From Pomacea canaliculata (Eukaryota > Mollusca > Gastropoda > Architaenioglossa > Ampullariidae), in contig NC_037598.1 of NCBI RefSeq assembly GCF_003073045.1, forward strand, positions 15,459,537-15,523,536: 64,000 bases of DNA, given 5' to 3'. The position numbers were made by a program, and so were the translations under genes. The notes under the pieces are model-generated. The model saw nothing but the letters and a program-made list of their open reading frames with translations. It did not search any database and was not told the DNA's origin. This document shows, in pieces, positions 1 through 64,000 of the stretch. The stretch's first letter is position 1, and every line of letters begins with the position of its first letter.

Positions 1-177
1 TGGACCAACGTAAGTTATGATTTCTGACACTGCTGAATACGCAGCCAGTCTGGAAGCTTCAATCATAATTATGCTAATGATGTACTGTCTGTTATTGTAA
101 CTTCTCGGGAAATGAGGTCCTGACCCTTTCCAAAAGCCAGGTGAGAAGGGCCATGTTGAAAGGCTTGCATCAACTTA

Positions 178-531
<354 letters not shown>

Positions 532-1553
532 TCATTACAAATTTTGAAAGCACCTGTTCCAAGTACAGGAACTGACGTCAGTCTGGTGTTGTCAACGGCC
601 TGAGTTACCGCTACATCATGGCTGAACAAATCGTGTCTGACAAACCAGGTACAGAAAGTCGTCGAAAGGGCAAGGGTAGGGAACATTGGTGTGCTATCCC
701 TGAATGAAGACGACCCGTATACTTTATTTGAAAATAACTATATTTTGTGCATTGCTGAGAAAGCAGTTGTAGTAGCAGTAGTATACTGCCAAAAAATAGA
801 GCCATGTATGATCTGACCTTTGTGAAGTAAGAAAAACGTACGAATAGGTATACACAAGTGGTTGCCAAGTTACTAAATTGCTGGACAGGGTGGACATTAC
901 TATTTGCTCGCTGATCCCTATATTATCTACTCGCCTTCAGCAAAGATACTAAAAAATAAATATTTAGTATCTTTGCCTCCAGCTAGTCAGTGGACGTTTT
1001 AAACGGGTGAGATTAGTCAATCTCCTGATGGACTGTCCGGGTATCTAGCACGGTTCACTACTTTGACATGTCCCCTCTCCCCCACCAAAGCCGTTACTAG
1101 TTACATTCTAGAGCACAGAAATGGTCCAATGGAACCTTATCGCGCCTAGTAAACAACGATTCATAACAAGCGGCATAGCACCATTCATCTGCCATTACTC
1201 TCCCGGCATTCTAGCGGGATTCTGCGCCACACGTCGATTGTAGGTGCAAATACTTTGCAACTAGATATCTCATGAATGGTTGTGCGTTAAGTGCTATAAT
1301 TTACATCAGTATTTTACCAATATCTATCTATATCTGGTTGTTTTTTAATTTAAAAAAATTCGAATCATTCGAACTAGTCTTTAAGCACAACCACTGCATA
1401 ATTTTCAAACTACAAATTAATGATCTACAAAAACATGCAGGTAATATAAATAGTCTTTGGCCTCTCTCTCTCTCTCACACACATCAAAAGGGAAAGGGAG
1501 AACCAAGAAAAATTAGAAAAAAAACTCAGAGGTGCGAAATGATCATACAGTAC

Positions 1554-2037
1554 CTGAATTGATTCCCGTGATTTTTGCGGAGAGTGCTGCAAGGGGCTGT
1601 TTGGTGCTCCCAAAATCGAAACCTGACTTTCGGGTTGTAAGACCTTTCCCGTGGTCCGGTGCCAGAGTCTGTGGGGATGGTTGCGAAATAACAGAGGGCG
1701 GGTCGTCTCGCCGGCACGTGGCAGCATCCCCCTCCACGCACATGCCGTAGACAGGTGAGTAGATGCCCTTGCTGCACCGCTGCGGCGCGTAGATGCGCCC
1801 GAAGCTGCAGGTGAAGTAGCGCGTGCAGTCCGCGTGGTCAGCCACGGTGGCCAGCACGGAGCACGACGTGCACGGGCTTTGCGGTGTGCATGCCCTGCAC
1901 ATGCTGATCACGTGACAGGCCACGAGCATCCTCGCCAGCCAGTCGCCCCGCACTCTCTTGGCGGGAAGAAGGTGTCTCAACTGGACCCCTGCTTCCGGAT
2001 CTTTAGATTGTCTCACACGGCTTCTCACTTTGTATGA
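1554..2037 (-). CDS. Chitin-binding peritrophin-A (CBM14) domain exon
   Basis: This exon of a secreted chitin-binding protein carries one six-cysteine peritrophin-A module at 1,714-1,863. Cysteines are spaced CX11CX5CX10CX11CX7C, with aromatic residues in TRYFTC and GIYSPVYGMC as in CBM14. Upstream lies another Cys-containing stretch (CRACTPQSPCTSC), and downstream a Ser/Pro/Thr-rich linker. The proposed boundaries are an acceptor after a pyrimidine-rich tract ending CCGCAG (exon start 2,037) and a donor TTCAG followed by GTACTG (exon end 1,554). The neighbourhood is GC-richer than the rest of the window. It lies upstream of the protease exon on the same strand, so a mosaic chitin-binding protease is possible, but two separate genes are not excluded. 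The domain call is firm; the gene model is tentative. Confidence 0.65.
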
Positions 2038-2231
2038 CTGCGGCGACGACAAGCAAAGGGAGGCAAGAACATGCTCTGATCGGTGCGATGAAGACATGCT
2101 TCAGAGTAAGAAGATACACAAATAGCAGATGAAGAACATCCAGCCGTGGCCCAATAAGACAAGGGCGTAAAAAAGCGGTCTGGTGAAGTCTGCAAGGCTA
2201 CCACCGACGGGTGATCTCCAGCTGGTGTTTC

Positions 2232-2570
2232 TTAAATAAGGGTGTGCGAGGCTGATGGTGGGAACCTTACTTTAACGTGCACATTATGCATTCTTCGCGC
2301 ATGCACAGTGCGTGCGGCGGGTACCCAGGGAAGCACGCCGCCTGTTGGTGCAGGTAGGTCCCTACAACGGCCACCCGCTAAACAGAGTGGCGGGGATAAC
2401 GAGGTCTTGTTTGCCACCCAGGATGGAGTGCAAACGTTCTCGCTTCTGTGGGCCCTCGGCGAAGACTTTGAGAAATTGTTTGAAGTGGCGGAAAGAGTCC
2501 GCCTGGTGTTAGCTGCTGATGAAGTCATGCACCCGCTGTCACAAGCGGGTATCCGTGGCATGCGAGGCAC
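2232..2570 (-). other. GC-rich stretch, possibly coding, not identified
   Basis: Both strands stay open for more than 100 codons and composition is more GC-rich than the flanks, as in the neighbouring CBM14 exon. One minus-strand frame reads an amphipathic peptide containing FRHFKQFLKVFAEGPQKRER that ends in a stop. I recognise no family and cannot fix splice sites. It may be an upstream exon of the CBM14 gene or chance. Confidence 0.2.
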
Positions 2571-2599
2571 GAAGTGGCTCGACTAAGCAAATCTCGTTC

Positions 2600-5000
2600 T
2601 GGAAACAGTAGGGTTGCGATCGCACTTTTCGTAGCGGACACACCTACATAAATTATTCCTTTCCTAATGTTTCTCTACACTTTTGGTGTGAAATGATTGG
2701 ATGAATACTTCATTAATAAAAGTGTGAGCTTCATTTTACATGAGAACATTTCCAATAATTGTGGTGTTTTAACAACTAAATGAAGTTTAAAATGCTTGCA
2801 TTAAATAAAGGCTTAATGGGGTGGACAATTTTTGCTCCTATGGACTCTAGGTTCAGCTCAGTGGGTGAGATTTTTTCTCAAATGCAGGTGAAGACCCCTC
2901 TTCCGTTCTTAAGATCCACGCCGACTAGCTTCACCAATTAACAAACGGTAGAGGCCTTCACAACATAATTATATTCATGTACAACCTGGAGTCTGTTGTT
3001 GAGCTCTTTCTATGGTGATCTCTCGTTCACTCGATCCCTCTCGGAGATGTATAGATACAAGTCCGTGCTCTCATAGAACACTCTCTAAAATTATGGCATC
3101 AGATGTGTCCTGCATAAAAGATTTCTTATGCTGGTATTGTTTCATCTGGAGTCAGTGGTAACGTCTTAGAATGTAGAAAATAAACATACGAGCAGTCAAT
3201 GCCTGTCAAACATACCATACAACCTTCGCTTAGTCGAGACGAATATTCCAGCCAATTTTGGTGAGGATTCGACAAAAGATATAGATGAGGTCAGAGGTCA
3301 CCACGAATCCCCCAACACACACACACACTTTATAATATTTTGTCAACTCTTTACACTATTGTCAAGTTTAACAGATAAAATTTTTCGATTTAGTCACATA
3401 TTTGACATTTGTCTCTTTAAGACCCTGTACGTGTTAAGCTCCTAGACGCACGTGAAAACTAGTTGACTGCCAAGACAAACTGTTGAAAAACAGATGGAAA
3501 AGGTCACTTTGTGCTTGCTGTTCGCTCTACAGAAAAGAGAACCACATCCCCGACTCTAAATCCATCCACACCACCAAGAGGTAGACAAAATTTGTCTTTG
3601 TTGGTCTGCCAAGACAGAGAGAGGTAAAGTTGGGGAGAGACAAGCAGACGCCAGTCTTCCATTCCTTCCCACATTTTTCATTCTGAATTTCAATTTTGAC
3701 CATCGGGCAGATCGACCAGACTATCTGGCATTATTGTGATATCCTCTATGCGTGTAATTCACCTTGGCTTGCATGCACAGACATCAGCAAAGAAGTGACA
3801 AGACCTACTGGTTTCATTAAATATGCCAAACCTCGGATAAGAGCATGTCCTGTTTAAGGTCCCGAGGGTGTGCATACAACCTATACTTTCTTCCTATTGC
3901 AGTCGGAGTTCACGGTGTGAGAATGTGCACTTTGGCTGGTAGGCATTGCAACTGTTCACAATAGATTTCAGTGCATATGCATTCTCTCAACACACACACC
4001 ACAATATTTTTCATCAATAAATCTATGTATCTGTGAAGCGATCGGCACACCAAGAGCGCATGAACGATGTAAATGCAATGCGCCATGTCAGGTCATCTGC
4101 ACAATACACTCTCATGATCAGGCTCTATGGGCTTTCAATACGGAATTCGAGCAATTCAGAATTCAGAATTCAGAAGAAGGTCCGGTTTACGAGCAGATAC
4201 ACCTGGAGTTATTGAGCAGCAGAAACTGCAATCGGGGTGGCACTTTTTCTTCAGTGTCTTGTTTTGTTTGCTGCCGTGGAAAAGCCAAGGAGCTATAAAA
4301 ACACCTGTCGCCGCCGTGCATGGAGGAACAGGCGGTAACTACAGAAAATGCATGTCATACTTTGTACACTGGGTTGGGCAGCAAAGTTTTGTCTTTCAAT
4401 GAAATCCGGAAAAATTGTTTTCTGCCACATGTGTGTTGTAACTTGCATACGTGCATGTTGGTTTATGTAAAGCGATTTGAACCTGGCATCTGGAATATGG
4501 CGTTATATAATTTTCACCATCAAGTTTTCTTGTTAACCCCGTTTTCCACGATTTGTTTTTCTTCAGTGCAAGATGTTGCGGTACAAAGAGGTCGCCATTA
4601 TTTTCTTGGCAACAACCAGTTTGTTCACAAATTACTATTGATTAAATGACTTTGTTGAAAGAGCCGACTGGTGGTTCTCTTGCAGGCTAGCAATTGAAAA
4701 ACGCAAGACTGATGCCGAATAGGAGACAGCACAAAGGATGCAAGAACAAGATACTACACACATAGGCCATTTTTGCCTACCACTTCAGGTAAGCAATCTT
4801 TAGGAAAATGTACACCTTCTTCCGACAATGAATTAAAAATTGTGTCATTCTAATGCTGCATTGAAAATTTTCATGCACATAAATACTGTACAAATGTTTT
4901 ATGGCTTACACACCCTCATATAAGGATACTTGAAAAATGTCACCATGGCAAATGTGAATTAACATTCATAAATATAACAACAAGCACAGTATTATGTAAC
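2600..5000. other. Intergenic spacer
   Basis: AT-rich sequence between the left-end secreted-protein exons and the 3' end of THOC7. I see only short frames, a short CA run near 3,317-3,330 and no recognisable protein or RNA gene. Some parts, for example near 2,840-2,930 and 3,230-3,620, look like old repeats but I cannot assign a family. Confidence 0.5.
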
Positions 5001-5002
5001 TG

Positions 5003-5008
5003 TTTATT
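5003..5008 (-). terminator. Poly(A) signal of THOC7
   Basis: AATAAA on the minus strand (TTTATT on plus), about 120 bases downstream of the THOC7 stop codon. It is the nearest canonical signal and is well placed for a short 3' UTR. Confidence 0.6.
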
Positions 5009-5126
5009 CAGCATACACACCAAAATCTCCACAATAAAACAGGTACAAAAGGAGCAAATAATTGGGCTCTCCTTCAGTCACAATCAACCAATCTGTTTCT
5101 CATATGCAATTATTCCATGCACTGTG

Positions 5127-8100
5127 TCAATCTTTGCTAGTTTCCATCTCCTCCTCCTTTTTCTCATCTTCTGCAAACAACAATCATGTCTATTTGTAAA
5201 ATTCACAAAAGAACAATCATTTTTGTTTACATCATAAAAGAACAATCAAATTTACATAAAAATCATTTACATCACAAAAATTACATTGATATAATTTAAA
5301 AATTCTTTTGCATAAGCCTATGGCTGGACCATAAGAATTTGCTTAGCTTTGCTTAGTTGATAAGTTGTCAATATAAAAACTTTCAGTAGCACAATAAGAA
5401 GAACAGAGGACTACATCAGATTACCAAACACTGATCTAAATTACCTTCCAGGATTCGCTGCAATTCATGAATTGAAGTTATAAGAACCAAAAACTGTTTG
5501 CGTCTCAGCTCCAGCTGTAAAAAACATCAAAAAAGAATGTCCTTTAAGTGATAATATTACCCTACTTACATCTGATAAGTTTCCTGCTAGAGAGAACATC
5601 ATCAGGATAGTTTAGTCCTTGTTACACCACCTCTCCAGCGGACCCGGCTTTGGGCAGTTACATGGGCCCACATCATCAGGATAAATTATCATTACTTGTG
5701 ATTCAAAGGAAAGTGGGCAGATCTTTGCTACCCTGGCCACACCAACAGTCTAAGAACACATTTGGAATTTCTAAGAATATTCTGAAATAAATAAGCAAGG
5801 CAAATTTCTGTTTCATTTCTGACATTAAGAAATTTACCCTGCTATTTATCAATCATATATTTATCTGACAAGATGAATCTGAAATGAAGCCTACAAATTT
5901 AATCATATACTAAATTTTCTTTTCCGAATCACATTACCATGGAATGCCTCTTCATCTGCATTTTGCAGACCCCCAAATCATTAAAAAAATCTATTTTGAA
6001 AAGTAAGACTATAAGGTATGCTCATAACACCTTACCTTTTCTTCCAGTTTTTCTTTCGTATCTGCTAATGAGGATAATTCTTTATCCAGGACCTGCAACT
6101 GCCTACAAAAGAGAAGAGCTATTTGTAGTCACACCAAAATAGTAGACAACAAACGAAACTCTATTTCATGTTGCTGATATGAAAAAATATGGTGAAATGG
6201 AGGCAAAAGTTAGTAAGGCAGGAATATATGTGAATTAAAAGGTGATTCAACCTGTAGCAAACAGATTTATAAGCAGAGGGTATGTACCGTGTTTTAATCT
6301 TCAGGAAAGTTTATGACAACAACAATTTTTAACATCAATTAAAAATCTTTACTGTACTTGTTAAATTGGAAAGCATTCAAATTATTCAAATTAAAATAAA
6401 ACAAAAATGTTTGAATTCCTCTAAGCCTTCAAATGATTAATAAATCTGAATTCTCTGAACAGTTTAAAATAACAAATCTTACTTTGTTGTTTCTTGTCGG
6501 TCTGGATGTTGTTGTATAACTCTTGCCAGAGCATCATATTCTGCAAGTTTAAAAAATCTTCTACAATATAACTGCAGTACTAGAAGAAAAAGCATCAAGA
6601 GGTTTTTCTGTGTCCTCTTTATTTTTGTTCATAAACAAGTATTTGAAGATTGGACAATATGACTGCACATGGCTAATTCATGATTTGAAATTGATGTAAC
6701 TTAACTACAACACTCATGGAATTTTGAAAAACATTTATAATTACCTTGTCTATTCTTTCTTATGCGCTTTGCTTGTTGCAGCTCCTGTTTGCATTCTGCT
6801 ATTTGTGTCGTGGCTTCTTTAATTCTGTTCTCTGTCCCAAAAAAGATGCCACAGGACACTTTAATTTTTATAAAGTATTAAAATTATATTTAATGTGCGC
6901 TATCTCATCTCAACAAAAAGGTAATACCCTAAATTCTGTTTTCTGCTGAAAAATATCATGGACATTTAGGTCAAAGCATGACCTCAAACTCATCTTTTCC
7001 ACCACATCTTGCTGCTGTAGTTTTGCTATTTTGTTGCAGCATTGGTTATGTGTATATTTTTTTATATGTGTATATTTTTTCTGTCTTGCATTTATGCCTG
7101 CCAATGTGTCTGTATGTTTGCTTGCATGTTATGGTCTGTGTTGTTTAGTACTTTATGTGCATTTTGTACCTTTCTTTACTTATGTATTTCAATTTTCACT
7201 GAGCACACTGTTAAGTGGGGAAATGTATTGTTTAAAATCCCTTCTTAAGTATTGAATTTTCAACTTAATATTTAATTGCTATTCTGAACCAAGTGTCTAT
7301 CATGATGAGACTCCAGTTATCTAGATTCAGTTTGCATGTTTTTGCTTAAGTTAGCATACCAATTTCTTTGGTGAGTTTCTCATAGTTTTCTTGTTCACGC
7401 AAGTTCATGGCATGAACTTGAAGCGACTTTTCCATGGTAAACTCACTCTGGGATAGCATGGACAGCATTCGATGATATGTATTTTGACTGAAGAAGGTTA
7501 AAAAAGAAGGAATTAACATTAAAATTGGTCAAATAATAATTGGTAAATTTAATATTTATAAACAAGTTCAATTTTTTTTTTTTAAAACTAGAAAACTAGA
7601 AGATTTTGCAAATACATGCTATCAAATGACAGATCTGAAATAAAAATTTCTACAACCACTCTGAAACATTCCTTCACACAATAATATTATTTGAAACTCT
7701 TTCCCTCACAACGCTTAAAGTGCACTACTGTCATAAACAAATCATGCAAGACATGGACATAATACAACGACCAAAAAACCCTAAAACATTCCATGGATGC
7801 AAAAGCATGTGTAAACAGAGAGGGAACAAAAATGTGCGCCTCCTAAATGTAAGAAATATTTACAAACAGTGGTGTGTTGATTTGTGTCTGCAATGTGTGA
7901 ATATGTGTGTATATGGTACTGTTAACTTCCCCCCACCACTTGGTGCATCTGGCTTTCAGTCATTTCCAAAAGGATTCTTAAAGACCTTTTGTTGCCAAGA
8001 TGCTAACATTAGTTCAGTCCTTTTCAATCCTCGAGGAGCATAGGGCCACAATGGCTTGCCAGCAGACCTGATTTTGGGTAGCCCCCCTCAGTTGGGCCCA

Positions 8101-10643
8101 TGTGGTTCTGACGTCCTTTGCCTCACTTTCTACTGTTCTTTACTAAGTCTGCTTTGGTTTTCCAACTCATCTTCCCCTGAGGGTTCCAGTCAAGTGCCTG
8201 TTTGACAATGGTGTCAGTTATTCAGCACCATTTGCGGTTTTTAGTGGCATTCTGGTTGGTTCTTTTCCACAGGCTGCTTTTGCAGATCTTTTCAGGCCAT
8301 CTTATTCCCAGAATAAGGCATATGCATTGGTTGGTAAAGGTCTGCAGCTTGTTGTTGGTGGTGTTTGTCACTCTCCAGGTTTCAGAACCATACAGTAGGA
8401 CAGTTTTCACATTGGTGTTGAAGATGCGGGTCTTACTGCAGAAGGATAATGCTTGGGAGTTATAGATTGGGTGTAGGCTGTTGAAGACATGCCTGGCTTT
8501 GTTGATGTGGCTTTTGATGTCATTGTCTGCTCCACCGTCCTTGTTGGCAATGCTCCCCAGATACATGAAGCCATCTGTTTCCAGGATGCTCTCTCCCTGA
8601 AGTTGGATTGGGAGTTCCTGCTTGTTGCTGGGCCAGGGTGCAACATTTTAGTCTGGCCTCTCCCCTGACATACCTGTTTGGCTTGGTTAGACCTGCCAGT
8701 AGCACAAGGTTCCTGCCGACATAGCTCTGTGGATAGACAAGGCACACAAGCCACCATACCACTACAAGGTAAGTTGCACCAACTAGTGGTTTAGATGCTA
8801 ACATTAACAACTAGTAAAATGTTCACAAAGAAAACTGTACCTTTCTTCATCATCAGGAGAACTGTACCAACGAATGAATGTTTTCAAGAGATTGTTTAGA
8901 CGTTTGTCATCATTTCCGCCTTCACCATCAATCAGCAGACGTCGTTTTATAATATCATCTGTTTAAATAAAATTTGGTCATTAAACAGCTCTACACACTG
9001 GCGCTGCACTTTTTACTACTCTTATTTCCAAAAAATTAATAAGTTATTAATAAGTAAAATACCCACATACGACCAGCAGAAAAAATTTCTGAAATTTTTT
9101 TTAAAGCCCCTAAAAAACTAAGCTCTCTTGTTTCTCAAGATTTTTTTGCAAGGGGAAGGGGTAGGGAAATGTGAGTTGTTATGGAAACAAATGTTACACT
9201 GATAAACAGTATGGAAGTTTTCAATATAGAACAATTCAAGTATAATCAATTATATTGCTCTTTTGACATAAAGCTATTCATGTCTATAGGTCAAATAAAA
9301 GTGAAAAATGTAATAATGACACATCTGGAAATTTGGCAATAAGTCTAAAATAAATACAAAAAATAAAATAATTGATCAGATAAGATTAAAACAATGCAGA
9401 ATTCTGTTAGTTTGGTCCCCTGACAATTGTGGTCATGAGGGGAACATGAGAGACAGTTCATCTGACAGGACTGGCCGTTGTATTCTGTTCTAGACTAATG
9501 CAGCATGGTTAGGATGTCTAGACAAGTCTACTTTAATGATTTTTAGACCAGCTTTGGTACTGCTTGTCCCTTCTTTTTGCCTCCTTCTCCTGTGTCTTGC
9601 AGGGTAGTCTTGGTGAGACTGTTGTGGTACATCACATGGCTACACTGTGACATCTTCTTGTTCTTGAATGTAGCAAGGAGTGGTTCTTAGGGATCAATTA
9701 GGTTGTCTGTTACTAAAAGAACAATGCTATAAAAGTATGTCAAAAGACTTAACCATCTACCTACGAGAGAGGGGCTCATCCACAGCTGACACTTTGGCAG
9801 AGCATGCTGAGTGCTACCAGACAGTACATCCGAATAAGTGTCTGGCAAGGAGGACCGAGACATCCATGTTTGCCAACGAGGGCTGCAACTCCCAACCTTT
9901 ATCTTCTACGTAGTCACAGAGAGATAGCAGGGTAGTGTCCATCGACGCTGGTCATGGATGTGGAGCGATACTGACCCTTGATGGATTTACCTCGCCTAGA
10001 CGAGATATGACATCTCCTGACAAAACTCAGTCCATGTAGATTAACAGACCTTCAAGACACCTCCTCTTGTAATTTCAATCACAAATTTGCTCTGCATCGG
10101 TCTGGTCAGCACCTTATACCATCCCCATTTATACTGCTTTTGAATCCAGTCTCCTTTTTTTCTTTCATTTTTATTTATTTTTTGCAGACAAAGTGATTAA
10201 TTTGTCAATTTCATTTGATCTCGGCCCATCTCGTATGTTGTCAAGTGAAGAGCTTATGTCTGTTCTGCTGGTGCTTCGTGTGTAGTCTTTATGGCATTAT
10301 TCCCCTCTCTGGTTTCGGAACTGGCAAGAAAGAATCTGCAAGTCCGTTTAGTTGCTCAGTTAATGTCCCAAACGAGAGACAAGCGTCTGCTAAAAATCAA
10401 GGGCCCCTGTTCAAAGCCACGAATAAATGCTCCAGGAATGTCAGAGCTACGATTTCGACAGCCTTAGACCCTCAGTAACTCAATAAATGAAGCTCAGAAT
10501 CAGCACCGACTAGACGCTGAAATACCTTAAAACCTACCAAAAACAGTAATTGAATAAATCCTTTCAAAGCTGACGTAACGGGTTAAGAATTTTTGTTTTT
10601 AAAAAAAAGTATTACTAATTTTACCGTCTGTAACTGCTCCCAT
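5127..10643 (-). CDS. THOC7: THO complex subunit 7 (THOC7), complete, eight exons
   Basis: THOC7 is a coiled-coil subunit of the THO part of TREX, which couples transcription to mRNA packaging and nuclear export. Coding exons, 5' to 3' on the minus strand: 10625-10643, 8841-8958, 7360-7487, 6745-6831, 6483-6540, 6036-6102, 5445-5514 and 5127-5170. All junctions are GT..AG, phases close, and the sum is 591 nt (196 residues; human is 204). Recognisable blocks are MGAVTDDDIIKRRLLIDGEG at the N-terminus, MLSQSEFTMEKSLQVHAMNL, QQAKRIRKNRQEYDALARVI, QQHPDRQET and LELRRKQFLVLITSIHELQ. The middle and C-terminal parts are heptad-like, and the tail is acidic (EDEKKEEEMETSKD), as in the family. Introns hold LINE-derived insertions at 8,010-8,795 and 5,610-5,669. 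It is divergent from ATXN7, with 257 bases between start codons. Confidence 0.95.
5596..5683. mobile_element. About 60-bp insertion with 14-bp target-site duplication
   Basis: The 14-mer ACATCATCAGGATA occurs at 5596-5609 and again at 5670-5683. The 60 bases between contain TCCAGCGGACCCGGCTTTGG, which resembles the end of the LINE copy at about 8,060-8,110 (GCCAGCAGACCTGATTTTGG). This looks like a tiny truncated retroposition into the last THOC7 intron. Confidence 0.5.
8010..8795 (-). mobile_element. Internally deleted non-LTR retrotransposon (LINE), minus strand
   Basis: 8,222-8,566 encodes the end of a reverse transcriptase: YLGSIANKDGGADNDIKSHI, RIFNTNVKTVLLYGSETWR and CLILGIRWPEKI. These are typical of the LINE family often mis-annotated as craniofacial development protein 2. 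The adjoining 8,630-8,790 matches, in inverted orientation, the 5' end of the element at 12,346-12,510 (GTTGGTGCAACTTACCTTGTAGTGG and following). The 5' end is therefore joined almost directly to the RT C-terminus, and most of the endonuclease and RT is gone. It lies in THOC7 intron 2 in sense with the gene. It is not functional. Confidence 0.8.
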
Positions 10644-10900
10644 GTCGAAGCTCAGTATTGTTTTTAACAAAAACACACAAAATCATACAATTCTTCTTTA
10701 ACCCCAAATTTATAACATTATTACAGATCAATTGTTACTCATCCCAGAAAATGCACATTAGCGTTCTTATCTATTCAAACTTTTATTTCTTCTTTAGAAA
10801 ATTGGTTTTGTAAGTGCACTAAGCGACATAAACGGAGATCTCCGGTCTTGACGTCACATTCGGATATACTCGTTTTGGCAGAAAGCAACAAGAAACTAAA
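10644..10900. promoter_or_regulatory. Shared THOC7/ATXN7 bidirectional promoter
   Basis: This is the whole interval between the two start codons. It contains a perfect CRE palindrome TGACGTCA at 10849-10856. A YY1-like sequence AAAATGGCGACC (10898-10909) overlaps the ATXN7 start codon. I see no clear TATA box at the expected distance of either start, which suits a housekeeping bidirectional promoter. The function is inferred from position. Confidence 0.65.
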
Positions 10901-13900
10901 ATGGCGACCCAGGACAGCAGTCCATCGCTATTTATTGGACAGACATGGGCGAACTGGGCAGAGATGATCACCATCGCCGGTAAGAATGGTAAGCAAAGTG
11001 TCTTATCTGATAAATCAAGGAATAATGTAAGTGCTAAGCCTCAAATATTTCTTTTCAGCAGTCTTGTAAAATGCGATGTGTGTTTGATCTTGGGACTTGA
11101 TTGATGATCATCACCGGAGTTAACGCATGTGTAAGGTTTATTTGATTGCTTTTTGGGGGCACAGATGAGGATGAGGAGGACAAAACAGACACAAAATCAG
11201 ACGACAGTGACAGCATGAAGCTCGACAAGAAAGGTAAGAGTGCTTCTTTTTGTTCTTTTACTCTTGTTTACACCCGGAACAATTACCTCTCCGTTCGTTT
11301 GTTTGATGACAAAACATCAGTGCTACATAGAGAACGACATGTCATTCTTAATAACTTTAAGTGATTATAGACGTGTTAGCCTTTCATCACGTTATAGATG
11401 CAATTACACATCACGGAACACGTTATGCGTTACGCATAAAGTACTCATTGCGCCATTAGTTACCGGTATCACAATATCCGTTTTAAGTTAAATCCTTAGT
11501 AGGAAGAATGTTTAGTAGTTATTCTTTTAACACCAATTTGATTTTGCATGAAAAGCGTGTGCATTGCATCAATGCTTTGTATGGTTTTAGGTTTTTCTAA
11601 ACATGCCCTGTCTTGTTATCTTCGATTAAAAGATGTACTCACATGATGCTGAATAATCCAATCATACAAGTAAATCCTGTTACAATAATACATGCATGTT
11701 TAAATCATTATGCACCCACAGTTTTTTTTAGCCATTTATAACTGTTGATCGTATTCCATCCTATGATCTTTTTGTGAAGCACGGATTCATTTTTTTTTTT
11801 TTGCTTTTTTACTCCACATATTGATCACTTGAAAAGATACTAACATAATACATAGATTTCTTCTTCTTTGTATCAACATCATGAAAAACAAGCATCATTG
11901 CATATCTCAGAGCATTTCACTTGTCAACTCCACTTTTCCTATCCCCACCAATATATTAACAGTCATAATATTAAAATAATAGGTTTTGGAATTTTTTTTT
12001 ATGTTTTCTTATGTGAGTTTTGAACAAGATGCGAAAATAGTGGACCGTAGAAGGGCGTTTGTTTCAGATGATATGTTCCAGTGTATACATAGGATCATTA
12101 TTAGATAAGTTTGTTTCAGACCTCAGAAAGTACATGTTTCATTGACTGTATGATAGAAATTTGCATAGATACATAAAAAAAATTATAATGTGAAGAGGAA
12201 TGATATGAGAAAAAACATTGCTAAATGCTACTGTCTTATGCTTGATCCAGCAAGCCACAGCCAGTTCATGCCTATCAGATTGGGAAAGATGACATTGTTG
12301 CATCTGAAAGTCTTATTTACCAAGTTATAAAACTCCCCACCAACAGTTGGTGCAACTTACCTTGTAGTGGTGTGGTCATTTGCGCACCTTGTCGATCCAT
12401 AGAGCTATGTCGGCAGGAGCCTTGTGCTCCTGTAAGGTCTAATCAAACTGAACAGGTCTGTCAGGGGAAAAGCTAGACCAAAATGTTGCACCCTGGCCCT
12501 CCAGGTTGGAGGATTTGCTTTGGGCTAACAACCCACTCATGTTTAAAAAAAACCCCAAACAACCTGTTACAGAAACTGCAACAGTACCACAACAAGGGGC
12601 TGGTCGGGAACATTGCTCTCTAGAAGAGCTTATGACGCATGCTGGTGAAAGCCTTAGGGAAGCCAGCTCGCCTACTCATCTTTTGACGACCAAGGCAAGA
12701 ACCAGGATAGGGACGTGGAACATCAGAACCCTCTACAGAAGTGGCAAGCGAAATGAGAAAATGCAGCATCAGGGTTCTTGGGTTATGCGAAGCCATATGG
12801 AATGGAAGTGGCCAGACCAGACTAACATCAGGAGAAACCATTATTTACTCTGGACACAAAGATGTGGACCACGATTATACCCAGGGAGTAGCACTGCTGA
12901 TGTCAATAGAGGCAACAAAGGCGCTGATGGCCTGTGAACCAGGGACGCCATGGCTCATGTCAGCAAGGTTCAGTGCTAAAGGAAGGAAAATCACCATCAT
13001 CTAATACTATGCACCAACGAATGCAGCAGATGAAGAGGAAAAAGAAGACTTCTGCAGCTCCCTGCAGTCTGTGCTTGACCGCACACCAAGAAAAGATCTT
13101 AAGATCCTTATGGAAGACCTAAATACCAAAGTGGAAGATTAACATCGCATCATCACCTGCAATGAAAACAGGGAGCTCTTCATAGACGTTTGCCCTTTCA
13201 ATGACTACGTCTTAAGTGGCACTGTGTTCCCATACAAAAATATACACAAGACAACTTGGACTTGCCCTGATGGCCAGACAGTATCCACCATCTTTACCTG
13301 ACATACCACAAGCAACTGAACAACTTCATGTCAATACCAGCCCTCCTACTAAGGCAGAAATCATCAAAGCGATCAAAAGCATGAAAAGTGGCTAAGCAGC
13401 AGGACTGGATGGCGTACCCCCAGAAGCACTGAAGGCAGACCCAGAAACAACAGCAACTATTTCACAGCCCCTTCTACACAAGATCTGGGAACAAGAGCTA
13501 GTACCAACAGACTGGTAACTAGGCCACCAGGTCAAGTTACTGAAGAAAGGAGACTTCTCTCAGTGCAACAACTGGGGGTGGGGGGTTGTCATGCTGCTGT
13601 CCATCCTCAGTAAATTCCTATCGAGGGTAATTCTAGAGAGACTGAAGAAGGCACTAGACAAGAGACTGAGACCAGAACAAGCAGGGTTTTGCCAGGATAG
13701 GTCATGTACTGACCACATTGCCACCCACCGTATCATCATTGAGCTGTTTATTGAGTGCCAGTCCTCCCTCTATATAACTTTTGTGGATTTTGAGAAGACA
13801 TTTGACAGTGTAGACAGGGACGTTATCTGTTCTTTTAGTTGTTTACTTATCAAGCTGCTGTGTTATTAATAAAGCATATCATGATTCGCATGAATAGTAA

Positions 13901-16900
13901 AATCTTTATCAAAAAGAAGCTGGTTAGGTGCTCTAGAACTGGCATTATTTTGCAGAGCAACCCACTGCCTGCCATTGTGAAGGTGGTTGAATATGTTTTG
14001 CCCTTCATAAAAGCTCGCATCTATTATTTGCTGATTTACAAAAACCATTGTTTACAAGCAAGAGCCATCATAAAATCACCAGATTTTTTTTGTTTTATTT
14101 ATCAGTGTTAAACAAAGAACACAGACATTTATGTGTTCCTGTGCTTTGTATAAAGAAGACTCATCAGTCCTAGTGTACAAAACAGGCTTTCTACAATACA
14201 GCTGATCAGTTTAAAAAAAGAAAACATAAAAATTAAGATAATGAAATAGAGTTACAGAATGTAGAAAAGTCAGGTAAATCTGGCAATGGAGCAGCACATA
14301 AGGATGTGAATGATAATAAATCCTTCAGGCATTACTGATCTTTGTCAGATGCTGCCATGCTGCTTTTGACTGTCTCTTAAATAGCATTAAAATCTCCACT
14401 TTTTTTTAAACCTTGCAGTTTTTATAATTGTATTATTTTATGTATGCATATATTGTGAATGTGCTTATTGTATGTAGTAAGTTCTATTGTTCTCATGTTT
14501 TACTGCTTATATGTGCAGCATATTATTGCTTAATGGTATCTTCCTTGTTCTCTTATGATTTAGTGTAATACAGAATATAATTATTATAATCAACTCAACA
14601 ACTATGGCTATTACTCTGAGTTGAAATTAACATTGCCTACTGCAGTTATTGTAGCATATAAAGATCACTAAATTAGTGATCATTGAGTGAAATGCAGATG
14701 TATTTTTAGTTCAGTAAGATCAGAAAAATCCCAGTGTATGCTGAAATGAATTACATAAGATTCCAAATAGCATTTTTTTTTATTGAAGGAATGTATAAGT
14801 ATGACATGTCATTGAAGTTTTGGGGGCGGGGGTTTTTGGTTTGTTTTGTTTTCAGACATGGGCCTGTTTGGGTTTTGTCCTTCACAAGACGAGTTCACGT
14901 TGGCATTGTGCGAAACCTGTAATCTGCTGGTGAAGCCGCAAGCACTGAAACGGCATATTGGTGGGATATTTTTTCTTGGATGGTTCCATTAAACATCATG
15001 CATACATACCAAAACTGACAAACTAAAGAGGTATTCTAGATACGGTACTTCTACTTTCCCGCATGTCTTTATTCTGTGGCTGTTTAATAAGCAAGCTGGT
15101 ACCAGCTCTGAGCTGTTTGGACATGCTTTAGCTGCTCATGTGTTATTAATTAATTTTGTGTAATCTTCATGCAGGTTTTTTTAACTGAATAGCATATTAT
15201 ACTTTACAGATGTCTCTAGAATCTCCCTCCTTCCCTCCCCCACAACCTCCCCTCATGCTTTCTTTTTTTTTTTTAATGAGCATTGGAGAAGAATAAGGGA
15301 GTGAAAATCAACAGCTGAAAAAAATGCTGTGCACAAGCATGTATATCAGTAATGACTTAAAGAGAGAGCAGTGTGACCAAACTGAATGGGCTGTTATAGG
15401 GTGTAGCATATGAGTTTCTTTGCAGCCATTATTTTGTGCAGCATACAAGTCTTCATGTGTGCTAATCATGCTTTTGTGTGACCGCCAAATTTAAACAAGT
15501 TCAGATGCATCACATGCTGCTGAGTGGTTTGCTTATGAGTTGTGTGCATATGATATAGAAAAAAAAAATAATTCAGTGCATTTATGCAGCACCTTTTCCC
15601 AGTACTAGCCAGGCTCAGCAATTTTAAGTGCAGAAGCACACACCTTAGGGTAGCCATTAAATGCACCTGATGAACGCATTCACTCGCATGCACACATACA
15701 CAGATGTACACATCAGAGGGTAGATGAAACCAGACTATCCATAGGAACAAGAAATACATTCAGAGAGATGACCTAATTTCCACTTGTGTAGTGGCAGTCA
15801 TTTTAGCCACTGCACCACCAACCATCCCAGTAACAGCCTACTTGCAGATTTGGATAGAAGGTTCATACTTATTTATAAATAGATGTACTGCCTCTTCATT
15901 GAAAAAAATTTTTTGACGTGGCTTAGTTACATCACTGTGCAAGAAAGTAACAGTACAAGAATATTTGAAGCTAGCAATCATACTAATTTGGCTTCACCCT
16001 CCTTGCAGAAAATCGCCATGGCATCAGCAACAGTCAGACCACCACATCACAGAGCACAGCTCCATCATTCTTCAGTCCTGAGCTTGCCAAGACCCTGTCG
16101 CTACCTGTTACTAGTTTTCCACCACGAACAGTTAACAAACCTCCAACAAAAGCTAGTTTAAAACAGGTTCCAGGGGCAGTTCGTATGCTTGGGCAGGACT
16201 CAATGGCAGGAAGCAGTGGGGATGGCAGTCTTCGGATGGGCCCTTCACGATCTTTTCGGAAAGCTAGCACAAATCCTGTGGTCAACCTAGAGAGGATGCC
16301 AGAGCAGGTTGCTGTAGTGAAGAAACAAATTAATGCTGGTATGACCTCAGACACCTTATCCCCTCTATCTGGACTGACTGTGGTGACAACAGCAGCAGCA
16401 GTAACCAAAGTGATGTCTCCAGATCCTCAGATTTCATGTGGATCACCAGGGAGTGCAAAACTTTCTTTGGCCAATGGCAGCCACAGAATAACATCAGGAA
16501 TGAGTTTGTCATCACTTCGGTCTGTGACTAGTCTTCCTGTTACTACCCTTGCCACCCAGCCCTCTGCTTTGACCACAACCACAACAAATGTGATGTGTAC
16601 TAGGCCTACCCCCACCACTGTGCCAATGACGGTGTCTTCTGCTTCTGTGACAATCTTTGCAAAAGCAGCCAAACCTTCCTGTGTGCCATTTGCCGGCAAT
16701 GCCTTGGTCTCCACTCTCAGTGCCACAACACCTTCGTCTTCTGTTTTCTCTGCTGTCACTACTGTTGCAAATAGCAGTGGAAGTAAAAGCAGCAAGAAGT
16801 CTCCAAAGGAGCGCAAGTTCCTGCCTTGCAAAGGTATCATAAAGTAAAACTTATATATAGCCTCCATCCTTTTATTTTCTGATGTAGAGAGCTGTTATTT

Positions 16901-19900
16901 TTTCATATGTATATAAATAGTATAGTAGTTTAAGGAGTACTTTGCTTGAATGTGTCTTGCAGATAGAGAATTTGATGCCAATAAGCACTGTGGTGTCGTT
17001 ATGGAAGACTCAGGAAAGCCGTGTACAAGATCCCTAACATGCAAGGTAATCTGCAATTTCCTTCTTGCATTTTCCATGTTGATCATTTGTATAAATTTGG
17101 TTAAATTCGTTGCTTAGATAAAATTAGCTTAGTTTTTAAGTTAAGACTTTTGGGTTTGTTGGGGGTTTCCCAACTTACAGCAATGATCCAAGATCTATTC
17201 CTAGAGATCAAGCATGGTTTTGTAGGACTTTACCTGTTCAGTGCAATTAAATGCAAATATTAAAAGTAAATAATAGTATATATATATAGCATATATTTAT
17301 CGCAAGAAATGTACTTTTAAACAATATGAGTATAAGGAAGCTGTTTCTACCTTAAATCCTTAATTTTTATTTATATTAGATATTTTTAAAAAGTCATTTC
17401 ACAGTTGGGGGCAAAATATTTCAGCCTTTAACAATACTTATATATTAACATACTAGCATAGGTATCCAGCATCTACAATCTTCTCCAAAACTAAAGGAAT
17501 ACTCCAACAGAATTAGACTTGAATTGGGCAGATAGTGTAGTTAGCAAGGAGCTTGAACCAACATACCTTGCTCATAGCATAAATGAGCATGTTGCCATTT
17601 ACCACATAATTTTGAGTTAATTATTGATTTAAGTTGAAAAATAATTACTAATGCCATTTTTAAAGGATGTTAAGATTTATAATATTTTTTAATGGCTACA
17701 GCTCCTTCCCTTGTGCTGCGGATCATTTGAACAAAAATATTTTTTAAAAAATCAAAACTGCATATGCCTTCTGTGACTTGTCACCAAATGCTTCTTCACC
17801 TAGTTTGCAAATTCAGTTTCAAGTTGCTGCCATAATGATTAGTAAATATTTGATCTTGAAAGTTCTTAAAAAGATGAATTTAACTGCAGTGTATGCATAA
17901 AAAAAATAGAAGCATCAGAATTGCTTAGAAGAATTGCAGTGTTGTCTAGAGTTAATTGTGGTTAACTGTTTTTATTTCAGACACATGCATTAGGTCTGAG
18001 GCGGGCAGTTCCTGGTCGCATGAAGTCATTTGATGAGTTGCTAAGAGAGCATAAGGCAGCCAAAGATGCCCTTATTAAAGCCAAGGCCGAGGAGCAAACA
18101 GCTGCAGCAGCTCGCTCTGCCATCACTTCAAAAGATGCCAACCTTCTTGTCACTTCAGTGACAGCAGGCACCTTTTCGGCACTCAGTTCACCAGCAGCAT
18201 TGGCTGCATCAGCCATCAAGCTTGGTCCAGCCGGTACTTCATCCCACAGGGATATTAAGTCTCTTGGTATTATTTCCCCAGCTGTTTTACCGCGACCTAT
18301 ACGATCAACCAGGCCAACACCTGCTGCTGCATTCCAAAAGTACGGTTAAGAAACAATACTTTTCTTTTAAATCAAATCCTTCACTTTTGAGCTTCACTGT
18401 GCATCAATATGTGCTAAGGGTTTGAATGACTAGGATGTACCATTCCTTTTATATTCTGTTTGAAACGTACAAAATTGATAACTAGGTTAATGCCACATTT
18501 TTTTCATGTACTTGTAAATAAACAGCACATGGCCCAGATGACCAGTATACATGTATTTGTATGAGATTGCATGAGTAATTTTGTTTGTGGGTATTCTAGG
18601 TTTTCACCTGGGTCAGTGTTTCCTCCAAGTCTAACAGTAAAGGAGGAGCCGTCTCCTATTCTTGACCCTTCACCTCAACTTTTCCAGTCTAGTGACTATG
18701 AAGGGGATGGAGTACATGAGAAATCAGACATCACCTACCTTACCCATCACCCTCGGCCTGCAGCTGTACGTAGACTTTTTTCCTTGGCTGTTGACCATAC
18801 TTATTATGATGTTTGATTCATTATTAATGTACATGGCATGGGTACTACAGCTGGATTTTGATGCCAGGGTATAGGTTATTGAAAGATCTCATACTGAGGT
18901 AAATAGAAAAAGAGGGTGATATAGTATTGAGATCTTCAGATGACCAGGTGAGCTGTAAATAAAGGCCTGTTTAAAGCAGAAACTAATGAAGACTTTTCTG
19001 CCAACAGATGTGTACATTTGGTGCTCGCTTGGCAGGAGGCAGGTGTGCACTATTTTCAAGGCGTACAGATCTGGTGCGAGCAGCATTTTTAAGTGCCCTA
19101 GAGCGACAGCTCAACCCACCACCACATAAGTATGCTCAAATTTTAATCATAGGTTTCAGATATTGTTAATTGTAACTGCCTGTGTTATATAATTGAAACA
19201 CTTATACCCAAAACTTGCATTTCGTGGGACTTTTTGTGGAGTTTTTTTTATATATTTTGTTACTTGATACTGGTGCTATATGTTGATCTTAATTTGTGTT
19301 TACAAACATCAAGGGCCAATGGCATCATTATTTAGGAAATTTCTGAGACTTGTTCCGCTGAATATTCTGGCAATCATGGGTATTTTATTCCTTACAGAAA
19401 ACTCTGTGTTGAGTCGAATCTTCCTAAAGAACCACAGATGCCTAGCAACTCCAAAGATCCATATGAATTTACCATGGTGGATACTACTTTAGGTGCTCAG
19501 CAGTGCCAGAACATGAGCTTCAGTATTGGCTCTGCTCCTATTTGCACATCTCCCAGCAAACCTTTGCTCAAGCACAAAGCCAAAGCTGTGACCTCTCCAG
19601 GCTTGGGCTTCCCTGTGACAAGTGTTACTGTTTCTACTTCACAAATCCCCACAGCCATCACTATGCCTTCATTTACAGCTGCTATGCTCAAGCCCTCAAA
19701 AGCACAGGATCCCTTGCCTGGACACCGCAGTTCTGGTGTGTCCACAGGGTCTTTGTCTCTTTCTCAGACTTTTCATTGTCAACCAGCAAAACGCAAGCGC
19801 AGTGGCAGCAACCAGGGTGGGGTCAGTCCTGCTCACAGCAGTGGTTCTAGTACAATTCAAACACAGGGTCATGGCCTGGGACTGGCATTGCCCACTGGGA

Positions 19901-22043
19901 CTAGCACTGGACTGACAAGTGTGCAGCAGCAGCCACCACAGACGGCAGTGCTGGCATCTGTAGGGACAGTGAACAGCCACACTGCCTCTACACCCTTAAC
20001 AGCCATCACTATCCCAAGTGTCAACTTAGCCAATGCTGCCACCTTAGGTTTAAGTGCCACACTGCCCACTTGTAAGCAGCAGCATGGAACTGGGCAGAAA
20101 ACAAGTATCATCAAGGACTTGAATTTTGTGCTCACAAGTTTAGACCCATCACTTGTCAATGGACAGTACGTCAACATCACTGGCGCCCAGCTGGCAGAGT
20201 TGGCGGCTGCCCAGGCCGTAAGTGCCACAGCAGAAGACAAAAACATAAAGCGCAGTCGCCTTGCCAGCACCAAACATCTTGGTCAGAAAGTCACTAGCAC
20301 CACTCTAGAAGCCCTTCGCACCCTGCAGGGCAGCAGCGTCTTAACAACAGTACCACCAAATGCTGTGTTGGTGGATGGAAGCTTACAGGGAGCTGTACTT
20401 ACTCCTGTGTCCTCATTGAGCAATGCTGTTGGGAGCAGCAGCAGCAATTCAGCGTTTGTAACCTTGGCAGCCAGCACTGTGACAGCTAGTCAGTCTTCAA
20501 CATCCATCACAGTCACGCCCACCACTATTTTCAGAACTGTCGGAGTGAGTACAATTCATTGATGTTTTCACTCATTAACACAAGTCTGTGATCTGATTTT
20601 ACAACTGATAAATTGACAACCATGTTTCCCAGGATATTCCTTCAAAACTTCAGACCAAGTATTGAGACATTTCTCCTTATCAATTCCAAGATCTTGTTCC
20701 TTTACTTTGATGCTGTGTTGTTGTGTCTCTTTATGCTGTTATGCTTTTGTCTCTGATTGCATGCTGTGCTCGTTTTGAATCTATATATATATATTTTTGG
20801 ATATTTTGCTTTTGTAACTGCATTGAGCTGACTTTAAAGTAGAATAATGCACTATAAAATATAATTATTATTAAATGTGAAATTCATATTTCATGCATTG
20901 GGTAAATACTATTTACAGTTCATGAAAAGTTTCAAATCAAAATCAAAAATCAAAATCAAAACAGACTTTATTGTCTGTCCAGGAGACCCAGGACAGAAAT
21001 TTGTCTTCGCTCACAAGGGCAGGCTTACATTCTCATACAGACATTTAACACACAGGAGTAAAAGTTAGGAGTAAAAAAGTGTAGACTGCACCGTTCCATC
21101 AAAGCAGTTTATGTTTATCCTAACAACAAACCTTGATAATTATCTAATGTTTTTCTTGAACATTGTTGCAAACAGGACTCAGGAACTCCTCAGCAGGTCA
21201 AACTTACTTCAGCATTGTTTGCTAATGGCATTATCTCTTCAACAGGTCAGTCTTGGTTATTTGCTTCTTTACGCTTTTTTTTTTTTTAATTCATGGCTGG
21301 AAAACAAAATTTTGCTATTTGTGAAAGAGGACTGTCTAAGTGGCAAGAGTCCTCATGTCTCAATTTCTCAATACTCTTCATGTAGAAGAAATTTAGTTCT
21401 TTTTTTTATCGCCCACATTCACCTTCTCCCCAGATTCCACTAGACGTCTTGTATTTAAAAAAAAAAAATGACGGATCCAGCTGACTGCAAAGTTTTGTTG
21501 TCTGTGTCATTAGCCTGGGGATGAGGAAGTCTGTGTGTCTTGTAGCAGCTTTTATACTCCATAAGACTAGGAAATGCTGCATCTGTATTTACAGACAAAG
21601 GCCATGCAGCATCGAGCAGCCACCACCACCACCACCACCACCACCACCACCAGCACCAGGTTGGAAACACTGGCAGCACCACTTTGGCTCGCAGCAGCTC
21701 AGGGCACAGCAAAACAGTAGCACAGGGCATCCTGCAGTCACCTCTCTGCACTGGTCAAGCGTTGACAACTACACAGCTGGCACACCTAAAACCTGGCACC
21801 ATCAACTTCACCAAAGGAGTGGGGGGAAAGTTGACAATGCAGCCAGTGTCGGTTACCATTCCTTTAGTGGGGCAGGTGGGCCTGAGTGCTCTTGGATCCA
21901 CGCAGCAGCAAGGCTCCCACCCCCAGCACACACTTTTGGTCACCACGGCAGCAGAAGATGGGAGCAGTGGAAGTGGGGGAGGAAAAACTGAAATTCACCT
22001 GCAGCCACAAATCTCATCATCGCCATCAGGCCTGCTGTCATAG
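10901..22043 (+). CDS. ATXN7: Ataxin-7, SAGA deubiquitinase-module subunit, complete, eleven exons
   Basis: ATXN7 (yeast Sgf73) anchors the histone H2B deubiquitinase module to the SAGA coactivator. Exons: 10901-10988, 11165-11233, 14856-14960, 16009-16833, 16963-17045, 17981-18339, 18600-18765, 19008-19129, 19398-20544, 21176-21245 and 21595-22043. All junctions are GT..AG and total 3,483 nt (1,160 residues). Exon 3 carries the N-terminal zinc finger (Cys60, Cys71, Cys74, His86, then His91). Exons 5-6 carry the SCA7 domain, with Cys372, Cys383, Cys389 and His392 followed by RRAVPGRMKSFDELLREHK. Exon 8 carries the conserved CTFGARLAGGRCALFSRR block. The remainder is low-complexity Ser/Thr/Ala. 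There is no N-terminal polyglutamine; instead ten His codons lie near the C-terminus. For exon 1 I chose the second of two overlapping donors because it restores a KND residue order like that in vertebrates. Confidence 0.95.
12345..13832 (+). mobile_element. Degraded non-LTR retrotransposon (LINE) in ATXN7 intron 2
   Basis: Broken frames on the plus strand encode an AP-endonuclease region (RIGTWNIRTLYRSGK at about 12,700, then SGHKDVDHDYTQGVALLMS and a YYAPTNAADEEE block) and a reverse transcriptase N-terminal half. The RT part includes AGLDGVPPEALKADPE at about 13,400, RPEQAGFCQDRSCTDHIATH at about 13,670 and motif A FVDFEKTFDSVDRDV at about 13,780. Several stops and frameshifts interrupt it, and the 3' half is absent after about 13,832. 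Its 5' terminus matches that of the minus-strand copy at 8,790. Confidence 0.85.
15580..15650. repeat. Dispersed AGCACC/GCTC short repeat
   Basis: The sequence CATTTATGCAGCACCTTTTCC followed by CCAGGCTCAG resembles copies near 38,620, 44,660 and 61,750. These share a TTTRTATAGC...TTTCC...GCTCAA..C.CT.TACA pattern that recurs in many animal interspersed repeats. It lies in ATXN7 intron 3. Confidence 0.45.
20935..21050 (-). repeat. LINE/SINE 3'-tail-like fragment
   Basis: A run of AATCAAA units is followed by ACAGACTTTATTGTCTGTCC and GACAGAAATTTGTCTTCGC. On the minus strand this reads as a retroposon 3' end finishing in an ACAATAAAGT-type tail and simple repeats. It lies in the intron before ATXN7 exon 10. 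Confidence 0.5.
21621..21659 (+). repeat. CAC trinucleotide tract encoding polyhistidine in ATXN7
   Basis: Ten consecutive CAC codons (21621-21650), then CAG CAC CAG, give His1021-His1030, Gln, His, Gln in the last ATXN7 exon. In frame, this is a potential length-variable homopolymer. Confidence 0.9.
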
Positions 22044-23102
22044 CTGGTAGCTGTGGTGGTGTGCCGTTGTGCAAGTTACGGGTTAATTTTAGAAGCAGAT
22101 ATGAGAACGGGGCGCTCACAATGGATTGTGCAAGAAGGCATGATGTGGGCATGTAATGCCCGGACTTGTTGCATGCCTCTGTCCTACTGATTGTTCTTAA
22201 GCAATCAGTTCCCATGGCAGCTAAATCAATCCAATCAAAAGAGAAAGGAAGATCTCAAACCAGGGAGCTAACTGCTACTGCTAACTGCTAGACATCCCCC
22301 TGATGCTGTGACTATGGGTAGAAGTGACGTGAAATTGTGCAAAAACAAAAAAAGAGCAAAGCTTATTTTGACAAATGGTTCTCATGCAATTTTGTGATAC
22401 TGTTGGAGCATGTTTGAACTGGGGTGTCTATAGTCTTGCTGATTTTGATGAGGCAGTGAGGGTGTCAAGGCCAGAATGACATGTAAAAGCCTCAAAATTG
22501 TGATGCAGCCTTTTTCTGAATGCATGTGCATGCTCTCATGCATGCATGAGTGTGTGTGTGTAGGGAATGGGGGTGGACGTCATAGAATATCATCCAAGTG
22601 GGTCAGATTTCTCCAAAGGAGGTTGTTCAAGTGACACGAAACAGTAGTCTTTACCCCTTTTTCCACCCCAGATGTGTTGTGTGTTAACTGGGTGTTTGTA
22701 AATCCACATAACTGTGCAGCCACATGTGAAAGATGCAAGGCATAAATGATAAAACAGGGCAGGAGCATTCGGGATCTGCAACCATTGTCAATGTACGGTT
22801 TATCAAGCGCACACAAATGCTGTCCATTTTGTAACCAGCTGATTGCATTGCATGCTGTCAGAGAACCAGCTCATTTGTTTGGCTGCTCTTAACCCCAGCA
22901 GCTGGACTGCATTTTCTCTAGTCTGATCGTTATTTGTGATAGAATCAGAGTAGATGATCTGAGTTTGAGGTGGATGTATTTCATGATCACTGCAGTGGAG
23001 TGGGTGTGGGCAGGGAAGTTGCTTAATGGGAAATTGTGATGTATGGTGATCTTGATATGGATTTTTTTTTCTTGTTCAAAATGTTGTTTTCTCCATCTGA
23101 TT

Positions 23103-23370
23103 TGGTTGGTGAAGCTGAGTGGTTACAGGACTGGTATCCAGATCCAGAGGCATACTGGTTGGATATCTGTGAAGCTCAGCAAACTTTCCCAAGTCAACGA
23201 AGCTTATCATGAAAGGGTACCTGACTCTTCAGAGGGCTGGGAAAAGCAGCGAGTGAGAGAAGAGATGGGCACTGTCCTCTCAAAAAAACTGACCCTAAGA
23301 AAAGTGAGGTCTCTAATACCTCACTTCCAAAAACTGAAGGTTAGGGTCGACCTTAACCTTTTAGCCTTGG
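23103..23370 (+). repeat. tRNA-derived SINE
   Basis: It begins with an A-box-like GAAGCTGAGTGGTTACAGG (23111-23129). A degenerate B box GGTTGGATATCT follows (23157-23168), so the spacing is that of a tRNA-Leu/Ser-like head. A body with GGTACCTGACTCTTCAGAGG and a repeated GAGGTCTCTAATACCTCA / AGGGTCGACCTTAACC segment follows. I see no intact tRNA fold. The family name is not known to me. Confidence 0.55.
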
Positions 23371-26300
23371 TCACACTGACAGCCTTTCCCAGTATTTTGC
23401 GCTTGTTACATTGTCTCAATCTGTCACTTAGAGTAGGTCAATCTTTCCAGCTCTCCACTCCCTCTCCATGTTTCTTTATGTGCACTGTGCACTGTGGCCT
23501 GGAATGTTCAGCTGCATCCTATACTGACAGCACTTCTTGACATTAGTGAAGCTTTTTTGTACCAGACGCCTACATCTTCTAAGGAAGCATATGCTTCTTT
23601 GAAGATGCTGAAATATAGTAGATGCCAACAAGGACCTTAAAATACTTTTTGAGGTGTTGAAGTGGATAGAGTGTTTAAATCTAAAATAACAAGTCCTTGT
23701 AAAACAGAGCTTTGTCGAAGTGTTTTCACATGAAGTCAAGCTGACTAAATGGCAGGGGGTCTTTTTACCACTCTGCCTGATTCATATAATGTGAACAATC
23801 GTTGTGTTTGCCTTGCCTTATGTCAGGTGACAATTTACATGGCTCTCTTGATTTCTGAGCATGCTATATTTGCTGGTGGCTTTGTGTGGCAACCACCTGA
23901 AAGCATTATTGCAGGAACTCTGATTACCTTTATTTCATGGGCTGGAGATTGGCATCTCATTCACATCATCATTTTTGTGAGCTTGGCACACATATGGACA
24001 CCATTTATAACTTTAAGGCGCCCACCACTGCAAGTGTTTTATATACTGACAGGTATTCTGTCACTGAACTTTTGATGACAGGTTGGGTTGAACATTCTTT
24101 TGATAAGTTTATTCTACTTCTAGATGTTATTTGTGTGAATGTCTTCATGAATGTGTGTGTGGAATTTAGGTAAAATTAGGACTTCGTGACAGTGTCAGCA
24201 TGCCAGTTGAAGATGGTTACTAAAACATGGTTTAAAACTTTAGAGAGATATTAATAGCCTATCGGCAAAAGATTTTGCATCAAAACTTCATTGTGTTAAC
24301 CAGTACCCAGACTCTTTCTAGAATCTCTACTCTGTTGGTGTATTTCAATACCAGGATCTCATACACCTTTTAGAGAACTTAGTTATATTGTTGGGAGGAA
24401 GACAAGCAGATTGTAAAATTAAAACCTTTGATTCCATAGATTTTGTTTAATTCATATGATCTTGAAGAACTGGAAATCCTTTCATTTGCAGTAGCAACTT
24501 TTTTAATGTGCCATTTAAGTTATACTGGGCTACAAACATAAGCATTGACTGGCACAGTAACAGGTAAGGAATTCATGTATCATAGCAGAATAAAAAAAAA
24601 GTCATATGGGGAATAGTGGATCATAGTACATTGTGCTTAGCATGTATTCTGGACTTTGATGCTATATACATGTTTATTAGTTTTGTTTGCAGCTAGTAAT
24701 AGGATAAATGGCGCTGGGGAGCCTTTTTTGCATCTGATGAAATGTTGGATGGGTTATCAGACTTAATTTAAAATGCAGGCTTCATTTAGCTATAATCTCA
24801 CATTTTCCAACATTTAAAAAATTGTATCGTAGTGTGTGAGGTGTACTGGGTTGTTTTGTCCTCATCATTAAATATTTGAATACCAGCTGCTTTCATTAAA
24901 ATGTGGTTGATAAACAGCATTGCATCTATCATCAGATGCAGTTTCTATTCAGAAGTCTTCTACATAATATTGCTGCAAAACATAAAAAGGTTGGCATAGT
25001 GTTCACATATTCGCAACAAAGATGTTAAAGTGATTTAGTGCAGAAACTAAAGGAGATGTCTTAACATGATGGTGAGTTTCTTAAATTGCAATTGCACTTG
25101 TCTCGTTAGTCCAACACTCCTGTTTGGGATCTGAATTTTTGGGGTTTTTTTGGTGAATTACAGTGTGGTAGAAATATGGGGAAATTTATATGCCTTAATG
25201 TAGATTGCTTTAGTAGCCATTTTTTGTGTGCATAATCTTTCTCAAAATGAATGTGCACCATATTGAGACTGGCTAGCGGGTCAGTAAATTTACTTTTCAT
25301 TTATACTATAAGTTTACCATTTATGACAAATACAGAAGTCTCCTCAATTTAAATAAAGCTATGTAAATTTGCAATTAGGTCAATACCATATGAGAACATT
25401 TCTACATTGATTTTTTTTTAAAAGTAGATTGCAGTACTTTGAAGAGAAACTGTCGCTGGTAGTTCTGATGAAACTGGCTTTACTGGTGCCATTAAGCCCT
25501 CCAGTTTTGTATCTTTACAAGTCCATGCTTTGTTGTCTTCAGTTCTGACATTTTTCACTTTCGTAGTGGTGCTTCACAATGATTTATGCGCACATTCCAT
25601 CATGTTTCTAGAAGGGCATGCAATGTGCAAGTACCCTGCAAGTCAGTGTGTTCAAGTTTCCATGCTGCAGTCCTGTATAGTGCTTGCTCATGTGGGATGC
25701 ATTGTCTTCATTCCGTAAAATTTAAGGCCAAAGTTCACAAGATTGTAATTACTCTGCCATCAAGGTATTTGATAGGCTGTCACACATGCTTTAAATTTTT
25801 ATGCAAATTTACTCTTTTTTATTCAGCTATTTATTCACAACAGTTTGAAAACATGCATGTACATAGAAATGCATTTTCTCTCTTTCTTCTCCGACTCTCT
25901 CCCCCCACCTTTCACACACAGACACTCTTATGCATGCATATATGCACACACACATGAATTAGTCTTACCACATTCACTCACCTTTTCCTCAAAGGTTTTC
26001 TACTGATATAAAAATGTCACATAATTTTAGCAAGTGAGTTCTTTTGTTCTGTTGAAGATTTTGAAACTCAGAGATCATGTCCAAACCACAGATTGAAAAT
26101 ATAAAAGCTTGACTTAATGTTATTCGTGAAGAATTTACAAATGGTTTAGGGTAATGATAATTATTTTTCATTTATTTATGTATGACAGATTTATGTCTTT
26201 ATAAACTGACCAGCTCAATGCTCATGTTTGACACATTTGTAGATGGGGTTATTGGCTACATAAGTGAAATAAAATTGTTAGTAAAGACTCAATTAAGAAT

Positions 26301-29300
26301 TTGCATGTAAAAAATAATCTGAAAATATAGCATTTTTTACAAACTATAAATTGTCCGTACCACATGTACAAGTCTTCTGTGAAGTTATTCTTTTTACCCT
26401 CCAGCACCAAACCAAAAATTTTGGCTAATAATCTTTTGTCCTACAAACATTGTTGAAAACTTTGACACCTTTTTTAGTCTCCAGCCAAGATGGTAGCTAT
26501 CTCAGTCAGCAGTCTAAGTCTTGAATTTTGGGGGACTGTTTTAAGCCTGTCACTTATGTTGGGCTTTCATTAGCAGGTGTCTCTTTTCCTGGCCTTGTGT
26601 TTTATACTTTCAAGACATGCGATGATGCTTCAAGATTTCCAAAATGAATATGGTCTGTTTATCAGTTTCTTTCTTACTTTATTTTCTTCTTATCCTTAAC
26701 ATCTCCACAAATTTGTCCTTTGATTAATATCACTGAGAAATTCTAACACTGTGATATGCAACAGTAATACAAACAATTGGTGTTCAAGGTATATGGTCTT
26801 CAGTTTGCTATTTGGATGAATCACCATATTTTCCAGGAAAAAATGAAAGTTTCTCTTGTTGTGTCCTTGTATTTATGAAGACCAAAAGCTGTTCTTGAAA
26901 CACCACTGCCTCATTTTCAGCTAGCTGCCTTTGTGCTGTTAATATTATCGGAGATATGTTGGGTACTAGATCCTGTTCAGCTGGAATGTCAGACTGTTGA
27001 GGTGTTTTCTAAAAATTGAAATTGCAGAAACAGAAGCTAAGTATTATTTGTTTTAATTTTGTTTTACATTCATATGGCCTTGATTCAAAGGCAGTTGTGA
27101 AGTTTTTATGTGTATATTTTCACAAAGTTAAAAATCAAAGTTCGTTTTTGCATTCAGAAAGTGTTAGACACAATGCACTTTAATAGATGCCTAAATCTTG
27201 ATAGATGCAGATATGCTGTTGTTTCTTCAGATGTAGATGACTGTCATGCCATGCCACTGCTAACTTTTTAAGCTAACTGCAATAGCTGTTGTCTTGTCTT
27301 TGACCTTTTGAAGAACTCTGGTGCAGTGAGTACTGATACATTCCAGGGAGAAGAAATGACTGAACCGTCTTCCATGTTTAATGGATTTAATAAAACACCT
27401 CTCTTCACCCTGGGGCCCACTCAGCAAACACACATAAGAATATGTTTGTGCAGAGTTGATGGCTTAGTTGATGTGTTTTTTTTTTTAAACTTTGCTTTAT
27501 CATTCATCCTTATGAAGTATATAGTATATATGCAGGATGAGGTTTGTCAGTTGCTGTCTTCCTTTTTAAAAGATGTGGCCATTGTTATCAAGAGGTGCCA
27601 GTTAGTGGATGAGTTGGCCAGGTGTATGCATTTGAGGTTTCCAAACTGCCAGTAGATGGCCCACATTGCTGTGGTCTTTTTAAATTGTTTAAGGGGCACC
27701 AAATGTGGTGGTGAAATAGAATTACAGTCTGGAAGTCGTGTCAGGAAAGGTAACTCTGTCTTGCAGAAGGTTTTGAACCATTGACATGACAGATGCACTT
27801 TACCTTGTCAGTTTTTTTGTTGTTTTGTTTTTAACTTGCAGATGATATGGAAATAGTTTGGCAGCATTCAGCAGAGGGGTGAGATCGAATACAGCGGTGC
27901 AACCTACTAATATGTCAGCATTTCTGCGCTGTTGTTTTCTGATTGTAGCTTTTGTGTTTTTTATCAGATTTCATGTTTTCAAGCCACACATGGATCCCAA
28001 AAGTTTATGCATCTCATTTATATCTTTGGAGAAAGTGAACTGTTAGTGCTAAGGAAGAGGAATTAATCCTTCAGGAACTTTGGAAGACTCTAGTTTTTAA
28101 AGACCATCATGTCAGAAGCAGCTAGCACCACAACAAAATAATCTAGTTTCCCAAGGTTTTGGCTGAGTGTTACTAAAAATAAACAGAAATTGGTACATGT
28201 AATAACAAAATTCCTCATCACAGTTCTCTACTTTTTTAAATCTTGAAAAGACTGATTTTTAGCAAGAGTTACAGGTGTTTGGCTTTATGTATATGCTCAT
28301 CAAGTCCCACAATCAAAATAAACTATCTGAACACCAGTTATGACTGCCTAAAAGGATACTTTGGAATTTTTGATGATTTAAGTGGTTTCAAAGCAGTTGA
28401 AATCTTAATTATTTTTTTTTTTTACTATTACATGTTGTGGTTGTTTGAACAGAGAACCAGACTTATGAGCACTTAGTATAAATGGCTTTATTTATGTGAA
28501 TGAAGTAAGACCAGTAGATTGAATGAAATAAGATACTTAGCATTAACGGCTTTTTTATGTGAATGAAATAAGACTTCAGTAGACTGTGACCAGTAGCTTT
28601 TTAACAGGTTCCATCTTAAATGGTAAAATTCATTGCAAAGCATGTGAAATAGTTTGTATCTGATAAGTGAAAATGTGTCCTTCAGCCTTGGTGTCTGTGA
28701 TGCTGTTGTTAGAAAGTTTTTTTATGACATATGTATATGATTGAAGTTTGGCCATTAGCCACAAGTTTGTGTAACAAATCAGGATGCATAAATTATACAG
28801 GAAATGGTGGGCTTAACTATGGGTTTTTTGGTTGTATTTTAGTTCAGTTTCCACCTTGGAGGGTGTGTTTCTGCAGATGTTCACTGTTCCAGCAGTTTGG
28901 ACAGATGAATGTTGTCTTAGTTTGAAACACCCAAGTTTTGTGTCCTAGGCCAAACAAAGGCATTATCAAGAGTAAGCACGGACCATGCATTCACAGTTGC
29001 AAGAAAGATCAGTGGGCATATTTCTTTCCTGGCTGGTGGAGTATTCTGTGGAATTTTTATTAGTGTGAGATGGCATAGTGTATTTGCTTGTCTTTCAGCA
29101 GTTTTTGTATATGTAGAGTTTTATTTTTGATGTGTGAGTGTTGCTGTTGAAAAGGTGTGTGCATGCACCAAGAAGGGAGTCAACTATCATCTCAGTTTTG
29201 AGATGATTTTTAACTGTTATATGCACAGCTGAATACTTGACAGCCTACCACCAAGTCCTTTTTAATGCATGCAGTCAATAGTGTGTTGTTGAGAACTAGA

Positions 29301-29647
29301 TCAGATATTGCATGATGTTTTGTAAATATATTACAGAAATGTACTTGCCTTGCGCCTACATGATCCCAAAAAATGTGGCCAAGTATACTGTGTTCTGACA
29401 ACTTGATAAAAAAGCCACACATTACATGGGACTGACCTTCTCTCTTCAGGGATATTTGTACTGTTTTTGCACTAGATGCGCATCGCGAGAGAACATACTC
29501 GTCATAATTGTTATTATATTATGCATTGTCGGGAGATAGTGCAACATAAACTTGACTGGGGGGAAAGGGGATTTTTTTTTTTTTGGTACTGTGCGTCTGC
29601 TAGTATGGAAATGCTGAACATGGAGAGAGAAAAAATGTAATGATTTT

Positions 29648-29653
29648 AATAAA
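29648..29653 (+). terminator. Candidate distal poly(A) signal of ATXN7
   Basis: AATAAA followed within 20-30 bases by AAGTGTTTGTTAC. It would imply a 3' UTR of about 7.6 kb. Position and composition only; nearer signals exist. Confidence 0.25.
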
Positions 29654-30647
29654 ACAAGACATAAAAGTGTTTGTTACTCATTTAAGCCTATTTTAATTTG
29701 AGCTTTGGATGAATACCTATTAGCATCTTTATTGCTATGATATAAAAATGTACATAGAACAGAATATTCTTGACTGTATGACTCATTACACACTGCACAT
29801 TTTGAGAAAAAGGTGCCTTTTACCGGTGGGAATCTTCTGGTGTATACTAGATAAAGGGATAATACCCAATAGGGATTACCTACCACACCAAAAATATGTA
29901 TGAACAACTGTCATCTCACAGCACGAGAGGTGAGAAAAAGAAGAGCTCGCGAGGTTTCTCCGAATGGCAATAGGTACTTATCACTGTTGTTAACAGTTTT
30001 GATCTATAGTTAGTTGTTTACATGCCTTAAAAACTGATTGCTATTCAACTTCTTTTCTGATTTTCTACCTGCAGAAGTTGGAGATAGCTGCACAACATAG
30101 CTGCACATTTTGTGTACACAAAATCATTTTTAAACACTATAAATCTTGCATAAAAAGTATCAGATCCATGAAAAATGAACATCAGTTAATGGATAGGGAA
30201 AACTTGAAGACTTCAAAAGTGCATTTTTTAAATGCAACATCAGTGATAAATGTATATAAAGGAATGTTTTTATCTTTTCAAAAGACTATAAAAATCCAAC
30301 TAGAGTGCACAACATACACAGCATTTACTCCTGAGTGTGTAGTATACCAGCTCTAAAATGCTTATTGCATTCTTCAGAACAACACTAAGAACAGCTGAAG
30401 ATACCCCTGCCATGACTGAGGAAATTTTTCTACATTTTTACTCTTTCTTTTGCTCCATTCAAGGAGTAAGCCCTTTGAACCAAGCAGAAGTATTTTCGAT
30501 GCCATCTTTGAGATAGCAATATAAACATTTACATTTTATAATTTTAATATTGCATATTGATATTTTTTTTCACTTTGCGATTTACGACCAATTTTTGCTT
30601 ACACTGTTAATGCACTTTTTAAAGCTATTCACTTTCTCTCTTTAGTG

Positions 30648-30653
30648 TTTATT
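30648..30653 (-). terminator. Candidate poly(A) signal of cathepsin C
   Basis: AATAAA on the minus strand about 230 bases past the cathepsin C stop codon. The intervening UTR contains a long A run on the plus strand (about 30,819-30,843). Confidence 0.35.
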
Positions 30654-30881
30654 TTCTATAATAAATGAGGAAATACTTTTTCTAAATTAGTGTGAATTAT
30701 GTCTCGCTCTTCGGTTGTTATTCAGGCACAAGTATTTGACAGCCAAATAAATATTCATATATGGAAAATGAATGTCGAACTTTGAAACACAGCTAAAAGT
30801 TTATCATCTTTAAAGTTCAAAAAAAAAAAAAAAAAAAAAAAAAGAGAGAGAGAAACAAAATATCAAAAGTCAGTTTTGAGT

Positions 30882-33800
30882 TCAGAGAGAGATGATAGGT
30901 GTAGATTGAAGTGCCATGCTCTCAAAGGCACATTCATCATTTCCACGACGGATCCGGAAGAAACCATTTTCACCCCATTCGGTGCCCCAGCTGTTCTTGA
31001 CAATCCAATAGTCCTCACCTGCAGTTTAATAGTAGTTTTAAACATGGTATTAGAAATAAATACAGCATATCTGATAAGATGCAACCTCCTCAAATTTACT
31101 TATTTTTATCGTAAAGCATGCTACAGTTCATCAACAAATCAACAAAATGATTCTGTGGAAATTACCTACCAAAATTCATTGAAAAATTGATGAGCAATTT
31201 ATTCTGTGGATCTGATATTGATATATTCCTATTTGTTTCTTTTTTCATATTTTTTTCCCCTTACATTTTTTTACCGCATTTTAGAATTCAGGAGGCATTT
31301 CATGATTCAGAATGAAGGTTAAACTGTGCTCACCAGTTTCCACATCTGTGCCATAGCCAACAACAAGAACAGCGTGATTAGTCAGCTGGAAAGGTTCAAA
31401 GCCATTGGTCAGGCCAGTATGATGGTAAATGCCTCCCTTATAGTGCATGAAGTCATCCAGCACTTCGAAGCCAACTGCAAGCGGTCCATTCTCATACAGG
31501 TTTTTACGCATCAGTGGTTCGTTGCAGCTTTTGAAAAAGAAAAAAGCCAACAAGGGGCTTTCATTTTTACTATCAATTATAAATTACTCAAAGGGAATAA
31601 CTTTTATGTTCCAAATTATTTTGGCATGCTACAACATCAAGATAACTTAAAAATTGTAGAATTAATTCATGTAACAAGTGTAACAACACTGTCACATAGG
31701 TAATGCAAAGTCCTAAGGTTATAGGAGCAGTGAACTACAAGTGGTTCCCTGTGTCTTCAGCAAAGAAGTGTTCATTGCTTTATTTTACTAAGTTTTTATT
31801 TGCAGGAATCATATCTGCTAAAACGCAAAACTCACTGAAGTACAGCCAAAACTGAACTTTTGCAGTAAAGAGCTAAGTCTAAGCTAGTAACCTGGTATGC
31901 AGTGCAAACAATTCCAGTTTCCTAAATATATTTTGTCAATTTATGTCAACATTTGTATTAACTTAGAGCACAGAAGTAAAAAGGGAGCATTTTTTTAAAA
32001 CATGAATCACCACCAAATAGCTTTGAGATTCACAGTGGTCTACGACAGAAACAAGTTTTTTTCAAGAATTGAGTACTTACGCACCATAGTAACCACCAAT
32101 ATACTCATATTTAGTGGAATAGTGGCGTTTTGCACTGGAAGGGGTGCGGCAACTACCCTGGTCTTGCCCTCGGTATGGATTTTCAGATTCCAGCACAAGA
32201 CCATAATCCTCTGCATACTTTCCTCCAATGAGATAAGGAAAACCTCCATCACATCCTGTAAGAACATGAATGGTGTAAGAATACAGCAACTCCATACAGT
32301 ATTAGCCTTGTTGTAAACATACATATATATCTGAAATCCTTAAAAACTATACATACTCTCATGGATAAGTATTTTTTTTAAACAGCATACCATAGAGATA
32401 AAATCTATTTGAACACCACAGTTAATCTCTATATTTAGAAGTTATATTTACAAGATACCCAGGACAATCAAACCCCACAAATTTTAAGTTTTTTAAGAGC
32501 CAAAAGAGGAAAGAATTATTTATGCATGCAAATGTACCTTGAGAGTAAGGGCTGCAGTCAAGAACATCCTGCGGTGAGAAGACGGGTTGTTCTGTATTGT
32601 TTGTCATAATCCGCACACGTGCTTCATTCATTGCCATGGAAGCAAAGGCATAACAGCTTCCACAAGAACCTGGTTACAAAAACAAACAAAAAAAAAAATC
32701 TTATATTTCAGAACAATTTTTAAAAAATTCTTTTAGACATGTGAATGCTTAACAAACAGCTTCTTTTGACAAAATAATAGTTCACTATTCAAGCATGTTG
32801 TCTGCTTCTATAATGAGATTAACGTGCATGTGAAGTGTTATTTTTGTAACATGAAAAGTTTTCGTGGAGAACAATGAAGAACAAGGTCACAGAAATTAGC
32901 AATCAAGCATACAGACGCACATGAAAAGACAAGAGGCAGCACACAAAAGGCAGTAAATTATCTGCAACCTTCACCTTCCAATAGCATACCTTGATCTCTT
33001 ACTGGAGAAACGTAGTTTATGCCACCGACATCACGCCAGTCAAAGGCCTCTGGCATCAATGATACAGCCTCAAGCACTTTTTTGGTCACTGGAGCAGGTG
33101 AAGGACGGCTTGAAAGACATGATTGAAAGAACACATGTAGATGCCACAAATGCTTGGAGCAGGTAATGATCTAGAATTGCTCTAAAAGTCTTTCTAAACA
33201 TCCTGCAGCCACTATTCAGTAAACTCATACATAAAAAGTGAATGAAAAGAATGCTTAGGTGATCATAACAAGCACTTCTGCACTTTAAATTTTGACCAAA
33301 TGTAAATTATTAATTCGGGAACATTTGATCAGTAATATTGTGAATTTTGCAGAATGATTTGAAAAGCTGTATTTTTCTGTCCAATTTTTTTTTTCCTTTT
33401 ATTGGTGTGTCCTTTGTATATTGGTGTCCTGTATCTTGCTGAACTTCAAAATGTGCGACAACCAGGAAACAACTGTCATGTCTGTGTTCTTTCATGTTAA
33501 ACCTTCCTAACCTGCAGATGACTTTCTACAAAAGTGACTGTAATGAAAGACTTTCATCATTAAAGGGGGACTTACAGTTTTAATGTGTCATAATGTATGT
33601 TTGTGAAATAGGTTAATCATTTGTTGAATAATTTTCTTATATTTTATTTTTTTAAAATTCAAATTATTGTTGGTATTTTTCTATTTCATCCAAAAGTAAC
33701 TGCAGAGTAGTAAGTGACAGAGATGAAGAAATATTAGGCAACAAGCAGGACTGATCACATCAAGGACATTTTATAAATTACATCTGTAACTCACCTAACC

Positions 33801-35803
33801 ACTTTTGAGCGTGGACCACCTGCCATCATGAGTAATTCTTGCATATCACGCCCTTCGAGATGTGGGTATGCTACTGCTGTCCATGATGATTGAGCTGCAT
33901 TTATTTTTGCTACAAGGTTCATATCATTGTAAAATTTTCTGTAACAATAAATGTAAAAAAAAATCATCACCATCAAACATTCTGTAAGAAAATGTTCTGT
34001 ACAGCTTAATGCATTCAAGTGATATGGCATGCGTCTGTAAAAATCGAATATAAAAATGAACTGTATAATGCAACATTAGCTGACTATCAAACAAGTCTAC
34101 AGCAACTTCAAGATAGACAAAAGGGAACAATTTCTGATATTCACATTAAAAAATTTTTGACGTTTAAGTGTTACTCAGGCTCAGAGTTCTTTGTCAATAT
34201 GGTTAAGGATCTTTTTCTGTAGACTGTGTAAAGTTCTGTGCAAGATAGTATTTCCTAAAATTGGGGAGAATATCTCCATCCCCAAATTCCATTTTTCAGA
34301 TGAATGAAAACAAACATCACCATGCACAGAAACCAGTTAACATGACAGATTGCATGGATACATTTATAGTGTGAAAGTCCTCGGTGAATGGGAAAACTGG
34401 GACCATATGTTAATTAGACTTATTATCTGCATCCAACATGCAGTGCTTTACCTCATATTTTTGTGTATGGTGATGCAGACATGTATCTTTATAACTGAAA
34501 GGGGTTAATTATTGGTCAAGATTTGGGGAAATAGTATTTTGCACTGATGGTGATTTATCCAGTCATTAGAATAAAAAATTTCACTCCATTGGACCTTTAA
34601 TTATTCCAAGTCATAATTTAATGTAAAGTTGGTTAAATCAAAGTATCAGGTGGAGTAGCAGAATTCGACCTCAGAAGCAAAATTAAATCCAAATACAGCT
34701 CAGGGTTAGACATTATAAAATTATAAACCCAGGTAGCATCTAAGGTTAACACCGGGCAAGAGCACCACCACCGGGATAAGGGATATAAGGTTAAGGGAAA
34801 TATATACCGTTTCTGAAATCTAAGAACTGATGATGCTGATGATATAGTTTTCTTTCCAGACTCATGTACTTGTCCAGCAAGTGGTGCTGCTCGCTTTCCC
34901 ACATAGCAAGCCCAGTCATGCCCAAGCAGATCATGTGTCCAACCAGGTAACAACTCATTGCAATAGGAGGTAACACTTTGGCCATCACTCGTATAATTTG
35001 AGAATGCAAAGTACTTTCGACCTGCAACAACGACCTCGAATCCCTGAAAAGGAGAAAACAAATATGCAAAATGTTTCCAATCCTTAACATAAAGAAAGAT
35101 ATTATTACAATTACACTAGTCTTTTTAATTTTATTACTATTAATTTCAGTCTTATTTAAATTTACTTTAAGATTTTTTAAATAAATCATTTACATTGTGG
35201 TAATTACCTGGTTGTAAATAATGGTCCAAAATCCTGTATTTCCAAACTGGTCTACAGCAATATCTGGATATAACAGCTGTACTTGCAGATCACTTTTAAA
35301 TGGTCCTACAAAGCAAAGCACAAGGAAGCTATTATAATATTATCAAAGACTATTTCTTATATTTAATTGATGTTCTAAAATCGAAAAATTAAAATATAAT
35401 AATTCACATTTTGTAGTTCTATATATCATGCAGTTAAGATAGAATGTAACAATTAAAATATTACTCTGTAATGTATGAGACAATTCGTCGATTTTAAATG
35501 CAATATGGTATTCTGAATCCTCTATCTATCAAGATTTAAAATTGGCTTGACCTTAAAACTGTCTCTTCTTTGCGTATCAAAATTTCCACGATGCACACCC
35601 CCAAATAAGCGATTTAATTGATACAAACCTGAAAAATTTTGGCAATTGATAGTATTATCAAAGTTGCCTTGGCCGATGTAGAATGTCCATTTGCCCTTGA
35701 TGTCTTCATATGTACAGTTAGCAGGAGTGTCGCCGTAAACAACGGTCATAAAAGCAAAGAAAATGAACAGAATTTTACAGACGTCTTGCATCCTTCCAGC
35801 CAT
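30882..35803 (-). CDS. CTSC: Cathepsin C / dipeptidyl peptidase 1, complete, nine exons
   Basis: Lysosomal papain-family cysteine protease that removes N-terminal dipeptides and activates other proteases. Exons, 5' to 3': 35629-35803, 35208-35305, 34808-35043, 33795-33938, 32990-33108, 32538-32669, 32081-32255, 31334-31527 and 30882-31018. Every junction is GT..AG and the sum is 1,410 nt (469 residues; human 463). Residues 1-24 form a signal peptide ([15 protein letters not shown]). [15 protein letters not shown] begins the exclusion domain that blocks endopeptidase access, with WTIIYNQGFEVVV and [18 protein letters not shown] further along it. Mature peptidase begins near [13 protein letters not shown]. 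The catalytic residues are Cys263 (GSCGSCYAF), His411 ([12 protein letters not shown]) and Asn433 ([18 protein letters not shown]). Divergent from ARL8. No damage seen. Confidence 0.96.
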
Positions 35804-35869
35804 TGTGTCAAGTGACTATCCAGCCATAGTCATGTGATATTTGAAAGCGGAACTTCTTGTGGGCGTTTT

Positions 35870-36008
35870 TTAAAAATGGTTTCACCCGTGCTTTCATGCT
35901 GATTTGACATATTGTTGATAAGACGGAAAAGCTTGATGACAAACACTTTGTAAAAGTCAGCACCGTGTACTCCTACCATCCCTCGCACGGGCGAAACCAT
36001 TCTAAAAA
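35870..36008. repeat. MITE-like element with terminal inverted repeats
   Basis: Ends are AAAAATGGTTTCACCCGTGC (35872-35891) and GCACGGGCGAAACCATTCTAAAAA (35985-36008), inverted with few mismatches around a roughly 93-bp core. Part of the core (35,890-35,941, minus) recurs in inverted orientation at 36,294-36,345. No transposase coding is present. Confidence 0.5.
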
Positions 36009-36293
36009 GCTCCCACAACAAGTTCCACCTTTGACCTTTAACCTCTGGCACCAAAGTTCGACATCTTTCGTATGTTTAGATGATTGCTACCAACGGAGAA
36101 TCTGCATTGTGCTTTTTATAAATGGCAAAACACACAATTAAATGTGAATGAAGTGTGCGATCGGTGAAATAATTAGTTATAGTATAAGTAAACATGCGCT
36201 ATAGATTGAGGTGGCAATATTCTTGCATTTTGTTCAATTTTGATTATTTAATCCTCGATCGATCTGTCTTCAGATGAATCACGTGTACTTGTT

Positions 36294-36345
36294 ATCTCAA
36301 GTTTTTTCGTCTGATCAACAATAATGTCAAATCAGCATGAAAGCA
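36294..36345 (+). repeat. Inverted partial copy of the 35,890-35,941 sequence
   Basis: ATCAACAATAATGTCAAATC and the following AGCATGAAAGCA match the reverse complement of 35890-35919 except for one inserted base. Similarity continues more weakly upstream (TCAAG...TTTTTCGTCT versus TCAAGCTTTTCCGTCT). Confidence 0.6.
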
Positions 36346-36586
36346 ACAAAACTTCGCCCAGGTATTTTCGTGAGTTGCAGAATTCTGTGTTTGAGAGGTG
36401 CATCGATTGTTTTAACCACCACGCTACCGGGCGCCCCTGCATCGTGTCATGTGATTTTTTTTTTTTTTTAATGTCTGCCTTTGACCCACGTGACAAATAT
36501 GTCATGTGATCTTATGTACATCCGGTTGGAAGAGGCGTTCTCGAAACTGGTCATTTTAAAGCCAATTTTTTCAACAAAATTCTACC

Positions 36587-39500
36587 ATGTTGGCATTTTT
36601 TCAGCGTATTCTAGACTGGTTTAAAAGCCTGTTTTGGAAAGAGGAGATGGAACTTACCTTAGTTGGTTTACAATATTCAGGAAAGACAACGTTCGTAAAT
36701 GTTATTGCTGTAAGTAGATGGTTCGATAATTGTCATGATGATCATCATGACTATTCTTTCATTAATTTAATGTTTTCTTTTCCATCCACTTAGCTTTCAC
36801 GCTTATCAATTCCACGATAATGTTTTATTCGAACTATCGATTACCTTTGGTTTCTTCTCTTTGCGTCGTTTACAGAAAATGGAAAGCGTTTTGATTTTCA
36901 GTAGGATGGTAGGCTTCCTCTATTAGATTCTATTGTTCGCACAAAGAGTTTTATTTGAGCTCACTTTATACTTACAAAATTACGTGGCTGTGAGCATGAG
37001 CTATAACATGTTAAAATGTAATTGAGATGTTGTGCTTATTACCGTTTGAATATTTTCAGCTGTAATGACTGCATTGCGACATGAAGTTCTTGATGCTATG
37101 ACGGTTCAGATGACTTTGTTCATCACATCAGTGAAAAAAAGAATTAAAGGAAGATTTTTGCAGAACTAGTCAAAACCAGTTTATTTAAAACCTCAGAGAA
37201 ACTTTTTTAGAGAAAAGTTACATTTGCATGCAAAACCCCATGTTCACATTTAAGATTTTTTAATGATACTTAATTAACAAAATATGAACATTTAGTCTCA
37301 GGAATACTAGCAGTGGAGAGCATATTTGACTTACACCACTGTAACAATGCTGGGTAGAGCTTTTAAAATTAGTGTAATTACGTTTGCACTGCACGCCACA
37401 TAATATTTTCTATCCAATGGTAGTGTCAGCTTGTGGGAGGGTTTTTTTTAGTGTGGTGAATAATACAAAATCATGTGGTCTTGTCAAAGATGAAATGTAT
37501 AGAAGCTTTTGTAGTACATTACAAGAAGATACTGAATTTGTTATTTGGTGTGAGACAAAGACTTTGTAATGCATTCAGTCTGAAGAGTCAAGTGGCATAC
37601 AACACTGAAATCTTTGTCATAGTACAGTCCTGTTGTTGTTTCTGATCTCTTTTTTTAGAACATTCCACACCTTCCCCCACATAATAATAATATGAACAAA
37701 ATATTTATATAGTCTGGAAATTAAGGGCACAAGGTGCTAATTATAAAAGCAAGGAAGGAATAGTTATATTTTCGTTTAAATGTTTGATTAGTATATCATG
37801 TTGAAGAAAAGTTACTTGTTCGTTAGCAGCGCCTCTGTCAAACGGAAAACCAGTTAAATAAAAATTGCATTTATCATTGTTGTTTGAATTGTAATGCATT
37901 TATAATCCACATTGAGCCATGTAGATAAACTGATGGACCAATCCACACTCTGAATCAGTAACATAACGTTTCAAGAAGAAAATGGAAAATGGCTGTCTGC
38001 AGTGGGTTTTTAAAGTGACCTTAGAATCTTTAGTTTTCTTTTGCTACATTCATACATTGGTAAGAGAGTATGCAGTACTTTGCAAGGTAAATCCCATGAA
38101 GTAATCTTTAGAGCTTCTGTTTGATTTATTATTGAAACATAAATTGATCTATATAACATTGAATATATATGCATCTATACAAAAATCAAAGGAATGTATT
38201 GTGAACATTGGCTGTGAATATTGTTTGATTTTTAGAGAGAGCATTTGTTTCTGTTTCAGTCTGGTCAGTTCAATGAGGACATGATTCCAACAGTAGGCTT
38301 CAACATGCGTAAAATTACAAAGGGAAATGTCACAATTAAGGTGATTTGTTGAATCAAATGTGTGATGTTGAATTTGTCTTCTTCCACTCATCTTTTTTTT
38401 GTGTGTTTTTCAATAATCACCTGGCATTAAATGTCTATTTTTTCAAGCTCCTTCACAGGGAATAATGAATATCAGGGATAGGCTGGCATCATAAAGAAGA
38501 GTTGAGATTTGAATATTTTTTAAATAAAACAATAATGTTAGAATCTGAGTAGCTTTGCTTTCAGATAAGCATGCAGTTTGTTGCCATTAGCTTTACACTA
38601 ACAGCTTTTAAATAATAATATAAATAACACATTTGTATAGCACCTTTTTCTAGCATCAGCCAGACTCAAGGCGCTTTACATATAGGCATGCAAGCACATC
38701 ATATTAATTTATACATATAATAATTAATATAATATTAATTAATACTTAAATGTCTTATTTGATGGGATTTATCAAAGTTTTGTCCTCTGCCCAAGGAACC
38801 TGTGTCTTTATGCAGACCAAAGTGTGTTTTCTTTTCCATGTAATCTTTAATGCATCTTTCAGCTAATGTAGATAATGCATTTCCATATCTTTTTTAATCT
38901 CTTTAATGATATACAGCTTTATTATATCTGTGTACTTTTTGTGTTGGTTTATATATTTGCAGAGGTGTATTAAGTTACAATAGATCACAGTGACTACAAA
39001 GAGGAATTAAACTAAGGGAATTATTTGAAGATAGTAGTTACCTATTGTGTAAATAAGAAAAAAAAAGAAGAAAGTGTAAAGACTGATAATGTTTGAGGCA
39101 GCCATAGTGATAAAAACTTCATAAACCTCATATATTTTCATCTCATCTGTTTTAAGTTCTTTTGGCATGAATCTGAGCATCACTCCAGCTCAGAATTTTA
39201 TGCATAAACAGCTAAACCCGAACGTTTATTGGGGTAACCTGGTGCAGCACTAAGCTTAACTACACTTTGTTTTTGTTGTTTGGTTCTTTTGTTGTTGTTG
39301 GTGGTGGTGTATTATTTCCAGGGGCAAACTCAATTCTAAAAATTTAAACATGCTTTTGTGCATGAGTTGTGTGGATAGAATATAATAAACTGGTTTGCTG
39401 GTCAAGCATGTTGGGTGAACTCTGGCTGCTGTAAGATTTAGTGAACACAGGTGCTCTGAACATAGTGTTGCTTCTAATAAACATAGAACATGTTAATAGT

Positions 39501-42500
39501 TTGCAGCAGAAAATCATTATTAAAAAATGTAGTTGGTGGAAAGTTAGACCAGGACTGAGGAAGTAAATTGTTTAAGGCATTTGTCATCGTGGAGCATATT
39601 TCCAATGTTTTGCTATAGTGAGACAGCAATCAGTGCAGAAGGAAGCGAAACAAATCATCTAAGTCCACACCACTGTGAATCTCACTTCTGTACTTCTGTA
39701 CCATTTTTTATGTTTGTTATTCAGTGTTCAGACCAGTCTGTTGGCCATGCTGAGATACAGACTTCCCTTTTGTATCTGTTGGTCACCCTTTGCTATTATG
39801 CATGTTTTCATTATAAACTTTGCATACTTTTTCATATTATTTCTTCACCATTTTCGCTTGTTGCCTTTCTTGTTGTAGTGTGGTTGGAGCTTCCATTCTG
39901 TGTAACAGCCATGTGCAATTTAAAGTGTAGAGGAGGCTTGTAGGTTAAATGCGAATGCTAACCCACCTTTTGTAAGAGACTCGAGTGTCCTGATTTTGGT
40001 ATCTAAGGGGTGGAACCAATTCTCTGTATATACTGAGTACTGCATGCTTAGGTTGATGAATTATCACTGTGGTGTTTATATTTTTGGTTTGATCTTGAAA
40101 CAGCAGAGTTTTGCCGTCACAGGAAAACCTTAAGTTTTTGCAAACTTTAGTACCAACAACTGCAGGAACTAACATTAAAGATTTGTTATCAAAATGTCAG
40201 CTTTGACAACATGGTTGACCTGTTTTAAGCTACACATAATGTATTTTATAAAAAGCAACAATAAAATTAATTACAGTTTGATGAACATGAAAACAGTTTT
40301 TTGAGACCAGAAAAGTAGTTTTATTATGGTATGAATGAAACAGTCAGCACTTTTGGTGGAAAGAGAAAGAATCTTGAACTCATATTTGTCGGAAAAGGCA
40401 ATAATTTCTTAAGTGATGCAAGCATTAGAAGATTAAATGGCTGATTCTGCTTTTGGTTTCAACTTAACAGATATCAATTTTTTTGCAGATAATACAAACA
40501 CTTGAGAAATGTGAAATCTTGAATTGTGATTTGCTAAAAATATAGAGTCTGATCTGGTCTGTGTTGAAGAATTATGTTAATATGCTATTGCTTTGAAGTT
40601 TATAATTGTTTTGTGATTTTAAGCAATATTTAAATGATACAATCATTTGTTGTAAACTGTCTTTCCATTGGAAGTAATTTCTTATAATTACATGAGGAGA
40701 TGTGAAATTTTGTTAATAGTTGTGGGACATCGGGGGCCAGCCCAGGTTTAGAAGCATGTGGGAGAGATACTGCCGTGGAGTCAATGCTATAGTGTAAGTA
40801 TTTTTTCAAAGTCTGCAACATTTTTAGTTTGGTGCTGCCTCTTGGATGTGTGTGAAAGTTTATTAACAAAATGTTGATACACTGGCTTGCTGAAGGCAGT
40901 GCATCATGCTACATTTGACATATTGGTCATATTTGTCTTTTTATTTTTTAAATTGTTAACTGATACAAGGGATGTAAATGCTACATTTTAAAGCTGAACT
41001 ATTTCTTTACAAGTTACTTAACTTATATTCAAGTATTTTTCAAATGTAATTACTTTATGGTCAAATGAGTAAAACCTGACCACACAGGGTTATGTGTTTC
41101 CTGAAAGTTTTTTGTGGTGGTCATCAGAATTATTATATATCTTTCTCTATTCATGATGATCTTCCTTTACTTAAGTGTGATTTAAGTTTGCTGAAGTGAC
41201 TTTAGCACTTTTTTTAACATTCAAAGTTTTCTCTGTGACCCAACCTCACAAACATTTTTGAAAAGCCATTCAGATACTGTCATACAGAAAAAGAACAAAA
41301 CTTTACTTAATTTTATGGTTAAAAATTCATTTAAAATCAAATTTTTGTAACGTATAGTCATTTTTCTACATTTGTGGAAAGATGAGCAGCCATGCCCATG
41401 AAATGTGGCAATCTGCAGCAGACATTCTGCATAGAAAGGAGGCAATCACTTTAAGATGTTGTGAAGCAGAAGAGCACTATAGATGTTTTTCTGTAATTTT
41501 TCCAGATACATGGTGGATGCAGCTGATCACGACAAACTGGAAGCATCAAGAAATGAGCTTCACAATCTTCTGGACAAACCTCAGCTGCAGGGCATTCCTA
41601 TTCTTGTGCTGGGCAACAAAAGGGATTTGGAAGGGGCTTTGGATGAGAAAGAACTCATTGAGAGAATGTGAGCAGATTTCTTTTTGGGGTTTTTTTAATT
41701 AATAGGCACTTGCAAACTAGGACAATTCTATAATTCACACATGCCACCTTATTGACATTTAATATTGATGACAACGTTTTATTTTCCAAGATTTTCGTTT
41801 TTGTTTTGTTTTTGTTTAGTTTTTTTAATTGAATGTCATCTGATAATGCTGTTTTGTATTCTGTGTATTGTCTCTCATTACCTGAAGTCTGCAATGTCCC
41901 ACCCTCACCACTCAGACTTGTGATAGTTATACATTCTTCTTTCAACACAATATCCACGATCTGTCTGTGGGTTTTCAACTATTATTCCAACTGTTAACAA
42001 ATGAAAATAGATAAACACTTTAGCCAAATCCTGGGGGAGGCCACCAATAGTAACGAGCACTCATTAAAACGATCCCTCATGAACACTCTTAGATCCATAC
42101 ATTTAGCAATGATAAAGACACTTTTGGTACAGTGTTTTCTTCTCTCCCTTTTCCTCAAAATGATGTTTCCATAAAAAAAAAAGTTTGTTTGAATATGTCC
42201 CAGGATATCCAGACATTGGCTTCCAAGTAAAGAAATAAGGAAAGCACTCACGTTACTCAAATAACATCCAATGAAATAACACTTTACCATAAATACTGTC
42301 TTCACCCTCTTAATGAGTGTGATATTTTTCACTATCTAGGCTGGATACACCAGCATGGCGACACTTTCTCAGCAATGGTTGTCTTAGGGGAATAACTTTG
42401 CTTTTTTAGTATGCAGCAGTTTTCACTCCCTCTCAGTAGGTGCAGCAGTACTTTAATAGTATTGATGGCACTGGCTCGGTGATGCTATCACAGAAGTAAC

Positions 42501-43740
42501 GTTTTTCCTACTCCACATAAAAATGCTCTTCTTCCCCCTATTTTTTCCTAATGCTCCTCTTCCTTGCATCAAAGGCAAGAACTCTTTAGGGTCAATTTGA
42601 CATTTATTGCACTAAGGAATTCAATACATTTTGTTTGATTTTACAGGAATTTGGCAGCTATTCAAGATAGGGAAATTTGTTGCTACTCAATATCTTGCAA
42701 AGAGAAGGAAAACATTGGTAAGTAATTCAGAGGAATGCTTAACAGAAAGTTTTTCTTGTCAGAAAATAGTTTCCATCAATTTATAAATAAAGGGCATATT
42801 CTTTAATTAATAATAATAGCCAGATTTTCTGCCCACATGCCAGCAGCCATATCATATTACATCAAAATTATCTGATTTTTAAAAAAAAAAAGAAACACTA
42901 ATTATAAAATGATAGGCATAATGAAATGAAGACATTCAAGGGTAGGGTCCACCTCTTAATCTTAAGAAGATAGTGATGCTTGTTATGAGTTAGTGGCAAG
43001 CAGAAATGTTGCTTGGCCTTAAGTCCTCTTGTAGTACCCAAACCCAGTGACTAGCATCTCTGGAATTACCGGAAAACCAAAAGCTGACAGTTACCTAGAA
43101 TAAGTAAAGAAAAGGAATAAATAAAGTCTTTCAAATAAGATTAGTCACATAAGAAAAAGAAGTATGCTATCTGTAAAATTATTTCTTAATAATTAGACCT
43201 GTATAGTGCATTTTCCCACTTTAATGTAGACTTCCTACATTTACAAAAGCAAAATATACAAAAATATACAAATAGTTTTAAAATGAACATGGTATGCACA
43301 CAGAGACAAAAACATTCAATTTTAGAATGTAAAGTAACTAGATGTCTGGTGCACTCCAAATACTTAAATTTTAATGAAGTTTTGTATTTAAGGCACTGTC
43401 ACTTTGGGCAGAAGAGAAGGTACTGCTCAACCTTCTTGGCTGTTGCTGGGCCAGTTATATAGGCTCTAACCTAAAAATATGGTATGCTAAAAACAAAATA
43501 TAAAAAGCTCATCTACTAACTGCATTATAAATTTTCAGATTTTTCTGGACTATGGCTTGAAGGAAATGATGATGAATGCTTAGAAATCATTTTTCATGAA
43601 TCTGTTGTTTGAAAAATGAAGTTCTAGCATTGTTGCAATTGTAGCAAGTAGAATTACAAGTACATTTATACATGCTTGCTAAATCTTTTTCAGATATTAC
43701 CCTTCAGTGGTTGATCCAGCATTCCAAGTCAGGACGTTAA
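36587..43740 (+). CDS. ARL8: ARL8, Arf-like lysosomal small GTPase, complete, six exons
   Basis: ARL8 recruits effectors such as SKIP-kinesin and HOPS to lysosomes and drives lysosome positioning and fusion. Exons: 36587-36709, 38260-38340, 40720-40793, 41506-41667, 42647-42717 and 43694-43740. Phases close to 558 nt (185 residues; vertebrate ARL8A/B 186). The N-terminus [20 protein letters not shown] is the family's amphipathic membrane helix. The P loop GLQYSGKT is at 27-34, WDIGGQ at 70-75 and the guanine motif NKRD at 130-133, after the conserved [20 protein letters not shown]. The tail is [12 protein letters not shown]. The first residue of the switch block is Leu69 where vertebrates have Ile, a conservative change. 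It cannot be assigned to 8A or 8B because that split is vertebrate. Confidence 0.97.
38615..38700. repeat. Dispersed TATAGCACC short repeat in ARL8 intron 2
   Basis: CATTTGTATAGCACCTTTTTC, then CAGACTCAAGGCGCTTTACA. Same family as the copies near 15,580, 44,660 and 61,750. Confidence 0.5.
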
Positions 43741-44659
43741 GGGTACACAGTTGCTGTGTTTTTAGCAGAGCTGGCTGAATCTGAGTGACTGACTCCAAAT
43801 GAATTCAAAAGACATCTCAAGAGCATGGCTGTGTGGATGTGGTTGCTGCTAACAGATATTTCATGCTGAAGGACTTTTTTGTGTTTTCAACAACTGATGG
43901 GGGAAACTGTTCACAGAATAAGTGAAAATAATTCATTTCCAGTTGGACACCCACAAGTTTTCCTTTTTCTTAACCTGGTTGTGTACCTAAATAAGTGGCA
44001 CATCAGCTTCAGATTTAGGGTTATTTTGGCACTGAATATTTTGACTGATTTTCTTCTTTCCAGCTGATTGATACAAGGGTAAAAGTCACGTGTTATTTTT
44101 CTTGGCTTTATCAAAATGACCTCTTAACATAGTACAGTAATTCTTGAAACTTGTTTGGCACTGGTTACCTGATAAATAATACAGCAGTTCTTTGAGCTTG
44201 GTTGGAACTGGTTTAATGTCTAGCATACTGAATAAGAGACTTTTTATTCTGAAAAATGAGAACATATTGTCTGGAATTTAAACATTGTCTCCCACTTCAG
44301 TGTAATTCAAAGCTAGGTAACTGCTGTTCCTTGTCAGTTGCACATAATTTTATGTAGATATTTATGAATGAGTTACACCAAAGACTAGAGGGGTTTTTTT
44401 CTGTTTCCAGGGTTGATGGGAACCTTTCCAAGCATGCTCGGTCGTCTCTGATTTATACTGTGTGCAATTTTCTTCTTAATTAAACTGCATTCATTTTTTT
44501 CTCTTAATAGTTTGAGTATCTTCTTCATGACAGAAACATTCTGAAGACTGAAACATTTCTTTTTCTTTAACTAAAGCTCATTCATGTTGCCTAACAAAAT
44601 GATGAAAGATTAATAAAAAGAATAAAGACTAATCATACAATTAAACATTGGTAGCTTTT

Positions 44660-44740
44660 AATAATAGGATTTATATAGCACATTTCCCTACAAATAGGCA
44701 AGCTCAAAGCACTCTACAGGAGACAAGGGGCAGTTAGGTA
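44660..44740. repeat. Dispersed TATAGCACA short repeat
   Basis: GGATTTATATAGCACATTTCCC, then GCAAGCTCAAAGCACTCTACA. It is the best-preserved copy of the four seen in this window. Confidence 0.5.
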
Positions 44741-47700
44741 ATGCCATATGGCAGAAATGAGCATCATGATTAGGCAAATATGTACTCAAACATTTTAACA
44801 CAGCAATGACTGGTTATGTTATAACATTTTTTAAAAGTAATGTTCATAGGTGTTAAATGTCACTGGGGAGGGTGGATGGGAAAAGCTTTAGCCTACATTG
44901 CCCTCTCTCATGTGCGGACACTCGTGTATAAGTAAATATTATGTGATATCACCAACACTTTGATCATTTGACATAGAACAAATTGTGTGCATGAGAGGCA
45001 GGGGACAGAGAATGTGCATGCCTGTGTATCTGTATTTAAATATGTGCATATTGGGGTTGTGCACATGATGAGATCATGTTTTTGTTGATCTCTTTGTCCT
45101 TTGAGTTTGAATGAGCTTAAATTGATTTGATGAGCCACAGTGTTTCAACATTGGAGTGTTTGCATGTTCTGTGGTCATGCTGTAGCTTTACGCATTTGGA
45201 ACAGCATCAGTTGCCTTTTATAGGAGGCAAACAGTAAGTAAAAGGAACCGGGCCATTTTTTACTTTCTAAAGTTTAATTCCCATTTGCAGAGACTTTATG
45301 CAAAACATAAGTGAGAAAAATGGTATAAGATAGTAAACATAAATATTTAGATAATTTGATGTGAAAGCAGCAAATCTGTTCACAAAATTGTTTCTTCCCC
45401 CCCCCCTCCTTTCCCCTAATAGTGTGGCTGGTAAATTAGGAAACTGTGAAAAAGTCATTGATAATTTTGCTCATCAAATGTAGTAGCTTTTTCTTATACT
45501 TGTAGAGGAGGTGTATGTGTTTATTCCGTTATGTGAATAACAGTTGAGGTCATAAGACTCAAATGCACATATAACCTTAAGGTTGCACTTGTTGCATAAC
45601 TGCAGAAGCTACAATGTAGATGGCCAGATAAACTGTTAAACTGCTTTACACTGTGCAAGTTTTTTTGAATTTTATAATTATATGTTCTCTGTTGTATTGA
45701 CATGCTTTTGTAAATGTGCAGCTTCTAATTGTTATAAAAACTTGTATGCTTTATTAATTATGAACGTTTGTAGATGCAAGAGTGAAAGCAAATGAATCTT
45801 TTGTAAAGTCCAAGTGTGTTGTGTTTAAGATTGTTAATGGAATGCATGCATGAGAACATTTTCAGAAATCAGATCCATAATAGCAGTCTTTAGCTTATTT
45901 ACTTCTGCTCTAATCACAGCTTAAGAAAAAAAGTTATCCATCATAGTACATCATACAGGTGCTGCATTACAGTTTCATTCACCAGGTTTTGTTTAAATTG
46001 GAATACAGGCAAATAGTGCTCATTGCACAGTCATTTGGTATTGTTCTGTGCATGCTTTCGGGTCTGTTTCATTGTTGTAGCTCGAATTGTTTATTGTGCA
46101 ATGGTTTACCTATAGTTTTTTCCATAAAATAGCTTCTAAATATAAATAAAGTTAGATTATAAAAGGCCCAATTTCAGTGTGTATATGCTCTTGAGAAATA
46201 AGTATGAGAGGCAGAGGGATTGCATTTCTACATTCATTCCTGTGTGGAAAATTGTGGATCTGCTCATCTTCCACACCCCCATTTCTCTCTTCTACGCAAA
46301 ACACACACACACAGAGTACATCATTTGCCAACTTATCAATTTGATACTCAAAAGAGTTTTTTCTACGAGATGTGAACAATGATGGTGACTTGCAAGAAGG
46401 TATTGCTATATTCCTGCTTCGTGATGTTTTCAGATTCGTTCATTAATACAGTTTTTTTTTTTTTGCACTTTATAGGAATGGCCTGGGTATAAGTTTGTGC
46501 AGGTTGATATGAACGTAAAGAGCTCAAACTGAGAATTAGCATGAACACTCACTTCACCTATAGTACTTTTTGTAGCTATCTCACTGATGTAAATGTCACA
46601 ATTAACTGTTGCTTTCATGCATTTATAAATGTTAAGGTTTTGATTTAAATGAATGTTTTGTAAAGAATCAGAAAAGGACCACAGAAAATGGCACCAGAAG
46701 TCAAACTTTAAAGGAACCTACACCTTGCCTGCAGGTATGTGATTATCAGCAACAGAGAATGCAGTGATAGTGTCTCAGCATTTGAACACTGGCAATCAAA
46801 TCTCACAGTGATAGAATAATTAAAACACCTGCACAAATTTGGCCTAAATTTACAAAGTAACAGAACAAACCTCAAGATAAGTGTGGCATTAATGCCCTCT
46901 GCAAACTACTTAAGAGAATCATATTGAGAACAAACTTTTGATTCCTTAATTTGCAAAAGCTTTAGAGACAGACTTATGCATCCATTCATTCAGGCACTTG
47001 CTGAAGCCAGCTGAATCTGCAATGTCCTAGTGTGTAAGTGCCATCTGGATGCAGAACAACTGGTCTTGAAGACTACCAGCTCGACAAAATATAGATAGGA
47101 AAACCTCTGAACAGCAGCCTACAATATGATATTTTCACCCTCCAGAAAAATTGTGCATGAAGTTGAAAAAAATTGTATCTGAAAGCTGAAACACAAGAAA
47201 TCAAATAAAAAAGCATCTTCCGAGCAAATATTAACCACAACCACACCAAAAACAGCTGTCCTATATTTCTACAATTAAGGCACTGAATCAACACATGCTC
47301 AATTTTTGGTAGAGCAAAATTTACTCCAAAGAACTTAAAAAGTTTTACTACACAATGACAAAGCCATGAAAATAAATGCATATCTCAGATAATTGTCACA
47401 ACCAAATGCATAATTACCAGCACTTCTATGCTGAAATACTGTTTCTTTTTAAAAACAACTTGGTAAAAAATGCAACTAGATAGTAGGAAAACACCAAAAA
47501 ATACCACTTAAAACATTTCTGGACAGACACATTACAAAAAACATAATAAAGTGGGTTACCCAGAGATGTTAGAAGGAAATGAAGATAGGATTTCACAATT
47601 TGCTTCGGAAGAAATATTCTCTTCTATTGTTTCTAATTTAGTTGTTGAATCTTCTGCATGTTCTTCCTACTACCTCTACTTTTTCAAGGCTTGGTAAGCT

Positions 47701-48110
47701 TCCGTTCTTGTTTAATTGGACTGGCAGGAAAAAACAACTGTCCACCCAATCAATCAAAAGCATCTGTCAAAATGAGTTATTAAAAAAAAAGAAAGAGATC
47801 TTTAGACCTAGCTACTGACTTTTCCTGCATGCATATTTTGTCAAGAACCATATGCAGAATCGGTTCAGACCAAGGCTTTATTATATCATGAAATACATTT
47901 CATATAAATGCAATTGTTCTCTTATCAAATATCAGAGATGCTAATGCAATATTACATAAATGTGAACATAAAAGCCTGCTATAGGCTTTCAAGGGCAACA
48001 GAGTGCCTATCTTTCTTTTCAAATGACTCGGCAGAGCTTCAAACAATATTTCCCAAGATATGAGTCTTGAGATACAAACATATCATAGTACACAGGAAGA
48101 TGTTACAACC

Positions 48111-48183
48111 ATGATGTCATGAAGCACCATTACACACTCCCAGCCTGCCCATTGGCTGTATGAATGGACTTTCATGACATCAT
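48111..48183. promoter_or_regulatory. 13-bp inverted repeat (CRE-like) flanking a CCAAT box
   Basis: ATGATGTCATGAA (48111-48123) is exactly inverted at 48171-48183, with 47 bases between. Each arm contains a TGATGTCAT core resembling a CRE/ATF site, and the spacer contains CCATTGGCTG (an inverted CCAAT box). It could be a promoter or enhancer, a hairpin, or chance; no gene start is evident beside it. Confidence 0.3.
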
Positions 48184-51100
48184 TGTTTGACCTTTTCATG
48201 TGCACTGTGGTAAAGGCTTGAATGGAAGAGGATTATTAATGTTGACTCAGATTTTGTGAAATAATATCTTGTAATAGGCACTAGGCTCAGCAAAGTCATT
48301 TGAAAAATTTGTAAAGTGGTAAATCTAATAAAAATCTCTGCATGGCTATTGCACAATGGAGCAAGTTCTATTCTTAGAAGGATGTCCTGTAGTGCTAACA
48401 CTGGCAGGTTGTTCTCATGTTTTTAAGTCTATGCATTTGTGTACATGTGCTCATACAAATGCTAACATACCTAATCCTTAATGCTGACTTTGTACTATTC
48501 AAAAACCTTGACATATAGACTAAGAATCCAAAATTATACATTTGGAAAAAAATGGCAAAAGCTGAATTAGTATTTCACTTTAAAATAAAAATTACTCAAA
48601 CTCCAAATGACATAATGCTAGGCTAGTTAAAGTGATATAATTTTCATTGGATAACGTGCCAAAACAAGTATGACATGCACATTCTTGTAATGTTTTTCGT
48701 TTAGAATAAATAAATAATATGATAAATAACATGACAGATAATATGATAGAAAATGTTACATATCAGTGTAATATGTCTGCACTGATAGTTAAATGTTATA
48801 TTTGAGTTTGTTACTGTAAAACATGGTAAATATTCCAAAATGTGCATCTGAGTAGAATTCATTCATTTAGAAATTAAATAAATCCTTTTAAATTAATGCT
48901 TTCAAAATAATTACTTATTCAAAGAAATTAAGATTGTGCATCTGTAAACCTAAATATTATTGTCCACAAAGAGACAAAATTACAGCTTGTCATCTAGCAA
49001 ATTACTGTGCATTTATTAGATAATAAAATGTGCTGAAATAAAATAGATAAGTTCATCAAGCAGCTAAGTAGTTATTTTTCAACAGTACAGAGTTCTGCAA
49101 TATTTTCTTAAAATTTAAACTGAACATACACATATAGCCTATGTGAGATTCTGTTTCTTTTTTTCCTGAAAGACTAAAAAGAAGACAAAAATGAAAATCT
49201 AAAACTTATGAACATTGTACAATTCCGTAAGTAAAAATACACATGCAATTTGTTCTGCAGAATGGAAAATCAAGCCTTTTGCTCTAACCCTGCAAGTCAT
49301 GTAATCATACCCTGATTACAAACAAATAGACTCACCTATGACTGCCTGTCCTAAAGCTCAGGCAGCATGGTCAGCCAACCTATGCAAGTTCATCCTACTC
49401 GCATTATCTTCTTAACGTTTTTAATACTTGCTGTTTAAATTATAACCAATGTTTCAGGGTTTTTTTCATCTTCATGTTTCGAGTAACATGACTATGACTG
49501 AAAAATCATGAGTGTAAACTTGCAATGATCTGACAGGCTTTCAACCCAACTTGCTGTACATGATTACACCTTTGCAATCTGGGACAAAAGCTAACTCCAG
49601 TAAGCAGCCTGCGTGGTGCCCTCTGCTCACCTTGTCTACAAATAAGCAGAAAAGCCCAGTGTTAACCACATTCCATACTACACTCCAACCAAGACTTTTT
49701 TCCTTTCCTTACAATCAATACTTCACACACTACTTTAATTAATCACCAAGCTGTGATATTGGTCTGATAATACAAAATGTTTTTTTACATCACAAGGGAC
49801 ATTCATAGCATCCACTTTCTAACGGCAATAATTCTTCAGGTTAGCCTTGTATCAATTACACCACTCAAAATGTCACCAGTTCAAAATCCTTTTTATGTCA
49901 CCATAAAGAAATCAGGATTGGTAACGTTCAATTGTAGATATTTTCTTCTCAGCAAAAATTGGCAGGTGTATTGCAAATTCTAGCTTATAACTATACATCT
50001 TGAACTGCCAGCAATACTAATAGACTTTACTACAATTAAAAGGGAAATATCTTACAGCAAGAGATCTACTCTGCACTGAAAATTGCTTTATTCTGCTCTC
50101 TGTACATGAAGGGCTGTAAAATGTGGTCGTGCACACAAGTTTACATGACCATACTATGCATCCAAATTGAAAGTAATTTTATTTAGGAGTTGTTGCACAA
50201 CATAGATCCTTCCATCAACCAAAAAGGTTAGAACTAAAATGTATGTAGGCTTTAGATTATCTCACTATGTTTCTTTTTACTTATGATCAAATGATTTGAA
50301 GCAACAACCAAAAACACTGTCCTGCATTTTTCCAATTTTTTCATCCTATAGATAATCACTTCAAAGTAAAATATAGTTAAGAAAATACAAATATATTATT
50401 TTGAAAAACTTAATAACCAGATGTAATATTTAAACTAAAACTATATGGTATACAGCATCAAAACATTATTTTTTAATTCAAGATTTGGTATAGCACTTAT
50501 TACAGCAGTTCAAGGTGAAATATGAGAACTAGCATACAGTTTGTAATAAAGTTCACAATTGATGGCAGAGATCCAAGTACATGCAGATTAACCATTAAGC
50601 TTACCATTGATTGACTCTTATTGAAATACATAAATATACTTATGATGAGTCTTACATTAAATAGAAACAGTTTCGTGAAGTCTTATTTAAATCTGGCAGA
50701 CTTCTGGGACCCAACTAGCTGTTATGTTAGGCATTAATTTACAGAAATGCAGAAAACAAGTTGTGCTTTAAATTGTTTCATTCTATTGATCCTGTAATGC
50801 TAAATGATGTGCCAAAGATAAGATATTAAAGTCAAAATTATTGCATGTTTTTCCAATGTAGTTTTGCAAATCTGCAGTAGTGTACTATTGATTAGCCAAA
50901 TAAATGATAATATACAATCCTGAAAGCCTGGATACAAAAAAGATGGATGTATGAAACAATAATGTAAAATAGACAGAGATGTGTTTCTAAAATCAAGCAC
51001 ATTGACAAACTGTTTAGAAAAATTTGGAATATGAATAAAGAATACTTTTTAGTGTCTCTCTGTGGTAAGGACAGGCAAAATGGACGGGATAGAAGTAATA

Positions 51101-53482
51101 ATTTACAAAACAAATGAATTTAACAAAATACTGAGTAAAAGTGTACCCAATGAACTGCACTCATCATCTTCAATATTACTGTTAGAATGGTTTGAAAAAT
51201 GGACAACAAATGAACTGGTGGAAGGGAAAATATAAAATTCTTGGCTCTCTCAGAAATTTGGTAATAAAAAAAACTATTTTCGCCACCTTACAGATAAAAA
51301 TTGTCAAATTAAAAAAAAATGAATAAGGATAGTATAAAGATCTATGCTAGCAAATCTGGGAAGGATGGTGCACAGGCTTAGTGTCTGTAACTGGTGTCAG
51401 CACAAATCTAAAAATAGAATAATCACACATTTTTCCCATTGTTCCCATATTACTCTCACTTTGATTAGAGAGAAATAGATACAGAAAGAGAGATAAAAAT
51501 GAAACTAAATGCTGTAAGAATTAAGGCCTAAAACACAAGCAAGCAAAAATCAAAAGAACTGTTAGGACCAAACAGTGCACCAATCAACAAGACATTTGAG
51601 GTTACCTTTCTAATTTGTACATGCAAGGACTGTAACTGCCAGCATTACTTCCTAGCCAAATCTGCTTGCATATACCATTTACACAGCACAGTCATTTTCC
51701 TTCACAGTAACATTGCAAAGGTAAGAGGCCGTGAAGAAAATTAGTAAATTCATGTGTTGGATTTGTGTGCTTTTCAAATCCAGACTCACAGCCCAGTCTT
51801 CTATCCAGCAGATTACTGAAAATCTTTGATGCAAGATAAATTCTTGCATTTGCAAACAAAGAATTCAAATTATAGAGATCAATATGGTTTGTTCCTCTGT
51901 TCTTTCATTTAAAGAATGTTTGACAACATATTTAAAGAAAAGAGTGAACTCAAGAAATTAACTACTTTGATTCACAAGCTGCTCAATTTTAATATTCCAC
52001 AGACATACATGTGCATATTCATGTGTCACACCCATTCTCTCTCTTTCTTATACACTCATTATATCATTTTCTTATCTCACTTTCAAAAAATGTTTTGTTA
52101 AATAAATTATTTCTTTCTTGACTTCCAACAAGCTGCTCGCAAAGAATCGCAAAGAATACCTGCATATTAAAAGTTATCCTTCAAGCTTAGAATGATCTAG
52201 TTATGTTCATTACCATGGTACTCTCAAAATCTAAGTAAATAATTTATTCTCAATCACAAAATATTATCCTTTTAACATTATTATTCAAAGAACCTTCTCT
52301 AAAAGGGATGAAAATCCAAGTTTCTATGTCAGGAATTGTTGTTGATAGCTCTCAAAATAACAATACATGATCATGTAGTTTGATGCTCTGACAAGATTTC
52401 TTAAACTATATGTCCATGATGCTATTGATGTCTTCTTTTTAGAAACAAAATAAGAAATCATAAACACATCTTCATTACAAATTATTGACTGTAGTGTGTT
52501 TCATTAACCCATCAGCAGCTTTGAGTTTAGCTTTACATTCAACTTGATCTAGTCTTTAAGACATACAGCCAGAGAGAAAAAAATATGATTATAAATTTCT
52601 TGTAATCAAAGCACAAAATATGTTTTCTAAAAAAAGGTGACATTATGCTGCACCTCGTGAACTGCAATAAATCCTTTCACATCAGATACACTTATTGCCA
52701 TCCAAACAAATAACTAGTCTGCAAGCTGTCAGATTCTGCTGGCATCTTTAGTGACAAGATATTAATAACACTTTTACATTCAAACCAAATGATAAATGAA
52801 AATCTGGATCATCTACTACTCTGACTGGATGGAATATTTTCCATAAAACATTTATGAATGTAACAAGAGGAAAATCTAACACAATCTAAAAAAAACACAT
52901 AAAAGAAATCTGATTGTTATTTTATATCATTGCACAATACAAATCAAGGTTAACGAAGCTTGCACACAGAAGAGTCAAAGGTTTCCTATACCAATTAGTC
53001 TGGAAGCACAAGAACTATTATCTATTTTCTCCACTGAAAAATAATATTAATACAAAATGAAAACTGATGGGCTTGATGCTTTTAACATATTATTACTTTA
53101 GACTGATTTGCATCTTGCACAAAAACTCTTTTTGTGTAGAGTATTTAGCACCATTCACAAGCAAATGTCAAGGAAGAATTGCTAAATTGCTATATGTTGC
53201 TGTAATATTTTGTAGGTTGGCATATGAAAAAAACCCAAAAAGAAACAAACATACCTCGTGCAGGTCCTAGGTGTTGATTACATGGGATTTTAAATTACAA
53301 ATCAATAAATTAATATCTTTGGTCAGTTTTGGAAGGTACAAAAAATCACTAACACATAATATTCTTTAAAGCAGAAAAAAGGTAAATATATTCCTGAAAA
53401 CAGTTTGTTGATGGTTTTTGAGAGTGTTCTGCAGAGCAGAGTTTTTCAATTACAGTCATGACAGTTTTATGGCACAAAACAT

Positions 53483-53488
53483 TTTATT
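53483..53488 (-). terminator. Candidate poly(A) signal of the SAMD3-like gene
   Basis: AATAAA on the minus strand about 300 bases downstream of the stop codon at 53787-53789. Confidence 0.4.
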
Positions 53489-53786
53489 TATAGGTTATGC
53501 ATGACACTCAAGTCTCCTTATGTTATGGAATCCCACTGGGTAAATCAAGCAGAAAAAGAAATCTTCATAAGAAGATACCACTCACAGTCCTTCAAGACCT
53601 ATAAAAGATGTCACTTTCCATTTAGAAGCAACTATAAATTTGCTTGAGGGTGAAAAATTGCAAAGACTACATCTTCTGAATTTCAGAAATTAAAAATATA
53701 TCTCCTCTATATCTGCCAGCCCTTAAAGTGACTCCCCCAAAACAACCATTCTCTCCTGGTATAAAATGCACACTGTTCACAGATGA

Positions 53787-54689
53787 TCATTTGCTTTTGT
53801 GATCCTTGGCCCATTTTGTGAGGCGCTGGACCAACATCTTGCAAGGGGGTGGGAGGGGAGTCTGGTCTCCCCTAAGATGCAGCATCACTTTCTGCACAAA
53901 CATATAAGTGTTGTTAAGAGTGCGAGGGTATTCCATATTAAAAACCCAGTAGCTAGCAAACAGGGAAGCAAATGCCATGGTGAACTCTTCAAACTCTTGC
54001 AAAATTGTCTCCTCTGCTATGAGGAAGAACTGGTCAGAGGTGAAAATACTTCCACGAGAGACAAGCATGGGAACTATTTTACCCGATGGATCTACCTCAT
54101 CATCTTCTCCAACCTCCCTAATCATCTCCACCAGATTTTCACGTAAAAGCATAGGAAGAAGACAGATGGCTGTCACCATGTCCCAGTACTGTCGGAGAGT
54201 TGCATTCTCCTGCTTGGCTGCTTCGGCTTGTCGCAAAATGACTGCTGCACCAGATAAGCGCCGAGCAGCTGATAAAATCCCTTGTGCAAATTTCACACAG
54301 TACTCTTGAATAGCATGGTCGATGTCTATTTTGCTGATACGAAGAAATTCAATCAAAAGATGCTTTCCTCGGAACAGGTATGGATAAGTTTCCATGACCT
54401 CAGGTATGCTTGGCATTTCTAGGGTAATGAAAGAACGCCGCACATCAAATGTTTCTTCAAGGTATTCAAGAATTTCTTCAGGACTTTTGTCAGTGTCTGT
54501 AGACTTTCCAGCCACAGGTGTTGAAGGCTTTGCCTTTTTTCTTGGTTCATCTGAGGAGTCCCTGTCCTTTTCAGCACTAGCGCTTGCTGCATCTTGTTTG
54601 ATAGCAGCTGCAACATTGCTGGCTGTTGAAGGAGCAGGCATCACCTCTGCAGTCATGGCCGTATGTTTTCGTTTTGTACGTTGGGCCAT
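53787..54689 (-). CDS. Protein resembling the C-terminal region of SAMD3-like proteins (single coding exon)
   Basis: An uninterrupted 300-residue frame. The start at 54687-54689 is chosen because the context is favourable (GCAACAATGGCC) and a likely acceptor (CCAG, exon start 54704) lies just upstream; the 23 extra in-frame codons upstream would then be intronic. A 38-nt noncoding exon at 54893-54930 is a candidate 5' UTR exon. Residues 1-70 are low-complexity and basic/acidic (RTKRKH, EPRKKAKPS: a likely nuclear signal). From about 80 on it is a helical globular domain with PSIPEVMETYPYLFRGKHLL and a C-terminal TMAFASLFASYWVFNMEYPR block. These resemble the region found downstream of the SAM domain in fish and invertebrate SAMD3-like proteins, but I see no SAM domain here. 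Function unknown. The family match is from memory and tentative. Confidence 0.7.
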   Translation of the reverse strand: MAQRTKRKHTAMTAEVMPAPSTASNVAAAIKQDAASASAEKDRDSSDEPRKKAKPSTPVAGKSTDTDKSPEEILEYLEETFDVRRSFITLEMPSIPEVMETYPYLFRGKHLLIEFLRISKIDIDHAIQEYCVKFAQGILSAARRLSGAAVILRQAEAAKQENATLRQYWDMVTAICLLPMLLRENLVEMIREVGEDDEVDPSGKIVPMLVSRGSIFTSDQFFLIAEETILQEFEEFTMAFASLFASYWVFNMEYPRTLNNTYMFVQKVMLHLRGDQTPLPPPCKMLVQRLTKWAKDHKSK

Positions 54690-54999
54690 TGTTGCTGCCT
54701 CCACCTGGTCAGAGTGAATGATTACTGATAAAGGATTTGACACCCAATTAACATTCAATGCTAAAATTATTTGTCACAAATTTCATTTGCTGTATAGTGT
54801 ACTAACATTCGCTTTTACTCAGAGAAAAAAGATAAGATGAATAGCTTGTTTTCTTCACCAGAAAACCTGTTTATGCTTTTACTTTTTATTACCTTTCAGT
54901 GTGCAGAAGTCATGCTCAAATGACTGCAGTCTGCAAAAAATGAGATATAAGAATCAATCAGGTATATACCAAATGTTTGTAACTTACACTTAATGTTCA

Positions 55000-57200
55000 T
55001 CTATAGGAATACACATATTTTCAAAAAACTTTTTTCAGTATTTAATTTGCTGTTAACAATTGTGTGATAAAAAGACTGTATTGCATTTGTAAAGGTAAAC
55101 ATGCAGTGCTGGTGATGATATATATTTGTACATGCAGCACTGGTTGAAAAAAAACAATAATAATATCATATGATTTTTATATACATCCTATAGCTATTAT
55201 ATAGCCACACTCAAAAAAAGTAAAATATTGCATCATACAGTCATGCTTATTATCTACTTTTTAAAAAATATCAAGCTGACATGTTTAAATACAAAGCTAA
55301 AATCCACTTATAATTAAAAACATAAAAATGATAATTCCATGAATAATCATATAACACTGCTCACTTTTTGTGCTCACGGTTTTGTTCTGCATATTCCCAC
55401 AAGAATCTGTTTATAATAATGTGCATAATTTGAGATAACTGCACTTTTAACGTCGCATTTCAATAGCATGGATTATATGACTTAAGTTCAACAACGTTTA
55501 GCCGGTAATTGATCTCTATAGAAAAAAAGTTGGGAGTCACTGAGTGAGTGAACTGATTTGACAATCTCTAAATTGCATTGGCTATGCATATGCTGGTGAA
55601 TTTAATGTCTTAGCTTGTCTTTTACAATTTAAAGACCAGATCGATCTTTACATTAAATAGATCAGAGCAATCATCCACGCGCACACGCACACACATACAA
55701 GGATTCAAACACCTGCATGCCTGTTAATCGTTGTTGATGTTCTAATTGCTACTGCTGTTGTAACTTCAGATCTCCATTGCACTCATCAAATGTAATTTTT
55801 TCGGCGTGTATCCATGTTTGATTAGAAGAAAAAAAAATAGTTGATTATTCAGTGCAGTTGTTTAAGTGAACGCCGTCTGCAGAGCAGAGGCAGCACACGT
55901 ACGACATATGTCACCTCGACATTTGCGTTCAGTTTCTTACCACACCAGGCGACTTTACACTCCCATTCATATCGATTTTTGACGCAGCAGCATCCAGTGT
56001 CCGGATAAAAATTGTACGCAGTTTGATTTTTGCTGGACAACTTTTGCAATATTACTAAGCAAGAACTGTACATCCGAGTACGTGCGTGCCTTTACTCTTC
56101 CGAATAAATTATAAGTGTCCGATGTTTTCTGGTAAAGTTCTCCTTAAACCTCTGTGCAAAATCAAAACAAATACACCAAACCCTTCCCGCGTGTATAAAC
56201 AAGCCTTCGCTACATTATTTTTGGAAGAACTTTACTACAATGTTCCCCTTTCAGAAATATTTTATGCAAAACAGGAACGAAGGGAGAATGAATTTCGTCT
56301 GTTTACGTCGGAACCGCCTGTTGAAGCTGTATGCGACAGACACAACAACTCTCCTATAAATGAATTAAAATACATTACAGTTCTACCACAATCATTTACT
56401 TTGAAACTAAGTTTAGAAAACAATGGAGCTAAGCACATGCTGCTTTCTAAACAATAACAAACACACCCACCTTATTTGCTAATGAGCAGACGAAACTGGA
56501 TGCAGCATGCGACGATACAGCCCGGCTCAGAAAAAATAATGCACAAGCAGTAAAAAGATGAAAATCTGTATACTTCCGTACAGAAAAATGTGTGATTTTT
56601 CCATAAAACGTAAAATCCGTGCCAAGCATAGGACTAAAATGTCCCTCATGCAGACACAAACGCACTTCTGTCGATCGAATGTACGAACGTCCAGTTGCGT
56701 ATGTACGTCTGCCACTGGGTTACTTTGCCAAGGTCAGGGAGCAGTCGGTATTCGGATTCTGTGGTCCGCGAGTGAATTATATTTCAATGTTTAGAGTAAA
56801 AGATGATGACTGCAGGCTTCCAAAGGAACTGTAGAACTATTGAATTTTTTTTAAAGTGATCTGCGACCCTATGTTAATTTGTCGTAGAGAAACCCCACTA
56901 TCCAGCTGCTGCCATGTATGTAGTACGTGCAACGCTGTGATTTGAAAGTAACAGTAAAATTATGGTTTTTATGATCTCTTGCCAGTTTTACATTACTTTT
57001 CAAGAATTCCACTTGACAAGGAGGTGATTTAATATACATGGCTGCTCGATCAAAGCTTTCAATTTTGAGTTCTGTAGAAGACTGTTGGTGGTGAAGTTAT
57101 CAGAGGGGAGAATACTGTACTTTACGAACCCGCTGCATAACTGTTGGCAGAGTTGCGAAAGATAAAGTTTAAGGGATTAAACCCCTATTGAAAATTGTGG
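55000..57200. other. Spacer with no recognised gene
   Basis: Contains several open frames of 60-120 codons on both strands (for example 56,086-56,457 plus) without recognisable family signatures or splice context. A short CA repeat lies near 55,680-55,700. Confidence 0.4.
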
Positions 57201-57459
57201 TGCTAAAAAGACATCCAAGGCTGAAGACCTTCTGAGACGAAAGTACCTGCCAGGGCCTAGCACCCTTCGATCGGTTGTGGTTTACTTGGAGAGGCGTCGA
57301 CAACATATGTTTCTCAGCCCAGGGACAGGATCACAGATATTCACTGCAAAAGAAACATCATGCCGGGACGGTCGAGGCCCGTTCGCTACCGACAGGCTCT
57401 ATGGTGACGATAGCGAAAAATGTGCTAATAGAACCAAAGTATATACAAAGATGAGAAAA

Positions 57460-58660
57460 GTAGCATCCGTTGGTATGTGAAGCGTCCGCACATTCCAACA
57501 GAGGGCAAAGGGAAAGAACTCCCACGTAAGCCATGACGGTACCGTGGGTGGGACGTCGTGGGACTGACGTAGGACAGATGGACAGGACTTGGGGACTCTG
57601 TGAGGAGGACGTTAGATACAAGCATGGCATGGTGTTCCTCATACATAGAGAAATGGTCAGAGCCGTCATCAATGCCAAAGCTGGAGGCCAATTTGCTACA
57701 TTGTACTTGGTGAACTGTGATCGATGTAGACACGAATTTATGACTTGGAAAACATACGACACAGAAGGACCTTCAGCATCAGCGGGATCTCTGTCATAAA
57801 CTCATAGACTTGAACAAGCTTTTTACAGAGTCTGGCATCAGGGTTCTATGGCATGTGATCATCGAAGAGAGTCTCGTCCAATGTATAGAGCTCAACGAGA
57901 GAAGTGCTGCTCGATAATCAAACAGGAGATTTCTTCACACGATGGTAGGTGTCTGTCAAGGGTGACCGCAATCACTTGTGCTAATCAACATCTTTTTTGG
58001 AAGAAATCATCCGTGAAACTCTTCACGACCATGACATTTCCATTTCCATTGATGGAAAACCGAATCGCAGCCTACGGTTTGCAGACTACACGTACATTGC
58101 TTTGAAAAGCTTACCACCCGGCTGACAGTTCAAACGTAATGTGGAATGGAGACCAGAGTAAAGCCATGGCCATTAGTGACCGCACAGCATATCTACGTGA
58201 ATGGAGGGTGACTCAAAGAGATAATTAACTGCCATAATCCCCATAGACAGCAGCTCCACGGCAGCTATCCGCCTCAAGATCGCGACAGCAACAGCGGTAA
58301 TGGCTAGGCCACAATATCAGGTTTACAATGAAATACAATATCTACAAGTCCCTTGTAGTACCGATCCTGTTTCAGGGATGTGAAACGTGGGCTCGGCTTC
58401 TCGATACGGTCAGAAAAATCCAGGCATTCGAGAGCAAGTGCCTTAAAAAGGCTGCTCTAGATGTCGTACAGAAAACATAAAAACTTGTGACCAGGAACCT
58501 TTACTTGCAACAGTCAAACAACGTAAACTGATCCGACCAAAGAACTGGTTTACAAACCTGACGAAGTAGACTGATCATCCTGTGCAGGACATGCTCACGT
58601 CTGGGCGGCGGGCCTTGTCAGCTGCCATGTCTCTCCTTGTGTTCTCCCAAGCGACCGGCA
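57460..58660 (+). mobile_element. Degraded non-LTR retrotransposon (second LINE lineage)
   Basis: Broken frames on the plus strand: an endonuclease-like piece at about 57,570-57,690 (KHGMVFLIHREMVRAVI); RT pieces at about 58,035-58,110 (SISIDGKPNRSLRFADYTYI, where the catalytic FADD motif has decayed to FADY) and about 58,245-58,310 (SSTAAIRLKIATATAVMARP); and a C-terminal piece at 58,329-58,450 (YNIYKSLVVPILFQGCETWA, IQAFESKCLKKAA), then QEPLLATVKQRKL. Frames shift repeatedly, so it is dead. It differs in sequence from the LINE family at 8 and 12 kb. Confidence 0.8.
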
Positions 58661-59394
58661 CCATATACAACGGATGAATGAAACGCACATAGTCTCCCAC
58701 AAGGAGCCGGAAAGAATAGGCAAAGGGAATTGTCTGGACAGTTTTGACGAGTCTGCATCTACAGGCCTGATTAACACCCGAATAAACCTTTAACAAATAA
58801 ACCTAATACACCTCCTAACAATGGTGTTTCGAGGAGGGGATGAGTTGGGCTGCTGGGCGAAGGAAGCGACGGGTACCCCAAGCATAATTTTTCCATCTTT
58901 TTAAATACTGCTTTAGTGTAAATAGTATCTTCGATTTGAAAAGCGTTAATTGACAGTATGATGTATCCAGTTTTGTTAATGACCAATTACATCATCTGAA
59001 GAGTGCCAAGTTGGCATCCTTGATGCATTGCGTGAATGAATGGTTTACTGACTAATTCAAGTGAGTCTGACGTGGCAATATGCAAACTCTAAGAAAGCTA
59101 TACGTCTTTGTCACTGGTTCCTCCTAAGTAAAATTTTCTGGTTGACACTGCGCAGTTGCCCATGACTGTTATTTTTTGGGGGTGTGGGGGTGGGAGAGAC
59201 TTAATGCGTCTGGGCCGATCTTGCATTCCAGACTCAGCACACTTTGGGAAATGTACAAACATGACTATATTTAGGTTTGCACAAGAAATTGCCAGTGTAC
59301 AGTGAATTAGCAGTGTGAAGGTCATACTTAATTTATAAACATTTGGATATGAAAAATAAAGTTGTTTTGATGTAATTTGTAATGTCTTTTTTCA

Positions 59395-59416
59395 CACACA
59401 CACACACACACATACA
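59395..59416. repeat. CA microsatellite
   Basis: An alternating CA run downstream of the H1-like frame. Confidence 0.85.
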
Positions 59417-59605
59417 CACGTGTGTACACATAACATTTTTGGCTTGCAGGAGAAAGTGCAACATTTGCATCGCTGTACAGCGATCGATTTTTGTTTATTT
59501 TCTTGGTTGTTGATGCTTTGTTGCTCTTGAAATTACAACAGTGGTGGACTAAATAGACCTGAGTGGCATAACTATCAGTTGTGGCAAAATCTCTCGGCAT
59601 CGTGT

Positions 59606-59621
59606 GCACCTGAAAAGGACC
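59606..59621 (-). other. Decayed histone-type stem-loop downstream of the H1-like frame
   Basis: Minus strand reads GGTCCTTTTCAGGTGC. It is identical to the protamine stem-loop at 63751-63766 in 14 of 16 positions. The two differences unpair two of the six stem base pairs. It lies 136 bases past the stop of the H1-like frame. Confidence 0.45.
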
Positions 59622-59757
59622 GTAAGACATTTGTTTTGTTTTTGCTTGGGTTTTCTTTTTTTTTTTTTTTGGAAAGTCTTTTGAGTTTTGCTTACAGTAC
59701 AGTTTACTCACTGAACACGCGTGTTGTTCCGAGCGTTATAGTTTATTCAGATGGGGG

Positions 59758-60369
59758 TTAAAAACGGTGCTTCAGGTGGCGGGATGACCTTTGACGGCTT
59801 CCTCTTCCTCTTTTTCCTTCTTCTCTTTTTTTCTCTTTTTCGCCACCTTTGACACCAACAGCTGCGCACCTTCTTCTGTCTATTGCGACGACGCCGCTTC
59901 GCCTCCACCCCTGCCGCCGTCGTCGTCTGGAGCGTATTCTGTGATAGCTGGATGGTCTGCGTGACCCCGAGCCTTGTCGTCTGCATCGCCGAAGGCCGGA
60001 GCCGCCGGGTGGCTTCAAGAAGATGCGGTGTGCGAAAGCGTGGATCTTGCCGCTGCGCTCCGCACGGATCAGCGTTTGCTTGAGCTCGCTTGACGTCACG
60101 CTGGGATCCCACTCTTTCTGCAGCAATTTTCGGATCGTCGCGAAGGTGGAGCCCTGGTGTTCGCCCAGCATGGCCACAGCCTTGACGACGTTGGCCACCG
60201 TCAGAGGCCTCTGGCGGCAGCTGTCGATGTGACTGTAGTTGATGCCTTCCAGCTGCGGCCTGTATCCTCTCCATCTTGTTCTGCTTCTGGATCTTGGCCA
60301 TACCTGGTTGGTACCTTCCAGCTGCGGCCTATATCTTTTCCATCTTGTTCTGCTTCTGCATCTTGGCAA
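59758..60369 (-). CDS. Linker-histone H1/H5-like (sperm protamine-like) frame, possibly a pseudogene
   Basis: A winged-helix globular domain of the H1/H5 type lies at 60016-60210: RPLTVANVVKAVAMLGEHQG, STFATIRKLLQKEW, then SELKQTLIRAERSGKIH and RIFL. Such domains bind the nucleosome dyad; molluscan sperm often use H1-derived protamine-like proteins. After it comes an Arg-rich stretch (LRRCRRQGSGSRRPSSYHRI, RSRRRRRQGWRRS), then a weaker tail. The overlapping frame (stop at 59747) instead reads a very basic tail (EAKRRRRNRQKKVRS, RKREKKRRRKKRKRK), suggesting a frameshift near 59,910. The frame is open from 60,513 but contains no ATG before the domain; the codon at 60,369 is TTG. The start therefore lies in another exon or frame, or the gene is decaying. 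A 23-residue tandem duplication precedes the domain. Confidence 0.6.
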   Translation of the reverse strand: MPRCRSRTRWKRYRPQLEGTNQVWPRSRSRTRWRGYRPQLEGINYSHIDSCRQRPLTVANVVKAVAMLGEHQGSTFATIRKLLQKEWDPSVTSSELKQTLIRAERSGKIHAFAHRIFLKPPGGSGLRRCRRQGSGSRRPSSYHRIRSRRRRRQGWRRSGVVAIDRRRCAAVGVKGGEKEKKREEGKRGRGSRQRSSRHLKHRF

Positions 60370-60382
60370 TACCTGGGATTCA
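60245..60382 (-). repeat. 69-bp tandem duplication in the H1-like frame
   Basis: Copies begin at 60245 and 60314 (CCTTCCAGCTGCGGCCT...). The unit is 69 bp, so it is frame-preserving (23 residues: two versions of PR.RSRTRW.RYRPQLEG-type sequence), with a handful of differences between copies. Confidence 0.8.
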
Positions 60383-60513
60383 TGGCTGCCAGCTACAATC
60401 AGCCGAAAAGAAGGCCTGGGAGTATTCGCTCTTCGCTCCGTCGTTACTTCGCTGTGACTGACAGAAAGACTATAGGTAGTTTTGACGTTGGAGCCGGTGA
60501 ACAGAGACGGTTG

Positions 60514-61470
60514 CTATGGAATTTTCTGTTTGGAGACAATAGCAATGGGACTGACAGAAATTCTCGGACCTTCCCTGGTTTCTTCACCGTCTGTGTGTAT
60601 TATCTGTTTCCATGACGTGTCTCCTTGACATCCCAGACACGTTAGAAAGAAGATCGGGTTGGGGTTTTTTTTCAGAAGGATGTCATAGCCACTGGTACTG
60701 GTGTTTATTACCGATGCCGAGGAAGGATTAAAAATAAAATAAAACTGAACGGATATGACGTATTTTCAAAATAAAATATGACGTCATGACGTAACATTAA
60801 ATCATGGAGGTAGATAGATCTAAGTTCGTGATTAAATGGCGGGAATCGACCCGCTTGAGCAGAGAGAAGATTCAGTCCTTCTGCAAAAGTCTCTTTTTTA
60901 ATATTTTTCCTCCTTAGCTATAATGGAGAGTTCTTGTTGTTATTATTATTATTGTTGCAGCAGGTTGGCCAACGCAAGCGACATATACAGAGACGCAAGC
61001 AGACACTGTCTAACTAGATGACCGCATGCAAGAAATGAACGCTGTCTGAAGCTAGTGGCTCTCTTGTTTTCCAAAACTGGATGCAGAACAGAGAGATTCG
61101 TTCCCCCTCATAGCATCATAGCGATTATCACGAGTTAAGTGTGTGACATTCATCCCGATTTATGGGTTTGACTTCTTCCCATGCCCCTCCCCTGTGTGCA
61201 GTATCTGAACAATGTAGTTAAGTTCATGTTTATTATCTGTATAAGGAACTTTGCCTTTGGCTCACACAAGAACACGTAAATAACATATGTCATCCGTTAA
61301 TCATACATATACACATTCTCTACTCACGACCTCCCCACATAAACATGCACTCCCCACTAAAAATACATGTGATGTCATGACTGTCAGCGATGTGTGTGTG
61401 TGTAGGTGTGCATGTTGTTTTTTTTTTTCCATATATATATTTTTTGGAAACAGAGCACACCTCCCATTTT
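60514..61470. other. Spacer upstream of the H1-like frame
   Basis: No gene is recognised. If the H1-like gene is live, its promoter and first exon should lie here; I could not identify a TATA box or an in-phase ATG exon. Confidence 0.35.
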
Positions 61471-61530
61471 AATTGCCCGTTGGGACTAATAAAGTTGATT
61501 GTTATTGTTATTGTTGTTATTGTTATTGAC
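61470..61530 (+). repeat. Retroposon 3' tail with TTATTG repeats
   Basis: AATTGCCCGTTGGGACTAATAAAGTTGATTG followed by (TTATTG)n is a typical 3' terminus of CR1/L2-type non-LTR elements or their SINE partners, here in plus orientation. Confidence 0.55.
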
Positions 61531-61544
61531 ATTACAATACAGTA

Positions 61545-61750
61545 TAATGGTATCAGTCTTTGTGCCTAGTATTGAGGATGGTGATGGGTACGAAGGACCT
61601 CTGGTTTGCGGTTTTTCGCGTATGACACTTTGTATCGCCTTCCAGAGGGCAATGGCTAACAGTTTGGGTGGAGAGGTTTGTACTGATATTTGTCCGCACG
61701 GCGATGCAAGTCAAAGAGTAGTTGCTGTGGTTTTGCTTGTAAAAGTAATA
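61545..61750 (-). mobile_element. LINE 3'-end fragment
   Basis: Similar base for base to 62,488-62,690 (AGTCTTTGTGCCT...GAGGATGG.GATGG, GCCTTCC.GAGGGCAA.GGCT). It corresponds to the terminal RT/3' region of the LINE at 62.3-63.0 kb, more decayed. Confidence 0.6.
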
Positions 61751-61815
61751 AAGGGATTTGTATAGCCAATTTCCCGACACAGAGGCGAACTCAATGTACT
61801 TTACAAGAATTAGAG
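61745..61815. repeat. Dispersed TATAGCC short repeat
   Basis: GGGATTTGTATAGCCAATTTCCC then GCGAACTCAATGTACTTTACA; fourth copy of the family seen near 15.6, 38.6 and 44.7 kb. Confidence 0.45.
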
Positions 61816-62259
61816 GACAGAAGATAATGATGCCGAATGACAGAAGGGCATCATCTCAACGCAACAGTTATTTTGTTTTGCCTGGTTGAGCTTACTACGA
61901 AATAATCAAAACATTGTGAGGGATCTATGTTTAACCTCAGTTAATTTCAAATGCCCAGCTTTGTTTGTTTTTTTTTTTTTTTTTTTTTTTTTATTTCCTT
62001 ATTAAATCAAAAATGTTGTGATTAATGTGGATGTTCAAATTCGCAGCAGCCGATGGGAGCCGCGAGTTCCAGCGAAGCGTGGTAATTCGTGGGCATCATC
62101 GTTGCCTTTCACTTTCAAAGATTTTTTTATTCTACAAAATGTTGATATGTAGACACTTGATCATTATACTATTCAGATAGCCTTCAGATGAACCCTTCAA
62201 AGTTTTGATGTGAATGACTAGCGCGCGACTTGTGCGGAGCGCTGAGTAATTTACTGAGA

Positions 62260-63040
62260 CATAATGTTTCATCAAATCAAACCTTGTCTGTACAAGGCAG
62301 TCCAAAACAGAAAGTTTTTATCACAATCACTACACACCTACAAATATAAGCATATAAAAATGTACATACAAGCATAACGCACCGACATACCTATATACAA
62401 CATTCAACACGCACGCTCACGTACACCCTCTCATACATATATATGAACCTCCTGAGAATGATGCCAGGTAATACAAGGTAGGCCTACGAGTCTTTGTGCC
62501 TTTTATTTAAGATGGCGATGGCCCTTTGTAGCGCCTGCCCGAGGGCAAGAGCTGAAAGCTGGGATGGAGAGGATGTGTTTGGTCTGAAGTCACACCATAA
62601 TATAATGCCATCTTTCTGATTGCATGAAGGCACAAGTCAGAAAGTAGAAGCTGTGGTGTACCAATAATTTTATTTGCCTGGTGGATGACTGACCAGTCTT
62701 GTCTTGTCTTTGACGACGAGGTGACCATCCCAGGCGGTGATGTTAAACACGAGAATGACTTCAACAAAAGACCTGTAAACAATTTCCAGGATTCCAGAGC
62801 TGACGTTGAAGCTGCGGAGTTTCCCCAAAAGTTTTTCCTACACCTTTTTTGTACACTTTGTATGCGTGATCACTAAAGGAGAGCCTTCCGTCTATCACTG
62901 TACCAAGGTACTTAAAAACTGACAGCCCTCTGAACCTACTGTCCTTTGATTTGAATTGGTGGTGAGAGAGGGGTAGTGCCATCTCTTCCATCCTGTGTTC
63001 TCCTAAAGGCCTACAGTACCTGTCGATGGAACTCACTCAC
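62260..63040 (-). mobile_element. LINE C-terminal region and 3' UTR
   Basis: Minus-strand frames encode the end of a reverse-transcriptase protein: FKYLGTVIDGRLSFSDHAYK and VYKKG, then, in another frame, HQANKIIGTPQLLLSDLC, SDQTHPLHPSFQLLPSGRRY. The latter block is a typical C-terminus of L2/CR1-like LINEs. The 3' UTR continues to about 62,260 (AATCAAACC...TGTCTGTACAAGGC). It is 5'-truncated, frameshifted and inactive. It sits between the H1-like and protamine genes. Confidence 0.75.
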
Positions 63041-63719
63041 CCACCCTTTATGGTCGGTCATTCAGGAATGATCTTTACAGAATGTTTACATCCAGATCTA
63101 ATAATAATCATAAAGTTAATTTATAAACCGCGCATAGAAAGTGTTGAGTTTATTAACAAACGTGAGTGGGTCAGTACACTATACTCTTTGTTTCTTTTTT
63201 TCCTCTGCCGATCATGGTATTCAGGCACTTTCATGTCTCCCTTGTGTTGCGTTCATAGCAAGATTACCTAGTATTTCAAATGTTGGTGTCAATCAAGGCA
63301 GTGCACTTTTTTCTGTCATTTTTGCACTTTGTGTCGCACTTATTCTTGTTGTTCCGCAAATGTTTGTTTCTGTGCATATTTCCTCATTGTACGCAGTAAG
63401 AATTGCCACGTTTACCGCCAGAGTGGATAAAAAAAAATATTAAATAAGTCTATAATAGAAAACGACGAACAACGCGATGACTTCAGCCGAGAGCCGTTAG
63501 CAAAGATACATTTTTTTAAAATCTGTATAATGCAAGATTGAGAAGAATGTCGATCACATTACAGATAAAAGCACTGAAAAATACAGCTGACAAAGTCACT
63601 TCACAAACATTGCTAAGCGGAGAATAATTAAAAAAAAATTGGGGGGGGGGAGAAGGGTAAAATAAAGACAATAATATAATAATAAAAATAATTACTATTA
63701 AGTTATTATTGGTAACATA

Positions 63720-63727
63720 TCTCTTCT
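63720..63727 (-). promoter_or_regulatory. Histone downstream element (U7 snRNA-binding-like)
   Basis: Purine-rich AGAAGAGA on the minus strand, starting 24 bases past the stem-loop. This is about where the U7 snRNA-pairing element (consensus rich in AAAGA) lies in replication-dependent histone genes. Confidence 0.5.
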
Positions 63728-63750
63728 GATCAAATTCCTGAAAAGCATAT

Positions 63751-63766
63751 GGTCCTGAAAAGGACC
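63751..63766 (-). terminator. Histone-type 3' stem-loop of the protamine mRNA
   Basis: Minus strand GGTCCTTTTCAGGACC: a perfect 6-bp stem with a TTTC loop, matching the metazoan histone stem-loop consensus (GGYYYTTYTNARRRCC). It lies 70 bases past the protamine stop codon, a normal histone 3' UTR distance. It is expected to bind SLBP and direct cleavage without polyadenylation. Confidence 0.85.
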
Positions 63767-63836
63767 GGGGCAGGTAAAATTTTTGAGTTTTTTTATGTTT
63801 TTAGTCATCTATTTTTGAAGTTTAGATTATGAAAAG

Positions 63837-64000
63837 TTAATATCTTCTACGCCTACGGCGTCTTCGGCTTCGTCGTCGTCGGCTGCCGCAACCGCGGCTG
63901 CGGCAACGGCGGCGTCGGCAACGGCGGCGGCTGCCGCAACGGCGGCTGCGGCAACGGCGGCGTCGGCAACGGCGTCTTCGTCTGCGCCTGGAACGTCGTC
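63837..64000 (-). CDS. Cysteine-containing protamine (sperm nuclear basic protein), 3' portion
   Basis: Minus-strand frame ending TAT TAA; 53 residues are visible and the start lies beyond base 64,000. Composition is 37 Arg, 6 Cys, 6 Ser, 3 Gly and 1 C-terminal Tyr, with no Lys: a true protamine that condenses sperm DNA, able to form disulfides. Residues 11-26 and 27-42 of the visible part are a 16-residue tandem repeat (CRRRRCRSRRCGSRRR, with one Arg to Gly change in the second copy). The C-terminus SRRRRRRRRY resembles cephalopod and gastropod protamines. The other two frames are Ala/Asp- and Pro/Thr-rich and do not look like proteins; one ends in a stop. The mRNA ends in a histone stem-loop. 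The H1-like frame 3.5 kb downstream is on the same strand. Confidence 0.9.
   Translation of the reverse strand, partial: RRSRRRRRRRCRRRRCRSRRCGSRRRCRRRRCRSRGCGSRRRRSRRRRRRRRY

Follow-up and report, generated by a model that had tools for sequence, protein, structure and literature searches.

The gene at the edge of the window

The stretch of DNA analyzed here, referred to as the window, comprises 64 kb (C9:15459537-15523536), and relatives of its genes were sought in the whole genome of 440,159,624 bases on 24 contigs. At the end of the window, an Arg/Cys-rich reading frame is found together with several other elements (Table 1). An earlier note had placed the end of this frame at position 63837, and the ORF reading of the window bore this out for the minus strand, on which the stop codon TAA occupies positions 63839-63837. 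A total of 162 bases with 53 residues is readable. At the window edge the frame is still open and 5000 N start at the very next base of the genome. All three minus-strand frames are open at this edge, and the Arg frame was chosen because the open gene g1_C5 passes from a winged helix into Arg and likewise ends in RRRRRRRRY. Judging from the paralogs, the Arg frame is thus the one that is presumably used in the window gene. The closest relatives of this gene are g1_C5 itself (L031, 3419-3868), which is open and has the same C-terminal end, and L052. The encoded tail is highly basic, as is characteristic of proteins of the protamine-like (PL) type. The region in which the second characteristic, an H1 winged helix, would be sought consists of N in the window gene, and six paralogs were tested instead, four of which reached or exceeded the cut-off. 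We infer that the 5' half of the window gene, encoding an H1-type winged helix, lies within the 5000 N.

Table 1. Positions of the protamine-type gene, its 3' end and a second family member in the window
Feature	Positions	Strand	Remarks
Arg/Cys-rich tail frame, RRSRRRRRRRCRRRRCRSRRCGSRRRCRRRRCRSRGCGSRRRRSRRRRRRRRY*	63837..63998	minus	C-terminal part (subfamily g1) of a predicted winged-helix/protamine gene
48-bp tandem duplication in the tail	63880..63974	minus	2.0 copies, 97%; repeated Cys-containing unit
Histone 3' stem-loop, GGTCCTTTTCAGGACC (GGTCCT-TTTC-AGGACC)	63766-63751	minus	6/6 pairs, loop TTTC
Downstream element, contains CTTTTCAGGAATTTGATCAGAAGAGAT	63719..63750	minus	kept in paralogs beyond the expected cleavage point
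Second family member (copy 2), g2	59747..60369	minus	winged helix in frame -2, basic tail end in frame -1: frameshifted
3' end of the second member	59574..59627	minus	stem-loop GGTCCTTTTCAGGTGC at 59621-59606, broken, 2/6 pairs lost

The stop codon is followed after 70 nt by a perfect histone stem-loop, just as the earlier note had described, and this is the sole exact match to the consensus in 64 kb. The conserved stem-loop with a 6-bp stem and a 4-nt loop that defines the 3' ends of replication-dependent histone genes is therefore present after the stop. When up to one mismatch to the consensus was allowed, the window contained 2 matches versus 0.61 expected, a number that was reached by 14 of 100 shuffles. 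A stem-loop match at a distance of up to 150 nt was obtained in none of 20000 simulated stretches. With a covariance model built from 15 3' ends outside the window (14 from the family and one from a non-basic ORF), the window site scored 60.8 bits (E 1.6e-13). A search of positions 63751-63766 with the Rfam histone stem-loop family had been proposed earlier, and its outcome was mixed: Histone3 (RF00032) did match the site, but the 19.4 bits remained below the cut-off of 34. In this genome the cut-off is a poor guide because the top match, L001 with 35.8 bits, lacks a histone ORF in the 3 kb examined and a canonical H1 reaches only 33.7 bits; just 2 of the 12 genomic matches attain 34. Rfam with gathering scores gave no match in the window. 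With E-values, 401 bases gave 25 matches; the stem-loop was one of them, and many others were fortuitous matches to the CG-rich repeat. A model of ten canonical histone 3' ends from the same genome yielded 21.2 bits for the window (E 1.3e-4), covering the stem-loop plus one base and not the downstream element; three genes of subfamily m and a single non-basic ORF matched this model end to end. Searching a phage collection with the 3' end produced no match.

In the 440 Mb of the genome, the exact 16-mer of the stem-loop occurs 37 times and the reversed control sequence not at all. The tail sequence is repetitive and rich in CG, with 48-bp units in tandem, and a hairpin might have arisen by chance behind such low-complexity sequence. 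The likelihood of this is close to nil, as it is already contradicted by the simulated stretches, by the reversed control and by the E-value obtained with the family model.

A dispersed family with winged helices and arginine tails

Sorting of the 37 occurrences, based on ORFs or flanks alone, assigned 9 to histone genes or their remnants, 16 to a family of genes with Arg tails (including the window gene, arrays being counted singly) and 11 to small non-basic ORFs or broken copies; at one locus (L066) no ORF was recognised. The Arg-tail family was collected with the Linker_histone profile, with three winged-helix proteins and from the loci around matches; all counts are lower bounds. At least 13 genes have an open frame leading from a linker-histone-like winged helix into a poly-Arg tail. 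Five of them belong to subfamily m (two on C9, one each on C10, C5 and C1), three to subfamily p (two on C9, one on C5), one to subfamily g1 (C5) and four to subfamily g2 (three on C5, one on C10). The tail end of m_C1 is frame-shifted relative to its sister genes, yet open, and the start of g2_C5c falls outside the examined stretch. A relative with Lys/Arg-basic character, r_C10 (L063), was also present. Two Lys-rich genes were found on C13, one without a stem-loop within 800 nt; the stem-loop of the other is paired and lies at a distance of 284 nt. Genes of subfamilies g1 and g2 adjoin each other on C5, on C9 (the window) and on C10. A head-to-head m/p pair occurs as an inverted near-copy at L010 and L027 (C9:15.13 and 15.745 Mb), flanking the locus of the window gene.

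In 11 open genes, thus in all but two of the 13, a fully paired stem-loop is located 27-110 nt past the stop. The two exceptions, g2_C5b and g2_C5c, form 5/6 pairs, such that the stem is imperfect in two of the four open g2 genes. Behind two genes, the stem-loop and its downstream element form tandem arrays. The array at L029 (m_C1; C1:31.47 Mb, minus strand) has 3 units with a spacing of 117/116 nt, and that at L058 (g2_C10; C10:13.4696 Mb, plus strand) has 4 units with a spacing of 57/56/56 nt. Between distinct m copies, dN/dS was 0.54-0.77. For three of the four g2 genes (L031, L058, L061), the N-terminal part gave a ratio of 1.49-1.71, and dN exceeded dS in 269-291 of 300 bootstraps, a frequency on account of which we regard the excess as suggestive only. 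Fast adaptive change in the g2 genes is possible.

The second family member in the window is probably decaying; its broken 3' end still scored 38.1 bits with the 15-sequence covariance model. This neighbor raises the question of whether the window gene is itself a dead or dying duplicate, the 3' end of which looks intact since decay is recent, with the live genes residing elsewhere. Besides the frameshift and the broken stem of copy 2, the damage in two of the three g1 relatives (L052 is frameshifted with the tail in another frame, L051 is broken and has no stem-loop) and the unreadable 5' part of the window gene speak for such a scenario. We nevertheless judge it unlikely, because the window stem-loop has the exact form of the family, whereas even the open g1_C5 differs at 2/16 places while still being paired, and because the Arg frame stays open throughout the readable sequence and has the same ending as g1_C5.

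Probable linker-histone descent and the conserved 3' end

The earlier note had proposed that the protamine descends from a linker histone gene and kept its 3' end, and this is supported through the paralogs. For all six winged helices scanned, representing the four Arg-tail subfamilies, Linker_histone was the best Pfam match. With a cut-off of 22.4 bits, m_C10 scored 31.2, m_C5 22.8, and g1_C5 and g2_C5a 22.4 each; m_C9a (21.4) and p_C9a (18.1) stayed below. A profile of the family matched the nine H1 domains of the same genome with a probability of 92 (E 6.1e-7). When the PDB sequences were searched with the winged helix of m_C9a, 4 matches were returned, none of them a histone and the best with an E-value of 0.43. 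In a tree of winged helices with 19 rows, a branch with support 86/89 separated the 12 Arg/Lys-tail rows from the others; the tree was not used for rooting because of its long branches and the lack of an outgroup. Among the nine H1 genes the stem-loop is exact in one and carries one loop change in two. The canonical H1 genes L015 and L017 (C14) carry the loop variant GGTCCTTTTGAGGACC, which follows the stop codon at distances of 47 and 43 nt. Since several subfamilies and these three H1 genes possess the stem-loop, its retention from a histone gene appears to be the simpler reading compared with its being regained. Hence there is good support from sequence that the family arose from a linker histone and retained the histone 3' end, and we infer the same for the window gene.

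The 11 non-basic ORFs or broken copies with the same stem-loop sit on C1, C4 and C9, and the stem-loop is consequently not a mark of protamines alone. At L034, L064, L065 and L067-L071 (C4, C1:30.88 Mb, C9:13.98 and 15.30-15.31 Mb), non-basic ORFs precede this stem-loop together with a similar downstream element. One of the small non-basic ORFs with a stem-loop has an acidic tail and some are broken. Four of the non-basic proteins were scanned; one gave a weak match to Linker_histone (14.3 bits), one a match to the MCM_C winged helix that was below the cut-off (21.7 bits), and two gave no match. The signal also follows ORFs that resemble linker histones weakly or not at all and occurs in tandem arrays, which could mean that the stem-loop spread among unrelated small genes by duplication of 3' ends or by gene conversion and was not inherited from H1. 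We consider such a spread quite improbable, given that the two weakly matching non-basic ORFs may be diverged winged helices and that the downstream element differs by subfamily.

Each subfamily has its own downstream element. In four of the five members of subfamily m (the near-identical m_C9b was dropped), the stem-loop is 100% identical (96/96) and the next 30 nt are 89% identical (160/180). Identity amounts to 60% and 40% in the upstream flanks and to 51% and 41% farther downstream, so that the stem-loop and the following 30 nt make up the best-conserved stretch of the 3' region. The downstream element typical of replication-dependent 3' ends is thus represented by these 30 conserved nucleotides. 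Conservation beyond the expected cut fits a processing signal and would not be predicted for an element of the finished mRNA. At the level of sequence, the pattern in subfamily m is a footprint of histone-type processing. The window gene and g1_C5 share 59/90 positions (66%) between stop and stem-loop, 14/16 (88%) in the stem-loop, 28/30 (93%) in the 30 nt past it and 27/30 (90%) in the next 30-nt block, followed by 66% farther down. The comparison of the window gene with L052 gave 97%, then 70% (23/33) for the 31-60 block and 78% (51/65) for 61-120 nt; here the footprint is less sharp because the 61-120 nt flank is as conserved as the 31-60 block.

The earlier note had called the downstream element U7-like. 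An element is indeed present and conserved past the cut, but no U7 snRNA was found with Rfam: the 7 genomic matches had E-values of 4.75-9.68 with a best score of 21.4 bits, none exceeded the cut-off, and the same search also gave matches in 12 of 14 control genomes. The label therefore rests on position and conservation. The RNA-binding domain of SLBP was found in the genome in two pieces. Covariation of the stem was not detected among the 15 model sequences because the stem hardly varies. When r_C10, the window gene and copy 2 were added to the set, r_C10 (L063) turned out to have both sides of two pairs changed (AGCCCTTTTCAGGGCT); two double-sided pair changes were reached by 6 of 500 shuffles, and kin sequences can attain them without structure.

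Predicted expression and comparison with known sperm proteins

Taken together, we think it likely that the window breaks off in the 3'-terminal portion of a gene that encodes a protamine-like sperm protein derived from a linker histone; the gene would belong to a multigene family and carry a working histone-type processing signal at its 3' end. This reading is based on the family, its domain make-up, the uninterrupted ORFs of the paralogs, the stem-loop, the conserved downstream element and the SLBP domain, and it extends by prediction to the 5' half of the window gene, expression in the male germline, cleavage, the lack of poly(A) and a function in sperm. The gene would consist of a single exon and be transcribed in male germ cells. 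SLBP would bind the stem-loop, the downstream element would be recognized (by U7 snRNP in known animals) and the pre-mRNA would be cut a few nucleotides past the stem-loop, yielding a non-polyadenylated mRNA that would be translated with the help of SLBP. In the protein, the winged helix may guide the molecule to linker DNA, the Arg tail would neutralize the DNA and the cysteines could cross-link the protein.

All 12 family genes that were tested had RFX-like GTTGCYW half-sites within the 300 nt upstream, compared with one of eight histone genes, of which two had only 127 and 225 nt of upstream sequence, and with 29 of 213 background blocks. The corresponding numbers for a full X-box with up to four mismatches were 10/12 for the family genes, 2/16 for histone genes and 25/210 for the blocks. 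The RFX motif presumably has a role in the spermatid program, and the upstream half-sites would be a hint in this direction, albeit a weak one because the motif was picked by eye from the family promoters, the family genes are related, two of them were outside the test and two controls were short.

An AATAAA or ATTAAA motif occurs 55-782 nt after the stop in 12 of the 13 open genes, and polyadenylation is accordingly possible for these as well as for the window gene. The stem-loop may work in the histone manner while spermatids use the downstream poly(A) signals, a course that has been proposed for some histone variants of the germline, in which case 3' ends would be mixed or switched and the stored sperm mRNA would be polyadenylated. 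Mammalian H2B.1 and H2B.W offer a parallel: according to the accessible text of PMC8857922, they are male-germline genes, as is predicted for the snail family, and share with it histone descent and a stem-loop beside poly(A) signals. Their products differ in being histones, as do those of male-germline H1 variants of wasps, for which poly(A) tails and introns are described in the accessible part of PMC10264595. Such mixed ends appear rather unlikely to us, as conservation in subfamily m drops off roughly 30 nt beyond the stem-loop, at the point expected for the end of processing signals, and the poly(A) motifs lie at varying positions, the first being found 682 nt after the stop in the window gene and none within 800 nt in m_C9b. 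Our preferred reading, cleavage at the stem-loop, has a requirement of its own. SLBP is degraded after S phase (PMC11742582, accessible text) and its use in spermatids would therefore need persistence or early synthesis.

Compared with replication-dependent histone genes, the family has the same 16-nt stem-loop as H2A, H2B and one H1 of this genome at a similar distance from the stop, an element within 30 nt downstream and a single ORF. It differs from them in the Arg-tail product and the upstream RFX-like sites. The core-histone clusters lie on C8, where no family copy was found. P-type Arg protamines of vertebrates and cephalopods likewise have an Arg-dominated chain, with cysteines in some. 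To our knowledge, however, classical protamines lack a winged helix and their mRNAs are polyadenylated. The case for deriving protamines from linker histone H1 is built mainly on similarity between the proteins, and the bivalve protein PL-I contains a winged helix. H1-derived protamine-like sperm proteins are known in bivalves, namely PL-I of Spisula and PL-II/PL-IV of Mytilus (PMC5550673, accessible text). Like the snail proteins, for which a place in sperm is predicted, these are basic proteins traced to histone H1. The snail family is set apart from them by a tail of mostly Arg and some Cys, by its occurrence in a gastropod, by four subfamilies on four chromosomes and by its histone 3' ends. 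In the accessible text of the open literature searched, no protamine with a histone 3' end is reported, and a 2006 paper on bivalve PL genes may report such ends. H1-derived protamine-like proteins are thus known already from bivalves, and what is apparently new, within these sources, are protamine-type genes with histone 3' ends.

In a wider sense, this gastropod may pack its sperm DNA with an expanded family of H1-winged-helix/poly-Arg proteins. Their mRNAs would be produced without polyadenylation by the SLBP/U7 pathway in male germ cells that have finished replication. The pathway would thus no longer depend on S phase, the arrays of 3-4 units in single genes would be an elaboration of it, and a second, non-basic group of small proteins would use it as well. 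We offer this as a tentative proposal that falls somewhat short of even probability. Cleavage at the stem-loop, if it occurs, would require either that SLBP is active in male germ cells once replication is over or that the mRNAs are synthesized during the last S phase and then kept in store; sperm genes of this kind would be missed by poly(A)-selected testis RNA-seq. As single genes combine an H1-like domain, an Arg tail and a histone 3' signal, descent is readable from three parts together. The genes hint at how Arg-rich proteins for the packing of sperm DNA arose and at how they may be made.
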